DNA of 64,000 bases from Mucilaginibacter sp. PAMB04168 (GTDB taxonomy: Bacteria; Bacteroidota; Bacteroidia; Sphingobacteriales; Sphingobacteriaceae): contig NZ_CP155079.2 of the NCBI RefSeq assembly GCF_039634365.2, forward strand, positions 4,774,001 to 4,838,000, written 5' to 3'. The position numbers were made by a program, and so were the translations under genes. Below, piece after piece: positions 1 through 64,000 of this stretch (its first letter is position 1; each line of letters begins with the position of its first letter). Under the pieces are notes generated by a model. It was not told the DNA's origin and ran no database searches. It worked only from the letters and a program-made list of their open reading frames with translations.

Positions 1-304
1 ACTCGATCATAGATCGTGAGTTTTTAACCACGGAGAATGCACCCATATATTTCAGAAAGAACACCTTGCGTACGGTGTCTTCCAGTATCATAATGTGAAA
101 TTTTTTCCGGAGCAGTTTATGATTGAGCCAGTATAATAAAAACCCATCCCACCAACCAAAATGATTAGCCAGCAGCAGTACCGATTTATGCTGATCGATC
201 TGGATACTGTTAAAATTAAAGTCCTGAAAATTACTGTGCAGAATATACCCGATATACCGATGAAAGAAGGCACGTATGAAACTATTGTTTTTGGGGTAAA
301 TCAT
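1..304 (-). CDS. PlsC-type acyltransferase, partial (C-terminus cut by window edge)
   Basis: The first 101 residues of a lysophospholipid acyltransferase-like protein are present, starting at the ATG at 302-304 and running off the left edge. The segment NHFGWWDGF carries the HX4D catalytic box of the PlsC/GPAT superfamily, which transfers acyl chains from acyl-CoA or acyl-ACP to a hydroxyl. It is the last visible gene of a minus-strand series, 61 bp after a second acyltransferase whose box reads NHFSWWDGF, so the two look like tandem paralogues. With a CrtD-type desaturase upstream, the acceptor could be a carotenoid glycoside as well as a glycerolipid; that is inference. No other reading of this stretch competes. 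Confidence 0.82.
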   Translation of the reverse strand, partial: MIYPKNNSFIRAFFHRYIGYILHSNFQDFNFNSIQIDQHKSVLLLANHFGWWDGFLLYWLNHKLLRKKFHIMILEDTVRKVFFLKYMGAFSVVKNSRSMIE

Positions 305-365
305 GGCATGGGCAAGATAGCAATTCTGTTGTTGTGATTACAACGTGTTAATTACCTACAGCGGT

Positions 366-989
366 CTAATGCTCTACATTTATTTGATTTTGTAACGCCT
401 GTTTATGAAAGCCGTTGATATTTTCGGCCAACTGATCAAACGAAACATCTCCTGCCACACCGCAATCAAACAAGTGGATGAATGCAGAGGGTTTCAGGCT
501 TTCAAAGTAATCTATCAACACGCATGAATATACAATTTGGCAAGGGCCTTTAATGTGTTTTATAAGACGTTCAATACCTTTCTCAATAACAATACCTGTT
601 GCATGGTTAGACACCAACTCGCCCTGTGGGAAAACCACCACCAGGTTTTCGGGATCGTTTAGCAAGTCGGCCGCGTAATGCAGTGATTTGAGCATTTCGC
701 GCGTACCTTTTTCAATAGAAAAGCCGCCGAACAGGTTAAACAACATGCGCTGCTGCAAATGGTCATGCTGCATCATGATGTACAGCTTACGTTTTAGGTG
801 CCAGTAAGCAAGGTAATTACCAAAAAAACCATCCCACCAGCTAAAGTGATTACATAACAGCAAAACGGAATGGCCGGGCTTTGGCTCAAACGGCATCACT
901 ACAATGCGGTTAAATGCCTTATGCATACGGTAGCGCATGTACTTGGCAAACCAGTTGCTGAATAATTTATTACGGCGGGCGGGTATCAT
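366..989 (-). CDS. PlsC-type lysophospholipid acyltransferase family protein
   Basis: This 207-residue protein has the HX4D motif in NHFSWWDGF (His48, Asp53), a GTR segment in IEKGTREML near residue 95, and VVFPQGE, which corresponds to the FPEG acyl-acceptor motif. These are acyltransferase blocks I to III in the usual order, and the length is normal for a soluble or peripheral PlsC homologue. Its ATG overlaps the TGA of the upstream alpha/beta hydrolase (ATGA, 986-989), so the two are translationally coupled. The paralogue at 1-304 follows. It may acylate glycerolipids or, given crtD in the same series, a carotenoid glycoside; the sequence does not decide. Confidence 0.82.
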   Translation of the reverse strand: MIPARRNKLFSNWFAKYMRYRMHKAFNRIVVMPFEPKPGHSVLLLCNHFSWWDGFFGNYLAYWHLKRKLYIMMQHDHLQQRMLFNLFGGFSIEKGTREMLKSLHYAADLLNDPENLVVVFPQGELVSNHATGIVIEKGIERLIKHIKGPCQIVYSCVLIDYFESLKPSAFIHLFDCGVAGDVSFDQLAENINGFHKQALQNQINVEH

Positions 990-1807
990 ATTTTACAATT
1001 TACCAAATATTCATCTAACTGGGTGGTAACCAGCCAGTGCCCCATCGGCACTTCATGCACCTGTGGATACTTGAGCCGGTTAATAAATGCCTGGGCAGAG
1101 CTTTTAGGAAACAGCATATCATGCTGCCCAAAAACCAGATGGCACTTGATACCATGCTCGTTAATCCGGTTGGTTATCTTAACCACATCGGGCTGTAACT
1201 GTTTGATAAGATTTAAGGTATAGTATACATCCAACCGCTTTTGCGGCGTATCCATTTCACTGTAAGCTATCTTGTACAAGCTTTCGTCAATAAATTTTAC
1301 CTTTTTTAATCCGTTAAGCACACCTGGTGCCAGCCACTTACTTTTGGTTACCGTTTTAAACAACAACTTACCTGCGGGGTTGTGCATTAAAAAATTAAAG
1401 CCCTTATAAACCGATAAGCCATCGGGCGCCATGAGTATAATCTCGTCAACCCATTCGGCAAAATCTTCCAATAGTACCAGCGCCAAATTAGCGCCTATGG
1501 AGTACCCCATTAAACTTATGCGCTGCTGGCCACCATGTTGCTTAAACCACTCTTCGAGGTAGGCACGCATTAGCGATTTGGGCATGCCGTTGAGTATTTG
1601 CTGCTCAGCCCAATTGTTAAGCTGGGTTTGCCCATGAAAAAAGTGATCGAAACTGTATACCCGGTATTGGGTTAAGATAGATTTTTGCAGTACTTCAAAT
1701 TGTCGCCCCGTCATGCCGTAGCCATGAAAAGCAAGCATGGGTTTACTGCCCGTACCGTATTCGTGATAATGAATTTGCCCTAACTGTGGTAGATGTAGAA
1801 AAGCCAT
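986..1807 (-). CDS. alpha/beta hydrolase
   Basis: An alpha/beta-hydrolase fold protein of about 273 residues. LAFHGYGMTG forms the oxyanion-loop region, GYSIG is the nucleophile elbow with the catalytic Ser, FGQHDMLFP supplies the Asp, and GHWLV near the C-terminus supplies the His. The open frame continues upstream to 1900, but a TAnnTTTG promoter box lies at 1857-1864 inside that extension and the first residues of the extension look unlike the family. I therefore place the start at the ATG at 1805-1807. The stop overlaps the ATG of the acyltransferase downstream. Substrate unknown; an esterase or lipase role in the same lipid or carotenoid pathway is inferred from the neighbours only. Confidence 0.82.
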   Translation of the reverse strand: MAFLHLPQLGQIHYHEYGTGSKPMLAFHGYGMTGRQFEVLQKSILTQYRVYSFDHFFHGQTQLNNWAEQQILNGMPKSLMRAYLEEWFKQHGGQQRISLMGYSIGANLALVLLEDFAEWVDEIILMAPDGLSVYKGFNFLMHNPAGKLLFKTVTKSKWLAPGVLNGLKKVKFIDESLYKIAYSEMDTPQKRLDVYYTLNLIKQLQPDVVKITNRINEHGIKCHLVFGQHDMLFPKSSAQAFINRLKYPQVHEVPMGHWLVTTQLDEYLVNCKI

Positions 1808-1856
1808 TGTTAAGGCAATGTTAGGGAATTTTTGTGAGTCTGGAAGTTTGTAAGTC

Positions 1857-1864
1857 CAAAAGTA
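1857..1864 (-). promoter_or_regulatory. TAnnTTTG -7 promoter box for the alpha/beta hydrolase
   Basis: The minus strand reads TACTTTTG here, matching the Bacteroidota -7 consensus TAnnTTTG. It lies about 50 nt upstream of the preferred hydrolase start at 1807 and downstream of the crtD stop. It would be an internal promoter of the series. No clear -33 TTG is seen. Confidence 0.4.
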
Positions 1865-1921
1865 CAAATTGAAACTATAGACAGGTGTGTTCAGTTTCAC
1901 CCACTTCTCATACCCTCTAAC

Positions 1922-3394
1922 TTACTCCACCCACTCACTTACAATTTTGGCCGATAGCAGCGCCAGTGGAATGCCGCCGCCGGGGTGAACACTGCCACCG
2001 CAGAAATACAGATTATTAATTTTAGACGAGCGGTTGGCATGCCGCAAAAAAGCAGCAAACTGGCTGTTAGAGCTGGTACCGTATAAAGAACCCTGGTAAG
2101 AAGACGTCCTGCTTTCTATGCTGCGCGGATCGAGTATACTTTCGTTTACGATACATGGGGTTATGTCCTCTCCTAACTGTGCAGATAACTTAAGGATAAT
2201 GTTTTTCCGGGCATCGCTAATCAGGCTATCCCAATCCTGCCCGGTGTTGGCCGGTACATTAATCATCACAAACCAGTTTTCGCAGCCTGCGGGGGCGTCA
2301 GCCGGTTCATATTTATTACTGATGTTAAGATAAACGGTGGGATTATTATAAATGCTTTGCTGCTTCCAAATGGCATTAAATTCCGCCTCGTAATTATCGC
2401 TAAAGAAAATATTATGGAGATCCAATTGAGGAAATTGTTTTTGTATACCCCAATAGAAAATGAGTGCTGAGCTGCTTCGTTCCTGATTCAGTATCCTCTC
2501 CGGAAAAAGCTGCGGGTACCTGGCCAACAGCTTGCGATAGGTAAACCATACATCCATGTTAGATACCACCAAATCGCCCTTTACCAGATCACCTTTAACC
2601 TGTAAACCCTTGGCGCGGCTACCGTTCAATACAATTTCATCAACTGGTGCTTGATAATTGAAAACTACTCCTAAATCTTCTGCCAGTTTAACCAGGCTAC
2701 GGGTTATATTGTACATGCCCCCATCAGGAAAGTAAGCACCATAGTGCTGCTCTAAATGAGGTATTACATTAAGTGTGGCAGGCGCACGATAAGGGTTTGA
2801 ACCATTATAAGTGGCATAACGATCAAAAAACTGCACCATGCGCTTGTCTCTAAAAAAGCCTGCGTTTGCCCTGTGCATGCTCCTAAAAGCATCTATCTGA
2901 AACAAACGTAGTATAGATTGTACCGTACGCCGGTTAAGGTATGTTTTAAGCCGGTGTAATGACTGCTCTAAAAAAACATGATTGGTGATAGCATAAATTT
3001 GGCTGCTGTTATGCGCATACTTTTGCAGGGCCTGTGCCGGCTCACCCGTTTTATGGTTAACCTCCGCGGCCATTTTTTCGGCATCTGCATAAGCGTCAAT
3101 ACTGATGCCGTCGGGATAAAAATAACGGCAAACAACATCCAGCTTTCGGTAATTAAAATACTGCCTGGGGTCTTTGCCTGCCAGTGTAAACAATTCATCC
3201 ACGTACTGCGGCATAGTGAATAAACTTGGACCGGCGTCGAAGCGATACCCCTCCTGCTCAAATTCAGACAGCTTTCCGCCTGCGTAGCCGTTGGCCTCGT
3301 ATACTTCGATAGTATAACCCTTTACAGCTAACCTAATGGCGGTGGCTATACCGGCTATACCGGCACCAATAATAAGCGCTTTTTTTTGGGGCAT
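1922..3394 (-). CDS. crtD: 1-hydroxycarotenoid 3,4-desaturase (CrtD-type) / CrtI family
   Basis: An FAD-dependent carotenoid desaturase of about 490 residues. The N-terminus has the Rossmann dinucleotide motif GAGIAGIATAIRLA followed by YEANGYAGGKLSEF and FDAGPSLFTMP. The middle has FFDRYATYNGSNPYRAPAT and the C-terminus CGGSVHPGGGIPLAL, the FAD-binding end of this family. The FDAGPSLFTMP and RYATYNGS blocks fit the CrtD branch better than phytoene desaturase CrtI, whose equivalent segment usually reads GPSWYWMP. It would introduce a 3,4 double bond into a hydroxylated acyclic carotenoid at the membrane. The start is the ATG at 3392-3394, because the upstream in-frame TTG is part of a TAnnTTTG box. 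First gene of the series that continues with the hydrolase and acyltransferases. Confidence 0.78.
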   Translation of the reverse strand: MPQKKALIIGAGIAGIATAIRLAVKGYTIEVYEANGYAGGKLSEFEQEGYRFDAGPSLFTMPQYVDELFTLAGKDPRQYFNYRKLDVVCRYFYPDGISIDAYADAEKMAAEVNHKTGEPAQALQKYAHNSSQIYAITNHVFLEQSLHRLKTYLNRRTVQSILRLFQIDAFRSMHRANAGFFRDKRMVQFFDRYATYNGSNPYRAPATLNVIPHLEQHYGAYFPDGGMYNITRSLVKLAEDLGVVFNYQAPVDEIVLNGSRAKGLQVKGDLVKGDLVVSNMDVWFTYRKLLARYPQLFPERILNQERSSSALIFYWGIQKQFPQLDLHNIFFSDNYEAEFNAIWKQQSIYNNPTVYLNISNKYEPADAPAGCENWFVMINVPANTGQDWDSLISDARKNIILKLSAQLGEDITPCIVNESILDPRSIESRTSSYQGSLYGTSSNSQFAAFLRHANRSSKINNLYFCGGSVHPGGGIPLALLSAKIVSEWVE

Positions 3395-3397
3395 GGG

Positions 3398-3405
3398 CAA
3401 ATATA
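3398..3405 (-). promoter_or_regulatory. TAnnTTTG -7 promoter box for crtD
   Basis: The minus strand reads TATATTTG, three bases before the crtD ATG. Transcription from it would give a leaderless or almost leaderless message. It sits just downstream of the terminator of the PfpI-type gene, the right place for a fresh promoter. Confidence 0.4.
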
Positions 3406-3420
3406 AACTACAAGCAATAA

Positions 3421-3451
3421 AAAAGCAGAACCGTTATTGTTCTGCCTTTTT
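3421..3451 (-). terminator. Rho-independent terminator after the PfpI/DJ-1 gene
   Basis: GCAGAAC (3425-3431) pairs with GTTCTGC (3439-3445) around a 7-nt loop. A-runs on the left and T-runs on the right make it work in either direction. On the minus strand it ends the PfpI-type gene before crtD begins. Confidence 0.7.
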
Positions 3452-3473
3452 ATTTTCTATTATGATTAGTTAT

Positions 3474-4031
3474 TTATTCAGATGCATCATGCACACCTTC
3501 GGCAATCTCTTCAATAGTTTTGCGGTTAAACGCATCAAGGTCGGCCGGGGTACGGCTGGTTACCAGACCCTTGTCGGTCACTACTTCTTCGTCAACCCAT
3601 TCGGCTCCGGCATTCTTTAGGTCGGTTTGCAAGGATGGGTAAGAAGTGAGTTTGCGCCCGCTGATCATGCCCGTCTCAATAAGCATTTGCGGACCATGGC
3701 ATATAGCAGCCAACGGTTTACCTTCATCTAAAAACGCCGATACGAAAGCCACTGCATCTTTATTTTGGCGCAGCTTATCCGGGTTCAAAACCCCACCCGG
3801 CAATACCAGGGCATCATAATCATCCGGGCTCACATCACTGAGCATTCTGTCCACATCCACTTCAATGCCCCAATGGTCATGGTCCCAGGCTTTAATTTTT
3901 CCGCCTTGTGGCGATATAATATGCACAATGGCGCCAGCTGCCTCCAAAGCTTCTTTGGGGCTGGTTAGCTCTACCTGCTCAAACCCTTCTTCGGTAAGGA
4001 TTGCTACTTTACGGTTATCTAAACTCGGCAT
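3474..4031 (-). CDS. DJ-1/PfpI family protein (type 1 glutamine amidotransferase fold)
   Basis: A 185-residue single-domain protein. It opens with KVAILTEEGFEQVELTSP, and AAICHGPQML near residue 110 carries the nucleophile-elbow Cys-His pair of the PfpI/YhbO subgroup. ALVLPGG and LTSYPSLQTDL, typical of the fold, are also present, and the length is normal for the group. Members have been described as proteases, chaperones or glyoxal-detoxifying deglycases; which applies here cannot be told. It is cytoplasmic, with no signal peptide. It lies 82 bp downstream of the LysR gene on the same strand and is followed by its own terminator. Confidence 0.88.
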   Translation of the reverse strand: MPSLDNRKVAILTEEGFEQVELTSPKEALEAAGAIVHIISPQGGKIKAWDHDHWGIEVDVDRMLSDVSPDDYDALVLPGGVLNPDKLRQNKDAVAFVSAFLDEGKPLAAICHGPQMLIETGMISGRKLTSYPSLQTDLKNAGAEWVDEEVVTDKGLVTSRTPADLDAFNRKTIEEIAEGVHDASE

Positions 4032-4113
4032 AACGTTGTTTCATTTTCATGCAACTTACATAAGCTGCATAAGTACTACAATAGGCCAAATTTTAAGTTT
4101 TCAATATTTGGAT

Positions 4114-5007
4114 TTACTGGTTTTCCAGTGCATAATTGATAAAATTACTGGTAAGTCCGTTATCTTCGGTTCCTTTACGCCTGATGAAGTAAAAGTTCCG
4201 GGTAATCTCCAAACCCTCCACAGGCACCTCAACTAAATCGCCTTCGGCCAGTTGCCGTACAATAGAGGGCCGTGGCATAAAGCCCAGGCACTGATCGGCC
4301 AGTAAGAAATTCTTCAAAGCTTCCGTACCGCCTAATCTTATCTTCACCGCTAGCTCGGCCGGTTTAATGTGATGTGCGGCCAGCGCTTTCAATAAGGCAT
4401 TTAAAGTACCAGAGCCACGCTCACGCAAAGCCAGGGGCGTTTTTACAAACTGTTTTAGTGTTAAGGATTTACCGGCCAGCGAACTTTTGGCCGAACAAAC
4501 CGGTATTACCTCGTCGCTCATAAAGGGCTGGTAGGTAACGTTGGTAAGTTTGTTGTCTACCTCAATAATACCCACATCCACTTCATGGTTAAGCAGGGCG
4601 TTTAAAATATACTCTGAGTTACGATTAACCAGCTGTACGCCAACATTGGCATAACGCCGCTGAAAACCCGACAAGATAGATGGCAAGATATACAACGCAA
4701 TAGTAGTACTGGCTCCTAAACGCAAATGCCCTGCCGCCTGCGACTGGTTGCTGAGCACCGACAGATCATATTCCACCTTACGTTCAATCTCGGTAGCCTG
4801 CAATAAGTATTCATTCAATTTGGTTCCGGCTTCGGTGAGCATGATGCTGTTACCCTTACGTTCAAACAAGGGCAGCTTATATTGATCTTCAAGCGCTTTT
4901 ATATGCTTGCTTATTGCAGGCTGGGTAATAAATAGCACTTGAGCTGCTTTTGAGAAACTTAAATTGGCAGCAACTTCTATAAAAACACGGTGACCAAAGG
5001 ATATCAT
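4114..5007 (-). CDS. LysR family transcriptional regulator
   Basis: About 297 residues. The N-terminal winged helix-turn-helix is clear in FIEVAANLSFSKAAQVLFITQPAISKHIKALE, followed by the linker helix and a periplasmic-binding-protein-like effector domain from about residue 85. The frame stays open to 5031 only through a TTG that belongs to a TAnnTTTG box, so the ATG at 5005-5007 is the better start. It is divergent from the GT87 gene at 5138 and lies upstream of the PfpI-type gene; either could be a target. The effector is unknown. Confidence 0.9.
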   Translation of the reverse strand: MISFGHRVFIEVAANLSFSKAAQVLFITQPAISKHIKALEDQYKLPLFERKGNSIMLTEAGTKLNEYLLQATEIERKVEYDLSVLSNQSQAAGHLRLGASTTIALYILPSILSGFQRRYANVGVQLVNRNSEYILNALLNHEVDVGIIEVDNKLTNVTYQPFMSDEVIPVCSAKSSLAGKSLTLKQFVKTPLALRERGSGTLNALLKALAAHHIKPAELAVKIRLGGTEALKNFLLADQCLGFMPRPSIVRQLAEGDLVEVPVEGLEITRNFYFIRRKGTEDNGLTSNFINYALENQ

Positions 5008-5028
5008 GTCGGGATAATGATGTAGGTT

Positions 5029-5036
5029 CAAAAGTA
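5029..5036 (-). promoter_or_regulatory. TAnnTTTG promoter box for the LysR gene
   Basis: The minus strand reads TACTTTTG, with a TTG 17 nt upstream as a possible -33 element. The predicted leader to the ATG at 5007 is about 20 nt. The box lies inside the longest open frame and so argues for the shorter protein. Confidence 0.5.
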
Positions 5037-5137
5037 GGCTATTTTACAGCGTACAACTCAATAATAAGTTCAAATAACAGCATTAACGGCAAATAAGTTA
5101 ACTTAGCCTCACATTTAATTTAACCCGGCAGGCTCGC

Positions 5138-6367
5138 ATGCGATTCAACAAAAACTACCTCATTTTTATAGTTATAGCTGTATCGGTAGCTTTTGCTTTT
5201 ATATCATACAACCGGGGTATGAAAGCCGACGTAAATGGCGATTACTTTATTTACTGGCAAACTGGCGGGCATTTTTTAAGCGGACAGAAGATTTATACCC
5301 CCGGCCTTGTTGATGGTGGTTTTACGTATCCACCCTTCGCAGCGCTATTTTTTAGCTTGTTTTCTTTTTTTCCTTTTCATATATCCGCTTTCCTGTTTAC
5401 TTATGTAATTAACTACGGTTTATGGCTGGCCTCATTTATACTGGTACACAAAATATTTAAGCAGTTATACCCTAACCAAAATATGAACTGGCCCTTAGGG
5501 TTGGCATTACTGTTTTCTATTGGATTTTACTGGCATAACTTTATATGGATGAACGCCAATATGCCGGTGCTTTGCCTAACCTTGCTCGGCATTTGGTATT
5601 ACCAGCGTAAGCAATTTGGCCTCAGCTATTTATTTTTTATGGCGGGCACTTTCTTTAAGATCACACCGGTATTGTTTCTCATTTTTGCAGCCATTAAACG
5701 CGGGCCTAAAGACTGGCCTAAAATTATCCTGACCGCACTGCCCTTTATAATTATACCTGCTATTTTACGAGGCTTCCCTACCGGCATTAATGATTGGAAG
5801 GATTATTACGAGGCCTTTGTTGCACCTTTTAGCAAGGGCAAAATAGATGAAAACATCATAAGCTTGGGGGTGCCAGCCCTGCTTAATAAAATAAACACCG
5901 GCAATGCAGAAGTGGGCATAGCGCCTGTTTTACACTTAACAGCACGTACTTTAAAACTGGCAATCCTTGCTTTCCAGGTGGTGAGTATATTAGCCATTAC
6001 CCTCAAGTTTGCATACGACCGTTATATCAAAAAATCTGAAGATTTTTCGGCTGCCGACTTTTGCCTTATTTTTATGGTTCCGTTGCTACTGCCAGGGCGT
6101 GTATGGGCACATCATCATGTGTGTACCAGCTTTGTGTTCACTTATGTGTTCTTTGCACTTCTTAAAGAGAAAAGAACAACGTTGCTGGTTTTTACCTGCA
6201 TACTTTGCCTGCTTACAAATTTAATTACAAAAGACGTAATAGGACAAACCATGACCAACTACCTGAAACATTACAGCTTTATTACGCTGGTGATGCTATT
6301 TGTTACCGGTATTATCATTGCTTTAAACTTAGGTACTACAAAACACGCAAAAACAGCTGGAGAGTAA
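5138..6367 (+). CDS. GT87/DUF2029 family membrane glycosyltransferase
   Basis: A 409-residue integral membrane protein with about ten hydrophobic segments. The first loop contains KADVNGDYFIYWQTGGHFLSG and then FTYPPFAALFFSLF, the hallmark of GT87 polyprenyl-phosphate-mannose-dependent transferases (GT-C fold), with the acidic residue of the first loop as the likely catalytic base. Such enzymes add sugars from lipid-linked donors on the outer face of the inner membrane; donor and acceptor here are unknown. It stands alone, divergent from LysR and convergent with the PL4 gene. Its upstream region contains TTAACTTAG, an imperfect version of the -7 box. Confidence 0.82.
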   Translation: MRFNKNYLIFIVIAVSVAFAFISYNRGMKADVNGDYFIYWQTGGHFLSGQKIYTPGLVDGGFTYPPFAALFFSLFSFFPFHISAFLFTYVINYGLWLASFILVHKIFKQLYPNQNMNWPLGLALLFSIGFYWHNFIWMNANMPVLCLTLLGIWYYQRKQFGLSYLFFMAGTFFKITPVLFLIFAAIKRGPKDWPKIILTALPFIIIPAILRGFPTGINDWKDYYEAFVAPFSKGKIDENIISLGVPALLNKINTGNAEVGIAPVLHLTARTLKLAILAFQVVSILAITLKFAYDRYIKKSEDFSAADFCLIFMVPLLLPGRVWAHHHVCTSFVFTYVFFALLKEKRTTLLVFTCILCLLTNLITKDVIGQTMTNYLKHYSFITLVMLFVTGIIIALNLGTTKHAKTAGE

Positions 6368-6437
6368 CCTTAACAGTTACAAGCCTGCACTTGCATTACA
6401 CTTATACAAGCTTGCAGCTGTTCGTTAAACTTGTTGG

Positions 6438-8618
6438 TTAATTTGCATTCGGGTCAACCTCCAGACGTATTACATCATAGCAAATGCCGTTGGCTACACC
6501 ACCTGCAGGCACGGTTAACACTATAGTGTTTTGACCAGCTTTCAGCAAAGCGGCATCAAATTTAAAATCACGCTCTACCCATGTACCTTCCACCCCATCG
6601 CGAATCATACTGGCGCCACCGCCACCTATGTCTGTAAAAGGACCAACATCGTTGCCATTCACCGTAATGCCTAATGAGCGTGCGCCCGAACCGGCAATAC
6701 CAAAACGCAATATGGCCTTACCCGAAACAGGCACATCTTTAGCCATGGTAAAATTGATGGTCCATGGTGTGGCACGGCCCTGGTCCTTACCGTCCGGTTT
6801 AAAATCAGTGTCATGCGGCACATGGTAAATGTACCAGTCTTTGGCGGGGTCAGATTTGCCTATAGTAAAGTTCACATCGTTCGGAAAAAACTTAGCATAT
6901 TCAATATACATACCCCAGTGCCAGTGGTCGTCACCTTTGTAAAACTCCCTGGCCGAACGGTTGGGCGTACCTATTTGCCATATTTGCTTACCAAAATGAA
7001 CCGGCTTCCATTGTATAGTACCCAAATCAAGCTTTTGCCCGGGTTTAACTATAATGGTAGCAGTAGCATCATAAGCGCCCAAAACACCGTCGGCAACGGC
7101 ATGCAACTGGTAAGTACCGGGCCTTACGTTCGGGATAGTAAAGGTTCCATCACTGGCGCCCTTGGCCCAAAATTCGTAATGCTTGGCATCGGTTTGCCAG
7201 TTTACCGGCTGCGGCTGAAAATTGAAGCCCGGCGGGCGGCCGTTAGCCGAACGAGGCGGCAAATAAGTACCTCGGTTAGCGCGCTTGCCATTAGGCAATA
7301 ACCTGCCAGCCGTGTCGGCAGGCGTAGCTGGTGCAGGCGTTGGTTCAACAACAGCCGCCACAGGCGCAGCTTCGGCCCTCACGGGGCGAGGCGCACGGGG
7401 TAATTCGGGTTCATCCGGGAACGCCAATCCTACTAACAAATTAGCCAGTTTTACTGTAGGCGCCTGCGAGTCAGTTAGCTCAATACGCCCTTTAACAGTA
7501 GCCCGTTGAGCAGCAGGGGTATAATCCACTCCTTTTACCCAGGCATAAGGCCACGCTGCCTGCTGCGCTTTAGCCGTATTCTTTGCATCAGCAAAAAGCG
7601 CTTTTGGGTCTTTACCTGTAGGTACGTATATAAACATAGGGCCAACTACCTTAGTCCAAGGCTCATTAGCTGCAAAATTGAGCTGACTGCCGCCATAATG
7701 TGTACCCCTCCAGTAATTAAGCAGCGTTGGGTCTCCGCCGTCGCCATCATCCAAATGACCTGTGAGCTCAAAATGATTTGGCCCGCTGCTTAGATACTCA
7801 AATGATGGATTGATAATATATAGACCTACCTTTTGCTTGGTAGACGACCAGCCGAAAGCCGGAATTTCAGACTGCTTGGCCGAATAATCGTACTTATGCT
7901 CGGCACGGCCTTTATAAATACCGGTAGTAAGGCGGCGTGCCTCTTTCATGTTCAAATCGTCGCCTTCGTCCCAGTCTTTACCTGTTGGCATTAAGGCGTT
8001 ACGCTTTTCATCTATAGACATCCAGTCGAACACATTGGCCGCCAGTTTAAAGCCAAACCTCGATTCGCCTACCGAGCCTGCCGGGTAAGTATCCTGATGT
8101 GTAAAAATAGCATAAGTATATACGCCATGTGCACCGCGTTCCAAGGTATAACGTATTTCCAGATCGGCAATTAAACCGCCGCCTTGTCCTGCAGCCGTAG
8201 GGTTAGCCCCTAAAATCGATTTGCCGTCCGAATATCCTTTTACCGAAACTTCGCCACGAGCGCCGCCAACATCGGCCGGGTTTATGCTAATACTGGCTAC
8301 TTCGCGAGCGGCCAGGGCCGGGCTTTGCTCCCAGTACCCGGCATGATGGCCCGAAACGTAACCCATCAATTCAATGTTGGGTGTTAAAGTTTTGGGCGTT
8401 TTGAGGGAAGTAAGATCGCCGGTTCGCTTGTTCACTACCACGGTTAGGTAGCCGTTGCTTAAGGTGTAGGTTGGTCCATTATCGGTAACGGTAACAGGTG
8501 GATCAGCCGGGGCAACGGTGCGGGCTTTTGCTTTCGCTACAGGTTTGGGCTTCATCATTACAAATGATGAAAATACCGCAAATGCGACCAGCAATATTGG
8601 TGTGTACTTATTTTGCAT
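6438..8618 (-). CDS. rhamnogalacturonan lyase, PL4 family, secreted
   Basis: A 726-residue secreted protein with an N-terminal signal segment (ILLVAFAVFSSFVMM). Domains in order are a galactose-mutarotase-like beta-sandwich catalytic domain (about 45-350), a fibronectin-III-like domain (about 370-545, ending in GTYQLHAVADG) and a C-terminal carbohydrate-binding-like domain (about 550-726, with IWQIGTPNRSAREFY and DWYIYHVPHD). This is the three-domain plan of PL4 rhamnogalacturonan endolyases, which cleave the Rha-GalA backbone by beta-elimination. The FnIII domain is interrupted by a Pro/Ala-rich insertion (about 403-470). It is monocistronic and far from the other pectin genes. A perfect 8-bp inverted repeat lies about 40 bp upstream of the start. 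Confidence 0.85.
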   Translation of the reverse strand: MQNKYTPILLVAFAVFSSFVMMKPKPVAKAKARTVAPADPPVTVTDNGPTYTLSNGYLTVVVNKRTGDLTSLKTPKTLTPNIELMGYVSGHHAGYWEQSPALAAREVASISINPADVGGARGEVSVKGYSDGKSILGANPTAAGQGGGLIADLEIRYTLERGAHGVYTYAIFTHQDTYPAGSVGESRFGFKLAANVFDWMSIDEKRNALMPTGKDWDEGDDLNMKEARRLTTGIYKGRAEHKYDYSAKQSEIPAFGWSSTKQKVGLYIINPSFEYLSSGPNHFELTGHLDDGDGGDPTLLNYWRGTHYGGSQLNFAANEPWTKVVGPMFIYVPTGKDPKALFADAKNTAKAQQAAWPYAWVKGVDYTPAAQRATVKGRIELTDSQAPTVKLANLLVGLAFPDEPELPRAPRPVRAEAAPVAAVVEPTPAPATPADTAGRLLPNGKRANRGTYLPPRSANGRPPGFNFQPQPVNWQTDAKHYEFWAKGASDGTFTIPNVRPGTYQLHAVADGVLGAYDATATIIVKPGQKLDLGTIQWKPVHFGKQIWQIGTPNRSAREFYKGDDHWHWGMYIEYAKFFPNDVNFTIGKSDPAKDWYIYHVPHDTDFKPDGKDQGRATPWTINFTMAKDVPVSGKAILRFGIAGSGARSLGITVNGNDVGPFTDIGGGGASMIRDGVEGTWVERDFKFDAALLKAGQNTIVLTVPAGGVANGICYDVIRLEVDPNAN

Positions 8619-8656
8619 AAATGGCGTATAATAGGTTATAATTTAGCCAAGAGGCT

Positions 8657-8678
8657 ATTGGTTTATAAAGAAACCAAT
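8657..8678. promoter_or_regulatory. Inverted repeat upstream of the PL4 lyase gene, candidate operator
   Basis: ATTGGTTT (8657-8664) and AAACCAAT (8671-8678) are perfect reverse complements around a 6-bp centre, 39 bp before the PL4 ATG. There is no T-run, so it looks like a dimeric regulator site rather than a terminator. The rest of the 288-bp gap between PL4 and rarA shows nothing I recognise. Confidence 0.35.
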
Positions 8679-8906
8679 GTAAATATCCTGCTTTGATTAG
8701 CTATCCTGTACTATGATTGTGCTATGGTATTGTTACATAGATTGAATGGACACCTTTATGCAGTACCAGCGCTGCTGCTCGTGAAGTTTATCTCTATGTT
8801 TTTTATAAGCAATTAATTAGCTAAACAGTTAACGCCAACAACCTAACTTAAACAACCATACTAATGTTATTAGGATTTCACTCCAACAATCCCGAACTTT
8901 ACTTTC

Positions 8907-10187
8907 ATGAATAACCTCCCCCCGTTAGCTGAGCGTATGCGTCCGAAATCGTTGGACGACTATGTGGGACAAAAGCATTTGGTGGGCCCGGGAGCAGTAC
9001 TGCGTAAGGCTATTGAGTCGGGCAATTTACCGTCCATGATATTTTGGGGACCTCCTGGTGTGGGTAAAACTACGCTTGCATATATTATTTCGCAAGGCTT
9101 ATCACGCCCTTTCTTTTCGTTAAGCGCTATAAATTCGGGTGTTAAAGATGTACGGGAAGTGATTGAGAAAGCGGCCCTGCTTAAGCAGGGCGGTCAAACT
9201 TTACCCGTACTTTTTATTGATGAGATACACCGCTTTTCCAAGTCACAGCAAGATTCGCTGCTGGGTGCAGTAGAGCGGGGTATTGTTACGCTAATTGGCG
9301 CTACAACCGAAAACCCTTCATTTGAAGTTATATCAGCCTTATTATCGCGTTGCCAGGTTTACATATTGCAGCATTTGCATGAAGACGATTTGGTAAATCT
9401 GCTGCAAAAAGCAATGCGTGAAGACGAGGTTCTGCGTACTAAAAACATCACCATACAGGAACACGAAGCCTTACTGCGCCTTTCGGGCGGCGATGCACGC
9501 AAGCTGCTCAATATTTTTGAGCTGCTTATTAACGCCATGGATGCGCCGGAGATTATAGTAACTAACAACGCCGTGCTGGAAAACGTGCAGCAAAATATGG
9601 CCTTGTACGACAAGGCTGGCGAGCAGCATTACGATATTATTTCGGCCTTTATTAAATCCATGCGGGGAAGTGACCCTAATGGCGCCGTATACTGGCTGGC
9701 CCGCATGCTGGTAGGCGGCGAAGACCCATCGTTTATTGCACGCCGCATGCTTATTTTAGCATCGGAAGATATTGGGAACGCTAACCCTAATGCGCTATTG
9801 CTAGCCCAAAGCTGTTTTGATGCTGTTAGGGTGATAGGTATGCCCGAAGCACGGATCATTCTTTCACAAACTGCCGTCTTTTTGGCTACATCGGCCAAAA
9901 GCAACGCCAGCTATATGGCTATTGATGCCGCCATGGCGCTGGTAAAACAAACCGGCGATTTACCTGTGCCCCTGCACCTGCGCAACGCACCTACTAAGCT
10001 AATGAAAAACATTGGCTACGGTAAGGATTATAAATATGCGCACAGTTATGAGGGTAATTTTACTGACCTAGACTTTTTGCCCGAAACTATTAAAGGCACC
10101 AAAATTTACGACCCGGGCAACAATGCCCGCGAGAACGAAGCTCGCGAAAAGCTGCGCAAGCTGTGGGGTAACCGGTATAAGTACTAA
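8907..10187 (+). CDS. rarA: Replication-associated recombination protein A (RarA/MgsA), AAA+ ATPase
   Basis: A 426-residue AAA+ ATPase related to clamp loaders and WRNIP1. It starts MNNLPPLAERMRPKSLDDYVGQ, has Walker A GPPGVGKTT (48-56), Walker B LFIDEIHRF (DEIH 105-108) and the sensor segment GATTENPSFEV. The C-terminal half carries the MgsA/RarA domain with RRMLILASEDIGNANP and RNAPTKLMKNIGYGKDYKYAH. RarA acts at stalled replication forks and interacts with SSB. The length is normal. It is transcribed alone, divergent from PL4 and followed by a GNAT gene 131 bp downstream. Confidence 0.95.
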   Translation: MNNLPPLAERMRPKSLDDYVGQKHLVGPGAVLRKAIESGNLPSMIFWGPPGVGKTTLAYIISQGLSRPFFSLSAINSGVKDVREVIEKAALLKQGGQTLPVLFIDEIHRFSKSQQDSLLGAVERGIVTLIGATTENPSFEVISALLSRCQVYILQHLHEDDLVNLLQKAMREDEVLRTKNITIQEHEALLRLSGGDARKLLNIFELLINAMDAPEIIVTNNAVLENVQQNMALYDKAGEQHYDIISAFIKSMRGSDPNGAVYWLARMLVGGEDPSFIARRMLILASEDIGNANPNALLLAQSCFDAVRVIGMPEARIILSQTAVFLATSAKSNASYMAIDAAMALVKQTGDLPVPLHLRNAPTKLMKNIGYGKDYKYAHSYEGNFTDLDFLPETIKGTKIYDPGNNARENEAREKLRKLWGNRYKY

Positions 10188-10318
10188 TTACGCTTATAAT
10201 TGCTTTGGCCCTGCGTTTTGAAATAGGCCATGTTAATTTGTATTTGTGTAGGCTAAAGACTTTTGTAAGCCATAAACTTGGTGTACTAATTGCTTACTAT
10301 TAATTTTAACTTAGTACT

Positions 10319-10813
10319 ATGCCCGTGATACGCCCCGCCACAATGGCCGATGCCGATTGTATTGTAAAAATTGCACACCAAACCTGGTGGCCAACCTACC
10401 GTGATATTCTTTCTACTGAGCAGATTACTCATATGCTGGAGGCTATTTATATATCAGACAAAATTGCCGAACAAATAGAAAGCGGCATACAACAATATTT
10501 GATATTGGAAGAGGATGAAGAACCGGTAGCTTTTGCGGCTTACTCGCCGCGCGAGGATGATGCCCAAATTTATAAGTTACACAAGCTGTACTGCCTGCCC
10601 AAAACCCAAGGCAAAGGTTATGGCAAAATACTTATGGAAGCCGTTACTAATGAGGTAAAACAAGCAGGCAAGCAAGTGCTGGAACTAAACGTGAACCGCA
10701 ATAATAACGCAAAATCCTTTTACGAAAAAATGGGCTTTAACGTAGCATATGAAGAGGATGTTGCTATCGGTCCATACTGGATGAACGATTATGTAATGCG
10801 CAGAAATCTTTGA
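10319..10813 (+). CDS. GNAT family N-acetyltransferase
   Basis: A 164-residue single-domain acetyltransferase. It begins PVIRPATMADADCIVKIA, with the acetyl-CoA loop QGKGYGKILMEAV near residue 100 and ELNVNRNNNAKSFYEKMGF near the C-terminus, the usual end of the GNAT fold. The substrate is unknown. The next gene (lipoprotein) starts 27 bp later, so the two may share a message. A TTAACTTAG imperfect -7 box precedes the start. Confidence 0.88.
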   Translation: MPVIRPATMADADCIVKIAHQTWWPTYRDILSTEQITHMLEAIYISDKIAEQIESGIQQYLILEEDEEPVAFAAYSPREDDAQIYKLHKLYCLPKTQGKGYGKILMEAVTNEVKQAGKQVLELNVNRNNNAKSFYEKMGFNVAYEEDVAIGPYWMNDYVMRRNL

Positions 10814-10840
10814 TTTAAAGAAATCAATATTTAGCTTAGT

Positions 10841-11290
10841 ATGATGAAACCTAAAATATTTATCATTATTATTTCGCTTGTATCTTTAACCCTGGCGTCC
10901 TGCAAAAAAGAGGAAAAAAAGACCATAGAAGAATTCAGCATGGATGCATTAATTAACGATGCATGGATGCTGACGCTTAACGATAGCAACACGTCAACCA
11001 ATCTTAAAACAGGAAACAACGTATACTATGCCGTACAAGACTGCCAGAAGGATGATGTATATGCGTTTTCAAAAAGTAACGAACTGTTTATTGATTTTAA
11101 AAACACCGTTTGCAATCCGTCCGAAAATAGCAAAAGCAACTTTGTTTTTGATAAGACTAATCGGAAGATAACCATTGCAGGCGTTACTTATACCGTGCTT
11201 GAGCTGAGCGAAAAACGTTTAAAATATACTGTTGCCGTACCTACAGCTAGCGGGGTCAACAATATCATTTATCTGTTTGAGCACTTCTGA
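10841..11290 (+). CDS. Small lipoprotein of unknown function
   Basis: A 149-residue protein with a lipoprotein signal: a hydrophobic stretch (IFIIIISLVSLTL) ending in the lipobox LASC, with Lys-Lys-Glu following the Cys. The mature part has alternating polar and hydrophobic strands and resembles small lipocalin-like or beta-sandwich lipoproteins common in Bacteroidota, but I recognise no family. Probably outer-membrane anchored and facing the periplasm. Its last 26 bp overlap the convergent GNAT gene. Confidence 0.75.
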   Translation: MMKPKIFIIIISLVSLTLASCKKEEKKTIEEFSMDALINDAWMLTLNDSNTSTNLKTGNNVYYAVQDCQKDDVYAFSKSNELFIDFKNTVCNPSENSKSNFVFDKTNRKITIAGVTYTVLELSEKRLKYTVAVPTASGVNNIIYLFEHF

Positions 11291-11786
11291 TAAATAACAA
11301 TAATTCTTTATCGCCACCGGCATTAATAGTGCCGTTTTGAACAAAGCCTAATTTACAAAGCAGCCTGATCGACTTTGTATTTTCGACCATTGTAATTGCT
11401 GCTAAAGCTTCAACTTTAAGTTCGGTAAATGCATACTGCATAGTGGCCGCTACTATTTCCTGCGCATAGCCGTAACCTTCATATTGCGGCAGCAGGGCAT
11501 AGCCAATATCCAGATGATCAAGATACTCCCGTTTGAGCAAGCCACACATGCCCATAGGCTGATGTCCGTTTTTTGACTCGATCATATATAAGCCATAGCC
11601 GTGAGCCGCATAACTTAAAAGCGGCCCGTTTAACAGATAACTTTGTGCCTGTGCAACGGTTTTGATGTCGCGGTCGCCAATGTATTGCAGCCAGCCTGGG
11701 CTGTTTAGCAATTCAACTATAAACGGCGCATCGGCCATGGTAAATCTCCGCAGTATGAGCCTTTCGGTCTCCAGCACAACAGCCAT
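11265..11786 (-). CDS. GNAT family N-acetyltransferase (RimJ/RimL type)
   Basis: A protein of about 173 residues beginning MAVVLETERLILRRF, the classic opening of the RimJ/RimL-like acetyltransferases. GYGYAQEIVAATMQYAF is the acetyl-CoA loop and NTKSIRLLCKLGFVQNG is the fourth motif. The start at 11784-11786 is preferred over the upstream in-frame TTG at 11813 because that TTG lies in a TAnnTTTG promoter box. It is unrelated in detail to the GNAT gene at 10319. Its 3' end overlaps the convergent lipoprotein gene by 26 bp. The substrate is unknown. Confidence 0.87.
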   Translation of the reverse strand: MAVVLETERLILRRFTMADAPFIVELLNSPGWLQYIGDRDIKTVAQAQSYLLNGPLLSYAAHGYGLYMIESKNGHQPMGMCGLLKREYLDHLDIGYALLPQYEGYGYAQEIVAATMQYAFTELKVEALAAITMVENTKSIRLLCKLGFVQNGTINAGGDKELLLFIRSAQTDK

Positions 11787-11810
11787 AAAGGTGTAAAGGT
11801 TAAGTAAATG

Positions 11811-11818
11811 CAAACGTA
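11811..11818 (-). promoter_or_regulatory. TAnnTTTG promoter box for the RimJ/RimL-like gene
   Basis: The minus strand reads TACGTTTG, which would give a leader of about 20 nt before the ATG at 11786. It immediately follows the terminator of the M28 gene. Confidence 0.45.
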
Positions 11819-11849
11819 ATAAAAAAAGCCACTCGTAAATGAGTGGCTT
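11819..11849 (-). terminator. Rho-independent terminator after the M28 peptidase gene
   Basis: AAGCCACTC (11826-11834) pairs with GAGTGGCTT (11841-11849) around a 6-nt loop. On the minus strand it is followed by a run of T, as expected for the end of the M61-M28 operon. Confidence 0.75.
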
Positions 11850-11870
11850 GATGCTCTATACAGTAAGAGA

Positions 11871-13178
11871 TTACCTTTCCAGCTTGGCAATACGCTTAGG
11901 CGTATCCTTACCGGCCACAATACTGCGCGAACTTAGTGCAATGGCGCGAATGGTAGCGGTGATGTTGGCTGCATCTAACGAACTGAACTCGTCATCAACA
12001 CTATGGTATAACTTGTCTGTATCAATTTGGTCGGTTGATATGGTATGTGCCGGTACACCGAGGCGGGCCAGCGTGGCATTATCGCTGCGGTAAAACAGGT
12101 TTTGCTGCGGATACGGATCAGGATGAAAAGTGAAGGCAGTGCCTTGCAGGTTGCGCTGTAGTATCTCGCCAAAATCCGACCGCTCGTAACCGGTAATGAA
12201 TGCCGTATTCTGACCAAATTTTGAAGTCTTGCCAATCATCTCAATATTGAACATAGCTACCGTTTTTTCCGGGTCAAGCTGTTTAGAAAAATATTGCGAA
12301 CCAAAGCCACCAATTTCTTCGGCTGTAAAAGCTACAAAGATCAGGGTACGTTCGTTGTTGTTCAACTTTTTGTAATACTTGGCCAGGCTTATCATGGCTG
12401 TAGTACCTGACGCATCATCATCAGCCCCGTTAGCAATACTATCACCTTCCATGGGTTTGATAATGCCCAGGTGGTCATAGTGGCCCGAGAAAACCACATA
12501 CTCATTAGGCTTGCTTTTGCCGGGTATCATACCGGCTACATTAAACAAGCTGGGATTATCGGTCTTGGTTTTATAGTTCACCTCAAACAACTTTACATTA
12601 TCATAGATACCCAATACCATTACTACCTGCTGCGTGCCGGTGCCGGCAGGAGCCTGCATGTTAACATTGCTGTTAAAACGCTCTTTCAAAAACCCGAAAG
12701 TCTCTCCAAATTTAGGATCAATGATAAGCAATGTTTTTTTACCACTACGGATATAGGTACGATACTCTTGCTGAAAATTCTGTTCGGCAGTTATGCGGGC
12801 TACTTGCACATCCGTATTATTATTCCAATCAAAATTAGCGCCTGCAATAACCACCACGTTAGCCTCAGGCACCATTTGCCCATCAAGCTTAACTTGCTTT
12901 TGCACGGCACTGGTACGGTAAGCCGTAAAGCCTTGGCGGTAACTGGTTAAACCTGTTAAAGGCTGTAAACCTGCTTTTTTAAATTCGCTTTCAATAAACG
13001 TTGCAGCCTTATCAATACCCGGAGTGAAAGTACCGCGCCCCTGCATATCATCAGCGCTCAGGGTTTTAATAATGCGTTCTACGTCTTTCTGATCAATCAG
13101 TTTATTTACATCCTGCGCCTGGCTGCTTAAACCAGCGGCCAACAAGGCCAGGGTTATTATATTTCTTTTTCTCATCAT
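11871..13178 (-). CDS. M28 family zinc aminopeptidase, secreted
   Basis: A 435-residue protein with a Sec signal peptide (IITLALLAAGLSSQAQ). The M28 metal ligands are visible in order: FSGHYDHLGI (His), NGADDDASGT (bridging Asp), FTAEEIGGFGSQYF (catalytic Glu and metal Glu), FNIEMIG, and AHTISTDQIDTDKLYHSVDD (last His). A region of about 100 residues between the pro-segment and the first ligand looks like the PA-type insertion common in this family. It would release N-terminal residues from peptides in the periplasm or outside. Its ATG overlaps the TAA of the upstream M61 gene by one base, so the two peptidases are coupled. Confidence 0.9.
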   Translation of the reverse strand: MMRKRNIITLALLAAGLSSQAQDVNKLIDQKDVERIIKTLSADDMQGRGTFTPGIDKAATFIESEFKKAGLQPLTGLTSYRQGFTAYRTSAVQKQVKLDGQMVPEANVVVIAGANFDWNNNTDVQVARITAEQNFQQEYRTYIRSGKKTLLIIDPKFGETFGFLKERFNSNVNMQAPAGTGTQQVVMVLGIYDNVKLFEVNYKTKTDNPSLFNVAGMIPGKSKPNEYVVFSGHYDHLGIIKPMEGDSIANGADDDASGTTAMISLAKYYKKLNNNERTLIFVAFTAEEIGGFGSQYFSKQLDPEKTVAMFNIEMIGKTSKFGQNTAFITGYERSDFGEILQRNLQGTAFTFHPDPYPQQNLFYRSDNATLARLGVPAHTISTDQIDTDKLYHSVDDEFSSLDAANITATIRAIALSSRSIVAGKDTPKRIAKLER

Positions 13179-15007
13179 TATTTTACTTTAGTGCTCAACC
13201 ATTGGTTACGAAATTCTTTTTGTGCGGCCGACAGTTCTTTCCCTGCTGTTTCATAGGTTACCACATCATACATGGGATTCTCCTGCAGCGTTACGGTAAC
13301 CTCGTGGTTACCTGTGCGGTCTTTATAAGTGTAAGTAACCTTGTCGCCTGGCTTTTTTCCATTAATAATGTCCATATAAGCTTGCTGGTCTTTAACCTCT
13401 TTACCGTCAACAGTCATGATCAGGTCACCGGCATCAATACCAGCATTATAGACAGGCGTACCCATAACCGTGCTGCCCTCAACCAATAAGCCACCAGCAA
13501 CCGGATTGGCACGTAATGCACCGGCCCAAGCCTTGCCTGCCTGTGCTTTACGCAGTACCAGGCCTGCCTTATCCAGCAGTTGTTCGTAGTTATTCTTCTC
13601 GAAACCGTAAATATATTTATTAAAGAAATCAGCCGCAAAGGTTGTATTTTTGGTTACCGAGGCCAATACGGCTTGCAGATCAGGAATGGTATAAGGCTTT
13701 TCGGGCTTACCATGTGCCAGCCACACGGCGCGCATATAATCATCAAGTGTTAGCTTAAACTCGCTGCGTAAGCGTAAATCAAGGGCCAGTGCAGTAGCAC
13801 CACCGTAAGTATAATAGCTGGTAAAAATGTTGGCGTTATTATTCTGATCAATAGATACACCGGCATCGGCAAAAACCGCATAGCGGCTCATTTGTGCAGG
13901 TGAGTAACGTGCTGCCGCAGGTGTGTTAAGTACAGTGTTTACCAGGCCGGCAATGGTACGGTTATAGCCATCGGCGTTACGCAAGCCGGCACGAACCAGC
14001 AGTAACTCGCCATAATACTGGGTAAAGCCCTCAGCAAACCAAAGCTCACTGCTCATATTGGCATGCTCAAAATTAAACGGCTCTAACGATTTTGGACGGA
14101 TACGTTCTACATTCCAGCTATGGAAATACTCGTGCGAGAAAGTGCCCAGCAAACGATTTTCGTTACCGGCAATTTTAGGCGTAGTTTGCACAATACTGGT
14201 GGAGTTGCGGTGCTCCATGCCGTCGCCAGCATTGCTTTCGGCTACATCATGTAAAAACACATAATTGCCATAATCATACACAGGTAATTCGCCAAAAACA
14301 GCCTGCGCCTCTAAGGTAATTTTCTTTACCATCTGGCCAAAGGCATTAACCGTGGCCTGGTCATCACTGCTGTTTGAGGTTAAATGTATAGCTTGACGTT
14401 TGCCCCCCGGATTGCTGATATCCCAACTGTAAGTTTTGTAAGCCGCTAACGAGGTAGGGCTATCCATCATGTACTGCAAGTTAGGTGCCGAGTAAACGCC
14501 ATCAGCCTCCGGCTTTAATTGGGTAGCTACTTTCCAGCCGTATTTCTCGGTATCTAAAAATTTAAACTTTACCGGGCGTTTATCCATGCCCATTACCCAG
14601 GCAAATGCTGCGGGCATATTAAAATGTGCCGTATTGCCATCAATACCTACATAGGTACCATCCATATGATTGCCAAACAGGGTATAGTTAACAATAACGG
14701 TAGTGCCATGCTGGGCTATTTCGTAAACGTCGCCTTCAACCTGTTTAACAGTAAGGGGCACGTTCCTTTCGCCATAAGCTTTAACGTTATAGATGTTCTT
14801 GCCAAACTCGTGCGTGGCATAACGGCCGGGTGATGAGCGGCTCATCCGAAAACGCATTACGCCTGCCGGCACTTGCGGTACCCGCATGCTGATCTCAGCT
14901 TCGTGATGGGCAACATTAGGAAAAGATACGGTATAGGTAATATCATTTTGGGCAAAAGCAGCGGCCGACAATAACAGGGCGGCCGCCGATAAGTAAAGAT
15001 TTTTCAT
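13178..15007 (-). CDS. M61 family glycyl-aminopeptidase-like protein with PDZ domain
   Basis: A 609-residue secreted protein (signal peptide LYLSAAALLLSAAAFAQ). It has the M61 N-terminal beta domain, the zinc motif HEYFH (292-296) in FSHEYFHSWNVERIRP, LWFAEGFTQYYGELLL carrying the third ligand Glu, and a C-terminal PDZ domain (about 490-590, with GTPVYNAGIDAGDLIMTVDG). M61 enzymes cleave N-terminal Gly or Ala residues. It is the first gene of a two-gene operon with the M28 aminopeptidase, so the pair probably finishes peptide breakdown in the envelope. All expected catalytic residues are present. Confidence 0.92.
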   Translation of the reverse strand: MKNLYLSAAALLLSAAAFAQNDITYTVSFPNVAHHEAEISMRVPQVPAGVMRFRMSRSSPGRYATHEFGKNIYNVKAYGERNVPLTVKQVEGDVYEIAQHGTTVIVNYTLFGNHMDGTYVGIDGNTAHFNMPAAFAWVMGMDKRPVKFKFLDTEKYGWKVATQLKPEADGVYSAPNLQYMMDSPTSLAAYKTYSWDISNPGGKRQAIHLTSNSSDDQATVNAFGQMVKKITLEAQAVFGELPVYDYGNYVFLHDVAESNAGDGMEHRNSTSIVQTTPKIAGNENRLLGTFSHEYFHSWNVERIRPKSLEPFNFEHANMSSELWFAEGFTQYYGELLLVRAGLRNADGYNRTIAGLVNTVLNTPAAARYSPAQMSRYAVFADAGVSIDQNNNANIFTSYYTYGGATALALDLRLRSEFKLTLDDYMRAVWLAHGKPEKPYTIPDLQAVLASVTKNTTFAADFFNKYIYGFEKNNYEQLLDKAGLVLRKAQAGKAWAGALRANPVAGGLLVEGSTVMGTPVYNAGIDAGDLIMTVDGKEVKDQQAYMDIINGKKPGDKVTYTYKDRTGNHEVTVTLQENPMYDVVTYETAGKELSAAQKEFRNQWLSTKVK

Positions 15008-15125
15008 GTGAACGCAATTACTGCGCTGAAATTAGGATAAAAAAGGCAGATATGTAAGTGATTTTATGATTTGACCAGGGCGATTCATAAAGCAGTAACG
15101 CCAATCAAGGGTTTTGGCCTGAAGA

Positions 15126-15911
15126 TTATTCGAGCGCAATTAAGCCTTTATTGATTAGCCGGTTTAGGTAGATATCCACTTCGGCATCGCCCATGCCGTA
15201 AATAGGCAACTCGTCACTAAAGGACTCAAATATAGCAGTGCGGCCGCTTTTTCCATTTTTATAGATATGCAATAGCTTTTGCTCAATGTGGCCTACTCCA
15301 TCTTCGTTTTGTTGCAGGCGTTTTACATGAGCTTGCAGGGCGGGTTTTAACAGGTGCATGCTTCCCCAAAAAGGATTTTCGTCAATCCATTGCTGCAGTT
15401 CATGGGCATTGCCCGTTATATATTTTTGCCAAGCCTCGGTTGCCAATGTAAAGTCATAATCGGTTAAATGCAGGCGATTATCATAAAGAGACTCTAACTG
15501 TTCGCCATTTAACTGCCCCATTCCCTTAAAGTTGGTCACATCCGGAAAGTCATCCGGGCACACCAGGTATATTTGCGGTACAGAAAGATCAACATGCTGT
15601 TGCAGCAGTTGCATAATGCCCAGCAGGTTTACCTGGCAGTGCAAATCAAACTCAAACCAAAGCGTAATATCTTCATAAGGTTCGCTCAGCTTTTCCAGTT
15701 CTTGCAAAATCATTTCCTGATAATTACCGGGTGCGTCTTTAAAAGTTTGGGCAACAAATTCGGCCCGCTTGCTCCAAAACTCCGCATCCAGCGTTACTGC
15801 AAGTGGCCCTTCCGAGAAAACCTCGCGCCATACGAGCACATCGCCGTCGAGCCCGGTTTGGTTAAAGCCATTTAAAGTTGCATCGCCGTTTATAATGTGT
15901 AAGTGGTTCAT
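15126..15911 (-). CDS. DUF1835 domain-containing protein
   Basis: A 261-residue cytoplasmic protein that opens MNHLHIINGDATLNGF and continues DGDVLVWREVFSEGPL, the signature of DUF1835. The middle has TLWFEFDLHCQVNLLGIMQLL and YLVCPDDFPDVTNFKG. The C-terminal third has a helix-rich segment ending DELPIYGMGDAEVDIYLNRLI, which may be the DUF3658-like part. No catalytic function is established for the family. It stands alone, divergent from the M14 gene. Confidence 0.85.
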   Translation of the reverse strand: MNHLHIINGDATLNGFNQTGLDGDVLVWREVFSEGPLAVTLDAEFWSKRAEFVAQTFKDAPGNYQEMILQELEKLSEPYEDITLWFEFDLHCQVNLLGIMQLLQQHVDLSVPQIYLVCPDDFPDVTNFKGMGQLNGEQLESLYDNRLHLTDYDFTLATEAWQKYITGNAHELQQWIDENPFWGSMHLLKPALQAHVKRLQQNEDGVGHIEQKLLHIYKNGKSGRTAIFESFSDELPIYGMGDAEVDIYLNRLINKGLIALE

Positions 15912-16034
15912 TTGTTCACTGGTTCATTGCTTATGGTAAGGTAAGTCTATTTTAGATAAGTTGTTTTCATTTATACAAAGTGTATCATCTATTTACAAAT
16001 GAACTATTGAACAAAAACTTATCTTTAACGCCGT

Positions 16035-17783
16035 ATGAAAAAGCTGCTTTTGTTGCTCGGTATAGGCGTACTATCGCATCAGGCCTATGCCCAGCTCACT
16101 CCTTTCGAGCTAAGTAAAGACAAAAACTACACGGCCACTTACGCCGAGGTAATGGCGTATTACCCCAAGTTGGTTAAGCAATATCCGCAGCAAATAAAAT
16201 TGTTTAATTACGGTACAACCGATGTCGGCAAGCCCTTAACGCTGGTGGTATTATCAAAAGACGGCGTTTTTGATGCGGCTAAAATTAAGCAGCAAAACAA
16301 GCGGGTAATTTTAATTAACAACGGCATACACCCTGGCGAGCCGGAGGGTATTGACGCCAGTATGATGCTGGTGCGCGACCTACTCAAAAACAAGCAGTTG
16401 CCAAAAGATGTGGTATTGTGCTTTATTGCGGTGTACAATATTGATGGCAGCTTAAACCGCGGTGTATCACGCATTAGCCAGAACGGGCCGCGTGCTTACG
16501 GTTTTAGAGGAAACTACCGTAACTTGGATTTGAACCGCGATTTTATAAAGGCTGACAGCCGCAATGCGCTGGCATTTATGCAGATTCTGAACGCCTGGCA
16601 ACCGGATATATTTTTAGATAACCATGCCAGCAACGGCGCCGATTACCAGTATGTGATGACGCTGATTGAAACACAAAAAGACAAGCAGCACCCCCTGCTG
16701 GCAGAGTATACTTCCAAAACGTTATCGCCGGAGCTGTACAAGCGGATGGAAAAAAGCGGCTATGAAATGGTGCCTTATGTGGAAAGCCTAAAAACCACAC
16801 CCGACTCGGGCATTGTTGCTTTTTTAGAAACGCCGCGTTTTTCGACCGGATATACAGTACAGCACAACATTATCAGCTACGTAACGGAAACACACATGTT
16901 GAAACCGTATGATAAAAAAGTGTATGCCACCTACGCATTTATGCAGCACCTGGTTGATATTTGCGAGCGTGATGCCCAACAGATTGGCGAACTGAAACGC
17001 AAAGCCAATGAGCAGGTAAAGCAACAAAAAACCTTTGCGCTTACCTGGACGTTAGATGAGCAAAAGTTTGACATGATCGCTTTTAAAGGCTACCAGGCTG
17101 GCTATAAACTCAGTAACATTAGTGGTTTGAACCGGCTATACTACGACCGCAGCAAGCCTTTTACCAAGCAAATTAAGTATTATAACACTTATAAAGCCGG
17201 CATTATGGCCAGTAAGCCGGTGGCCTACATTATACCGCAGGCATGGGGTAAAATTATTGATCTGTTTAAGCTTAATAAGGTAGCCATGCGCCGGCTTGCC
17301 CATGATACCACGCTTACGGTACAAACTTATTACATTGGCGATTACAAAACCGGCGCCCGCCCTTATGAGGGGCACTACCTGCACAACAGCGTCAAGCTAA
17401 ACCCAGTTGATAATAACAGTGTGAAATTTTACCAGGGTGATTACGTGGTGTATACCAATCAGGCTATTAACCGTTATATTATAGAAACATTGGAACCACA
17501 GGGTGTAGACTCATTTTTTGCCTGGGGATTTTTCGACTCGATGCTGAGCCAGAAAGAACATTATTCGGACTATGTGTTTGAGGATATTGCTTTTGATTAT
17601 CTGAAGAAACACCCCGAGCTGCAAAAGCAGCTGGAGGATGAAAAAGCAAAGAACCCCCAGCTAGCCAAAAGTGCAGCGGCACAGCTGGACTACGTTTACC
17701 GTAATTCGCCGTTTTTTGAAAACACCTATATGCGTTACCCAATTGGGCGATTATTAACTGATACTAAACTTGATTTACAATAA
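16035..17783 (+). CDS. M14 family zinc carboxypeptidase-like peptidase, secreted
   Basis: A 582-residue protein with a signal peptide (LLLLLGIGVLSHQAYAQ). The M14 metal triad is complete: HPGE (His99, Glu102) in NNGIHPGEPEG and His197 in DIFLDNHASNG; the catalytic Glu is Glu285 in SYVTETHML. FRGNYRNLDLNRDF provides the substrate-binding Arg region. About 290 residues follow the catalytic domain with no family I recognise, a layout seen in other Bacteroidota M14 proteins. The stop abuts the ATG of the rhomboid gene with no gap, so the two are co-transcribed. TATCTTTA, near the -7 consensus, lies just upstream of the start. Confidence 0.9.
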   Translation: MKKLLLLLGIGVLSHQAYAQLTPFELSKDKNYTATYAEVMAYYPKLVKQYPQQIKLFNYGTTDVGKPLTLVVLSKDGVFDAAKIKQQNKRVILINNGIHPGEPEGIDASMMLVRDLLKNKQLPKDVVLCFIAVYNIDGSLNRGVSRISQNGPRAYGFRGNYRNLDLNRDFIKADSRNALAFMQILNAWQPDIFLDNHASNGADYQYVMTLIETQKDKQHPLLAEYTSKTLSPELYKRMEKSGYEMVPYVESLKTTPDSGIVAFLETPRFSTGYTVQHNIISYVTETHMLKPYDKKVYATYAFMQHLVDICERDAQQIGELKRKANEQVKQQKTFALTWTLDEQKFDMIAFKGYQAGYKLSNISGLNRLYYDRSKPFTKQIKYYNTYKAGIMASKPVAYIIPQAWGKIIDLFKLNKVAMRRLAHDTTLTVQTYYIGDYKTGARPYEGHYLHNSVKLNPVDNNSVKFYQGDYVVYTNQAINRYIIETLEPQGVDSFFAWGFFDSMLSQKEHYSDYVFEDIAFDYLKKHPELQKQLEDEKAKNPQLAKSAAAQLDYVYRNSPFFENTYMRYPIGRLLTDTKLDLQ

Positions 17784-18395
17784 ATGCAGCCTTATTTAGA
17801 ACTGGCACCGGTGGCCTCGGCCCTGTTTGCTTTAAACATTTTATTATCGCTCCTGGCCTTTTATAATGACAGGGTTTACAGCGAATTTATGCTGCACCCT
17901 TACAGCATAGCCCGCGGCGAAAAAGTTTGGACCGTGATTACCAGCGGCTTTATACATCGCGATTGGATGCACTTGCTGTTTAACATGTGGTCGTTCTTCT
18001 TCTTTGCCTTCCAGCTCGAGGCCTGGCTGGGCCATTGGCAATTTGCCCTGCTCTATATTGCCAGCCTGGTATTAAGCGATTTGCCTACCATTAGTAAACA
18101 TAAAGATCATTACGGGTATCATAGCCTTGGGGCATCGGGTGCTATTAGTGCCGTTGTATTTAGCTATATTATGTTTAGCCCAAGAACCGAGATGGGCATT
18201 TTCCCTTTTCCATTCAGAATACCGGCTTATATATTTGGCATTTTGTATCTGGTGTATTGCGTTTACGCTTCCAGGCAATCCCGTGACAGCATTAACCACG
18301 ACGCCCACTTTTACGGTGCTTTGAGCGGCATCATGATAACCATACTGCTTTACCATGATGTGGTAAAAGTATTTTTAGAACAGATGGGGTTGTAA
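17784..18395 (+). CDS. Rhomboid family intramembrane serine protease
   Basis: A 203-residue polytopic protein with six hydrophobic segments. The catalytic Ser is in GASGA (Ser118) and the catalytic His is in HDAHFYGALSG (His175). WMHLLFNMWSFFFF (61-74) is the usual rhomboid loop and helix with HxxxN. It would cut transmembrane substrates in the inner membrane. It starts immediately after the M14 stop codon (TAAATG), which implies translational coupling and perhaps a shared role in envelope proteolysis. The substrate is unknown. Confidence 0.92.
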   Translation: MQPYLELAPVASALFALNILLSLLAFYNDRVYSEFMLHPYSIARGEKVWTVITSGFIHRDWMHLLFNMWSFFFFAFQLEAWLGHWQFALLYIASLVLSDLPTISKHKDHYGYHSLGASGAISAVVFSYIMFSPRTEMGIFPFPFRIPAYIFGILYLVYCVYASRQSRDSINHDAHFYGALSGIMITILLYHDVVKVFLEQMGL

Positions 18396-18494
18396 GCATC
18401 ACGTGGTTTAAAATATGACAACCTGGAACCTTAGTGCTAACTAATTATCCCCTACTGTGGTTGCAGGGCGGCAACGTAAAGTTTAAAGCGCTGC

Positions 18495-19484
18495 TTATAA
18501 CGGCAAGTCAACCGCCTCGGCACCTATTTTATGCCCATCTGGTGTAAACAAAAAGCTCATGGGTTGCTCAGGGTTCTTTATGATCTCGAGCAACAGGAAA
18601 CCCCATTTTTTCCAAAAGCTTTCCAGCACTTGTCCATAGGTTTTATTAGTCCATTCATCAAAGGTTGGCCTGCTGCTGGTACCGCGCAGTGGTGCGGCTT
18701 CAATAAATATTTCATCTGCTACAGGCAAAATTTCATACTCGGGCAGGCGGTTAAATAAAAAAGCCGAATAAAATACACGGGCGCTGAATTCCTCAAACTG
18801 GATGGGGTGCAAGGTGTCATTTTTAAGCTGCTCCCATATCTGCTGATGGTACCGGCCATTAACACCATTATCCTGTAAACAAATAATCAGCCCAAAATCC
18901 TGCACACGCAGTGAAATCGTCAGCGTATTGATCTCATCACGGTAAGCAAACTCATTTTCGGCATTGTTTACCTTGAATAGAAAAAAACTAAAAGGCATAA
19001 AGCCATCAAAAACAATGGGCAATTTAAGGCTTTGCAACATAAGGTGCAGATTACCAAACTTGTGTGTAAGCGCTTGTGATAAATTGAAAACCTCACCCTG
19101 TGCATGCTGCTGCCTGATGCCAGCCTGCATTTCGTTAAAAATAATACCGTAAAGCAATTTGCCTGCCCAATGGAACATAGTAAGCGGATCGAGTTGCTTT
19201 ACGCCTTCGTATCCTTTGGCAAAAGCAGCTTCTACCTCAGTTTCCAAGGGTGTGATATACTGTTCGTTTATGGCGGCGGCACAAGGTATCTTCAGGTCTT
19301 TATAGCCAACGTAGCTTTCGTCCAGCAGTTTAATCACCTTGTCTTCGAGCTGGTAACGGCTCATGAGCCATGCGGGGAAGACCTGTATCTTTTCCTCTTC
19401 GGTGCTTAAAGTTTGTCCGGTTAAAAAGCAGTTGCGGTTGCTAAAATTAAAACGGGTAAAAGGATTATAAATTGATGCCGCCAT
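18495..19484 (-). CDS. Conserved-looking hypothetical protein, possible degenerate HNH-like N-terminus
   Basis: A 329-residue soluble protein with no signal peptide or membrane helix that I do not assign to a named family. The N-terminus NFSNRNCFLTGQTLSTEEE followed by VFPAWLMSRY is laid out like the C-x2-C/G...EH-x-FP-x-WL segment found in many HNH-like bacterial proteins, but only one Cys is present and the EH is replaced by EE. The remainder is helix-rich and ends with a compact alpha/beta segment. The ATG is at 19482-19484, with a TATCTTTG box five bases upstream. It is convergent with the M14-rhomboid operon. Confidence 0.7.
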   Translation of the reverse strand: MAASIYNPFTRFNFSNRNCFLTGQTLSTEEEKIQVFPAWLMSRYQLEDKVIKLLDESYVGYKDLKIPCAAAINEQYITPLETEVEAAFAKGYEGVKQLDPLTMFHWAGKLLYGIIFNEMQAGIRQQHAQGEVFNLSQALTHKFGNLHLMLQSLKLPIVFDGFMPFSFFLFKVNNAENEFAYRDEINTLTISLRVQDFGLIICLQDNGVNGRYHQQIWEQLKNDTLHPIQFEEFSARVFYSAFLFNRLPEYEILPVADEIFIEAAPLRGTSSRPTFDEWTNKTYGQVLESFWKKWGFLLLEIIKNPEQPMSFLFTPDGHKIGAEAVDLPL

Positions 19485-19489
19485 TGCTG

Positions 19490-19497
19490 CAAAGATA
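19490..19497 (-). promoter_or_regulatory. TAnnTTTG promoter box for the 329-residue hypothetical gene
   Basis: The minus strand reads TATCTTTG, only five bases upstream of the ATG. The message would have almost no leader. No -33 TTG is evident. Confidence 0.35.
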
Positions 19498-19608
19498 GAG
19501 CTAGTAAGCGGTTAAAAGTTAAACCGTATGTCATTCTTTAGCTAAAGCAAGTTAAATTCAACTAAAATCCTGCAAGCTCTAACTTATTTACTAGCTTTAA
19601 TTTTTGAT

Positions 19609-20619
19609 ATGAAATTAACATTTAAACCTTTTGAGCTGCAACTAAAGCACCGTTTCACTATATCTAAGTTTTCGCGCACCTCAACCCCCATTATGCTACT
19701 GCAACTGGAGCATGAGGGTTATACCGGCTACGGCGAAGCCTCGATGGTGCCGTACATGGGCGAGAGCATAGAAACAGCGGTATCGTTTCTGCAAAAGGTG
19801 GATGTTAAACAATTGAAGTTTCCTTTCAACTATGCCGAGATCATACCTTACCTGGATAGCATAGCGCCGGGCAACCCGGCTGTTAAAGCGGCTATTGATA
19901 TGGCCTTACACGATCTGGAAGGCAAGTTGCTGGATAAGCCGAGCTGGCAGTTACTAGGTAGTAATGCCGCCCTGATGCCGGTAACCAGTTATACCATCGG
20001 TATAGATTCACCCGATATCTTTGCCCAAAAAGTACAAGAGGCAGCGGGCTATAAAGCCATTAAAGTAAAATTAGGCAGCAGTGATGACAAGCAACTTATT
20101 GATATTGTACGTTCCATAACCGACGTACCTTTATACGTAGATGCTAACCAGGGCTGGACCGACCGCGAACAGAGCCTTGACCTGGTACACTGGCTGCATG
20201 AACAAGGTGTACAACTCATAGAACAACCCATGTCCAAAACCGATCCTGATAGCAACGCCTGGCTTACCGAGCGCAGCCCCATCCCTATTTTAGGCGATGA
20301 AGCAGTGCAACGCCTGCCCGATGTGAACAAAGCGCATGGGGTGTATCATGGCATTAACATTAAATTAATGAAATCGGCCGGAGTGTACGAGGCAAAACAA
20401 ATGATTGACAAGGCCCGCCAGTTGGATATGAAGATATTGATAGGTTGCATGAGCGAAACCAGTTGCGCCACCCTGGCCGCCGCCGCCCTGGCTCCCCAGT
20501 GCGACTGGGCCGATCTGGACGGCCCCTTGCTTACCAGTAATAATCCGTTCGCTATGCCAGAATTTAAGGAAGGTAAATGGTTATTGAATGAAGATGCTGG
20601 GTTAGGATTGAGGATGTAA
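19609..20619 (+). CDS. Dipeptide epimerase (L-Ala-D/L-Glu epimerase type), enolase superfamily
   Basis: A 336-residue enolase-superfamily enzyme. The N-terminal capping domain (about 1-110) has GYGEASMVPYMGES. The barrel has the catalytic KxK pair in IKVKLG (Lys152 and Lys154), metal ligands in YVDANQGW, IEQPMS and ILGDEAV, and the second-face Lys in GINIKLMKSAG, followed by GCMSET. These are the markers of the muconate-lactonizing/AEE subgroup. The usual role is conversion of L-Ala-D-Glu from peptidoglycan to L-Ala-L-Glu for reuse. No other recycling gene is adjacent, although an NlpC/P60 peptidase lies 1.6 kb downstream. Confidence 0.87.
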   Translation: MKLTFKPFELQLKHRFTISKFSRTSTPIMLLQLEHEGYTGYGEASMVPYMGESIETAVSFLQKVDVKQLKFPFNYAEIIPYLDSIAPGNPAVKAAIDMALHDLEGKLLDKPSWQLLGSNAALMPVTSYTIGIDSPDIFAQKVQEAAGYKAIKVKLGSSDDKQLIDIVRSITDVPLYVDANQGWTDREQSLDLVHWLHEQGVQLIEQPMSKTDPDSNAWLTERSPIPILGDEAVQRLPDVNKAHGVYHGINIKLMKSAGVYEAKQMIDKARQLDMKILIGCMSETSCATLAAAALAPQCDWADLDGPLLTSNNPFAMPEFKEGKWLLNEDAGLGLRM

Positions 20620-20769
20620 ACTCATTTTAAAAGATTAGCCTATTAAGCCGATATCTTTTCTCTGAAAGCCATATTAACCTGCAATGCACAATGGAGCTGC
20701 TGGTACTGCATGAAAGGTTATTGAACGTTAAGTTCATTAAGCCCTGTATAACCTCGCCTTAAAAGCATA

Positions 20770-20810
20770 GCTAACAATACAGAGACTTCTTTGTATCTGC
20801 AATTGTTAGC
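20770..20810. terminator. Long hairpin between convergent epimerase and MFS genes
   Basis: GCTAACAAT (20770-20778) pairs perfectly with ATTGTTAGC (20802-20810) around a 23-nt loop. It lies between two convergent genes and could end either message, although there is no strong T-run. The rest of the 210-bp gap shows nothing recognisable. Confidence 0.35.
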
Positions 20811-20829
20811 CAAAAGTCTCATTCAAGAC

Positions 20830-22116
20830 TTAAACATTTTTTTCTGTAGGGCTACTAATATCGCTCAATTTGGCAGGGATTAAATTCCTCGTTTTAAAGA
20901 AGGTAACGGTTACCACCAGCAAAGTCATACATCCGCCAAAAATAACGGATGGCACCGTACCCATTAATTCGGCTGTAGAACCCGATTCAAAGGCACCAAT
21001 CTCGTTTGATGAGCCAATGAACATTGAATTTACGGCAGATACCCGCCCGCGCATCTCGTCGGGTGTTAACAGTTGCATTAGCGTACTTCTGATTATTACA
21101 CTAACACTGTCGAACATGCCTTCTGTAAACAGGAAGATGAGCGAAATATAAAAGCTTTTAGATAAGCCAAAGCAGAGGATAGACAAACCAAATCCGGCTA
21201 CGGCAATAAGCAAGTTTCGCCAAGGCCGGTTCATGGGCGAAAAGCGAGTCATGACCAGCATGGTTAACACCGCGCCTAACGAAGATGTAGCCCGCATAAT
21301 ACCTAAGCCCTCTGAGCCTACCTTTAGAATATCATGGGCAAACACGGGCAGAAGCGCAATAGCACCGCCAAAAAATACCGAGAATAAATCCAGGCTCATT
21401 GCGCCCAGCATCATTTTATTCCGGAACACAAAGTTGATTCCGGCCGATAAGCTTTGCCATATATTTTCTTTAGGGATATAAACAGGTGGATATTTACGCA
21501 GCATATATACCAGCGCCAGCGAAATAAGCAGCAGAACATTGATGATGATAAAGGTTGGCGTAATACCAAAGCTTCCGAATATTAACCCACCTATAGCAGG
21601 CCCCAAAATAGTAGCAATTTGCCATGCAGAACTGCTCCACGTGCTCCCATTAGGATAAAGCTCTTTAGGAATGCTTTGCGCGTAAATGGTAAAAGTGGCC
21701 GGCCCGTAAAAAGCCCTGGCTACCCCATTAAGAAAAATCATCACATAAATAGTGGGAACAACCCAGCCGGCATGTACCAAATGGCTCATGCTTTGAAGCG
21801 TAACTACAAAAATGGTGAGCGATGCAAACAGTACTACCGAAAATATGAGAAACAGAAGTTTACGCTTTTCATACTTATCGGCAATGTAACCACCGTATAA
21901 GGCAATACTAATGGCCGGTATAGCCTCACACAAGCCTATATAACCTAAGGCCAGTTTACTATGCGTAATTTGGTAAATATAAAAGCCTATTACAACGGCC
22001 TGCATTTGGTAGGCCAGTGTAAAAAAGAAACGCATACCAATGTATGCGCGAAAATCTTTATAGCGTAATGCCGCAAATGAATCTTTTTTACCGGGTGCTT
22101 CCTGTCGTTCTTCCAC
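20830..22116 (-). CDS. MFS transporter, DHA3/EntS-like exporter
   Basis: A major facilitator of about 428 residues with 12 predicted membrane segments. GGYIADKYEKRKLL between TM2 and TM3 is the MFS signature loop, and LTPDEMRGRVSAVNSMFIGSSNEIGAFESG is typical of the DHA3 group that exports macrolides or enterobactin-type molecules. The substrate is unknown. There is no ATG near the 5' end: the longest frame begins at a TTG (22140) that forms the end of a TAnnTTTG box, so I place the start at the GTG at 22114-22116, before EERQEAPGKK. Convergent with the epimerase gene. Confidence 0.82.
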   Translation of the reverse strand: MEERQEAPGKKDSFAALRYKDFRAYIGMRFFFTLAYQMQAVVIGFYIYQITHSKLALGYIGLCEAIPAISIALYGGYIADKYEKRKLLFLIFSVVLFASLTIFVVTLQSMSHLVHAGWVVPTIYVMIFLNGVARAFYGPATFTIYAQSIPKELYPNGSTWSSSAWQIATILGPAIGGLIFGSFGITPTFIIINVLLLISLALVYMLRKYPPVYIPKENIWQSLSAGINFVFRNKMMLGAMSLDLFSVFFGGAIALLPVFAHDILKVGSEGLGIMRATSSLGAVLTMLVMTRFSPMNRPWRNLLIAVAGFGLSILCFGLSKSFYISLIFLFTEGMFDSVSVIIRSTLMQLLTPDEMRGRVSAVNSMFIGSSNEIGAFESGSTAELMGTVPSVIFGGCMTLLVVTVTFFKTRNLIPAKLSDISSPTEKNV

Positions 22117-22137
22117 AATTGATATTTTGATGCGTTG

Positions 22138-22145
22138 CAAATTTA
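22138..22145 (-). promoter_or_regulatory. TAnnTTTG promoter box for the MFS gene
   Basis: The minus strand reads TAAATTTG. It overlaps the TTG that would otherwise be the first start codon and leaves a leader of about 20 nt to the proposed GTG. Confidence 0.4.
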
Positions 22146-22227
22146 ACGCATTTATAAGGGCACAGGTTTACCTTTTTTCAATTTGTGTCCGGATGCAGGG
22201 TATCGAGTCAAATTGACCTGCCGGCTT

Positions 22228-22803
22228 TTAGTGGTTTTGCGAAAAAACCCTGATCGTTTTTAAATACCGGCCCTGGTAGTAAGCGTTCAGCGGTGTTTCG
22301 GTAACACCATATTGTTTGCCCGATGTAGCGTGAATAAAACTTATACTATCGCCGGCATTTACAATGATGCCCATATGACCCGCAACTTTCTGCGTGCTAT
22401 CGGTACCTGTAAAAAGGATGAGGTCGCCAGGTTTTGCATGCTTAAGTTCAGTAGGTTCTTTTACGTTGGTAAAGTCTTTCGAGCTTCTGGGTACCGCAAT
22501 GTTGAAGTGGTTAAAAGTATACGTAATAAAACCCGAACAGTCAAACCCTTCCTGTGGATTAACAGACCCATACTTATAAGTAATGCCCGTAAGCGTACGT
22601 GCAAAGGCGACGAGTTGAGCCGGCGTGGTTTTGCCTGTATTTATGGAGGTGATAGGCCCAGCATTGCTGGTGAAGGTTGTTGACTGCTGCCCTGAATCTG
22701 CGGCCGCTAAACGCCCCGATGCTATTGTAGATACCTGGCTGCCTGGCTGATTGCACGAAAGCACAAGGAAAGCTAAAGCAAGTATAATGTATCGTAACGG
22801 CAT
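22228..22803 (-). CDS. NlpC/P60 (C40) peptidoglycan peptidase, lipoprotein
   Basis: A 191-residue lipoprotein: hydrophobic leader YIILALAFLVL and lipobox LSC (Cys17). The C-terminal 120 residues form the NlpC/P60 domain with the catalytic Cys89 in EGFDCSGFITYTF and the His143 in AGHMGIIVNAG. ITYKYGSVNPQEG precedes the Cys as usual. It would cut the D-Glu to diamino acid bond of peptidoglycan stem peptides at the envelope. It is transcribed alone; the next gene upstream, xth, is divergent. Confidence 0.92.
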   Translation of the reverse strand: MPLRYIILALAFLVLSCNQPGSQVSTIASGRLAAADSGQQSTTFTSNAGPITSINTGKTTPAQLVAFARTLTGITYKYGSVNPQEGFDCSGFITYTFNHFNIAVPRSSKDFTNVKEPTELKHAKPGDLILFTGTDSTQKVAGHMGIIVNAGDSISFIHATSGKQYGVTETPLNAYYQGRYLKTIRVFSQNH

Positions 22804-22993
22804 AACTTACAGACATGCAAGTTATGCTATTGTTTTGTACGCATTGATATACTGCAGAGGAGAAGCAAATGATGACAGTGTTTCTTATTATTGCAAAAGT
22901 GGCAACATAAGTATTTTATAAAAGCAAACCCTGCCCTGTTTAAACATTGGCTCAGTTTTTATAGTTAACTTGGCATATCTATCAATATGAACC

Positions 22994-23776
22994 ATGAAAA
23001 TTGCCACCTATAATGTAAACGGTGTTAACGGACGCCTACCGGTATTGCTGCGCTGGCTCGATGAGTCGGCACCAGATGTGGTTTGCCTGCAGGAACTAAA
23101 AGCGCCGCAGGATAAGTTTCCGGAAGAAGCCATACGCAATGCAGGCTATAATGCTATTTGGCACGGGCAGAAAAGCTGGAACGGCGTGGCCATCCTAGCC
23201 CGTGGCACCGACACGGAGATAAAGGAAGTAAGGCGCGAACTGCCCGGCGATGAGACCGACGAGCATAGCCGCTACCTGGAAGCCGTGGTGAACGGTGTAT
23301 TAATTGGTTGCCTTTACTTACCCAATGGCAACCCCGCCCCTGGTCCAAAGTTTGATTATAAATTAAGCTGGTTTGAGCGTTTAATTACCCACGCCGCTAA
23401 GTTATATACGTTAGATATTCCGGTAGTACTTACAGGCGACTATAACGTAATGCCCACCGAGCAGGATGTGTATAAACCCGAACGCTGGCTGGACGATGCG
23501 CTTTTTAGACCCGAAACACGTGCGGCTTTCCAAAAACTGGTAGCACAAGGCTGGACAGATGCTCTACGCAAACTTTACCCGGATGAGACGATATACACAT
23601 TTTGGGATTACTTCCGTAACGCTTACGGTCGTAATGCAGGCTTGCGAATTGATCATTTTTTGCTGAACTCTAAGCTGGCAGGCCGCCTTACCACCGCGGG
23701 TGTAGACCGCCACGTACGCGGATGGGAAAAAACCAGCGACCATGCGCCGGTTTGGATTCAGTTAAAAGAAAAATAA
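22994..23776 (+). CDS. xth: Exodeoxyribonuclease III (AP endonuclease)
   Basis: A 260-residue protein of the exonuclease III/EEP superfamily. It opens MKIATYNVNGVNGR, has VCLQELKAP with the metal-binding Glu, GDYNVMPTEQDVY with the Asp-Asn pair, GLRIDHFLLNS, and ends in KTSDHAPVWIQL with the catalytic Asp-His. All expected metal and catalytic residues are present. It repairs abasic sites in DNA. Upstream TAACTTGG is an imperfect -7 box with a TTG 16 bp before it. A strong terminator follows. Confidence 0.95.
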   Translation: MKIATYNVNGVNGRLPVLLRWLDESAPDVVCLQELKAPQDKFPEEAIRNAGYNAIWHGQKSWNGVAILARGTDTEIKEVRRELPGDETDEHSRYLEAVVNGVLIGCLYLPNGNPAPGPKFDYKLSWFERLITHAAKLYTLDIPVVLTGDYNVMPTEQDVYKPERWLDDALFRPETRAAFQKLVAQGWTDALRKLYPDETIYTFWDYFRNAYGRNAGLRIDHFLLNSKLAGRLTTAGVDRHVRGWEKTSDHAPVWIQLKEK

Positions 23777-23784
23777 TATGGCAA

Positions 23785-23824
23785 AAAAGTAAAGCCTTCA
23801 ATACGCATTGAAGGCTTTACTTTT
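23785..23824. terminator. Bidirectional terminator between xth and the Dabb gene
   Basis: An 18-bp perfect stem (23785-23802 with 23807-23824) around the loop ACGC, A-rich on the left and T-rich on the right. It serves both converging genes and is the strongest hairpin in the window. Confidence 0.85.
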
Positions 23825-23832
23825 AACAAATG

Positions 23833-24129
23833 CTACTGGGCATCATAAATAACTACTTTATCAAAATATACCCTAAACTCGTCCAAAAAAGCCTTATGTA
23901 TGGGGTGTACCTGGTAAACATCGTGGGCTGCTAAGTCATCAAACAACAGCACCAAACTAAACGTGTAGGTGGTATCTACAACGGCGCGCTCTATAGGTGC
24001 CGGTGTCCCTACGTGAATAGTTCTCACAACTTCAATTCCTTGCAGGCTTTCTAAACCTTTACGGAAAGCTTGCTTCTTGTCGTCGGTAGTATCGGTCTTA
24101 AGCCAGAATAAAACGTGGTGTGCAATCAT
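23833..24129 (-). CDS. Dabb family (stress-responsive A/B barrel) protein
   Basis: A 98-residue protein beginning MIAHHVLFWLKTDTTDD, with IEVVRTIHVGTPAP and YTFSLVLLFDDLAAHDVYQVHPIHKAFLDE. These are the conserved parts of the dimeric alpha+beta barrel (Dabb) domain. The biochemical role in bacteria is mostly unknown. It is cytoplasmic and full length for the family. It follows the truncated 2H gene by 37 bp on the same strand and ends at the shared terminator. Confidence 0.9.
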   Translation of the reverse strand: MIAHHVLFWLKTDTTDDKKQAFRKGLESLQGIEVVRTIHVGTPAPIERAVVDTTYTFSLVLLFDDLAAHDVYQVHPIHKAFLDEFRVYFDKVVIYDAQ

Positions 24130-24166
24130 AACTAATATTTTCGGCTAATATACGATTGACTAGGTG

Positions 24167-24637
24167 TTAATTTATAGGTAATAATGTTTGTATTCCGAAG
24201 TTAGACTTCCCTTCAAAAGGAAATTTAGCGACCTCTTCATAATTATTCTGGATAAGCTGTAACTCATTTGACGCAGTGCAAAACACAGGGCGTCTTAAAA
24301 GTAGCATTTCGGTTGCATAGAAAGAGGCCTGGAAACCTGCTTTTTCATACAATAGCCATGCGCCGTTAAATTGTTGAATATTTGTGCGCCGTGCCACTGT
24401 AATATGGAGATTGTTGGAAAAGTATGGTGGGTGCCCTTTAAAAGACTTCAATTTAGAACTGAATTTTGACTTTAGCTGATTGACTAAGTTAATTATGGCT
24501 TCTTGGGTGGGTACTTTTACAAATATAGTGTGAGAGTCAAAATGCCCAAAGCCGTCTAACCTAATACAAGTTGGTAGAGAAAAGCTAGCTTGGTTGCCAA
24601 ACCATCTGATAATGTCTTTTTCCTTTGCACAATTCAC
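24167..24637 (-). pseudogene. 2H phosphoesterase (2'-5' RNA ligase-like), apparently N-terminally truncated
   Basis: A 156-residue frame opening with GTG. FGHFDSHTIFVKVPTQ, HITVARRT and ATEMLLLRRP match the C-terminal two-thirds of the Bacteroidota 2'-5' RNA ligase-like family, where HITVA is the second HxT/S motif. Full members carry the first HxT motif in about 50 further N-terminal residues (typically GKPHVTL). Here a TAA lies in frame 27 bp upstream and only 68 bp separate the frame from the response-regulator gene, so the first motif is missing. It is either a decayed gene or a short variant; with one catalytic His it should not work as a normal 2H enzyme. Confidence 0.6.
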
Positions 24638-24705
24638 TATAAAATTAGCTAAAGTGTCAACATCTTATCCACATAATGCCTGTCAATGATACGAGGAACG
24701 GGCCT

Positions 24706-25398
24706 TTAATAAACTAACTTATACCCTACGCCCCTTACGTTAATGATCTGAACGGATGGATCGGCAGATAAACGCTTGCGTAATTTCGTAATAAATACAT
24801 CTAAGCTACGGGCATTGAAAAAGCTGTCGCTTCCCCAAAGGTTGTTTAACAGCTGAGTTTTGTTCACTATCTGTTGCTGGTTTTGGCATAACACCTTCAA
24901 CACTTCACTCTCGCGCGAGGTGAGCGAACTAATTTCCAAACCATAGATCAGGCTGTTTTTGCGCGAAATAAATTCAAAATTGCCAAACCTGAATACCTCT
25001 TCATCACGAAGAGCCGTTTTAACTTCTAAAACGCCTTGCTTACTCAACTGCACCTGTATCCGAACAATTAATTCTTCAACGCTGAACGGCTTTTTTAAAT
25101 AATCGTTAGCACCCAACTCAAAGCCAGCCACAACATCTTTAGTATGCGATTTTGCCGTTAGAAAAATGATAGGTGTCTTTTTATCATTAATTCTGATTTG
25201 CTGCGCAACCGAAAACCCGTCCATCAACGGCATCATGATATCCAGCACTACAACATCAGGACGGCATTTTTTGTACTGCTGTAACGCAGCCTCGCCATTA
25301 GGGCATAAAATCACTTTGTAATTTCTTTCCTCTAGGCTCTCCCGTACAATGTGGGCCAGTGCCAGCTCATCTTCGGCTAAAAGAACAGTATAATCCAT
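24706..25398 (-). CDS. Response regulator, OmpR/PhoB family
   Basis: A 230-residue two-domain regulator. The receiver has AEDE near residue 8, the phospho-acceptor Asp53 in VVLDIMMPLMDG, LTAK with the conserved Thr and the Lys in YLKKPFSVEEL. The winged-helix output domain (about 130-230) has SLTSRESEVLKVL and ends RLSADPSVQIINVRGVGYKLVY, as in OmpR/PhoB proteins. It begins 3 bp after the histidine kinase stop, so the two form one operon. The pair resembles the RprX/RprY-type systems of Bacteroidota. Targets are unknown, but a direct repeat upstream of the operon is a candidate site. Confidence 0.93.
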   Translation of the reverse strand: MDYTVLLAEDELALAHIVRESLEERNYKVILCPNGEAALQQYKKCRPDVVVLDIMMPLMDGFSVAQQIRINDKKTPIIFLTAKSHTKDVVAGFELGANDYLKKPFSVEELIVRIQVQLSKQGVLEVKTALRDEEVFRFGNFEFISRKNSLIYGLEISSLTSRESEVLKVLCQNQQQIVNKTQLLNNLWGSDSFFNARSLDVFITKLRKRLSADPSVQIINVRGVGYKLVY

Positions 25399-25401
25399 CG
25401 G

Positions 25402-26883
25402 TTATAAAGGCAATGCTATGGTAAATTCGCTACCCTGGTTAACGTTACTTTTAACAGTGATATAACCACCGTGCGCTTCTACAACATACTTTACATAGCT
25501 GAGGCCCAAACCAGTACCTTTTACGTTGTGAACATTACCGGTATGCACTCTGTAAAACTTATCAAAAATGTAAGGTATATCTGCAGCAGGTATCCCTATT
25601 CCATTATCGGTCATTCTGAGGAAGGTAAAGTTATTTTCCTGATAACACCTAATAGCTATTTGAACCGTTTCCCCAGAATATTTAATGGCATTGTCAATCA
25701 GGTTAACCAGCACATTTCTCAAATGATCAGGATCGGCTTGTATGTTCTTCATTGCATCTGGAACGCTGACCGAAAAATCCACCTGTTTAACCGCTCGCAA
25801 CTTTTCGGCCTTAACAATATCTTGTAACACATGAAGCACATCTACCTCCTTTATATGAAGGCTAAGGTTCTTTTGCTCATATGCCGATATGTTGAGCACC
25901 TTAGTGACCATATCGTTTAACCGGCTCAGTTCGTTTCTCGACACCTCCAGGTATCGGGCGGTCTTTTCCTTGTCTGCTAATGCATTAAAGCTTTGCATCC
26001 CTTCAATAGCGGCCGATATGGTAGCGATCGGGGTTTTCAGTTCATGTGTCATGTTGTCTATAAAATCGTCTTTCATGTCGGCCAGGCGCTTTTGTCGCAA
26101 AATAGTCCGCATCATGGAGATATAGGTAATTGTAGTAATAACCAGCAATACCACAGACGATAGCACCTGAACAAGCATGCCCGAAATAATTTTAACAGGA
26201 TTGGTATGGAAGTTAACGGACATCCAGCGTTTGCCGCTGGTATAAGCTATGGTTCCTGATGCCCGGTAAGCTATAAAGCCCTCATACTTTGGCGGAACCC
26301 ATTCACCGCTTGAACACATAAATAATGGCTGAATAAATCGCGTTACATCTGCAATGTTTGCTTTTGCCAGATTAGCATAGAAGTAACGCATTATCTTTGC
26401 ACTATCTGCTTTGAAATACAATGGCGAACATAAATTGGCAGGTACGGGGAATAACTTTTTCAGCGTATCTAAGGCTCTTTTATTTTCAGCTGCTGTACCT
26501 AGTGCACTATACTTAAGTTTTTTTGTTGGAAGAATAACTTTAACACGCCCTATATAGGTAGCCTGACCATCTTGCACTTCCGGAATACCGGCCAAGGGCA
26601 GGCTATCGCGGTTGAGATGAATGATAAGAGAGTCATTACCCACAAAAATTTCGCCCGCATAACGATTAAAAGCGATTATTTTAGGCTGAATCAACTTTGC
26701 AACCTCGTCATTATATTCTGCATGAAACTTGTTTAGGGCACCGGCTAATGCTTTTTGCACCTGATTACGAATTCTTCCATGTTCGTACAGGTAAGTTTTA
26801 TGCACCCAGTCTATCTGAAAAACCAGGGTTCCAATTACCGATGCGGTAAGTATAATGGTCAAAACAGTCATTTTCCATTTCAT
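25402..26883 (-). CDS. Sensor histidine kinase, membrane-bound
   Basis: About 493 residues. TM1 is near the start (MTVLTIILTASVIGTLVF), then a periplasmic sensor region of about 215 residues with two Cys, then TM2 (SSVVLLVITTITYISMM). HisKA has the H-box DNMTHELKTPIATIS (His280 counted from this start); HATPase_c has NLIDNAIKY (N), DNGIGIPAADIPYIFDKFYRV (G1/F) and GTGLGLSYVK (G2). The frame is open to 26925, but the ATG at 26881-26883 puts a basic residue and TM1 directly at the N-terminus. It phosphorylates the OmpR-type regulator encoded next. The signal is unknown. Confidence 0.92.
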   Translation of the reverse strand: MKWKMTVLTIILTASVIGTLVFQIDWVHKTYLYEHGRIRNQVQKALAGALNKFHAEYNDEVAKLIQPKIIAFNRYAGEIFVGNDSLIIHLNRDSLPLAGIPEVQDGQATYIGRVKVILPTKKLKYSALGTAAENKRALDTLKKLFPVPANLCSPLYFKADSAKIMRYFYANLAKANIADVTRFIQPLFMCSSGEWVPPKYEGFIAYRASGTIAYTSGKRWMSVNFHTNPVKIISGMLVQVLSSVVLLVITTITYISMMRTILRQKRLADMKDDFIDNMTHELKTPIATISAAIEGMQSFNALADKEKTARYLEVSRNELSRLNDMVTKVLNISAYEQKNLSLHIKEVDVLHVLQDIVKAEKLRAVKQVDFSVSVPDAMKNIQADPDHLRNVLVNLIDNAIKYSGETVQIAIRCYQENNFTFLRMTDNGIGIPAADIPYIFDKFYRVHTGNVHNVKGTGLGLSYVKYVVEAHGGYITVKSNVNQGSEFTIALPL

Positions 26884-26936
26884 AAAATTTAATTTTTGAC
26901 CGAATATATCTTCACTGATCAGCAAGTTGGATTTCT

Positions 26937-26953
26937 GTTAACATACGTTAACA
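26937..26953. promoter_or_regulatory. Direct repeat upstream of the two-component operon, candidate autoregulatory site
   Basis: GTTAACA occurs at 26937-26943 and again at 26947-26953, a 10-bp period as expected for tandem binding of an OmpR-type regulator. It lies about 55 bp upstream of the kinase ATG. Confidence 0.4.
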
Positions 26954-27009
26954 CTATTTAAGAAACAATAATGAACGCATGATCTAAAAAGCAAAAATAG
27001 CAATCTGCA

Positions 27010-27427
27010 TTACGTCTCTATAAGCTCTAACCACTGCTTAATTATGTGCTGCAAGGCCTCTTGCTTAACCTCCAAATCCTCCATCGAGAATATCTTTACC
27101 ATGCGCCGGCCATCGGCATAGTCACCTTCCAGCAGCCCGGTCGTATCCTCAATGGTGACGCCGGTAGGAAAAATGAGCAGCAAGTGATCTTTTTTGCCGC
27201 AGGTTAAGTACAATAAGGTCTCTCTTGTACTCCTTAGCATTAAAAGCTTGCATGTGGCCGGTGTAAAAAAAGCTGGGCGAGTTCCATTTAATCTGTTCGC
27301 CAATTTGATCACTGGCTAATAAAATTACCTGCCTGATGGCTTTTACCAGTGACTGAGCGGGTTCGTTAAGTTTGGTAATATATTCGTTTACGGCGGCAGG
27401 GTTAGAAGTATCTGTTAGTTTGGCCAT
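27010..27427 (-). pseudogene. DUF1801 family protein, interrupted by a frameshift
   Basis: Two overlapping frames together make one DUF1801 protein of about 138 residues. The 5' frame (ATG at 27425-27427) gives VKAIRQVILLASDQIGEQIKWNSPSF, FFYTGHMQAF and KEYKRDLIVLNL; the 3' frame continues KKDHLLLIFPTGVTIEDTTG, LLEGDYADGRRM and the helical end. They join at the A6 run of the coding strand (plus-strand T6 near 27190-27195): one A fewer restores a continuous reading frame. Likely a real indel or a sequencing error in a homopolymer. Members of the family have a YdhG-like fold of unknown function. No partner genes are evident. Confidence 0.75.
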
Positions 27428-27684
27428 GTTTAATGTAAGGGTTTAATTCCATACACGATTGCACAATTCAGATACTTCACTGCCCATTTTACTTTTAACA
27501 GTTTGTTTAATGGTGACGTAATGCCTGAGCCGGATGGGTTGCTTTGGTAATTTTATAAAGTTTAGTCAACTAATATATTAAATAATAGCGCTTAAATCAA
27601 CGGCTTGTTATGCAATTATAACTTAAAGTCGTTGCGATACTGGCTTCCATACCTTAACATTGTATTGTTCATCAATCAACTATC

Positions 27685-28557
27685 ATGCTCCACCTCTGCT
27701 GTATAGGGCATATTACCCTCGATAAAGTTGTTCACAACCTAAACGAACGGTATTTAGCCGGCGGTACATCTTACTATTTTTCACATGCGCTGAGCCGTAT
27801 GCATATAGCTTACCAACTCATAACTGCCGTTGGAGAAAGTGAGTTACCGGTGGTAAATGAACTTCGTGCCAAAGGGATACCTGTTGAAGTTTTACCCAGT
27901 AAGCACTCAGTATACTTCGAAAATATTTATGCAGCTAACCAAGATCACCGCACCCAACGCGTACTTCAAAAAGCCGATCCATTTATGGTTGAACAACTAC
28001 AGGATGTTAATGCCCGAACATTTCACTTAGGGCCACTACTGGCTGATGATATGCCGATTGCCGTTATCAAATATTTGGCTAGTAAAGGAAAGGTATCGCT
28101 TGATGTGCAGGGCTACTTGCGCGAAGTGCGTAATTTTGAGGTACACGCCATTGATTGGCCTGAGAAGCAGGAAGCGCTGCAATATGTATCCATACTGAAA
28201 GCGAACGAAGCAGAACTGGAAGTACTTACAGGAAGTAAAAGCATTGAGCAAGGTGGCCGAATGTTAGCCATGTGGGGCGTAAAAGAAGTAGTGGTTACTT
28301 TAGGCAGCATGGGCTCGGTTATTTTGAGCGATGGCCATTTTTATACCATTCCCGCTTACCCGCCTGTAGCAGTAACAGATGCCACCGGTTGCGGCGACAC
28401 TTACATGGCCGGTTATCTATATCAACGCAGTAAGGGTGCTAATATTCAGCAAGCGGGTGAGTTTGGCGCAGCGATGGCCAGTCTTAAAATTGCAACATCA
28501 GGACCATTTACCGGGACAGAGCAGGATGTACTCAATTTTATGAGGCTAAGCCTATAG
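27685..28557 (+). CDS. PfkB family carbohydrate kinase
   Basis: A 290-residue ribokinase-like protein. The N-terminal substrate-side motif is reduced to LAGGTSYYFSHALSRM. The C-terminal PfkB signature is clear in VTDATGCGDTYMAGYLY, where GCGD carries the catalytic Asp and the anion hole. TLGSMGSVI precedes it as usual. It would phosphorylate a sugar or nucleoside-like substrate, but nothing in the sequence or neighbours says which. It is somewhat shorter than typical ribokinase. Convergent with the AsmA-like gene, with one base between them. Confidence 0.87.
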   Translation: MLHLCCIGHITLDKVVHNLNERYLAGGTSYYFSHALSRMHIAYQLITAVGESELPVVNELRAKGIPVEVLPSKHSVYFENIYAANQDHRTQRVLQKADPFMVEQLQDVNARTFHLGPLLADDMPIAVIKYLASKGKVSLDVQGYLREVRNFEVHAIDWPEKQEALQYVSILKANEAELEVLTGSKSIEQGGRMLAMWGVKEVVVTLGSMGSVILSDGHFYTIPAYPPVAVTDATGCGDTYMAGYLYQRSKGANIQQAGEFGAAMASLKIATSGPFTGTEQDVLNFMRLSL

Positions 28558-28558
28558 C

Positions 28559-30985
28559 CTATTTGTGATCCTTGTTCCAGCCAATTTTTATTTTGCCGTT
28601 CTCGTCGTCACGGGCGGCCAGGTGCAGTACAATGCCTTTAAACCGGCGTTTTTGTAATTCTTCCTTGTCGGTTATATCCTCATCTTTTTTAGGATTACGA
28701 AGCGGTATGTCCAGCGCAATGTCAGTACCCTTGGTTAGGGCATAAACGCCTGCTATATCGGCATTCAGTACACTTGAACTAAATTGCATTGGTCGGATAA
28801 AGATCTTTTCGCCGCGTACGTCAAAATGAGCATCCAGTTTTGGTATCTCAATGTTTTTTAAATCACGAAAAGGAAAAGCGAACTTACCCACCTTTATCAG
28901 CGGCTCGTAATTAAGCAGTGCCCCATTGCGCAAGCTTACATTCACTGTACCGTTTATTGAACGCGGCACCAGATCGCCTTTGTCGGTCACCCCGCCAGTA
29001 ATGCTGGTTTTTGCTGAAAGAAAGCCTTTCAGGTTTTCATAAGTAGGTGTTGATAGTCCAAAGTTGCTAAAAGATTGGAAAAACTCACGGATGTTTACAT
29101 TTAAAACAGTAGTATTCAATGCAAAACGGTTTAAGGCATCGCCCTGTGTTACCCGCCCATTAAGTTGCAGAGAGCCACCTGCATGCTTTACACCAACATT
29201 TTTGAGAATAACACCATCAGATGTGGTAATCAGATCGGCCTTGACATCGGTAGCCAAAAACTTGCGATAATACACCTTGGCTACTTCCATGTGCATTTCA
29301 GCGTTCCCCTTATCTAAAACGTTACTTAACTGGTCAACAACGTTGCCACTATTTCCCCGTGGTGCCGCACTGGCCTTTACGCGCCTGCGGGCAGCCAGAA
29401 ATCCTAAAAACTCATTTAATCTAAGTTCAGGGCTTTTGATATTCCAAGTGAGTAAGATCTTTTCCGGTGCGTTGTAATACAGGTTTAAAAAGTTGTTTAC
29501 CCTACCCTCCATCGTTACTACACTATGCCCGCTTTGCAGCCTTATGTTGTTAAGTATCAAATCATCTTTAATAAAATTAAGAGATAATGAGGTGTTTTTA
29601 AAGGCAAGATTACGAGGCAGATAGACTGCATCAGCATCTTTAAAGCTAATTAGTCCGGCAATTACAGGCTTATTCAGGCGGTAGTTAACCACATCTGCCT
29701 TATAGCGTAGCTTTACGTTAGCTGTTCCCCTGGTAAACTTGGCCACATCGCCAAAAGTATAATTCAAATTAGCAAGCGGGAACTTGGCTTGAAAATTCCC
29801 TGTAGCAATAGGTTTTTTAAGGTTAATGATGCTCCCGGTATCAATTACAAATGGCAAATGATTATACCTGCCCGAGAACCGAAAAAGCCTTATGGTTGAA
29901 TTTTCATCGTCATAGCCTTTGTTTGCCGCAGCATGGTTGTTAAATTCGGCATCAAAGCTACAACTGTCAATTTTGCCGCCAGGTATACTCAGCGTGTTAT
30001 TTCGTATGTTTCCTGTTACATGTAACAACGGATCACCGCCACCAAAGCTGCCGGCAATTTTTGCGTTGATTTTTATAGGCTTGGTCAGGTTAAATTTATC
30101 AAGCGTTATCCTTATGTTTTCGGCCAGCAGTGCCGAAGCATTTCGCCATGTTATCTCGTTAGCTATAACCAGTATTTTAAACTCAGTTTCCTTTTTAGCA
30201 GTCATAAATGAAGCGTTGATCTGGAATGGATCCTGACCTATAGTCAGATTTTTGGAGGTAACTTTAATTTTGCCGTTATCCTCATTGTATCCGGCAATCA
30301 TTTGCCCTGCAATGGTTTTGTCTTTTAAAAAGGTTCCTTTTAAAGTATTAAATGCCAAGCTCTTTGTTAAAACGTTCAATTGCAAATCGGCTCGCCAGCC
30401 TGTGTCGGGATAATTCATTTTCCCGGCCAGTTGGTTGATATAAAACTGGAAAAGCTTGTTATTTTTTTGGTTGTTTACGGCAAAGCTTACTTTTTTTAAA
30501 GTGAACTTTCCAAACTCGGCCGAACTGCCGCCGTCGTCACTTTGCTCCGTTTTAGGTTGCTGCTTCTTCTTTTTAAAGACAGAAGTATTGCTATAGCCGG
30601 TACTATCTTTATATAAGTCGATTGCGGCATTGCTAATGTCAATATTACTTATCCGAATGGTGCCCCGCAGTAAGGAAGCTGTGTTTATAGAGACATCAAA
30701 GTCTTTGGCATCTAATAGGGTGTGCCGATGCTCAGGCCAGCGCTTGTCTTTAATCAGCACGTTTTTGAGCGTTACCGATATTCCGGGGAAACCCTTAAAA
30801 AAAGTAGTTTCCATATCGCCTATGGTTAACTTACCATCCAGATTCTTGTTAAGGGTACTGGTGATAAGCGTAAGTACTTTACCTTTATTAGTGTTGATAT
30901 AAATCAGCAACCCTACAGAAAGCAATACAAACAAAAGAATTATACCTGCTACAACCTTTAAAACTATTTTTAACCACTTAGGCAT
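28559..30985 (-). CDS. AsmA family protein
   Basis: About 808 residues. One N-terminal membrane helix (IVLKVVAGIILLFVLLSVGLLIYI) is followed by the AsmA N-terminal region (LTSTLNKNLDGKLTIGDMETTFFKGFPGISVTLKNV has the typical layout) and a long beta-rich body. The last 200 residues form an AsmA_2-like C-terminal part with LKGFLSAKTSITGG and NGTVNVSLRNGAL. These bridge-like proteins are implicated in lipid transport and outer-membrane assembly. The frame is open to 31075, but the ATG at 30983-30985 (MPKWLKIVLKV) places the helix at the N-terminus. Monocistronic. Confidence 0.85.
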   Translation of the reverse strand: MPKWLKIVLKVVAGIILLFVLLSVGLLIYINTNKGKVLTLITSTLNKNLDGKLTIGDMETTFFKGFPGISVTLKNVLIKDKRWPEHRHTLLDAKDFDVSINTASLLRGTIRISNIDISNAAIDLYKDSTGYSNTSVFKKKKQQPKTEQSDDGGSSAEFGKFTLKKVSFAVNNQKNNKLFQFYINQLAGKMNYPDTGWRADLQLNVLTKSLAFNTLKGTFLKDKTIAGQMIAGYNEDNGKIKVTSKNLTIGQDPFQINASFMTAKKETEFKILVIANEITWRNASALLAENIRITLDKFNLTKPIKINAKIAGSFGGGDPLLHVTGNIRNNTLSIPGGKIDSCSFDAEFNNHAAANKGYDDENSTIRLFRFSGRYNHLPFVIDTGSIINLKKPIATGNFQAKFPLANLNYTFGDVAKFTRGTANVKLRYKADVVNYRLNKPVIAGLISFKDADAVYLPRNLAFKNTSLSLNFIKDDLILNNIRLQSGHSVVTMEGRVNNFLNLYYNAPEKILLTWNIKSPELRLNEFLGFLAARRRVKASAAPRGNSGNVVDQLSNVLDKGNAEMHMEVAKVYYRKFLATDVKADLITTSDGVILKNVGVKHAGGSLQLNGRVTQGDALNRFALNTTVLNVNIREFFQSFSNFGLSTPTYENLKGFLSAKTSITGGVTDKGDLVPRSINGTVNVSLRNGALLNYEPLIKVGKFAFPFRDLKNIEIPKLDAHFDVRGEKIFIRPMQFSSSVLNADIAGVYALTKGTDIALDIPLRNPKKDEDITDKEELQKRRFKGIVLHLAARDDENGKIKIGWNKDHK

Positions 30986-31105
30986 TTTGCGCAATTTATT
31001 ATAGAAGCCTGAAAGTGGTTGATTTGTTTGATACCGCCTCAAAGGGTGTAACCGAAGAGCGGTTAGTTCCAGCAAATAATTTTATTTAGGCTAAACGCGC
31101 ATTAC

Positions 31106-32050
31106 TTACAAGCTAAGTTCCATCTGTATATTACAACGCTCGTAAGGAGAGGGTATACCTGTAACCTTTTTAAAGCCCAGCTTATGATAAAGATTAATGG
31201 CTGGTTTCAGGACAGTATTACTTTCCAGGTAAAGTTTATCGGCACCGGCTTGGCGGGCTTTTTCTATAGCAGCATTGCCCAGCAGCCAGCCTATACCTTT
31301 GCCCTTTGCTTTAGGCGATACAGCCATTTTTGCTAATTCATAGGTTTGGTTTTCCATTTTAATAAGCGCACACGTACCTACAGGTTCGTTTTGATATAAA
31401 GCAAAAAGTATGTATCCACCCTTATCAAGAATATACTCTTCCGGATGATCCAATGATTTATAATCAGAAGTTTCCATTTTAAAATAGGTGGTTATCCACT
31501 CTTCATTAAGTTGCTTAAAAGCTAGCTTCCATTCCGGACGATAGGCTATTACTTCTACTTCTTTACTTTCACGCAGCTTTTTTTCATCCTGCACACGTTT
31601 GAGCAGGTCTTTCTGTGCCAACAGGTATTCCCACTCTTCAATCGCTTTCCAAATGTTGTATTGCGTTTTTTGCAGTGCATTTTCAACAGCTGCATTTACA
31701 TCAGCATATTGATCTTGTATCCGTTCATTAATGGCCAGGCCCAATTCTGTAAGCTTTACAAAGTTTTTACGGCCGTCTGTATCATTCCCGCCTTTTGATA
31801 CAATACCATCCTGAATCATCTCTTTTACAATATTGCTTACCGATGGGTGAGAGTGGCCAATCTCCTGCGCAATCTGCATGATTGATTTTTCTTCACCCAT
31901 AGAGAGTGCATAAAAGACCGGCAGCCACTTGGGTTGCATAGCAATATTGTATAATTCATACACTTTACCGGCTTGCTCTGTAAGTGTTTCGCTCAAGCGG
32001 CGCAGACGGCTACCTAGTGCCATCTTACCCATTTTATCGAAAATATCCAT
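31106..32050 (-). CDS. MarR-GNAT fusion: HTH regulator with C-terminal acetyltransferase domain
   Basis: About 314 residues in two domains. The N-terminal half is a MarR-type winged helix (SIMQIAQEIGHSHPSVSNIVKEM recognition helix, DGRKNFVKLTELG wing). The C-terminal half is a GNAT domain with FALYQNEPVGTCALIKM, the acetyl-CoA loop KAKGKGIGWLLGNAAIEKA and NLYHKLGFKKV. Such fusions are known in bacteria; whether the acetyltransferase acts on a ligand, an antibiotic or a protein is not clear. The ATG at 32048-32050 is chosen because the upstream extension covers a pair of TTACGTA repeats that look like an operator. Confidence 0.87.
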   Translation of the reverse strand: MDIFDKMGKMALGSRLRRLSETLTEQAGKVYELYNIAMQPKWLPVFYALSMGEEKSIMQIAQEIGHSHPSVSNIVKEMIQDGIVSKGGNDTDGRKNFVKLTELGLAINERIQDQYADVNAAVENALQKTQYNIWKAIEEWEYLLAQKDLLKRVQDEKKLRESKEVEVIAYRPEWKLAFKQLNEEWITTYFKMETSDYKSLDHPEEYILDKGGYILFALYQNEPVGTCALIKMENQTYELAKMAVSPKAKGKGIGWLLGNAAIEKARQAGADKLYLESNTVLKPAINLYHKLGFKKVTGIPSPYERCNIQMELSL

Positions 32051-32060
32051 ACTTATTAAA

Positions 32061-32080
32061 TTACGTAGGAAATTACGTAA
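32061..32080. promoter_or_regulatory. Paired TTACGTA repeats upstream of the MarR-GNAT gene, candidate operator
   Basis: TTACGTA at 32061-32067 and TTACGTAA at 32073-32080 lie 10-30 bp upstream of the start. Each contains the palindrome TACGTA. MarR proteins often repress their own gene from such sites. Confidence 0.4.
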
Positions 32081-32236
32081 ATAAAAACCAATAATCAAAA
32101 TTTGAGATTATGCTCGTACAACTATAGTAACCTGTACTGTCCTGAATGATGTTATCAGCTCATGTTTTAATTGTAGTTTAGTGATACCAATTAAGCCGTA
32201 TGTATCTCAATCACGTACAGGCATCACATACCTACT

Positions 32237-33607
32237 ATGAAAATAAGACCTTACTTGTTTTTGGCTGCTACTTGCGCTGCAGTAGTATTTGCATCTGCCG
32301 CCCAGGCGCAAATCGGCAAACGTTTTCCGTCGGAGCGTAAAGTTGTTAAAGATCCGGTTACCGGTGTAATGCTAACCTTTCTGACCAGCACACCCGCTGG
32401 TGACACTAAAATTTACCAAACGCATCCGCAGTGGACGGCAGACGGGCAATGGCTGGTATTTCGCTCCAATCGTGCAAAAGGAGAAGCCATGGCAGTTAAT
32501 GAAAAGTATGGCGATATAGTTCAAATAACCGAAGGAGGCTATACCGGTATGCTGAACCTGGCACGTAAATCAATGAAGTTGTATCATATGCGTAATGTTG
32601 GCCCGGCAACCGAAGGGCCCGGCCGCGGGCGTCCCTTGGAGGTGGTTGAAGTTGATTTGGCCAAAGTATTAACCGACAGTAAAGCCGGCAAAATGCAACC
32701 GGCCAGCACCTATCAACGCGTTTGCGGAACCATACCGGCCGAAATGGGTGCAGGTGGCGACATGGCGTTGGATGCCGATGAAGATAAAGTATACTTCCAT
32801 GTTGGACGCACTGAAGCTGCCAAACATTTGGCTGCTGATGCCAAAGTGGAGGGCACTTTCGGTCCGCGTAATATGGGCGCCGGCCCTAACGGCCTGGCCA
32901 GCATGAATGTAAAAACCGGCGAAATTAAATACATTGTATCCGTTCCTTTTCAGATTGGACATATACAGGTTAACCCCTGGGTACCAGGCGAAATTGTATT
33001 TTGCTGGGAAACGGGAGGCAAATCACCACAACGCACCTGGACAGTTAAGGCCGATGGTAGCGGCTTACGACCCTTATACCCCGAAAGCCAATATGAGTGG
33101 GTTACCCATGAAGCCGTTATAACGCCTGATGAGGTAGCCATTGCTATTATGGGGCACCGCAAAGTGCCAGGTACAGGCGATGCTGCAGCCGGCACTCCGG
33201 TAGGTGGCGCCAATCCTGGTCAGGAAGCAGCGTGGGGACCATCGGGCACGCGCGAAAAACCTACCGGACTGGGCATTGTAAACCTGCGTACACGCGAAAT
33301 GACCATTGCTGGACAAACACCAAGCGGTAGCGGTCTTTGGCATGTGGGCGGCTCAAAAGATGGGCGCTGGGCCGTAGGTGATGATTTTTCGCGGAGCATA
33401 TATCTTATCGACCGTCACACCAGTGAGATGATGATGCTCTCTACCGGGCATAAAACCACCGCGGCCGACCACCCGCACCCAACCTTTAGTCCGGATGGTA
33501 CACGTATTGAAATCCAATCGGCCATGTTATCGGCTGATGGAAGGGCCATGAACATTTGCATTATCCCCGTACCGGATGCCTGGTTAAAGCGTACTTATAA
33601 GCAGTAA
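32237..33607 (+). CDS. PL22-like oligogalacturonate lyase (secreted beta-propeller)
   Basis: A 456-residue protein with a signal peptide ending in AQAQ. Repeated propeller blades include IYQTHPQWTADGQWLVFRSNR, RTWTVKADGSGLRPLYPES and DHPHPTFSPDGTRIEI. WVTHEAV and HPHP occupy the places of the metal-binding His residues of PL22 oligogalacturonate lyases, and the opening with a conserved TG...LT after the leader also fits. A general TolB-like propeller is the alternative. It would trim unsaturated galacturonate from oligogalacturonides in the periplasm, in line with the PL4 and GH28 genes. Monocistronic; a large inverted repeat follows the stop. Confidence 0.72.
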   Translation: MKIRPYLFLAATCAAVVFASAAQAQIGKRFPSERKVVKDPVTGVMLTFLTSTPAGDTKIYQTHPQWTADGQWLVFRSNRAKGEAMAVNEKYGDIVQITEGGYTGMLNLARKSMKLYHMRNVGPATEGPGRGRPLEVVEVDLAKVLTDSKAGKMQPASTYQRVCGTIPAEMGAGGDMALDADEDKVYFHVGRTEAAKHLAADAKVEGTFGPRNMGAGPNGLASMNVKTGEIKYIVSVPFQIGHIQVNPWVPGEIVFCWETGGKSPQRTWTVKADGSGLRPLYPESQYEWVTHEAVITPDEVAIAIMGHRKVPGTGDAAAGTPVGGANPGQEAAWGPSGTREKPTGLGIVNLRTREMTIAGQTPSGSGLWHVGGSKDGRWAVGDDFSRSIYLIDRHTSEMMMLSTGHKTTAADHPHPTFSPDGTRIEIQSAMLSADGRAMNICIIPVPDAWLKRTYKQ

Positions 33608-33625
33608 AGAGGTCTTTAGCATCAC

Positions 33626-33662
33626 CTGTATGATAATTGTTTATGCAACAATTATCATACAG
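33626..33662. terminator. Large inverted repeat after the PL22-like gene
   Basis: A 16-bp perfect stem (33626-33641 with 33647-33662) around the loop TATGC, 19 bp after the stop codon. There is no T-run on either side, so it is either a terminator of the weaker kind or a message-stabilising hairpin. The remaining bases to 33825 hold only a 15-codon frame of no note. Confidence 0.5.
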
Positions 33663-33825
33663 ATTCCATGAAAAAATATGCTGCTAAACACCTGGTTTGG
33701 CAAGTAGCTAAATAGTGATTTATTGCATACTTTCAGCTAGACGCAGCCCACACTACGCCAGCGTAGCATGACATAAGCCTTGCATCTTATAACACATGCA
33801 GTTTAACTATTGCAGGTCAGGCGAA

Positions 33826-35649
33826 TTATTCTGTCTGGAAGGTTTGCATATCAATAAGCTTACGGTATAAGCCATTGTTCTGCATCAACTGCAGGTGCGT
33901 GCCCTGTTCGGCCACGCGGCCGGCTTCAAGTACAATGATCAGGTCGGCGTTTTGGATAGTGCTTAAACGGTGTGCAATAATTAATGAGGTACGATCCTTC
34001 ATCAGGTTATTCAAAGCATCCTGCACCAGTTTTTCCGATTCTGTATCCAAAGCCGAGGTAGCTTCATCCAGCAACATAAGAGGCGGATTGTTTAATACGG
34101 CACGTGCTATTGATATACGCTGCTTTTGTCCGCCCGATAGTTTTACACCACGGTCGCCCACACTTGTTTGGTAGCCCTGCTCGGTGTTCATAATAAAGCT
34201 ATGAGCATTGGCAATGCGGGCTGCTGCTTCTACTTCCTGTGGTGTGGCGCCGGGTTTGCCAAAGGCAATGTTGTTGTAAATGGTATCGTTAAACAAAATG
34301 GATTCCTGGTTTACAACGCCCATCAGCGCACGCAACGAATCTGTTTTTACCTTTCGAAGGTCATTGCCATCAACCAGTATTTTTCCAGTTTGGGGTTCAA
34401 TAAAGCGTGGTATCAAATCCATCAGAGTAGATTTACCACCGCCCGACGGACCTACTAAAGCCACCGTTTTACCGGCAGGTATCTTTAGGTTTATTTCTTT
34501 TAACACTTCGTTATCGCCGTAGGCAAAACTTACGTTTTCAAACACAATACCCTGGTTAAAGCCATTTAAAGCAACGGCATCAGGCGCATCAACAATCTGC
34601 GGCTTTTCGTCTATCAGTTCCAATACGCGTTCGCCGGCTGCAATGCCCGAATGTATAGACGAAAAAGAGTCGCCTATGGCCTTAGCCGGCCTCATCAACT
34701 GCGAAAACAGCGCAATGTAGCTAATGAAAGTTGGCGCCGTAAGCGTAGACTGATTGCTGATTAGCAGGTAGCCACCATATAGCACAATTATGGCTACCAT
34801 AGTTACGCCTAACGCTTCAGATACCGGCGAAGCCAGTTGCTGGCGGCGCGCCATACCTTTTATAATAGCTGTATAACGGGCATTTTCGTTATGGAAACGC
34901 TGCTTGGTATATTCGGTAGCATTAAAGGCTTTAATAATACGGATACCAGAAAGTGCCTCGTCCAGGTAACTGATCATATTGCCGTAAACCTCCTGGGCCA
35001 ATACAGCCTGGGCCTTTAGTTTTTTTACAATTCTGGATATAATAAAAGCAGCAACAGGTATTACCAGTAATGAAAACAAAGTAAGTTTAACTGATATGGC
35101 AAATAGAGTAACCAGGTAAGCAATAAGCTGCAATGGTTCTTTAAAAATTACCTGCAAGGTACCGGTTACCGAGTATTGCACTATCTGAACGTCTGATGCA
35201 ACTTTGGATAGGATATCACCTTTGCGTTCATTGTTAAAATACCCCAGGTGCAGGTTCATTACATTGCCAAATACGGCACGGCGTAAATTAAGCAAAGTAT
35301 GCGCACGCATGTTTTCCATGGTGCGTTGTGAGAAGTATTTGAAAAGATTAGCTAAAACAACCGACCCAATTATAATGCCGCATACAAACTGCAATGCGCC
35401 CCAGGTACCGTATTTAATTACAATTTCGTTAACATGATAGGTAAAAAAGCCGCTCAGGCTATCAGCCGACTCTGTGTTAACAGTTGGGGCTCCTTTATCC
35501 TTACCCATAAACAGCGTTTGCAATAACGGGGCAAGTAAAGCAAGGTTGAGGGTATTAAACGTTACAGCAAACAGTGTGCAGATAATGTAAGGAATAGCAA
35601 ATTTTTCAATTGGCTTGGCATAACCCAGTAAACGGAAATACGTCTTCAT
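33826..35649 (-). CDS. ABC transporter, fused permease-ATPase (MsbA-like)
   Basis: A 607-residue half-transporter. Six membrane helices occupy about residues 15-325, then the nucleotide-binding domain: Walker A GPSGGGKSTL, Q-loop VVNQESILF, signature VKLSGGQKQRISIARA, Walker B LMLLDEATSALD and the H-loop IAHRLST. It forms a homodimeric type IV exporter. MsbA-like proteins flip lipid A or lipid-linked glycans; next to a group of divergent glycosyltransferases, a lipid-linked glycan is plausible, though these proteins also export drugs and lipids. A TAnnTTTG box lies 20 bp upstream of the ATG. Confidence 0.93.
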   Translation of the reverse strand: MKTYFRLLGYAKPIEKFAIPYIICTLFAVTFNTLNLALLAPLLQTLFMGKDKGAPTVNTESADSLSGFFTYHVNEIVIKYGTWGALQFVCGIIIGSVVLANLFKYFSQRTMENMRAHTLLNLRRAVFGNVMNLHLGYFNNERKGDILSKVASDVQIVQYSVTGTLQVIFKEPLQLIAYLVTLFAISVKLTLFSLLVIPVAAFIISRIVKKLKAQAVLAQEVYGNMISYLDEALSGIRIIKAFNATEYTKQRFHNENARYTAIIKGMARRQQLASPVSEALGVTMVAIIVLYGGYLLISNQSTLTAPTFISYIALFSQLMRPAKAIGDSFSSIHSGIAAGERVLELIDEKPQIVDAPDAVALNGFNQGIVFENVSFAYGDNEVLKEINLKIPAGKTVALVGPSGGGKSTLMDLIPRFIEPQTGKILVDGNDLRKVKTDSLRALMGVVNQESILFNDTIYNNIAFGKPGATPQEVEAAARIANAHSFIMNTEQGYQTSVGDRGVKLSGGQKQRISIARAVLNNPPLMLLDEATSALDTESEKLVQDALNNLMKDRTSLIIAHRLSTIQNADLIIVLEAGRVAEQGTHLQLMQNNGLYRKLIDMQTFQTE

Positions 35650-35668
35650 TTAAAAGAATAAAATCCCG

Positions 35669-35676
35669 CAAAATTA
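35669..35676 (-). promoter_or_regulatory. TAnnTTTG promoter box for the ABC transporter gene
   Basis: The minus strand reads TAATTTTG. The leader would be about 15-20 nt. It is back to back with the box of the divergent GT2 gene. Confidence 0.45.
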
Positions 35677-35714
35677 GCTAAATTTTAACTAACAGGCTCT
35701 GCTAATAAATTTTA

Positions 35715-35722
35715 TAGCTTTG
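35715..35722 (+). promoter_or_regulatory. TAnnTTTG promoter box for the first GT2-like gene
   Basis: The plus strand reads TAGCTTTG, 18 bp upstream of the ATG at 35741. It forms a divergent promoter pair with 35669-35676. Confidence 0.45.
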
Positions 35723-35740
35723 CTGTGTTAAAGCTTGTGC

Positions 35741-36622
35741 ATGATATCTGTTATAATATCCTCAGTTGTACCCCACATGCTGGCCAGTGTTAGCGAAAAC
35801 ATAGCCGCTACGATAGGCGTACCTTATGAGCTAATAGGTATTGATAACGGTACCGGCGCAAGAGGTATTTGCGAAATTTATAACCAGGGAACCAGGCAGG
35901 CTAAATATGACATTTTGTGCTTTGTGCACGAGGATGTAGCGTTTAAAACAGCCTATTGGGGGCAGCATGTTATTAATACGTTTGCTACCGAACCTGATTT
36001 GGGTTTATTAGGCATAGCCGGCAGTAGCTACAAAAATGCCGCGCCATCCGGCTGGCATGGCATAGGTTTTTTTACCGACCATGTGAATATTTTGCAGGGC
36101 TATAAACAGACCAATGCCGAATTAAAGCATTACTGCCGAAACCCGCACAATGATCAATTTACCGAAGTAGTTAGTATTGACGGCGTGTGGTTTTGCACCC
36201 CACGAAAAGTGGCTCAGCAAATACCGTTCGATCAAAAAACCTTCACCGGCTTTCATGCCTACGACGTCGATTTTTCGCTGGCTGTCAGGCAACACTATAA
36301 AGTAAAGGTGACTTACGATGTGCTATTGCATCATTTTTCGGAAGGGACTTACGATGACAAGTGGGTTTTTGAGATATTAAAACTGCACAATAAATGGTAT
36401 AAACACTTACCGGCCCAATCGGCGCCTATTGATCCGGATGACCAGTTTACCGCTGAGAGCAAAACATTTTTCCTCTTTATATCGCAGGCTGTTGCGGCCA
36501 AAGTGCCTATGCGTTTGGTTTACCAGGCCTTGTGGCATTGCACCGTTTACCGTAAAAAGTGGCCTAAGTTTTTCTTTAAGCTAAGCAAGCATATTTACCG
36601 TTCGTATAGGGCCGCCCGTTAG
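35741..36622 (+). CDS. GT2-like glycosyltransferase, first of a tandem pair
   Basis: A protein of about 293 residues with a GT-A type core. MISVIISS and IGIDNGTGARGICEIYNQG form the nucleotide-binding start, CFVHEDV is the DxD-like metal site (HED), VVSIDGVWFCTPR and FTGFHAYDVDFSL contain further acidic residues, and RQHYKVKVTYDVLLHHFSEG closes the core. It belongs to the small GT2-like group common in Bacteroidota surface-polysaccharide loci. An upstream in-frame TTG at 35735 is rejected because the paralogue at 36691 begins at the equivalent Met. It is closely similar along its length to that paralogue. Donor and acceptor unknown. Confidence 0.82.
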   Translation: MISVIISSVVPHMLASVSENIAATIGVPYELIGIDNGTGARGICEIYNQGTRQAKYDILCFVHEDVAFKTAYWGQHVINTFATEPDLGLLGIAGSSYKNAAPSGWHGIGFFTDHVNILQGYKQTNAELKHYCRNPHNDQFTEVVSIDGVWFCTPRKVAQQIPFDQKTFTGFHAYDVDFSLAVRQHYKVKVTYDVLLHHFSEGTYDDKWVFEILKLHNKWYKHLPAQSAPIDPDDQFTAESKTFFLFISQAVAAKVPMRLVYQALWHCTVYRKKWPKFFFKLSKHIYRSYRAAR

Positions 36623-36690
36623 AGAAAGTAAAATACAGCCGCTGAACAATCAGCCAAAACAAAAATTTACCAAGTTTCAATTACTTATAA

Positions 36691-37590
36691 ATGATCTCTG
36701 TTATAATATCTTCGGCTAACCAAAAATTACTGGCCGATGTGCGTGTAAATATTGCCGAAACTGTTGGTGTGCCGTTTGAAATTCTGGCGTTTGATAACAG
36801 CACCGGCGCTAAAGGTATGTGCCAGATTTACAACGAAGGTGTAGCGCAGGCAAAGTATGATATTTTGTGCTTTATGCACGAAGATGTTAGCATTAAAACA
36901 GCCAGGTGGGGTGAAATCGTAAACCGCCTGTTTCAGGAAAATCCGGCCGTTGGTCTGATAGGCGTGGCGGGCAGTAGTTACAAACCCCTATCGCCATCGG
37001 GTTGGCAAGGCGTAGGCGGCGACCGTACCGATTACCTGAACGTTTTACAATCCTATAAATACAACAAATTGGCGGCTGAGCATACTTACCGTAACCCCCG
37101 GAACGAAAAGCTGACCGAGGTAGTTAGTGTGGATGGCGTATGGTTTTGCACTACCCGGACGGTGCTGGCTAAGGCACGTTTTGATGAAGACACGTTTACA
37201 GGTTTCCATAAGTACGATCTGGATTTTTCGATGCAGGTAAGGCAGCACTACCAGGTAGTGGTTACTTACGATGTACTGATGGAACATTTTTCGGAAGGAA
37301 GCTTAAGCAAGGAGTGGGTATTTGAAACTGCAAAATTTAATGCCAAATGGATTAATCAACTGCCTGCTTATACCGAAGAGCTAACGGCCAAGCAAAAATT
37401 TGTGATCGAAAAACAAACGTTCAGGGCTTATATAGCATACCTGATTAAATATAAACTACCAGCCAGCCTGGCCTATCGCGAACTGTTTCGAAACCTGCGT
37501 TACCTGAAGGTTTACCCGTCATTGTTTTTTAAAAACCTGGCCTTTGTGGGTAAGGCTTATAAGGTAGCCAAAAAAGAGGGCCGTTTATAA
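36691..37590 (+). CDS. GT2-like glycosyltransferase, second of a tandem pair
   Basis: A 299-residue paralogue of the preceding gene: MISVIISS, AFDNSTGAKGMCQIYNEG, CFMHEDV, VVSVDGVWFCTTR, FTGFHKYDLDFSM and VTYDVLMEHFSEGS align block for block, while the C-terminal 70 residues diverge more. This suggests an old tandem duplication with specialised acceptor use. It starts 68 bp after the first copy, in the same direction, and probably shares its promoter. It ends two bases before the convergent DUF5672 gene. It would act in the cytoplasm on a surface glycan; the sugar is unknown. Confidence 0.83.
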   Translation: MISVIISSANQKLLADVRVNIAETVGVPFEILAFDNSTGAKGMCQIYNEGVAQAKYDILCFMHEDVSIKTARWGEIVNRLFQENPAVGLIGVAGSSYKPLSPSGWQGVGGDRTDYLNVLQSYKYNKLAAEHTYRNPRNEKLTEVVSVDGVWFCTTRTVLAKARFDEDTFTGFHKYDLDFSMQVRQHYQVVVTYDVLMEHFSEGSLSKEWVFETAKFNAKWINQLPAYTEELTAKQKFVIEKQTFRAYIAYLIKYKLPASLAYRELFRNLRYLKVYPSLFFKNLAFVGKAYKVAKKEGRL

Positions 37591-37592
37591 CT

Positions 37593-39221
37593 TTAAACTT
37601 CTTCCCATGATTTGATGGGATGCCAATGCGTAATGGGGCTTAATAAATCCAGCTCTGCATGGGTGGCAAAACCGGGTATTGGGCTTATAAGCACGCGCCT
37701 TTCGTTTTTAAATTCGGGGGCAGCTATCAAGCCTTTTATTTTTTTGGATAGTGTTTTCTTCTCTGGTACCACGCGGTGTGTAAGTACTTGAAAGGCATGA
37801 AAATCATCGGGTATATGGTTATGGGTAAAGCGCCACCATATTTCCTTATCTTCTCTCAAGGTTTTAACCTTAACCCCGAACGACATGGTTGTGGAATTGG
37901 TATGTTTCCAGTGCGTGCTTTTGGTTAGCAATACGCGGCTTAACTCACCACCTTGTGCAATGTGGGGGTTAGGCCCCTCTTCCGAATTAAGATACTTATC
38001 AGGGTGGTCATACAGCGTTACATAATCGGCCACGCCCAATCCTTCCTGCAAGGCCGTTAACGAGCCGGGCAAATGTAGATAGTCATCTTCAATTAAGTAA
38101 ACGTAGCTATTATCATCAAAGTTTTCCAGCGCACGTTCAACCACATACCGCCATGATTTTGAGTTGCCCAATGAGGTTTTTACCGGCTCAATGCCGCGGC
38201 TTTTGATAGCCTCAATAGTTTCATGGCTGCAGTTATCGGCAAATACGTAAATGTTATTTTTAAACTCCTTAATAAAGTTATCCAGGCAGTGCATTTTAGT
38301 AGCAACATCCAGCTTTAATTTGGGGTTGCCCGCATCAGAAATACGGTAGAGGCATTTGATATCAACCGGCAAATCTGCCTTAAAATTATTGAACATTGTA
38401 TGCTGCATAAGCGGGTAGCCGTGCTGCTTAAAAATAGGATGCCAAAACTCCACATGCCTATCCCAGGCATGGCAGCCAAAGGGTAATTGTTGCTTATTTA
38501 TATTGAGGGCCCTTTGCGGCGAATTTTCGAAAGCAAAGCCTACCGCCTTTTTATGATCCGGAATATTCAATACCTTCTTTTTCCGGTTTACCTCTATACT
38601 CCAAAAGGCATCTTCATTAAACTGGTGCTTACCTTCTCGGGCCAGGTACTTTTGAATGTCCTGCTTACGGCTTATGGTTATATCATAAAACTTTTTTACC
38701 CTGCGTAATGAAAAGCCGCCATTGCCCGTACGGTTCTCAAACTGCTTTGGGCTGGGTTCGCCGTTCTTCTGAACATCGTACCGGGTATGTACATAATACT
38801 GCACCTCAGACTTTGCCGCCTTAAACAGATCACCATGGTCAATATCGCGCAGCCAGGGAGCACCTACATAATCAATGTCCTGGTTGCACCAGTGCAAAAG
38901 CTGGTCGCTGAAAACAAAAGCATCCAACTGGTAAATCAGGATGTATTCATAGTCCAGGAACTTGCCGTAAAACTCTTCAGACAGCATCAGTTTGTTATAA
39001 CCGGCTATGCTTTCAAAGTAACTGTTATCAAAACTAACTACAGCGCTTAATGACAACTGTGCAGCTGCCTGGGGTAGTTTTAGATGCTCCGGCTTTATGG
39101 CAATAAGGGGATGATTACCCAAAACTTTTTGGCATTGCTGCAATGCAATGTTTTCATAATCAGAAATTGTATCACGATAGAAAGGAATAATAACACCAAC
39201 TTTTTTTAAAGCGCCGATCAT
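37593..39221 (-). CDS. DUF5672-glycosyltransferase fusion protein
   Basis: A 542-residue protein with two halves. The N-terminal half (about 1-275) is DUF5672: VGVIIPFYRDTISDYENIAL, SFDNSYFESIAGYNKLMLS, IYQLDAFVF, DYVGAPWLRD and NGGFSLRRV are its typical blocks. The C-terminal half (about 285-542) has a separate GT-A-like core with IYVFADNCSHETIE, YVYLIEDDYLHLPGSL (an EDD site) and FGVKVKT. Both halves look like catalytic transferase domains, which would make the protein bifunctional. Convergent with the tandem GT2 genes, it likely belongs to the same surface-glycan locus. No signal peptide or membrane segment is seen. Confidence 0.78.
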   Translation of the reverse strand: MIGALKKVGVIIPFYRDTISDYENIALQQCQKVLGNHPLIAIKPEHLKLPQAAAQLSLSAVVSFDNSYFESIAGYNKLMLSEEFYGKFLDYEYILIYQLDAFVFSDQLLHWCNQDIDYVGAPWLRDIDHGDLFKAAKSEVQYYVHTRYDVQKNGEPSPKQFENRTGNGGFSLRRVKKFYDITISRKQDIQKYLAREGKHQFNEDAFWSIEVNRKKKVLNIPDHKKAVGFAFENSPQRALNINKQQLPFGCHAWDRHVEFWHPIFKQHGYPLMQHTMFNNFKADLPVDIKCLYRISDAGNPKLKLDVATKMHCLDNFIKEFKNNIYVFADNCSHETIEAIKSRGIEPVKTSLGNSKSWRYVVERALENFDDNSYVYLIEDDYLHLPGSLTALQEGLGVADYVTLYDHPDKYLNSEEGPNPHIAQGGELSRVLLTKSTHWKHTNSTTMSFGVKVKTLREDKEIWWRFTHNHIPDDFHAFQVLTHRVVPEKKTLSKKIKGLIAAPEFKNERRVLISPIPGFATHAELDLLSPITHWHPIKSWEEV

Positions 39222-39382
39222 GAAGCAAATTTTAATTACAAAAACACCCCGTTTAACAACATATAATTTTACCGGAATACCGGCTGCTAAAATAATTAAA
39301 ATTCTTAAGCAGATGACTTACTATTGCCAAGTAATACACCGCTGTTGTTTAAGCAATACCATTGTCACTATTTGTTTACCGA

Positions 39383-39413
39383 TTGTTAATCAGGGCTTAA
39401 AAATGTACCTTTG
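39383..39413 (+). promoter_or_regulatory. Promoter of gcvP (-33 TTG and -7 TAnnTTTG)
   Basis: TTG (39383-39385) and TACCTTTG (39406-39413) are 20 nt apart, the full Bacteroidota housekeeping promoter pattern. The leader to the ATG at 39441 would be about 20-25 nt. Confidence 0.6.
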
Positions 39414-39440
39414 CGGCAAACAAATAGGGCATCCCGTTTC

Positions 39441-42350
39441 ATGAAATTGAATATCGATTACCAGGAAAAATTCCAGGCCAGACACATTGCACCAAACGAC
39501 GCAGACACCGCTAAAATGCTGAAAACCGTTGGTGTAAACTCTTTAGATGAACTGATTGAACAAACCGTTCCTGAGAAGATCCGTTTAAAGGCTCCGCTTA
39601 ACTTACCTGCTGCCAAAAGTGAGTTCGATTACCTGAATACGCTGAAACAAACCGTATCTAAAAACAAGGTTTTCAAATCAATGATTGGCCAGGGGTATTA
39701 TGATGTGATTGTGCCGGGCGTTATTCAGCGCAACATTTTGGAAAACCCGGGATGGTATACGCAGTACACGCCTTACCAGGCCGAAATTGCACAAGGCCGT
39801 TTACAGGCTTTGTTAAACTTCCAAACCATGGTTATTGATTTAACCGGAATGGAAATGGCCAATGCCTCTTTGCTTGATGAAGGTACTGCTGCTGCTGAGG
39901 CTATGTTTATGCAATACAGCCTGCGTAAAAATCAAAAGGCCAACACCTTTTTTGTTTCTGAAGAACTGTTCCCGCAAACTATAGATATTTTAAAAACCCG
40001 CTCCGAGCCTTACGGCATTCAGCTGGTAATTGGCGACCACCGCACGGTTGAACTGACCGACGAAATGTTTGGCGCCATTGTACAATACCCTGCCAAAGAC
40101 GGTGCAGTTTATAATTATACCGACTTTGCTACTGCTGCACACGCCAAAAACATTAAATTAACCGTAGTGGCCGATTTAATGAGCCTGGTACTGTTAACGC
40201 CTCCGGGCGAGTGGGGTGCCGATATTGTGGTAGGCACCAGCCAGCGTTTTGGCGTTCCGATGGGCTTTGGTGGCCCGCATGCGGCATTTTTTGCTACTAA
40301 AGAAGAATACAAACGCTCAATGCCTGGCCGTATCATTGGCGTAACTATTGACAGCGCCGGTAACTATGCCCTGCGCATGGCCCTGCAAACCCGCGAGCAG
40401 CACATCCGCCGCGATAAGGCTACATCAAACATTTGTACTGCACAGGCTTTGTTAGCTATCATGGCTAGCATGTATGGTGTGTACCATGGTCCGCAAGGGT
40501 TAAAACTCATTGCGCAGCGTGTGCATGGATTAGCCGTTTTACTGGCCCAATCATTAGGTCAGTTGGGTTATGAGCAACTCAACAACAGCTATTTTGATAC
40601 CATTAAATTTGAGGTAGGCAGTTTGGCCGGCTCTATCCATGCCGAAGCGTTGAATAACGAGATGAACCTGCATTATGAGGGTTCAATTGTAAGCATTGCT
40701 TTAGATGAAACTACTTCGCCTGAGGACATTAAAACTATAATCCGCTTTTTTGCCAAAGTAAAAGGCAAAACGCTGAATGATGTAAGCTTTGATGAGCTGA
40801 AAGCAAACCTGGAAACCGTTATACCGGCCGAACTGCAACGCCAGTCTGCCTACTTAACGCACCCTATATTCAACTCGCATCACTCAGAGCATGAGATGCT
40901 GCGTTACATCAAATCATTAGAGGCTAAAGATCTTTCGCTTACGCATTCAATGATTGCATTAGGCTCATGTACTATGAAGCTGAACGCCACTACCGAAATG
41001 ATCCCGGTAACCTGGCCTGAGCTTGGTAAAATGCACCCTTTTGCACCGGCTGATCAAACCGGCGGTTACATGCAGTTATTTGACGAACTGAACAAATGGC
41101 TTAGCGAAATTACCGGCTTTGCCGCCATGAGCTTACAGCCAAATGCCGGTGCACAAGGCGAGTATGCCGGCTTAATGGTAATCCGGGCTTATCATAACGA
41201 CAGAGGCGATCACCACCGTAATATTGCCTTAATTCCATCATCGGCACACGGTACCAACCCGGCTTCGGCAGCTATGGCTGGCATGAAGATCGTGGTGGTT
41301 AAATGCGACGATAACGGCAATATTGATGTGGCTGATATGAAAGCCAAAGCAGAACAATACAAAAATGAACTGAGCTGCTTAATGGTAACTTATCCATCAA
41401 CCCATGGCGTTTTTGAAGAGTCTATTATTGAGATATGTGAAGTGATACATGCCAATGGCGGCCAAGTTTATATGGATGGCGCCAACATGAACGCCCAGGT
41501 AGGCTTAACCAGTCCGGCAAATATTGGCGCCGATGTTTGCCACCTGAATTTACATAAAACATTCTGTATACCTCACGGTGGCGGCGGCCCCGGTATGGGC
41601 CCTATTGGTGTAGCTAAACACCTGGTGCCTTACCTGCCCGGCCATGCGGTAGTAAATATCGATCAGGGTAAATCTATCCCTGCCGTATCTGCAGCACCAT
41701 GGGGTTCGGCCTCCATTTTGGTTATCTCGCATGCTTATATTGCTATGATGGGCGGCGATGGCTTAACCAACGCCACCAAATATGCCATCCTGAATGCTAA
41801 TTACATTAAAACTCGTTTAGAGCAGCACTACCCGGTATTGTACAGCGGTTCGCAAGGCCGTTGCGCACACGAGATGATTTTAGATTGCCGCAGCTTCAAA
41901 AACTTTGGTGTTGAAGTAACCGATATTGCCAAACGCTTAATGGACTACGGTTTCCATGCGCCAACAGTATCTTTCCCGGTAGCGGGTACAGTTATGGTGG
42001 AGCCAACAGAATCAGAACCTAAGCATGAGCTGGATCGTTTCTGTGATGCCATGATCGCCATCCGTCACGAAATTGAGGATGTGGAGAAAGGCCTGTTAGA
42101 TAAAGCCGACAATCCATTAAAAAATGCGCCACACACAGCCGCTGTAATTACAGCTAACGAGTGGAGCCATCCATATACCCGCCAAAAAGCGGCGTTCCCG
42201 CTGCCTTATGTAGCCGAGCACAAGTTCTGGCCATCAGTAGGTCGTGTAAACGATACCTACGGCGACCGTACCCTCATTTGCTCATGTCCGCCCCTAAGCG
42301 AGTATGAGTTTGAAGAAAGCGAAGTAACTACACCAGAATACGGTACATGA
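39441..42350 (+). CDS. gcvP: Glycine dehydrogenase (aminomethyl-transferring), P-protein
   Basis: About 969 residues, the single-chain P-protein of the glycine cleavage system, which decarboxylates glycine with PLP and passes the aminomethyl group to lipoyl-GcvH. It opens with [17 protein letters not shown]. The N-terminal half contains [14 protein letters not shown] and the C-terminal half holds the PLP site [20 protein letters not shown] (Lys706). The frame extends 10 codons upstream through non-ATG codons, but the promoter lies there, so the ATG at 39441 is used. GcvH and GcvT are not in the window. A strong terminator follows. Confidence 0.97.
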
Positions 42351-42354
42351 TAAT

Positions 42355-42389
42355 AACAGCAGAGGCTCCTAATGGAGCCTCTGCTGTTT
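42355..42389 (+). terminator. Rho-independent terminator of gcvP
   Basis: A 15-bp perfect stem (42355-42369 with 42374-42388) around TAAT, starting 4 bp after the gcvP stop and ending in TTT. Confidence 0.8.
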
Positions 42390-42522
42390 CTGCTGTTATT
42401 GAATACTAATATTTAATTGTAAAAGAGTTTTATAACATCACCATGTTTGGGAATAAAGCAATCTCAGCTTCCTCAATTTGAGATAAATTAAATTTGATAA
42501 CACCACCTACGAATCAGGTACT

Positions 42523-44061
42523 CTATTTACGCTTATCTGTTGCAACTCTATAATCCGGATCTTCCAGAATATTTACATCAATTACAGCACCGGCGTTTTC
42601 CAATAGCTGGCGGCAATCAGGGCTGAGGTGTTTGAGGTGGAGTGTTTTGCCGGCTTTGTGGTAACGTTCGGTGAGTTTGTTCAATGCTTCAATGGCCGAC
42701 ATGTCTGAAACCCGGCTATCTTTAAAGTCAACAACAACCTTTTGAGGATCACCGGCTACGTCAAACTTTTCGTTAAAGGCCGTTACCGAACCGAAAAACA
42801 ACGGCCCGTATATTTCATAGTTCCTGGCGCCATCCTCGTCGGTATATTTGCGTGCACGTATACGTTTGGCGCTTTCCCAGGCAAATACCAGGGCCGAAAC
42901 TATCACACCAATAAGAACAGCCAACGCCAGGTTATGCAGCCAAATGGTAACCGCCGCTACCAAAATACCTACAAATACATCCTGCTTAGGCATTTTGTTA
43001 ATAATTCGAAAACTTGCCCATTCAAATGTGCCTATTGCAACCATAATCATTACGCCGGTTAAGGCAGCCATAGGTACCCTTTCAATAATGGGTGCACCAA
43101 ACAAAATAATAAGCAGTATAGTTAACGCAGCCACAATGCCCGATAAGCGCGCCCTCGCGCCTGCTGTTAAATTAACCAACGTTTGAGCAATCATTGGGCA
43201 GCCACCCATTCCAAAAAAGAAACCATTCAAGATGTTTGCAGTGCCCTGGGCTACACACTCCCGGTTGCCGTTGCCTTTGGTAGCTGTTATTTCGTCTACT
43301 AAGTTTAGCGTAAGCAGGCCTTCGGTTAAGCCAACACCCGCCATAATTAAAGCGTACGGGAATATTATCTGGAAAGTACCTAAACCAAACGGCACAGCCG
43401 GGATATGAAACGGAGGAAAACCACCGCTAACGGCGGCTATATCTTTTACTGTTTTGGTATGAATGCCGAAGCCCAGCACTATAGCAAACACCACAATAAT
43501 AGCTACAAGCGATGGCGGCACTGCTTTAGTAAGCTTTGGAAGCAACAGTACAATACCAACAGTTAGCGCTACCAAGCCCGCCATTATGTAAAGTGGTGTA
43601 CCGCTTAACCAAATAGTTTGCCCATTAACCACGGTTTTGAACTGCTCAAGCTGTGCCATAAAAATAATAATGGCAAGGCCATTTACAAAGCCGTACATAA
43701 CTGGTTGGGGCACCAAACGAATGAATTTACCCAGCTTAAATAAACCAACCACAATCTGAATTACCCCAGCCAGTGCTACCGCTGCAAATACATACTCCAA
43801 CCCGTGCGATTTCATGAGCGCAATAAGCACCACTGCAGTGGCTCCTGCACCGCCTGATATTAGCCCCGGCCTACCACCAAGTATGGCAGTAACCAACCCC
43901 ATGATGAAAGCAGCATACAAACCCACCAATGGCGGAAAGCCAGCCAGGATAGCGAACGACAATGACTCGGGCATCATAGTCATGGCTACTGTAAGACCGG
44001 ACAGTATTTCGTTTTTATAATTTACTTTTTGCGAAAAGTTGAAGAGACCTAAAGAAGACAT
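42523..44061 (-). CDS. SulP family inorganic anion transporter with STAS domain
   Basis: A 512-residue protein. The N-terminal 390 residues form the SulP (SLC26-like) membrane domain: GLTVAMTMMPESLSFAILAGFPPLVGLYAAF is the conserved first segment and GLISGGAGATAVVL, ATKGNGNRECVAQGTANILNGFFFGMGGCPM follow. The C-terminal STAS domain (about 405-500) includes VVVDFKDSRVSDMSAIEALNKL. It carries sulfate, bicarbonate or a related anion across the inner membrane; the substrate cannot be read. Monocistronic, with an unusually long leader (44062-44231). Convergent with gcvP. Confidence 0.92.
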   Translation of the reverse strand: MSSLGLFNFSQKVNYKNEILSGLTVAMTMMPESLSFAILAGFPPLVGLYAAFIMGLVTAILGGRPGLISGGAGATAVVLIALMKSHGLEYVFAAVALAGVIQIVVGLFKLGKFIRLVPQPVMYGFVNGLAIIIFMAQLEQFKTVVNGQTIWLSGTPLYIMAGLVALTVGIVLLLPKLTKAVPPSLVAIIVVFAIVLGFGIHTKTVKDIAAVSGGFPPFHIPAVPFGLGTFQIIFPYALIMAGVGLTEGLLTLNLVDEITATKGNGNRECVAQGTANILNGFFFGMGGCPMIAQTLVNLTAGARARLSGIVAALTILLIILFGAPIIERVPMAALTGVMIMVAIGTFEWASFRIINKMPKQDVFVGILVAAVTIWLHNLALAVLIGVIVSALVFAWESAKRIRARKYTDEDGARNYEIYGPLFFGSVTAFNEKFDVAGDPQKVVVDFKDSRVSDMSAIEALNKLTERYHKAGKTLHLKHLSPDCRQLLENAGAVIDVNILEDPDYRVATDKRK

Positions 44062-44239
44062 AATTAAATAACATAAAAACAGCCAGCAATAAAATGCTGC
44101 ACAAGCATGGAAACAAATACATTAAGGGAAAGCCAACTATACCGGAGAACGGAAGGAATGCAACCGGAGCTCAAACTTCAGGGTGGTGTAACCGGGTTGT
44201 TATTAATAGCTTCTTTCATAACAATTTGCAGCAAAGTTA
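44062..44239 (-). promoter_or_regulatory. Promoter box and long untranslated leader of the SulP gene
   Basis: TAACTTTG on the minus strand (44232-44239) is the only good -7 box upstream of SulP, giving a leader of about 165 nt. The leader contains the direct repeat CCGGAG (plus strand, near 44135 and 44164) and GC-rich stretches but matches no riboswitch I know. Confidence 0.35.
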
Positions 44240-44265
44240 AAAATTGAAACCTATTCTATAACCAT

Positions 44266-45375
44266 TTACTGCCGAATTTCAGCCAGGCCGATTAATATCT
44301 CCTCCAGCTTACTCTCATCCAATACTATGCGTTCAGGTTGCCCGGCCTTGTCGTATTCCCATTTTATTAGCCGCATACAGCCTTCCGTTATTTCGATACC
44401 GGTAATGTCACCATCATCATAACAACAGCAACCAGTATTGAAGTAAGATGGCCGGTACCCCGGAAAGCTAAACTTAGCATCGCCCTTTAACACATGCTTG
44501 TTGATTTGCGCACGCAAACTTTGCGCTACGGCAGTATCGCCCTGCTGTTCGGCCTTTTCCAGGTCAATATACAACCGCTCCAAATGGGTAAGCGAGCGGA
44601 AAACAGGTTGGTGCGTATGTCCGGTAATAAGCAACAAGTTATTTTGCCGGCTGCTCCACTCGTACATGATTTGGTTGTGCTGCGTTTTAAGGTGATCATT
44701 AGTGGCCGGCGTATTAGGGTTTATTTCGAGATAGGCCTGCAACGGCCCCCATACATTGGCAACAAACCATTTACTAAACCAGTTGCCATCACTTTGCAAA
44801 TCGCCCTGATGGCCGTGAGTGAGGTAAATGCTCAGCGGCTTATTGTTCACTTTTGTTTGCAATATTACGCCTTCATAAATCTTAACCGGCACACCATAGA
44901 TCTGCTCCAGCATAATACCCGCCAGCGGATCGTTATCCCAGTACAGGTCGTGGTTACCAAATATTTTAATGAAGGCATTACTTTTTAAAAACAGCTTTTC
45001 CTTTTCAAAAGTGGCTTTATTATGCTTTTTTACCGCCAGTATGCCATTCTCCCAAAGCTCCTCGCTATCGCCCAGGTTAATATAGTGATATTGTTGCTGC
45101 CCATAATAGTCAAGCGCCGCCAGGTAATTCTTTTCAGAAAGGATGAAATCATCGGCGTGATTACGGGCGCCCTTGTGCTGATCGGAAAGTATAACAAACT
45201 TATCCTTTTCCGCATCAAATGGTATAATAATACCCCGCTTGCCGTTGTTGGTAATGAGGGAGTTGTACAATGCTGTAAGCGCGCCATGCACCCGCACGGC
45301 ATCAGGCCGGGATGAATATTCATCAGCTAAACGAATTAAAGGCTGTTTAAACCATTTTTGCAGCAAACGGCGCAT
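44266..45375 (-). CDS. Metallophosphoesterase (calcineurin-like)
   Basis: About 369 residues. The dinuclear-metal motifs are in order: VILSDQHKGARNHAD (D-x-H), YINLGDSEELWE (GDxxE), FGNHDLYWD (GNHD), LTHGHQGD (GH) and LLITGHTHQPVF (GHxH). The substrate may be a phosphodiester, nucleotide or lipid. The frame is open to 45396, but the ATG at 45373-45375 (MRRLLQKW) suits a soluble protein. There is no signal peptide. It follows the patatin gene by 59 bp on the same strand, so the two may be one operon concerned with phospholipid turnover; that link is inference. Confidence 0.87.
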   Translation of the reverse strand: MRRLLQKWFKQPLIRLADEYSSRPDAVRVHGALTALYNSLITNNGKRGIIIPFDAEKDKFVILSDQHKGARNHADDFILSEKNYLAALDYYGQQQYHYINLGDSEELWENGILAVKKHNKATFEKEKLFLKSNAFIKIFGNHDLYWDNDPLAGIMLEQIYGVPVKIYEGVILQTKVNNKPLSIYLTHGHQGDLQSDGNWFSKWFVANVWGPLQAYLEINPNTPATNDHLKTQHNQIMYEWSSRQNNLLLITGHTHQPVFRSLTHLERLYIDLEKAEQQGDTAVAQSLRAQINKHVLKGDAKFSFPGYRPSYFNTGCCCYDDGDITGIEITEGCMRLIKWEYDKAGQPERIVLDESKLEEILIGLAEIRQ

Positions 45376-45434
45376 ATAGACCTTAAACGTAAGCAATGTA
45401 CTTTTGTGTGATGCCGGGTGATGTTCTGCACATC

Positions 45435-47945
45435 CTACTGCTTTGGTAAGGCGGCCTCCTTTGTTGCCGAAAAAGGTAGGTACTTGATTTTGTCAAATGC
45501 GAGCCGATTTTTGATATCAGCCATATCTTTAAGCTTGAACTCGACATCTTTTACAATGTTATTCATACTTTGCTCAGATAATATCCAGTTCATGGGCACA
45601 TCTTTTTGGCTAGCCGACAGCGGCGCGTCGATAAAATCGCCCTCCATGCCTTCAATAACATCCCTCAGGTCGTGCACGGCGGCGTCGCTCCGGCCTTTGC
45701 GGGCATTATAAATACCGCCAATCACTTCAAATATTTCATTCCCAAAATTTAGGTTTGCACTACCATCCTCAGGGGCCAATTGATCACTAAAGCGCAAAAA
45801 TATGACCACCGGCCTAATTTGTGCAAACAGATTACTATGCTGTAACTGCAATGCTTTTAACATTTCGAGCATGGAGCCAGCCCCTGTATTTTCTACATAA
45901 CCGCCGTCCAAATAATGATATTTACGGCAGGCTTGTTTTATCATTCCGCCAGGTGAAAACAAAGGAAAACGCGTACTGAAATTGATGCCGGTGCTATAGG
46001 CAATATTGCCTTTAATTTTGCCGGCCAGCAAATCGCGCTGTCCGCTGCCCCACACGCCATCGGGCGCTGCATTCATGATCCAGCATTGCTGACCGGTTTC
46101 TACCTCGTCGGTATTAAATATAACAAGTGGCTTGTTGTTTTTGGTAACGTTAAGCGTATCGAAATGAGCACTGAAGATATTGCGGGAACTGTTTGGACTG
46201 AGCAGTTTGCTGTAACGATTTTCCCAGGCCTCCTCCATGGCAATGGCCCGATCAAGCCGGTTGATGTGCCAGGGCAAAAACAAGTTCAATAAATCACCAA
46301 AAAACATTTTTCCAACTACAGGCGCTATATAATCACCTTTAAAAAAATCGAAAGCAGCACTATCTAAACTATTTTTGTATCTCAGTTCCTGAGATGAATT
46401 ACCGTAGGCTACTGCATTAAACAACCCTAAACCCAGAGCTCCTCCCGACACGCCCGACATGGCATATATAGAGCGTTTTAGGTCTATATTATCATGCTCC
46501 AACCGCTTTTGCAGCTTAGTTAAATACAAAGCGGTAAAACCACCCGTACGTAATGCCCCACCCTCGGCACAAACAAATATAACCGGATACCTTCTACTAA
46601 CAGAATCAGCCTTAACCGAATCCGCCCCTGCCGGAGCAAGCCTGCTCGCAGGATGAAAGGCATCCAACTCGGCCTTGTACTGACTAAACCATCTTGAAAA
46701 ATGGTCTTTCAACACAGGTCTTTTGGTAATAAGGTCGGCCTGCTGAAGCTCTTCCCTAACCGGATGATCTTTGTTGCTTACAGAGGAATAAATGAGCAGG
46801 CACAACAACAGGAAGCGGATCGATACCGGCCACTTGCGAAGCCGGGCAAAATCAAGATACAGCACGCCTACATACATACCAATCCAACAGGCAAAGGCCA
46901 GCGCAACTAAAGCCGGTGCACCTAGCATCTCAAAAAAGTTACTGCCTTCCCAATTTGTAGATACCGGTATGATACTTATTACAGTAAACACAATTAACGA
47001 TAGCAACGCAACCATCACCACCTGTTTGTGCAGGTTTTTATAAAAACCGGCGGGTATGCGGTAGGTCCACTGCAAGGTATGCGGATGGGCCGGCAATTGC
47101 GGGCTGAAGCTAATGAGCTCAAATTCAGCAGGTACTTTGGTATCATTACTTGGCACCTTGCTTTGCGGAAAGTTGTTCCGCAGATCGTCAGAAGTGTTAA
47201 ATGTATTATTAAACTGCGCCACCAACCCCGATTCGGGCTCATTGAACTGCCCTTGATTGGGTAACGAGTAAACGTAGTTATTATAAATGCCGTAAAGCCT
47301 GCTCACCCAATTGTACTCGGTGGCCGGCAGGCTTTCGGCGGTAGGAAACAGCCTGCGCAGGTTAAGCCGAGGCTTGCTAGCTTCCGCCTTAATAAAATAT
47401 AGATTGGTTAGTACACTAAACAGCACATATAAGCCTGTAAAGGCCACAACATACGGCAATGCAATAGCGCCCAGGTCTTTGTGCCGGCCAAAAGAAATAA
47501 GCAAACTTATGCCTACTAACACGGTTGGCCAAAGCAAACAACTGCCCGATACTACACGCTGCACCGTTTTTCGCCAGGTTACACGGGCGTCGGTTAGGCT
47601 TTTGCCGGAGTTATCGCTTACGTAAATGGCATACCGTACACCAAACTCAGAAACCACACTCCAGATAAATAGTGTAAGCAAGAGGAACAAGTAATTTTCA
47701 GGCCTTCCCGCGTCGAGATTTTCTATTACAACTAACAGCGTATCTATGCCCTGCGGCAGCACAATAAAGATAACTGATGCAATGATGGCAAAAATCAGCA
47801 TCAGCCCAACCTGCTGCAACACCGAAAATAAATCGTGCATCAGGTACCGGAAGGAAATACCTTTAGCTTTTTGGTAAGTGTAGGCAAAAGCACCCCGTAA
47901 GGAGGGCACAAAGAAAAACCTGAGAATTTGAGATAGGTTACTCAT
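45435..47945 (-). CDS. Patatin-like phospholipase with N-terminal membrane domain
   Basis: An 836-residue protein. Several membrane helices lie at about 43-65, 85-105, 133-152, 162-182, 308-328, 343-366 and 375-390. The patatin domain follows, starting VIFVCAEGGALRTGGF (oxyanion Gly-rich loop) near residue 455. The nucleophile is Ser500 in GVSGG, and the dyad Asp is in LDGGYVENTGAG near 670. The order and dyad are intact. It would be a lipid acyl hydrolase with its catalytic part at the inner-membrane surface. The large multi-spanning region in front of a patatin domain is not the standard soluble or outer-membrane plan. The ATG is at 47943-47945. Confidence 0.82.
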   Translation of the reverse strand: MSNLSQILRFFFVPSLRGAFAYTYQKAKGISFRYLMHDLFSVLQQVGLMLIFAIIASVIFIVLPQGIDTLLVVIENLDAGRPENYLFLLLTLFIWSVVSEFGVRYAIYVSDNSGKSLTDARVTWRKTVQRVVSGSCLLWPTVLVGISLLISFGRHKDLGAIALPYVVAFTGLYVLFSVLTNLYFIKAEASKPRLNLRRLFPTAESLPATEYNWVSRLYGIYNNYVYSLPNQGQFNEPESGLVAQFNNTFNTSDDLRNNFPQSKVPSNDTKVPAEFELISFSPQLPAHPHTLQWTYRIPAGFYKNLHKQVVMVALLSLIVFTVISIIPVSTNWEGSNFFEMLGAPALVALAFACWIGMYVGVLYLDFARLRKWPVSIRFLLLCLLIYSSVSNKDHPVREELQQADLITKRPVLKDHFSRWFSQYKAELDAFHPASRLAPAGADSVKADSVSRRYPVIFVCAEGGALRTGGFTALYLTKLQKRLEHDNIDLKRSIYAMSGVSGGALGLGLFNAVAYGNSSQELRYKNSLDSAAFDFFKGDYIAPVVGKMFFGDLLNLFLPWHINRLDRAIAMEEAWENRYSKLLSPNSSRNIFSAHFDTLNVTKNNKPLVIFNTDEVETGQQCWIMNAAPDGVWGSGQRDLLAGKIKGNIAYSTGINFSTRFPLFSPGGMIKQACRKYHYLDGGYVENTGAGSMLEMLKALQLQHSNLFAQIRPVVIFLRFSDQLAPEDGSANLNFGNEIFEVIGGIYNARKGRSDAAVHDLRDVIEGMEGDFIDAPLSASQKDVPMNWILSEQSMNNIVKDVEFKLKDMADIKNRLAFDKIKYLPFSATKEAALPKQ

Positions 47946-48120
47946 AATAGGGCATTTAGGTTTAATCTAAGCTACTGATAATTAGGACAGGAGAAATAGA
48001 TGGGGAGTAAATTGGATCAAAAAACGGTACCTAAAGTATATTGCGTTTTTTAATGTCTTTGGCACCAAACTTGCAGTTTACCGTCCATATAAATAGTAAA
48101 CAATTTAAATCAGAAATACG

Positions 48121-48330
48121 ATGAGCTTATTAAAATGGGCAGTTTTAGGTGCTGCTGCAGCCTATGGCATTAAACACATTACAAAAAAACGCGTTGAAGA
48201 CGGAAAATCAATAATTGACGATTGGAACGAACAAGCGCCTGAATGGATTGAAAAAGCAAAACAGTACACTGACGAAGCTATTAGCAAGGTAACCAACCGT
48301 GCACAAGCTGCACAAGAAGATTACCAGTAG
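48121..48330 (+). CDS. Small membrane-associated protein, YtxH-like
   Basis: A 69-residue protein: a short hydrophobic N-terminus (LLKWAVLGAAAAYGI) followed by a charged amphipathic helix rich in Lys, Glu, Asp and Gln to the end. This is the plan of YtxH-like general-stress proteins, although the sequence is too short to assign firmly. Good codon use and a strong terminator 22 bp after the stop argue that it is real. The bases 47946-48120, between it and the divergent patatin gene, hold the promoters but no clear TAnnTTTG box; TGTCTTTG near 48055 is the nearest match. Confidence 0.7.
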   Translation: MSLLKWAVLGAAAAYGIKHITKKRVEDGKSIIDDWNEQAPEWIEKAKQYTDEAISKVTNRAQAAQEDYQ

Positions 48331-48352
48331 ATTTTATTAGTTACTGCTAAAT

Positions 48353-48386
48353 AAAAAGTCCCGGACATTACTGCCCGGGACTTTTT
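48353..48386. terminator. Bidirectional terminator between the 69-residue gene and GH51
   Basis: AAAAAGTCCCGG (48353-48364) pairs with CCGGGACTTTTT (48375-48386) around a 10-nt loop. Its A and T flanks make it work for both converging genes. Confidence 0.85.
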
Positions 48387-48409
48387 ATTTAGGTATTATG
48401 GCAAGCTTA

Positions 48410-50395
48410 CTACCTCAAAGCCAACCTTACCACATTAAACGAATAAGGCTTAAGGGTAATAGGCAACGTTTTCCCCTTCACAGCAATGCGCTCATCTTTC
48501 GGGCTCACATTTACCGCATTCTCAAAAGTATTAACGGCTTTCAAATCATTGCTGATATAGGTGTGTATACCGGTAAGCGGCAGTTTATTATTGCTCTTTA
48601 ACTGTACACTTCGCGTTTGTACTTTTTTAGAGGCATTCACTATTTTAATGATCAGCTCATTGCTCTTATGATCAACCACTGCCGATGCGTACAAGCTATC
48701 CTGACCAGCCACCGCCTTATTACCTGTTGTAATTGATACCACATCTGTTCCTTTATATAATGAGTACAGCTTTTGTACGTAATAATTGGGCGTGCCGTAC
48801 ACATGCAGGTTATCTACCCAAATCATATCGGGCGTCCATTGCCAGCCCTCGGCATGGGCAAACAGCGGCGCGTATGAGGCCATGCTTACCACAGCGGCAT
48901 TACGCTCTAAGCCGGTCATAAAGGCGGCCTCGGCAATGGCGCATTGCCAGTTGTTTTGATTAGTTGGCTTCGCTATGCCATCACTTTGGGCAGCATATTC
49001 GCCGGCAAATACTTTGGAGCCGTTACGATCATAACTATCATAGCGGGTAGCATTGCTAAAAAACCAGTCGGGCGAGCGGTAATAATGCTCGTCGATAATA
49101 TCGGCCTTATTTTTACGCAGTGCGTTGTTCAAAAAATCAAAGCGGGCACCATTAGGATCAGTACCTGAGCTGTTTACGATCTTAATATCCGGGTAATGCT
49201 TTTTAAGACTGTCGGTAAAAATCTTCAAACGCTCCAAGTACTGCGGCCCCCAGTTTTCGTTACCAATGCCCATCATTTTTAAATTAAACGGCTCAGGGTG
49301 GCCCATTTCTGCACGTTTCTTGCCCCAGGGGGTATTAATATTACCGTTGGCGAACTCTACCAGGTCAAGCGCATCCTGCACATAAGAGCCCAACTGTTCT
49401 AATGGTACCAGTTCGGCAGTATTAAACTGGCAGGCCATGCCACAGTTAATTATGGGCAAGGGCTGTGCGCCAATATCTTCGGCCAACTGGAAGTATTCAA
49501 AAAAACCTAAGCCATAGGTTTGAAAGTAATCGCCGGTTAAACGGTGCTTAAATTCGGTGTTCCAGCGGTTAATGTTCAGTTCACGGTTTTCAACCGGACC
49601 AATTGTCTTTTTCCAGGGATAGCGCGTGGCAAGGTCGCGGCCTTCCACCACACAACCGCCTGGAAAACGGATAAAGCCAGGCTTCATATCGGCCAGCAAC
49701 TGCACCATATCGCTGCGTAACCCTCCGGGGCGCTGCTTCCAGGTATCGCCTGGAAATAAGGAGATCATGTCCAGATCAATCACCCCATTACCTTCCAGCC
49801 ACATACCGAACTTGCCTTTAGCAACAGTATTGTTAGCCGTAAAGCTTACGCCTTGTTTATGCCATTCTGTTCCACTTTCTGCCGGCACCAATACGGTTTG
49901 ACCTACTACGTTGTTCTTTTCGTCCAACAGTTCTATATGCAGTTTTACACCGGGCGCTGCCTGCCGGTACATTACAGAGAAGTTGTAGGATAAACCTTTT
50001 TTGATACCCATGCCCCTGAATCCCTCATTTACTATACCCACATCAGTTTTATTGGCAGCGTCCCTTACATTAACCCGCATAAACCGTGGATTTGGATTAT
50101 TAACCGGACTTTGCTGCCGATTAAGTATCAGTACATCTCCCTCGCTTATTTTCTTGCCCTTAACCGACCAGCCCATGAGCGGCGTGGCAAACTCGAATGA
50201 ACGGTTTTTAACCAGCTCGGCATAAATGCCACCATCGGCACCCATGTTAATATCTTCAAAAAAAACGCCCCACATAGTGGGCTGCACCTTAGCAATGGAC
50301 TTGTCGGCATTTACCATAATAGGCATACTTTTTTGCGCAGCGGCATTAAAGGTTAAAGCGGTTAAGCAGGCAAGGGCGGTAAACTTTAGGTTCAT
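48410..50395 (-). CDS. Alpha-L-arabinofuranosidase, GH51, secreted
   Basis: About 661 residues with a signal peptide (ALACLTALTFNAAAQ). A beta-sandwich carbohydrate-binding-like insert (about 75-220) precedes the catalytic barrel, which has FIRFPGGCVVEGRD, the acid/base Glu in GIGNENWGP (Glu383 of the longest frame) and the nucleophile Glu in VFAGEYAA (Glu469). A C-terminal beta domain ends the protein. It removes arabinofuranosyl side groups from arabinan, arabinogalactan or xylan. It is last in the minus-strand CAZyme series and also has its own promoter. The ATG at 50393-50395 is chosen because the promoter box lies just upstream. Confidence 0.92.
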   Translation of the reverse strand: MNLKFTALACLTALTFNAAAQKSMPIMVNADKSIAKVQPTMWGVFFEDINMGADGGIYAELVKNRSFEFATPLMGWSVKGKKISEGDVLILNRQQSPVNNPNPRFMRVNVRDAANKTDVGIVNEGFRGMGIKKGLSYNFSVMYRQAAPGVKLHIELLDEKNNVVGQTVLVPAESGTEWHKQGVSFTANNTVAKGKFGMWLEGNGVIDLDMISLFPGDTWKQRPGGLRSDMVQLLADMKPGFIRFPGGCVVEGRDLATRYPWKKTIGPVENRELNINRWNTEFKHRLTGDYFQTYGLGFFEYFQLAEDIGAQPLPIINCGMACQFNTAELVPLEQLGSYVQDALDLVEFANGNINTPWGKKRAEMGHPEPFNLKMMGIGNENWGPQYLERLKIFTDSLKKHYPDIKIVNSSGTDPNGARFDFLNNALRKNKADIIDEHYYRSPDWFFSNATRYDSYDRNGSKVFAGEYAAQSDGIAKPTNQNNWQCAIAEAAFMTGLERNAAVVSMASYAPLFAHAEGWQWTPDMIWVDNLHVYGTPNYYVQKLYSLYKGTDVVSITTGNKAVAGQDSLYASAVVDHKSNELIIKIVNASKKVQTRSVQLKSNNKLPLTGIHTYISNDLKAVNTFENAVNVSPKDERIAVKGKTLPITLKPYSFNVVRLALR

Positions 50396-50401
50396 AACTG
50401 T

Positions 50402-50431
50402 CAAACGTACAATTAAAAAGATTTGGTCAAA
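50402..50431 (-). promoter_or_regulatory. Promoter of the GH51 gene (-33 TTTG, -7 TACGTTTG)
   Basis: On the minus strand TTTG (50428-50431) and TACGTTTG (50402-50409) are 18 nt apart and end six bases before the ATG. GH51 can therefore be expressed apart from the upstream GH115 gene, with almost no leader. Confidence 0.5.
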
Positions 50432-50456
50432 ATTAATATGGCAGCCATGCAGGCTG

Positions 50457-53348
50457 CTATAATTTATTTTCTGGAATAAGGCTGTAAGCCGGTTTATAAT
50501 CGGGTGTTAAATTAATTAAAAATCTGTCAACAATAACACCCGGATCAACTACATATAATTTAAGCTGATGCTTGCCGGGCTTTAACGCCGGCAAATTTAT
50601 TTTACGAATAGCGTTATTGCTCAAAACGTTGTTCTTCCATTCGTTGCTGCGGGCCTCCGTTTTAAAATTAACAACCTGCGGCTTACTGCCATCAACCGAA
50701 ACGGCGTAGCGCATACCGTAATTCTTATTTAGCGGATGAGTAGGCACCGTAAATACCGACAATTGCGGCCGGCTGGCATCGGTAAGGGTATAAAAATCAT
50801 AGCTTACATGCGATGCAGTGGCCCAGTTGGTATCTACTGCGGCGTGAATCTTGGTATAATTAGCTATTAAGGCATGTTGTGAATACCCCAGCGTGATATC
50901 GGTATCCCAATGATGTGAATCACTCTTTTGATCGGAATAACTGGAGGCGAATATGGATACCATCCCTTCCTTTTCAATTAACCCTTTATATCCGGCCAGT
51001 TTAACCGATGTTTGGTTATCGGCTTTTACCAATACCGTATAAGTTTTGCCCGCCGTTGTAAAATCAATCTTTCCGCTATGTAAGCCCGGCTGCTTAGCCA
51101 GTAGTTTCCAGTTGATACTAACGTAGGTCCGGATTTGTCTTTTACCCGCCTGATTCGTCAACTCGCCCTGATTTAATAATGTTATCCAGGGTTGTGAGGG
51201 TACTGCTTTCCACTTTAAAGTGGTATCCTTTTTCAGGTAAACGTCTACAAAATATGACTTGTCTGCTAATTGACTTATTACAGGCAATGTAAAAGTTGCC
51301 GGAGACACTTGCAAAGTATCGCCGTACAAGCCTTCGGGCGCAATGCCCCAACTTTCGGCTGATATTTTATGGTCAAATGCAGGCAGATCCGGCTCCTGAT
51401 AAACAGGCAAATTACGGGGCTGCATAGACATGATGTTATTCCATTTACCACCGGCCAGTTTATGATTGTAATATTCGGTTTCGGTAAGGATACTTTGGTA
51501 AGCTTTCCTGCTCCTCTCCGCGTATTCCTGTGCAACTAAACGGTTTTGTTTACCATACAGGTAGGCTTTGTCGCGGTACAAAAACTTTTGGTTGATAAGC
51601 GATGCGCCGTTTACAGGATAGTATACTAACTCGTAAAAAGCATCTTTGTTGAGCATTCCCGTGCTGTTGTAAATTGAAGATGCTTCTTGCGCCAGTTGCT
51701 GGTAAGCGCCTACCCTATTGGCAGCCTCATCACCATAAGCAAAGTGATTGTAAGCGGTATAATTGGTTTTGGTAGTTGGTTCTGTTTGACTCCAGCCCAT
51801 AAACTCGGGGCGACGCTCCCAGGCCAAATTGTAATAACGCTGCAGCAAGGCGCGGATATGTGAAGCTTTACCTGCTCCCCATTTTGCAGCACACCACCGC
51901 TGCAAGTGCTGCGTTAAATCACGGCTGCTTTTGAAGTTGCCGGCCTGGTAGGCCATGTCTAAAAACAGCTGCATGTTATACTCACAAGGCTTCAGGTCAC
52001 CTATGTTAAGCACCCACATTTCGCGGGCATTCATATCATAAGCCTTCATCATTTCCTCGCGCATAAGGCCCGGTGATGTTGTGCTGAGCCACAAATAATC
52101 GTGCGGACGCCCCCAGTATGAGGCATGATAGTACACACCCGAGCCGCCCTTACGTTGCTGCTCCTGCGCATTACTAAGCCGTTGTATATAGCCGTAATTA
52201 TCATCAGTCCACATTAGGGTTATATCATCAGGCACGGTAAGGCCATTTTCATATACATCAAGCACTTCTTTGTAGATGGTAAAAACCTGTGGCACTTTGG
52301 TGGCATCGCGGTTTACGTACTTTTGCAGCAGGCCACGCTGATCTGCTATAATCTGCTCCAGCAGCGGTACCGCTTCCTTAGGGCCTTTTACACCCTCCAT
52401 GCCGCTATCATGCACGCCTCGCATACCCATGGTATAAATGGCGTTGTTAGCGCTGCTTTCTTTCACCCGGCTTTCCCAATAGTTATAAACAGACTGTTTG
52501 TTGGTAACGTAGTTAAAGTGCCCCATGCTTTTCTCGTTCCACTCCCCTACGTTATTACGCAGCATGGGTTCTGCGTGCGAGGAGCCTACTACAATCTGGT
52601 AATCGGCCGCTACTTTGGCATTGCCAGGATAAGAGTAAAAAGCTTTGGTGCTGGGATGCATGGCCGGCCAAATGAGATTAGCTTTCAGGCGCAGCAAAAG
52701 TTCAAATATCCTGGCGTAAGTTTTAGGACCTATGTCGCCGGTTTCAGGTTCATAGGTTTTGGCTGCCCAGGGCTGTAAGCCCCAGTCTTCATCGTTAATG
52801 AAAATGCCCCTGTATTTTACAGACGGCGGCGCTGAGGTGTAAGCCTTAATTTCTAACGTCAGCACCTTTTGTTGAACCGGCTTTACATCTGCCCACCAGT
52901 ACCAGGGCGATACGCCCATACGTTCAGAAATATCGAAAACACCGTAGGCCATGCCGCGGGCATCGCTACCAATAATTGCCAATGCATGGTTAATGCTTTT
53001 AGTGGGATGATCGATAACCTGCAAGGCATAAGTTTCCCATTTGGCTTTTAAGGATGCCGTATTAACGTTTAGCTTTACCAGTAAAGCTGATTGTGCAGTG
53101 CCCACAATAATAACATTGCCTTTTGCCGCATTTATATCAGTTAACACCTTGGGTAAATAGCCGGTTACGCGCTGAATATCCTGCGCCAGCAAATGCGCTG
53201 TAATTGAATCAAGGTTTTGCCGGCCTTCTTCATAAACAACAGTTACTTTGGATTGCGCGGTAACTACATCAAACTTAACGGCGTAAGCTTTTATACCCCA
53301 CGTTAGCAGGATGAGTAGAATGAGATACGCGCGATTGTGTTTGTGCAT
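50457..53348 (-). CDS. GH115 family alpha-glucuronidase-like glycoside hydrolase
   Basis: A 963-residue protein with a signal peptide (YLILLILLTWGIKAYA). Diagnostic GH115 blocks are YRGIFINDEDWGLQPWAAKTY, LKANLIWPAMHPSTKAFYSYPGN, VVGSSHAEPMLRNNVGEW and YTMGMRGVHDSGMEG, then LMWTDDNYGYIQRL and HASYWGRPHDYLWL. The C-terminal third is beta-rich, as in known members. GH115 enzymes release glucuronic or 4-O-methylglucuronic acid from polymer side chains, best known on xylan. Here it sits between a rhamnosidase and an arabinofuranosidase, so glucuronate on arabinogalactan or rhamnogalacturonan side chains is an alternative substrate. Confidence 0.9.
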   Translation of the reverse strand: MHKHNRAYLILLILLTWGIKAYAVKFDVVTAQSKVTVVYEEGRQNLDSITAHLLAQDIQRVTGYLPKVLTDINAAKGNVIIVGTAQSALLVKLNVNTASLKAKWETYALQVIDHPTKSINHALAIIGSDARGMAYGVFDISERMGVSPWYWWADVKPVQQKVLTLEIKAYTSAPPSVKYRGIFINDEDWGLQPWAAKTYEPETGDIGPKTYARIFELLLRLKANLIWPAMHPSTKAFYSYPGNAKVAADYQIVVGSSHAEPMLRNNVGEWNEKSMGHFNYVTNKQSVYNYWESRVKESSANNAIYTMGMRGVHDSGMEGVKGPKEAVPLLEQIIADQRGLLQKYVNRDATKVPQVFTIYKEVLDVYENGLTVPDDITLMWTDDNYGYIQRLSNAQEQQRKGGSGVYYHASYWGRPHDYLWLSTTSPGLMREEMMKAYDMNAREMWVLNIGDLKPCEYNMQLFLDMAYQAGNFKSSRDLTQHLQRWCAAKWGAGKASHIRALLQRYYNLAWERRPEFMGWSQTEPTTKTNYTAYNHFAYGDEAANRVGAYQQLAQEASSIYNSTGMLNKDAFYELVYYPVNGASLINQKFLYRDKAYLYGKQNRLVAQEYAERSRKAYQSILTETEYYNHKLAGGKWNNIMSMQPRNLPVYQEPDLPAFDHKISAESWGIAPEGLYGDTLQVSPATFTLPVISQLADKSYFVDVYLKKDTTLKWKAVPSQPWITLLNQGELTNQAGKRQIRTYVSINWKLLAKQPGLHSGKIDFTTAGKTYTVLVKADNQTSVKLAGYKGLIEKEGMVSIFASSYSDQKSDSHHWDTDITLGYSQHALIANYTKIHAAVDTNWATASHVSYDFYTLTDASRPQLSVFTVPTHPLNKNYGMRYAVSVDGSKPQVVNFKTEARSNEWKNNVLSNNAIRKINLPALKPGKHQLKLYVVDPGVIVDRFLINLTPDYKPAYSLIPENKL

Positions 53349-53395
53349 TGTTGTAAAGTGCCTTGAATTACCTGCGGCCCGGACCTAACTATAGT

Positions 53396-53419
53396 GCCAC
53401 TCAGCTAAACCTGAGTGGC
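53396..53419. terminator. Hairpin between the GH106 and GH115 genes
   Basis: GCCACTCAG (53396-53404) pairs with CTGAGTGGC (53411-53419) around a 6-nt loop, in the 98-bp gap between two genes of one series. On the minus strand no T-run follows, so partial termination or message processing fits better than a full stop. Confidence 0.45.
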
Positions 53420-53446
53420 GACCGTGTTTTTCCCTAAATTTTAACC

Positions 53447-56224
53447 CTAATACTGCACCAGCTTAACCGGACCCAACAACCCCGATGGCACAGGCTTCCA
53501 GTTCGCGGCGTCAAACGGTTTGTAGTTGATGTTCACGAAATTAATCTCGTGGTATTTGCGCCATTCAATGTTATGCTGATCCATGTAACGGATGCGGTTA
53601 GCCATCAGGTTATCTACTTCAACCTTGATGGTATTCTGCCCTGCTTTTAGAAAACTGCCTACACGGGCTTTGAATGGAATACTCCATAAAATACCCACTT
53701 CTTTACCATTGATCCATACCCGGGCACTTTCATCTACCTGCCCTAAATCTAATACGTACTCACCTGCTGTTTTAGCAGGCAGGGTAAACGTACTGGTATA
53801 AACGCCGGTACCAGAAAAGTTAACGGCTGTAGTATCTCCCAAGTCGGTCCATGAGGTTAACTTGCTCAATTTTTTAGGAGCAGGCAATGTAGGGCCACCC
53901 TGCGTAAACGCTAAACTCCAGGTACTTTCGAGTTTAACCTCACCGGTTGGTTTTTCCAGATACTTCCATTTTGACGATGTTGCTTTGGCTTGCATACTGG
54001 CAAACAAGATTAGCGCCTCGCCCGATTGCAGTTGCACGCGGACATAAGTTTTTTGTTTTGTTGTGGATGCTGATGCCAAACCGAAGCTGCCGCTTTGCGG
54101 ATCCATAATTGTAATCGAAGCAAACGCACCGTTCAGTGGTATGCGGGTATCTATAGCTTTTGGCGTATGGTTAACTAAATAATAATATTTGCTGCCATTT
54201 ACATCTCTGCGAATAAACTGCAAACCTGTTTCCACCAATTTTTCGGCCGGCACCGATGCAGCTGTAAGCGCATCATCTAAATCTGCTGACAGCAACACTT
54301 TACCTGCGCCTACCGCAGCTTGTTTTACGCCGCCCGAATTAGAAAACTTTAAGGTTGACAAAAGCTGTTTCAGCTTTGCTCTGCGGCCTTCAACATCTGC
54401 CAGGCCGGGTACGTCTTCGGGCAACTTTTGAAAGATCACCGTTGCTCCCTGTGCAGCCAGCTTTACTATTTGCTGCAAAGTTTCAACCGGCATCATAGTA
54501 CATTCGGGCACAACTAAAACTTTATAATTGGCGTTAGCGCTTGTTTTTACACCTGCTGTGGTACCGATGCTTTTAGATAAGGCCAAATCGGATACAAAAT
54601 CCAGGCTATAGCCCTTTTTTTGCAGGTTGGTTGCATTTTTGTAAAATGCGGTTGGAATCAACCACTCATTAATATCATGAATGGCCAAGGGCATATCTAA
54701 ACCTTTATGATGGTTCCAGGCATCATAAATTGGCCAGTACATCAATATCTCATTATCGGCCTTGCCTGCTTGCAATACCGACTGGCAGCGCGTAATATAT
54801 TCATTTAACCCCTTGCCGTGGCTCCACAAGCTATTATCGGGCACCATATTCATGGAGGCATAAAACAACCAGCCCGGGAACTTCACATCCTCTGGCGAGT
54901 AAGTGGTTCCGTGATAGAAAACATGATTAACACCGGATAGAAATATCTGCTCTACCTCGGGCTTACATTGCGAGTAAGAAGTTTTAAAATGCTCCGTTAA
55001 CCAGGTAAACGTCTCAGAAGAAACCAGCGGTTTACTGTTCACATGCCCTGCCGATGAGGCGAATTTGAGCATTATCGGGTTAGGGTCTACATTGCGCACG
55101 TCTGCACTATCACGGCGTAAGCCCGGGATATTAAACTTACTGGAACCAAATGTCTCGCATTCCGGGATGTCAACCGTTCCATATAAATCAAGCAAGTTGC
55201 CCGGCGAACCGTGCGACTGGTTTTTAGTTAGACTTTTTAATCCATGCGCCCAGTTAGTCCAGTTTTGGGTAAAGTTATGCAATAGCATGTTGCTCATGGT
55301 TTCGCGGTAATCGGACTTTACGCGGCCTATGGCTTCCTTATCATCCTCGCTCATCAACTCGCGCAGATGCAGGCGCAAATCATAGCCATGATCTTTTTGA
55401 AAGGCATCAAACAACACCGGCGACCAGCTGGCGCCGTAAACCTCATAGCTGTCGTTAAAGTAAGCTCGTACGTTAGGCCGGCCACTTTTGTAAGCATTGG
55501 TAAAACGAGCCAGGTAAGTATCGGTAGCTGTTTTAGATAAGTGATCCAACGTATAACCTTCACCACCCGGGGCGGCACGTTTAACTTTTTGCAGCGTTTT
55601 ACCTGCAAAGGCTGCATAAATTTCGGTTTTGGCAGTTACCGGTGGCATGTTAAAATTGCCATTAGCATCTACCTTACTCATTACGTTAGTGGCATTGCCT
55701 TTTTCGTCATAAGCCACCAAGGCTTGCAATACGGCCACATCACGTTGTTTAGGGTCGTTTACACGGATGGCATCTTTTACAATCTCGCCCGGGTTAAGTT
55801 TATATGTTTGCACAATCAACCGTGTTGCCGCATCAGCAGGCTTAATCTGCGGCCCGCCAAAGGGCCAGCCTGTACCGGTATTCATATCCACACCCATGCC
55901 TAATTGCGAGGCTGTAGTAGCGGTGTAATTAAACATATCCATCCACTTGGGTGAAAGGAAATCAATGTATCGGCTCTCGTAACCAATGGCACCATAAATA
56001 GGCGTTACCTCTACCCCGCCAAAGCCGGCTTGCTGGTATTTGCGCAGCAGCATGCCAATATTTTTTTGGTCAACGGCATTACCCATCCACCACCAGCGGG
56101 TCCACGGGCGGGTTTCTTTTTTAACTGCAGGCCAAACATTGGACTGCTTAACTTTGGTTTGTGCCGTTGCAGATGTAGCAACCACACAAAAAGTACTGAT
56201 GTATAAAAGTCGCTTGATAAACAT
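53447..56224 (-). CDS. Alpha-L-rhamnosidase, GH106 family, secreted
   Basis: A 925-residue protein with a signal peptide (LLYISTFCVVATSATAQ). The start RPWTRWWWMGNAVDQKNIGMLL, FGGVEVTPIYGAIGYESRYIDFLSPKW and VDMNTGTGWPFGGPQI is the GH106 signature. The middle has FNDSYEVYGASWSPVLF and HVFYHGTTYSPED, and the C-terminus carries a galactose-binding-like beta-sandwich (ARVWINGKEVGILWSIPFKA). It removes terminal alpha-L-rhamnose. The L-rhamnose mutarotase gene is 23 bp upstream on the same strand, which supports rhamnose as the product. Length is normal. Confidence 0.9.
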   Translation of the reverse strand: MFIKRLLYISTFCVVATSATAQTKVKQSNVWPAVKKETRPWTRWWWMGNAVDQKNIGMLLRKYQQAGFGGVEVTPIYGAIGYESRYIDFLSPKWMDMFNYTATTASQLGMGVDMNTGTGWPFGGPQIKPADAATRLIVQTYKLNPGEIVKDAIRVNDPKQRDVAVLQALVAYDEKGNATNVMSKVDANGNFNMPPVTAKTEIYAAFAGKTLQKVKRAAPGGEGYTLDHLSKTATDTYLARFTNAYKSGRPNVRAYFNDSYEVYGASWSPVLFDAFQKDHGYDLRLHLRELMSEDDKEAIGRVKSDYRETMSNMLLHNFTQNWTNWAHGLKSLTKNQSHGSPGNLLDLYGTVDIPECETFGSSKFNIPGLRRDSADVRNVDPNPIMLKFASSAGHVNSKPLVSSETFTWLTEHFKTSYSQCKPEVEQIFLSGVNHVFYHGTTYSPEDVKFPGWLFYASMNMVPDNSLWSHGKGLNEYITRCQSVLQAGKADNEILMYWPIYDAWNHHKGLDMPLAIHDINEWLIPTAFYKNATNLQKKGYSLDFVSDLALSKSIGTTAGVKTSANANYKVLVVPECTMMPVETLQQIVKLAAQGATVIFQKLPEDVPGLADVEGRRAKLKQLLSTLKFSNSGGVKQAAVGAGKVLLSADLDDALTAASVPAEKLVETGLQFIRRDVNGSKYYYLVNHTPKAIDTRIPLNGAFASITIMDPQSGSFGLASASTTKQKTYVRVQLQSGEALILFASMQAKATSSKWKYLEKPTGEVKLESTWSLAFTQGGPTLPAPKKLSKLTSWTDLGDTTAVNFSGTGVYTSTFTLPAKTAGEYVLDLGQVDESARVWINGKEVGILWSIPFKARVGSFLKAGQNTIKVEVDNLMANRIRYMDQHNIEWRKYHEINFVNINYKPFDAANWKPVPSGLLGPVKLVQY

Positions 56225-56247
56225 AGCGTAGTGTTTAGATAGTGAAA

Positions 56248-56559
56248 TTAATCCAGGTGAAAAACCGGTGTAAGCGGCGTACTTACCGGCGAATTATCTG
56301 GATTGGTTTCCATAATATCGGCCATATAGGCCCACCATTTTTGTACAATTTCGGTTGTGCCTAAATCCTGCGATGACTGGCCCGACTGCAGTTGAACGCC
56401 AAATAGCATATTGGTCTCTTCATCCAGAAAAATAGTATAATCGCTTATGCCATTTTCCTTCAACAAGGCCGAAAGTTCAGGCCATATCTCGGTATGCCGT
56501 TTTGTATATTCATCTTTAAAGCCAGGTTTCAGCTTCATTTTAAAGGCTACTTTTTGCAT
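56248..56559 (-). CDS. rhaM: L-rhamnose mutarotase
   Basis: A 103-residue protein of the RhaM/DUF718 family. It begins MQKVAFKMKLKPGFKDEYTK; Tyr18 and His22 fall exactly where the catalytic residues of the E. coli enzyme lie, and WWAYMADIM follows in the second half. It interconverts alpha- and beta-L-rhamnose so that cytoplasmic rhamnose isomerase receives its preferred anomer. It lies between the GH2 and GH106 genes in the same direction, which ties the operon to rhamnose release. There is no signal peptide, so it is cytoplasmic. No other rhamnose catabolism gene is in the window. Confidence 0.92.
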   Translation of the reverse strand: MQKVAFKMKLKPGFKDEYTKRHTEIWPELSALLKENGISDYTIFLDEETNMLFGVQLQSGQSSQDLGTTEIVQKWWAYMADIMETNPDNSPVSTPLTPVFHLD

Positions 56560-56682
56560 AGGTGTTTTTTTTCAATATTGTTATTCAGAGTTGTATGCAA
56601 GAAATCTTGTTCATTATGCTAAACTAAACACGGAACAGATCTCTACCATTCGTTTGAGATAACAGAAATGATTATTTTTTCA

Positions 56683-59625
56683 TTATTGTCCTTTTCCGCT
56701 TTTAGCGGGAGCTGGCGAAGGCGTAGTATCAAACAGTTCATCTTTAACCGGTCTGGTAAAATTTTGCTGGCCCTTGCCCGCTTGCTCCAACAAACCAAAG
56801 TAAAAATATAAGGTGCGCTTGGCAGTGCCGTTTAGATGGTTAAGCTCGCCGTTGGGGCCTAATTTAGGGGTGTTCATATCCACACCCAAAGCCAGCTTTG
56901 TACCCATGGGCGGTATAGCATCTAAAAAAGACAAATTACCTGACGGCAAAGCAGGAGCCGGTTTTATGCCCGACAATCCATAAAAATCAAACAAACGCAC
57001 ATATAAATTCGGTTCTTTGGCTGCTATTAAAAACTTGCCTTGTACGGTATTTAATTCCATCCAGGTTATATCGGCAAAGTAGCCTTTAAACTCAGGGAAT
57101 ATCCAGGGAGCACTGCCGGTTTGGGTGTTATTATAGGCATTGATCCACACATCATCGGCCACCCCTTGTAAACGATTTTTCCAAACGCGGTATGGGCCTT
57201 TACCCAGCCATTTGGCCCCCAACACGTAATTTTCAGGATAATTAAAGGTAATGCCGGCATAAGGGTAATCGCCTTGTGGCAAATTGTACTCATAATCGAG
57301 ACTTACCCAGCCGCTGTTAAACATTTTCCAGCGGGCGTATTTTAAGTCGCCGGTGTAGCTCACCTCTACCAGTTCGCCATCGGCTTCCTGACGGTGTTTA
57401 ATGTCTTTAAAAGTGGCAGTGCCGCTTACCAGCGCCGGGCCGCCGCCAAAGTTTAATGGATCGCCGCTGTTACCCGTAAGCGACCGGATCTGACCGTTGC
57501 GTGTATTAAAGGTCAAAGCGATGGCGCCCGATTTGAGTTGCAGAGTTGAATCTGTTTCGGTTACTGCAACCGGGTTTTTACCGGTTAAGGTCATAACGCT
57601 GTTCAGCAGGCGGTCATTGTTATTTTTCCAAACCCAGCGGTAAACCAGGTTTTTGAACGGGTCATAAGCCGAAAGCGTTAGCGCATCATAGCTTTTCCAA
57701 TCCGCGGGCAGGGGCACCTGCAGTTCACCTGCAGCTACCGGTGCAACTGAAGGACCATTTAACGTACCTTTTTTGCGTGTTATATAACCACCATCATTTT
57801 CATTAGGCTTACGATAATCAATTAATTCCCAACTGTAGGTACACTGATTAAGATTAGTGAAATGGAATCGGTTCTCTACCGGTATACTGCCATTAAAATT
57901 GGCAGGAAGCGTTTTCATGGTGATATGCACCGGTGAGAATATCTCACGCAGGGCAAAAAAGCTGCCTTCCTTTTCACGGTGCGGCCCAAGCACACCATCG
58001 GGCGCGTTTACACCATTTACGTCGATGATGCCGTTTTGGTCTGTACGCACGATGCCTTCATCAACCAGGGCCCAGATGAAACCACCGCCCGAGCGTTTCG
58101 ATTTCCAGTGCAGGTCCCAGAAATCAGACATGCTGGTAGCAGCGCCACCATCATCCTGTGCATGCAAAAACTCAGTAGGCATATAAATGTTGGTGTCGGC
58201 CAATATGTTTTTGGTGCTGTAGTAATCTTCGTAGTGGTTACAATCAATGCCATTGTAAGCATTGCCCGGGCGGTGATGCGGGTGTATAACCGGGCGTTTC
58301 GAAAAATCGTATTGTGTAAAGTACTGATCGAGCTCTTTGTTAGTACCACCCTCATTACCGTTATCCCAAAATATGATAGACGGGTGGTTCAAATCGCGCA
58401 GCACCATTTCTTTTACCAACTTTTTACCAGCGGCCGTGCTGTAATACTTTTGCCAGCCGGCCAGTTCATCCAGCACATATAAACCTAAAGAGTCACATAT
58501 CTCCAGGAACTTCTTATCGGGCGGGTAATGCGACATGCGTACGGCGTTCATGTTCATTTCCTTCATCAGCTTCACGTCCATCAGCTGTATATCGTCGTTC
58601 AGGGTCCTGCCTGTTTCGGGCCACCAACTATGGCGGTTAATACCCTTCATTTTAATGTTGACTCCGTTGAGGTAAATGCCATCACCCTTGCGTATCTCAA
58701 TAGTACGGAAACCAAATTTCTCAGTAGTTTGATGAATAACACTACCACCCGATTTAAGCGCTACGTTTACCTTGTACAGGTTAGGCGTTTCTGATGTCCA
58801 CAACAAGGGATTATTTACACGGGTTGCTATATTTACCACCGTATCTGTTGCTTTTACATTGGCAGTAATGCTTTTTACCAGTTTGCCTTTTAAATCGGTT
58901 ATCTGGGCAACCACCTGTAGGGCTTGCTTTAAGTGCTCGGGGTAAACCTGCATTTTAAAATCGCCGTTCGCTTTGGCATCTACTGCTACTTGTGCTATGT
59001 GCTGTTTAGGATAAGCAGCCAGGTAAACGGGGCGAAAGATGCCGCCAAAAATCCAGTAATCGGCCAAACGCTCCGCATTGTTTACCGATGCATCGGCCGA
59101 CATTTTACTTACTCTGGCTTCCAGCAAATTGCTGCTGCCAAATTTCAGTTTGTTGCTGATGTTATATTTAAACTCATAAAAAGCGCCCTGATGTTTTTCG
59201 CCGGCTGCCTTGCCATTGATTTTAACTTCGGTATCGGTCATCGAACCCTCAAAAACCAGGTACACATCCATATTAGCCCAAGCCTGCGGCACCTGAAAAT
59301 TGAGCTTATAGATACCCTGCTCATCGGCAAAGCGGAAGTTTTTGCCGTAGGTTTTATAATCGCGGCCATAATTGTAACTGCCAAAGCCTTGTTGCTCCCA
59401 GCAGGACGGCACGGCAATTTTGGTCCAGTAACCGCTTTTGCGTCCACCGGTGCAATAAAAATCCCATTGTACATTAGTGCGGTTATCTTTACCCGAAAGA
59501 TATTTGATTTGCCGGGTGCCCGGTGCCGGAGCAGCCGCCTGCGTACGGATGCTTAAAATACCCAACAGCAAAGCAAAGACAAGTTTTAATCGCGAAAAGG
59601 AAACAAAGTAAGTGTTGATCATCAT
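56683..59625 (-). CDS. GH2 family glycoside hydrolase (beta-galactosidase-like), secreted
   Basis: A 980-residue protein with a signal peptide (LVFALLLGILSIRTQAAA). GH2 domains in order: the jelly-roll sugar-binding domain (about 45-205), the immunoglobulin-like domain (210-310), the TIM barrel (312-600) and C-terminal beta domains. The acid/base is Glu425 in FWDNGNEGG and the nucleophile Glu485 in MPTEFLHAQ. LKGINRHSWWPETG opens the barrel. It probably removes beta-galactosyl residues; GH2 also includes glucuronidases and mannosidases. It is the first gene of the rhamnose-linked series, 123 bp before rhaM, and divergent from GH43-GH28. Confidence 0.88.
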   Translation of the reverse strand: MMINTYFVSFSRLKLVFALLLGILSIRTQAAAPAPGTRQIKYLSGKDNRTNVQWDFYCTGGRKSGYWTKIAVPSCWEQQGFGSYNYGRDYKTYGKNFRFADEQGIYKLNFQVPQAWANMDVYLVFEGSMTDTEVKINGKAAGEKHQGAFYEFKYNISNKLKFGSSNLLEARVSKMSADASVNNAERLADYWIFGGIFRPVYLAAYPKQHIAQVAVDAKANGDFKMQVYPEHLKQALQVVAQITDLKGKLVKSITANVKATDTVVNIATRVNNPLLWTSETPNLYKVNVALKSGGSVIHQTTEKFGFRTIEIRKGDGIYLNGVNIKMKGINRHSWWPETGRTLNDDIQLMDVKLMKEMNMNAVRMSHYPPDKKFLEICDSLGLYVLDELAGWQKYYSTAAGKKLVKEMVLRDLNHPSIIFWDNGNEGGTNKELDQYFTQYDFSKRPVIHPHHRPGNAYNGIDCNHYEDYYSTKNILADTNIYMPTEFLHAQDDGGAATSMSDFWDLHWKSKRSGGGFIWALVDEGIVRTDQNGIIDVNGVNAPDGVLGPHREKEGSFFALREIFSPVHITMKTLPANFNGSIPVENRFHFTNLNQCTYSWELIDYRKPNENDGGYITRKKGTLNGPSVAPVAAGELQVPLPADWKSYDALTLSAYDPFKNLVYRWVWKNNNDRLLNSVMTLTGKNPVAVTETDSTLQLKSGAIALTFNTRNGQIRSLTGNSGDPLNFGGGPALVSGTATFKDIKHRQEADGELVEVSYTGDLKYARWKMFNSGWVSLDYEYNLPQGDYPYAGITFNYPENYVLGAKWLGKGPYRVWKNRLQGVADDVWINAYNNTQTGSAPWIFPEFKGYFADITWMELNTVQGKFLIAAKEPNLYVRLFDFYGLSGIKPAPALPSGNLSFLDAIPPMGTKLALGVDMNTPKLGPNGELNHLNGTAKRTLYFYFGLLEQAGKGQQNFTRPVKDELFDTTPSPAPAKSGKGQ

Positions 59626-60016
59626 AGGCTAATTATCATTCAACAATGATTAAAATCACATCCGCATTGGTTGTGGTTTCATTATACTTTTTTAGCCAAA
59701 GCACGGCCAGCAATTATGCAGTAATTCAGACATTTTTGAGTTACAGCACAAAGCCTTTTTGCGGGCTAAAAACGGCATTATTGTATTATTATGGTTTTTA
59801 ACTGGTTTTGGGGCTCAATGTACTCACTCGGCTACTTTCATCTATCCTGAACCATCATGTTTTTGTAAGCAAACTTATGTAATATCTTAGCATTTGATTA
59901 ATAACAACTGCGGCATGATGCCACAGGATGGTTAGTTAAAAATGGATATATAGGTTAGCGTTGCCAATTTAATTTTTCGCCTGGTAAGCTACCAATTACA
60001 AAACTACCTATTTTGC
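59626..60016. other. Divergent intergenic region between the GH2 and GH43 operons (391 bp)
   Basis: No gene is seen. It must hold the promoters of both CAZyme operons. A minus-strand TAAGTTTG at 59870-59877 could start the GH2 series with a leader of about 240 nt; no convincing plus-strand TAnnTTTG box is present (nearest is CTATTTTGC at 60008-60016). No AraC- or LacI-type palindrome stands out. Confidence 0.4.
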
Positions 60017-61027
60017 ATGATGAGTTACTTTTCTTTGTCTATTGTTAAAGTTGCCTTATGGCTTGGCTTACCTGCGTTTTTAAGCAACCAGGCAAGCCGG
60101 CAATTTGTAACACCCACCGATACCCTTATCAAGTCAAATGGCAACCCCATCATCAAACATAAATATACGGCCGACCCGGGCGCTATGGTTTATAAGGAGA
60201 AGGTTTACTTGTACACCGGCCACGACGTTGCGCCCGAAAAGCAGGCCCGCTATGTGATGCACGACTGGCTATGCTTTTCATCAACCGATATGGTTAACTG
60301 GACCGAGCACGCCAGTCCGCTTAAAGCAAGCGATTTTGCCTGGGCTAAAGACGATGCGTGGGCTAGCCAGGTAATTGAGCGTAACGGTAAATTTTACTGG
60401 TATGTTGCTATTACACACAATACCATACATGGCAAAGCCATAGGTGTGGCTGTTTCTGACAGCCCTACGGGGCCTTTTAAGGATGCCCGGGGCTCGGCGC
60501 TTGTTACTAACGACATGACTACCGGCCAAACCAAAATTAGCTGGGATGATATTGATCCCACTGTTTTTATAGACGATGATGGACAAGCCTATCTCATTTG
60601 GGGTAACACAGCCTGCTATTACGCGAAACTCAAAAGCAACATGACGGAGCTTGATGGCCCTATACAAACGTTTACAGGCTTGCCGCATTTTACCGAGGCT
60701 CCCTGGATACATAAGCGCAATGGTTGGTATTACCTTTCATACGCGTATGAGTTTCCAGAAAAGATAGCCTATGCTATGAGCCGCAGTATTACCGGCCCCT
60801 GGCAGTACAAAGGCATTATTAATGAGATAGCCGGAAACTCCAACACCAACCACCAGGCCATTATTAACTTCAAAGGCAAAGATTATTTCATCTACCATAA
60901 TGGTGCTCTAGCTGCTGATGCAGGCGGTTTTCACCGTTCGGTTTGTATCGATTACTTATACTACAATAAGGACGGGACTATAAAACGGGTGATTATGACG
61001 AGTGAAGGAGTTAAACCGGTGAAGTAG
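60017..61027 (+). CDS. GH43 family glycoside hydrolase, secreted
   Basis: A 336-residue five-bladed propeller enzyme with a signal segment (IVKVALWLGLPAFLSNQA). The GH43 triad is visible: the base Asp53 in YTADPGAMV, the pKa-modulating Asp180 in WDDIDPTVFIDDDG and the acid Glu227 in FTEAPWIHK. The family contains arabinofuranosidases, xylosidases and exo-galactanases; with GH28, GH51 and GH2 around it, arabinan or galactan side chains of pectin are likely. It is a single-domain form. The GH28 gene begins 26 bp later on the same strand, so they form one operon. Confidence 0.9.
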   Translation: MMSYFSLSIVKVALWLGLPAFLSNQASRQFVTPTDTLIKSNGNPIIKHKYTADPGAMVYKEKVYLYTGHDVAPEKQARYVMHDWLCFSSTDMVNWTEHASPLKASDFAWAKDDAWASQVIERNGKFYWYVAITHNTIHGKAIGVAVSDSPTGPFKDARGSALVTNDMTTGQTKISWDDIDPTVFIDDDGQAYLIWGNTACYYAKLKSNMTELDGPIQTFTGLPHFTEAPWIHKRNGWYYLSYAYEFPEKIAYAMSRSITGPWQYKGIINEIAGNSNTNHQAIINFKGKDYFIYHNGALAADAGGFHRSVCIDYLYYNKDGTIKRVIMTSEGVKPVK

Positions 61028-61053
61028 AATTCCAGTTCAAACCATATCGACTT

Positions 61054-62559
61054 ATGAAAAAAACAGCTTTATTTTTTATACTGATATTCATAACCTCTAC
61101 CCTTTTTGCTCAAGCAACATGGTACAACGTACGTACATATGGTGCAAGAGGCGATGGGCAAACACTGGATACGAAAGCTATTAACCAAGCCATTGATGCG
61201 GCCTCGGCAGCGGGTGGTGGCACAGTATATTTTCCGGCAGGTAATTACCTAAGCATTTCTATACACCTCGAAAGTAAGATCACTTTACGTTTGGAGCAAG
61301 GCTGCACGCTCATAGCGGCCGATACCGGTTATGATGAGCCGGAGCCGAACCCAGCAGGCGGCAATTACCAGGATTTTGGCCATAGCCACTGGCATAACAG
61401 CTTAATTTGGGGTGAGAATCTGGAGGATATTTCCATTATTGGGCCTGGCAAAATATACGGCAAAGGGTTAACCCGCAGCTCATTCCCTAAAGCAGGGCAG
61501 GGCAACAAGGCCATTGCACTGAAACTTTGCCGTAATGTGATGCTGAAAGATTTTACCTTATTGTACGGTGGCCACTTTGGTTTGCTGGCCACCGGTGTGG
61601 ATCACCTTACTATTGATAACGTAATGATGGATACTAACCGTGACGGCATGGATATAGACTGCTGCCAGAACGTACGGATAGCCAACTGCGCTGTAAATTC
61701 TCCCTGGGATGATGGCATTTGCTTAAAAAGTTCTTACGCTTTAGGCTACAACCGTGCCTGCGAAAACATCACGATCACCAACTGCAACGTAAGCGGGTTT
61801 GACCGCGGAACTTTTGCCGATGGCACCTACCAGCGTAAAGAAGCGCACCTGGTGCCCGACCATGAGGGCCCTACAGGTCGCATTAAATTTGGTACCGAAT
61901 CGAACGGCGGTTTTAAGAACATTGCCATTAGCAACTGTACCTTTCAGTTTTGCCGCGGACTGGCACTCGAAACGGTTGATGGCGCCAGTTTAGAAGATAT
62001 TACCATCACTAACATCACTATGCGCGATGTTGTGAACTCGCCTATATTTTTACGCCTGGGTGCCCGCATGCGCGGCCCCGCTGGTACACCAGTAGGTAGT
62101 TTAAAACGGATAATCATCAGCAACCTGATGGTGTACAATGCCGACTCACACTTTTCATCGCTTATAACCGGCATACCCGGGCATGATATTGAAGATGTGC
62201 AACTCAACAACATTCGCATTTACTACCGTCCGCTTGACTCGGCCACCAGCAAAATACAGCAAGTGGTACCTGAACACGAAAAGCTTTACCCTGAACCCGA
62301 AAAATTTGGCGTGTTACCCGCTTACGGTTTCTTTATCCGCCACGCTAAAAACATTAAGCTGAATAATGTGGAGGTAAGTTATTTAACTACCGAACCCCGT
62401 CCGCCGTTTATATTCAACGATGTGAAAGGCATTATCCTTAACCAGGTAAAAGCACAGGTACATGCAGGGCAGCCAATGTATAAGTTGAATAAAGTAAGTG
62501 GCTTCGAAATTTTGCCCGAGAAATGGTTTAACAAGAAACTGATTGAAGAAGTGAAGTAA
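61054..62559 (+). CDS. GH28 family protein (polygalacturonase-like), secreted
   Basis: A 501-residue right-handed beta-helix protein with a signal peptide ending LFAQA. It opens YNVRTYGARGDGQTLDT, typical of pectin-acting beta-helices. The GH28 catalytic acids appear in NRDGMDID (195-202) and SPWDDGICLKS (Asp219, Asp220). The canonical GHG motif is not seen; GRIKFGTESNGG stands in that place, as in a bacterial subgroup. It probably removes galacturonate or a related residue from the non-reducing end of (rhamno)galacturonan oligomers in the periplasm. It is the second gene after GH43. Confidence 0.87.
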   Translation: MKKTALFFILIFITSTLFAQATWYNVRTYGARGDGQTLDTKAINQAIDAASAAGGGTVYFPAGNYLSISIHLESKITLRLEQGCTLIAADTGYDEPEPNPAGGNYQDFGHSHWHNSLIWGENLEDISIIGPGKIYGKGLTRSSFPKAGQGNKAIALKLCRNVMLKDFTLLYGGHFGLLATGVDHLTIDNVMMDTNRDGMDIDCCQNVRIANCAVNSPWDDGICLKSSYALGYNRACENITITNCNVSGFDRGTFADGTYQRKEAHLVPDHEGPTGRIKFGTESNGGFKNIAISNCTFQFCRGLALETVDGASLEDITITNITMRDVVNSPIFLRLGARMRGPAGTPVGSLKRIIISNLMVYNADSHFSSLITGIPGHDIEDVQLNNIRIYYRPLDSATSKIQQVVPEHEKLYPEPEKFGVLPAYGFFIRHAKNIKLNNVEVSYLTTEPRPPFIFNDVKGIILNQVKAQVHAGQPMYKLNKVSGFEILPEKWFNKKLIEEVK

Positions 62560-62665
62560 TTGCCCGCCATTGCACACTTTGACGTGGTATGTTGCAAAAC
62601 CCTTTTTTGGTTGTACCCTTATAGTTTGAGTTGCTTAATTTAACCAGCACAATCTTAATATAAAA

Positions 62666-62697
62666 CAAAAGACCCGAGCATATACCCAGGCCTTTTG
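62666..62697 (-). terminator. Probable terminator of the GH31 gene
   Basis: CAAAAGACC pairs with GGCCTTTTG with one mismatch (62666-62674 with 62689-62697), and a T-rich stretch follows on the minus strand. Confidence 0.4.
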
Positions 62698-62719
62698 CTA
62701 AACCAATCAAATTAAGGTA

Positions 62720-64000
62720 TTACTTTACTTGTAAAGCAATATTTTCGCGGTTACTGTGGATAGTTTTAATCCATAGCACTTTGCTATTTTTATCATAATA
62801 CCAGCCCGATGCATTTTGCAATGCATCAGCATCGCCGGCTTGTTTAATTGCCTGTCCGTTCTCGGTCACGCTGTTAGGCGCGGCTGTATCCCAACGTATT
62901 TTGGCTACATAAGCATGGCTGCCAGGAATAAACTTACCTTGCGGCTTATTAACCGTCAAAGTATATCCACTTGCTGTTAAGGCGCTGCTGATATGCGTTT
63001 GGCTATAATCACCTTGCTTATATTTTAGGCTTAGTCCGTCATCCTCATACAAATCAAAGCTCGATGCGGCTGATGGGAATATATCCAGCGTAATCACATC
63101 GGTAGCTTTTGCATCCATGTAATTCATTTCAGGCTGCATAGGGATAATGCTACCCGCTTTCACGTACAACGGCAACTTATCAAGCGGTGTTACTACATGA
63201 ATGTATTGCTTGCCGGTATAAGTCTGCCCGGTCCAGTAATCTACCCAATTACCCTCGGGCAAATAAACGGTGCGGGTTTGGGCACCTTTAACCGTAACAG
63301 GGCAAACCATCATATTGTTGCCAAACAGGTACTGGTCGCCAATATCATACACATTAGGGTCGCTTTGATAATTTAACACCAAGGCGCGCATTAAAGGCAT
63401 GCCTGTTTCATACTGATTATGTGCACTGCTATAGATGTAAGGTGTTAAACGGTAGCGCAGCTGGTCATACTTTTTAAAGTTAGCCAAACCTTCGGCTCCA
63501 TAGTTCCAGGGTTCTTTATAACCCGGATGATCCATACCAAACACCATAGCCACCGGACTAAACATACCAAACTGCACCCAGCGGATATACAACTCAGGGT
63601 CGGCCGCATGCTCAAAACCGCCCATACAGTGCGACCAGTAGCCCACGCCAGATAAACCAACATTTAAACCTGCTTTAATAACCGGTGCAAAGTATTGCCA
63701 TTCGCTTGGCCAGTCGCCGGCAAAAATGTATGGGTAACGTTGTATACCTGCATAACCTTCGCGGGTTTGGTTAACACCTCTAAAACCATTAAGCTCCTGA
63801 AACTTCAGATAAGGTGCTTTCGCATAAGCAATAGGAAACACATTATGCAGCTTCTCAATCTCTTTACCGGTTGGCCCAACTTTGTCACTTTCATTTGCCA
63901 GGTGACCAAAGGCGCTACCTTCATCAGTCTTTAGCATTTTAGCACCTATGGATGCAACCCGCATAACACCATTGTTCCACCACCAATCGGTGGCTTTCTG
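62720..64000 (-). CDS. GH31 family glycoside hydrolase, partial (5' end beyond window)
   Basis: The last 427 residues of a GH31 alpha-glycosidase; the frame is open to the window edge, where TDWWWNNGVMRVASIG continues into the barrel, so the Met near 63964 is internal. LKTDEGSAFG carries the likely nucleophile Asp and FAGDWPSEW the acid/base Asp. YWSHCMGGFE and WVQFGMFSPVAMVFGM are typical barrel segments. The C-terminal beta domains follow, with WVDYWTGQTYTG and YVKAGSIIPMQP and a DUF5110-like end (DLYEDDGLSLKYKQGDYSQT). Activity may be alpha-xylosidase, alpha-glucosidase or alpha-galactosidase. Convergent with the GH43-GH28 operon. Confidence 0.88.
   Translation of the reverse strand, partial: QKATDWWWNNGVMRVASIGAKMLKTDEGSAFGHLANESDKVGPTGKEIEKLHNVFPIAYAKAPYLKFQELNGFRGVNQTREGYAGIQRYPYIFAGDWPSEWQYFAPVIKAGLNVGLSGVGYWSHCMGGFEHAADPELYIRWVQFGMFSPVAMVFGMDHPGYKEPWNYGAEGLANFKKYDQLRYRLTPYIYSSAHNQYETGMPLMRALVLNYQSDPNVYDIGDQYLFGNNMMVCPVTVKGAQTRTVYLPEGNWVDYWTGQTYTGKQYIHVVTPLDKLPLYVKAGSIIPMQPEMNYMDAKATDVITLDIFPSAASSFDLYEDDGLSLKYKQGDYSQTHISSALTASGYTLTVNKPQGKFIPGSHAYVAKIRWDTAAPNSVTENGQAIKQAGDADALQNASGWYYDKNSKVLWIKTIHSNRENIALQVK

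Follow-up and report, generated by a model that had tools for sequence, protein, structure and literature searches.

Acylated carotenoid glycosides are known from a few bacteria, and genes for their formation have been named in Chlorobaculum, Salinibacter, and Rhodothermus. CruC and CruD were reportedly the subject of work by Maresca and Bryant in 2006.

In Chlorobaculum tepidum, CrtC, CruC, and CruD form OH-chlorobactene glucoside laurate, with separate enzymes hydrating, glycosylating, and acylating a monocyclic ψ end; OH-γ-carotene glucoside laurate is made by the same three enzymes (available portions of PMC6166724). The Mucilaginibacter locus described here would allot these steps to separate enzymes in the same way. 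However, the hydratase is CrtC in C. tepidum and CruF here, and the genes here form one operon that also holds an α/β hydrolase and a second acyltransferase; the likeness to CruD is drawn from gene context. The salinixanthin genes of Salinibacter ruber and Rhodothermus marinus, named as CruF, CruC, and CruD, likewise concern a carotenoid acyl glycoside (available portions of PMC5822342 and PMC2615216), and acyl glycosides together with CruC and CruD homologues are recorded for Rhodothermus (PMC5822342, same portions). In contrast to the present locus, cruC of R. marinus is located apart from the other genes of the cluster, and the accessible descriptions of S. ruber and R. marinus contain no hydrolase–acyltransferase pair (PMC5822342, PMC2615216). 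The same accounts, as far as accessible, describe the Thermomicrobium acyltransferase as fused to the hydratase (PMC5822342, PMC2615216). The flexixanthin gene set of Algoriphagus has the same aglycone genes as are found here, crtE being left out of the comparison, whereas its pathway, in the accessible text, has no glycosyltransferase or acyltransferase step, and no word starting with "acyl" occurs in the main text (PMC10784355). Among the titles and abstract openings listed in a literature search, with subscription papers mostly outside its scope, there is no description of the operon in Mucilaginibacter, Pedobacter, or Daejeonella.

Gene content and proposed pathway

The window is the 64,000-nucleotide stretch of Mucilaginibacter sp. 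PAMB04168 DNA that was analysed. The preliminary description placed a CrtD-type desaturase, an α/β hydrolase (ABH), and two adjacent PlsC-type acyltransferases (AT1 and AT2) in its first 3405 positions, and profile matches bear out both the gene set and its order, with all four open reading frames on the minus strand (Table 1). CrtD belongs to NCBIfam NF042421 (612.5 bits against a curated cut-off of 500), and AT1 and AT2 score 43 and 36.6 bits, respectively, against PF01553 (cut-off 23). The complete AT2 gene (206 aa, L002:18684-19304) continues beyond the left window edge. TTG at 3400 is also a possible start for CrtD, and the list of open reading frames includes a longer form of ABH with a GTG start, reaching 1900.

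Table 1. Features of the locus (window positions unless marked otherwise)
Feature	Position	Strand	Description	Basis
GT2, CruF, IspH, CrtW-like gene	outside window, genome C1:4773681 down to 4770116	minus		domain/profile matches
AT2	1-304 (first 101 of 206 aa)	minus	PlsC-fold acyltransferase, NHFGWWD / FPQARL	PF01553
AT1	366-989	minus	PlsC-fold acyltransferase, 207 aa, NHFSWWD / FPQGEL	PF01553, alignment, tree
ABH	986-1807 (ATG start)	minus	α/β hydrolase, 273 aa	Pfam Abhydrolase_1
CrtD	1922-3394 (ATG start)	minus	1-hydroxycarotenoid 3,4-desaturase	NCBIfam NF042421
Hairpin	3454-3416	minus	terminator-like, between PfpI gene and CrtD	consensus scan only

Gaps of about 114 bp and about 61 bp separate CrtD from ABH and AT1 from AT2, respectively. 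The ATGA overlap taken earlier as a sign of coupling is real and joins the start of AT1 to the stop of ABH (989-986), the sole such overlap within positions 1-3405. An identical 4-nt overlap is present in 24 of the 35 carotenoid-operon ABH–AT1 pairs and in all 10 pairs of another type (script-chosen start codons in both sets), and exceeds chance. The hairpin upstream of CrtD is a possible border of the transcription unit; the consensus scan returned nine terminator-like sites in 9 kb against a shuffle mean of 9.4, that is, no excess, and 24 promoter-like sites against 20.3 in shuffles.

Leftward of AT2, where the preliminary description had looked to a glycosyltransferase, a hydratase, or crtB/crtI in support and to glycerolipid genes only as the opposing case, the minus strand carries a family-2 glycosyltransferase (GT2), the carotenoid 1,2-hydratase CruF, IspH, and a CrtW-like ketolase. 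This flank lacks crtB and crtI; both lie at a distance of about 3.9 Mb, where a lycopene cyclase gene and a crtZ-like gene accompany them. CruF is a member of PF04240 (88.1 bits, cut-off 25) and scores below the cut-offs of the archaeal bisanhydrobacterioruberin hydratase equivalogs (TIGR03460, 69.3 versus 154.7 bits; NF041333, 43 versus 300 bits). GT2 matches PF00535 with 93.6 bits and lies below the cut-off of the CruG model (NCBIfam NF045692, 97.3 versus 600 bits); gene context suggests that it may work like the carotenoid glycosyltransferases CruC and CruG, and in relatives CruF overlaps or adjoins it. The ketolase falls short of the CrtW β-carotene ketolase model (NCBIfam NF045690, 223.2 versus 350 bits) and is named CrtW-like.

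CruF, CrtD, the CrtW-like protein, GT2, and AT2 probably constitute a ψ-end tailoring operon that yields an acylated carotenoid glycoside, the likeliest product, by analogy, being a flexixanthin-type carotenoid that bears an acylated sugar. Gene content, order, co-occurrence, and family membership are computed, and from them we infer each reaction, acceptor, and product. Hydration by CruF would provide the 1′-hydroxyl and CrtD would desaturate at 3′,4′, while the CrtW-like ketolase would change the ring, as would the CrtZ-like hydroxylase encoded far from the operon. GT2 would then add a sugar to the ψ end, and AT2 would esterify a fatty acid onto that sugar.

The ABH–AT1 pair

The near-identical boxes reported for the two acyltransferases are present as stated, NHFSWWDGF in AT1 and NHFGWWDGF in AT2, but the proteins are not near-copies: they are about one third identical and fall into separate clades (support of 99/96 for AT1 and 100/99 for AT2), which rules out a recent tandem duplication. 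Judged from the alignment, the shared NHxxWWD box is a trait of the acyltransferase family. AT2 combines the two CruD-like attributes, an HX4D motif and linkage to a carotenoid hydratase and glycosyltransferase; AT1 qualifies as CruD-like by operon membership only.

The ABH–AT1 pair is the new element of the locus, only AT2 belonging to the widespread module. Among the genomes examined the pair was found only in the two Mucilaginibacter genera, and it is a genus-level addition. Its sister, ABH′–AT1′ (AT1 with AT1′, 99/95), closes a fatty-acid-synthase-like cluster that has its own ACP-like protein. In 37 genus genomes, AT1 occurs in 23, the fatty-acid-synthase-like cluster in 10, neither in 4, and both in 0. 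This table was compiled by hand from search results and synteny, and completeness is below 90% in five of its genomes (G006, 88; G009, 58; G012, 83; G015, 71; G018, 61).

This distribution bears on whether the pair acts on the pigment. AT2 might acylate the carotenoid glycoside while ABH–AT1 serves a different lipid, taking the place of ABH′–AT1′ and sharing nothing but the transcript, a less likely possibility. The sister relationship to AT1′, the mutual exclusion of AT1 and the fatty-acid-synthase-like cluster, and a divergence of AT1 that is independent of that of GT2 (Spearman 0.08 over 33 loci) are consistent with such a separate role. However, all 23 genomes with AT1 also bear AT2, and the ketosynthase of the cluster is missing wherever AT1 occurs, so AT1 cannot act on the product of the cluster in the same cell. 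Pairwise-distance correlations among ABH, AT1, AT2, and GT2 give no clean pairing (0.41 for ABH–AT1 and 0.61 for ABH–GT2).

A second alternative concerns ABH itself, which could strip acyl groups from the pigment in turnover and have no partner in acyl transfer, with AT1 and AT2 both being forward enzymes. The residues presumed to form the catalytic triad, Ser103, Asp230, and His257, are invariant in 21 aligned ABH sequences, and the AlphaFold model (pLDDT 90) finds α/β hydrolases, esterases included, in Foldseek; both features would suit a deacylating role, as would the presence of ABH without AT1 at two loci (L094 and L174). The single-acyltransferase operons of the other genera examined contain no ABH, which counts against this alternative, a rather unlikely one.

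For the reading in which the pair belongs to the pigment pathway, ABH–AT1 would be an added, translationally coupled unit. AT1 would most likely also acylate the glycolipid pigment, at a second position or with another chain type, and ABH would trim or supply acyl groups, the latter role being a guess. It is suggested, very tentatively, that the pair was built into an old carotenoid glycosylation–acylation operon to provide a second or special acyl chain, the product being a diacyl or edited carotenoid glycolipid that is itself a membrane lipid.

AT2, GT2, and CruF across genomes

The link of AT2 to carotenoids draws on co-occurrence. Of the 37 genus genomes, 30 carry AT2 together with CruF and the other 7 carry neither (Fisher p 9.7e-8). 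This p value is inflated because the co-loss amounts to few events, the rows without AT2 and CruF requiring three changes on the GT2 tree. GT2 is kept in six of the seven genomes that lack AT2, CruF, and CrtD, and a search for phytoene synthase gave no match in five of these seven. Sixty further GT2 regions of the host family contain AT2 in 47, CruF in 47, and both in 46 (GT2 matches at E<=1.5e-53 cover 91 genomes, of which 27 were left out of the region analysis). In the best 80 of 417 confirmed AT2-similar named loci, AT2 is followed by GT2 every time, and 72 of the loci contain CruF. Four of the other eight (L176, L178, L217, and L232) stop at or within GT2, while the Mucilaginibacter loci L182, L190, L197, and L200 extend past it and have AT2 and GT2 with no CruF within the locus; M. 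flavidus is one species in which AT2–GT2 has no CruF beside it.

Outside the host family, places and genome handles were transcribed by hand from search lists. Strong acyltransferase matches (E<=1e-35; 30 genomes from nine families) coincide with CruF in 29 of 30 genomes, within 5 kb in 23, against 112 of 392 genomes with CruF overall; only 16 of 152 weaker matches are in CruF-bearing genomes, and of the 105 genomes outside the family that carry CruF, 60 gave no acyltransferase match. In other Bacteroidota families, the acyltransferase, GT2, and CruF often lie inside whole crt clusters, whose first desaturase scores best as CrtD-type (268–285 bits) and is read as crtI from its position beside crtB. 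The earlier proposal of carotenoid acylation is supported by this recurrence of the same acyltransferase family next to CruF and GT2, in the part that concerns AT2; AT1 lies outside the widespread module.

The tie to carotenoids is strong without being strict, because GT2 occurs without adjacent CruF, as does AT2 at four named loci. An exclusive carotenoid role for GT2 is not sustained, given its persistence in relatives without CruF or AT2. AT2 and GT2, and with them AT1, could make or modify another lipid, a glycerolipid or glycolipid, and merely share a carotenoid operon; GT2 in genomes without CruF, some of them without phytoene synthase, and AT2–GT2 at the four loci agree with this, and those loci weigh somewhat against the carotenoid reading and in favour of this one.

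Family and fold speak to the same question. PF01553 membership fits a glycerolipid enzyme, whereas motif III is [FY]PQ in the acyltransferase family where PlsC has FPEG: all 23 aligned members share Pro-Gln, and 5KYM has FPEG at the aligned position. Against the LPAAT model TIGR00530, AT2 scores 21.7 bits (cut-off 102.95) and AT1 gives no match at E<=0.001; the missed cut-off and the missing motif III Glu together rule out filing either as an ordinary PlsC. The AlphaFold model of AT2 (pLDDT 88) has as its first Foldseek match PatA, the mycobacterial PIM mannose acyltransferase, a membrane-associated enzyme acting on a sugar, as AT2 would be, but identity is only 13–15% and TM 0.44–0.51. Fold does not name the acceptor, since VIA-align puts GPAT1 (Z 15.8) and PlsC (Z 15.4) ahead of PatA (Z 10.8). 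A profile search over PDB sequences returned only 5KYM (E 0.51) and 7U37 (E 0.82). With AT2 tracking CruF through the genus, its family placed within whole crt clusters elsewhere, and PQ in place of the PlsC motif, the other-lipid explanation is improbable.

Taking the carotenoid reading, the basic kit for adding a sugar and a fatty acid recurs across Bacteroidota, and what is new in Mucilaginibacter is the extra acyltransferase with its partner hydrolase. That GT2, and in some loci AT2, is kept in the absence of CruF hints at a second glycolipid; GT2, and perhaps AT2, may have another substrate. The NHxxWWD...[FY]PQ acyltransferase family could be a marker of carotenoid acylation across many Bacteroidota, which would make the trait readable from genomes. 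The ABH–AT1 pair offers a natural experiment in which close relatives carry one acyltransferase (for example Daejeonella lutea) or two (for example M. rigui and M. lappiensis), and the effect of the second on the pigment can be compared. If the diacyl or edited glycolipid reading is true, the carotenoid would itself be a membrane lipid.

The operon and its left flank

The window (G000:C1:4774001-4838000; source genome, 5.4 Mb) harbors on its minus strand the succession CrtD, alpha/beta hydrolase (ABH), and two PlsC-fold acyltransferases, AT1 and AT2. The motif boxes that the preliminary description gave for the two acyltransferases (NHFSWWDGF and NHFGWWDGF) read exactly so, and the ATGA overlap it reported is present between ABH and AT1. 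An overlap of this type is shared by 24 of 35 operon pairs and by all 10 pairs of a second kind. The expectation that the left flank holds a glycosyltransferase, crtB/crtI, or a hydratase is borne out for the glycosyltransferase (GT2) and the hydratase (CruF) but not for crtB/crtI; the latter lie ~3.9 Mb from the operon, as do a PF18916 lycopene cyclase and a CrtZ-like hydroxylase.

Genes of the operon in the window and in the left flank of the source genome (L002)
Feature	Position	Strand	Evidence
CrtD	1922-3394	minus	CrtD equivalog NF042421, 612.5 bits (cut-off 500), passed
ABH	986-1807	minus	next after CrtD
AT1	366-989	minus	PF01553, 43 bits (cut-off 23)
AT2, first 101 residues	up to 304	minus	PF01553, 36.6 bits (cut-off 23)
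GT2	L002:17593-18681	minus	nearest HpnB (113 bits) and CruG (97 bits), below both cut-offs
CruF	L002:16964-17596	minus	Pfam, 88.1 bits (cut-off 25), passed
IspH	L002:15883-16734	minus	TIGR00216, 225.2 bits (cut-off 187.85), passed
CrtW-like protein	L002:15116-15817	minus	223 bits, below cut-off 350

Upstream of CrtD (3474-5031) are genes for a PfpI/DJ-1 protein and a LysR regulator. Of 48 CrtD loci, 14 have a same-strand PfpI upstream and 11 a LysR, a possible regulatory or stress link. A 181-aa protein with no Pfam match and, by eye, a signal-peptide-like start follows the distant crtB (L007:11241-11786; C1 ~880,241-880,786). Homologues of ~180-230 aa were found in crt clusters from other Bacteroidota families (14 clusters, 13 with a recognized crtB adjacent).

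Co-occurrence of AT2 and CruF

Of 37 genomes in the genus, 30 carry AT2; CruF is present in the identical 30 and missing from the identical 7. CrtD orthologues are found in 28/30 and 0/7, phytoene synthase matches in 29/30 and 2/7, and GT2 in all 30 genomes with AT2 and in 6 of the 7 lacking it. The co-losses are not independent events: when 92 GT2 sequences are placed in a tree, the 14 rows without AT2 and CruF, 9 of them in one clade, require only three changes. GT2 still adjoins IspH where its usual neighbors AT2 and CruF are lost (L138-L143, L089, L092, L093, L117, and L131-L133), with one frame separating the two genes in L093.

Across 60 further GT2-centered regions of the family, AT2 and CruF are each found in 47 and both in 46, the pair being represented in 11 of 14 genera sampled. 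Only two regions are discordant: L108 (AT2, no CruF) and L120 (CruF, no AT2). Among 80 named loci selected by similarity to AT2, GT2 is present in all and CruF in 72, and the most frequent order, CrtD-AT2-GT2-CruF-IspH-CrtW, occurs in 18 (Pedobacter, Daejeonella, and MAGs). Four of the eight loci lacking CruF stop at or within GT2. The other four, all from Mucilaginibacter (L182, L190, L197, and L200), extend beyond GT2 and carry AT2 and GT2 with no CruF at the locus, the opposite of the expected pairing; in L190, IspH directly follows GT2. These four argue against a strict AT2–CruF tie, unless CruF is encoded elsewhere in those genomes.

Of 392 genomes searched across the phylum, 112 encode CruF. 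An AT match at E ≤ 1e-35 was obtained in 30 genomes from other families; CruF is present in 29 of these and lies within 5 kb in 23. The remaining 152 non-family matches are weaker and just 16 are in CruF-bearing genomes, so the AT family at large extends beyond carotenoids. Conversely, no AT match is present in 60 of the 105 CruF genomes outside the family, and thus many CruF pathways do without it. In other families, a single cluster has the order desaturase (taken as crtI), crtB, cyclase, crtD, AT, GT2, CruF, and crtW (L244, L245, L246, L251, L252, L253, and L263); L144, from another family of the same class, has this order through CruF. In other members of the phylum (L257-L260, L273, and L274), CruF lies within reading frames of 620-924 aa that also hold a weak CrtB-like stretch (20-44 bits), suggesting hydratase fusions.

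The acyltransferases and the ABH–AT1 pair

The Asn-His pair, the Asp of HX4D, and the Pro-Gln of block III are invariant in 23 aligned AT members, making the shared NHxxWWD box a family trait. Block III reads [FY]PQ, the corresponding stretch in the Thermotoga PlsC being FPEG. The AT2 model (pLDDT 88) has a PlsC/GPAT fold that leaves the acceptor undecided: PatA, a mannose acyltransferase, heads the Foldseek matches listed, whereas VIA-align ranks GPAT1 (Z 15.8, rmsd 2.8, 204 aligned) and PlsC (15.4, 3.2, 185) ahead of PatA (10.8, 4.8, 174). The ABH model (pLDDT 90) resembles many alpha/beta hydrolases, including gamma-lactamase, C-C hydrolases, PHB depolymerase, and esterases, and its Ser, Asp, and His are invariant in the alignment.

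Of the 80 named loci, 43 carry both ABH and AT1; one (L174) has ABH but no AT1, and none has AT1 without ABH. L094 is a further locus with ABH but without AT1. All operon-type AT1 copies found belong to two genera, g1 and g26, both Mucilaginibacter. A diverged relative of the pair, ABH′–AT1′, comes last in a fatty-acid-synthase-like cluster (L070:4828-10438), after a FabG-like reductase, a 197-aa protein, a small protein (89 aa) that resembles an ACP but is without a Pfam match, a ketosynthase, a FabI-like reductase, and a phosphopantetheinyl transferase. The same arrangement is seen in L069, L071-L077, L268, and L269. Besides Mucilaginibacter, one or more further genera of the family (g37) have the cluster, which may make an acyl lipid. 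In the tree, AT2 (100/99), AT1 (99/96), and AT1′ (100/100) are each separate, and AT1 groups with AT1′ (99/95).

Orthologues of the cluster ketosynthase (E under 1e-200) are found in 10 of the 37 genus genomes, none of which has operon-type AT1; 23 have AT1 and 4 have neither (Fisher's test, 2.9e-6, uncorrected for the tree). The divergence of AT1 does not track that of GT2 (Spearman 0.08, 33 loci); this may be a sign that species have exchanged AT1.

Proposed pathway and relation to known systems

On the basis of gene context, and by analogy with known systems, CruF would introduce the 1′-hydroxyl and CrtD the 3′,4′ double bond, GT2 would attach a sugar, and AT2 an acyl chain. The analogues are CrtC-CruC-CruD of Chlorobaculum (PMC6166724) and salinixanthin in Rhodothermus (PMC5822342). 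The genes of the source genome also agree with the flexixanthin set reported for Algoriphagus, in a comparison that covers all of that set but crtE (PMC10784355). GT2 probably has a second substrate, since it survives where the pathway is gone, and this substrate is likely carotenoid-independent.

Acylation of carotenoid glycosides is a kind of system already known. No description of the recurring operon or of its AT1–ABH variant was found in the literature titles and beginnings of abstracts listed, a scope outside which most subscription papers fall.
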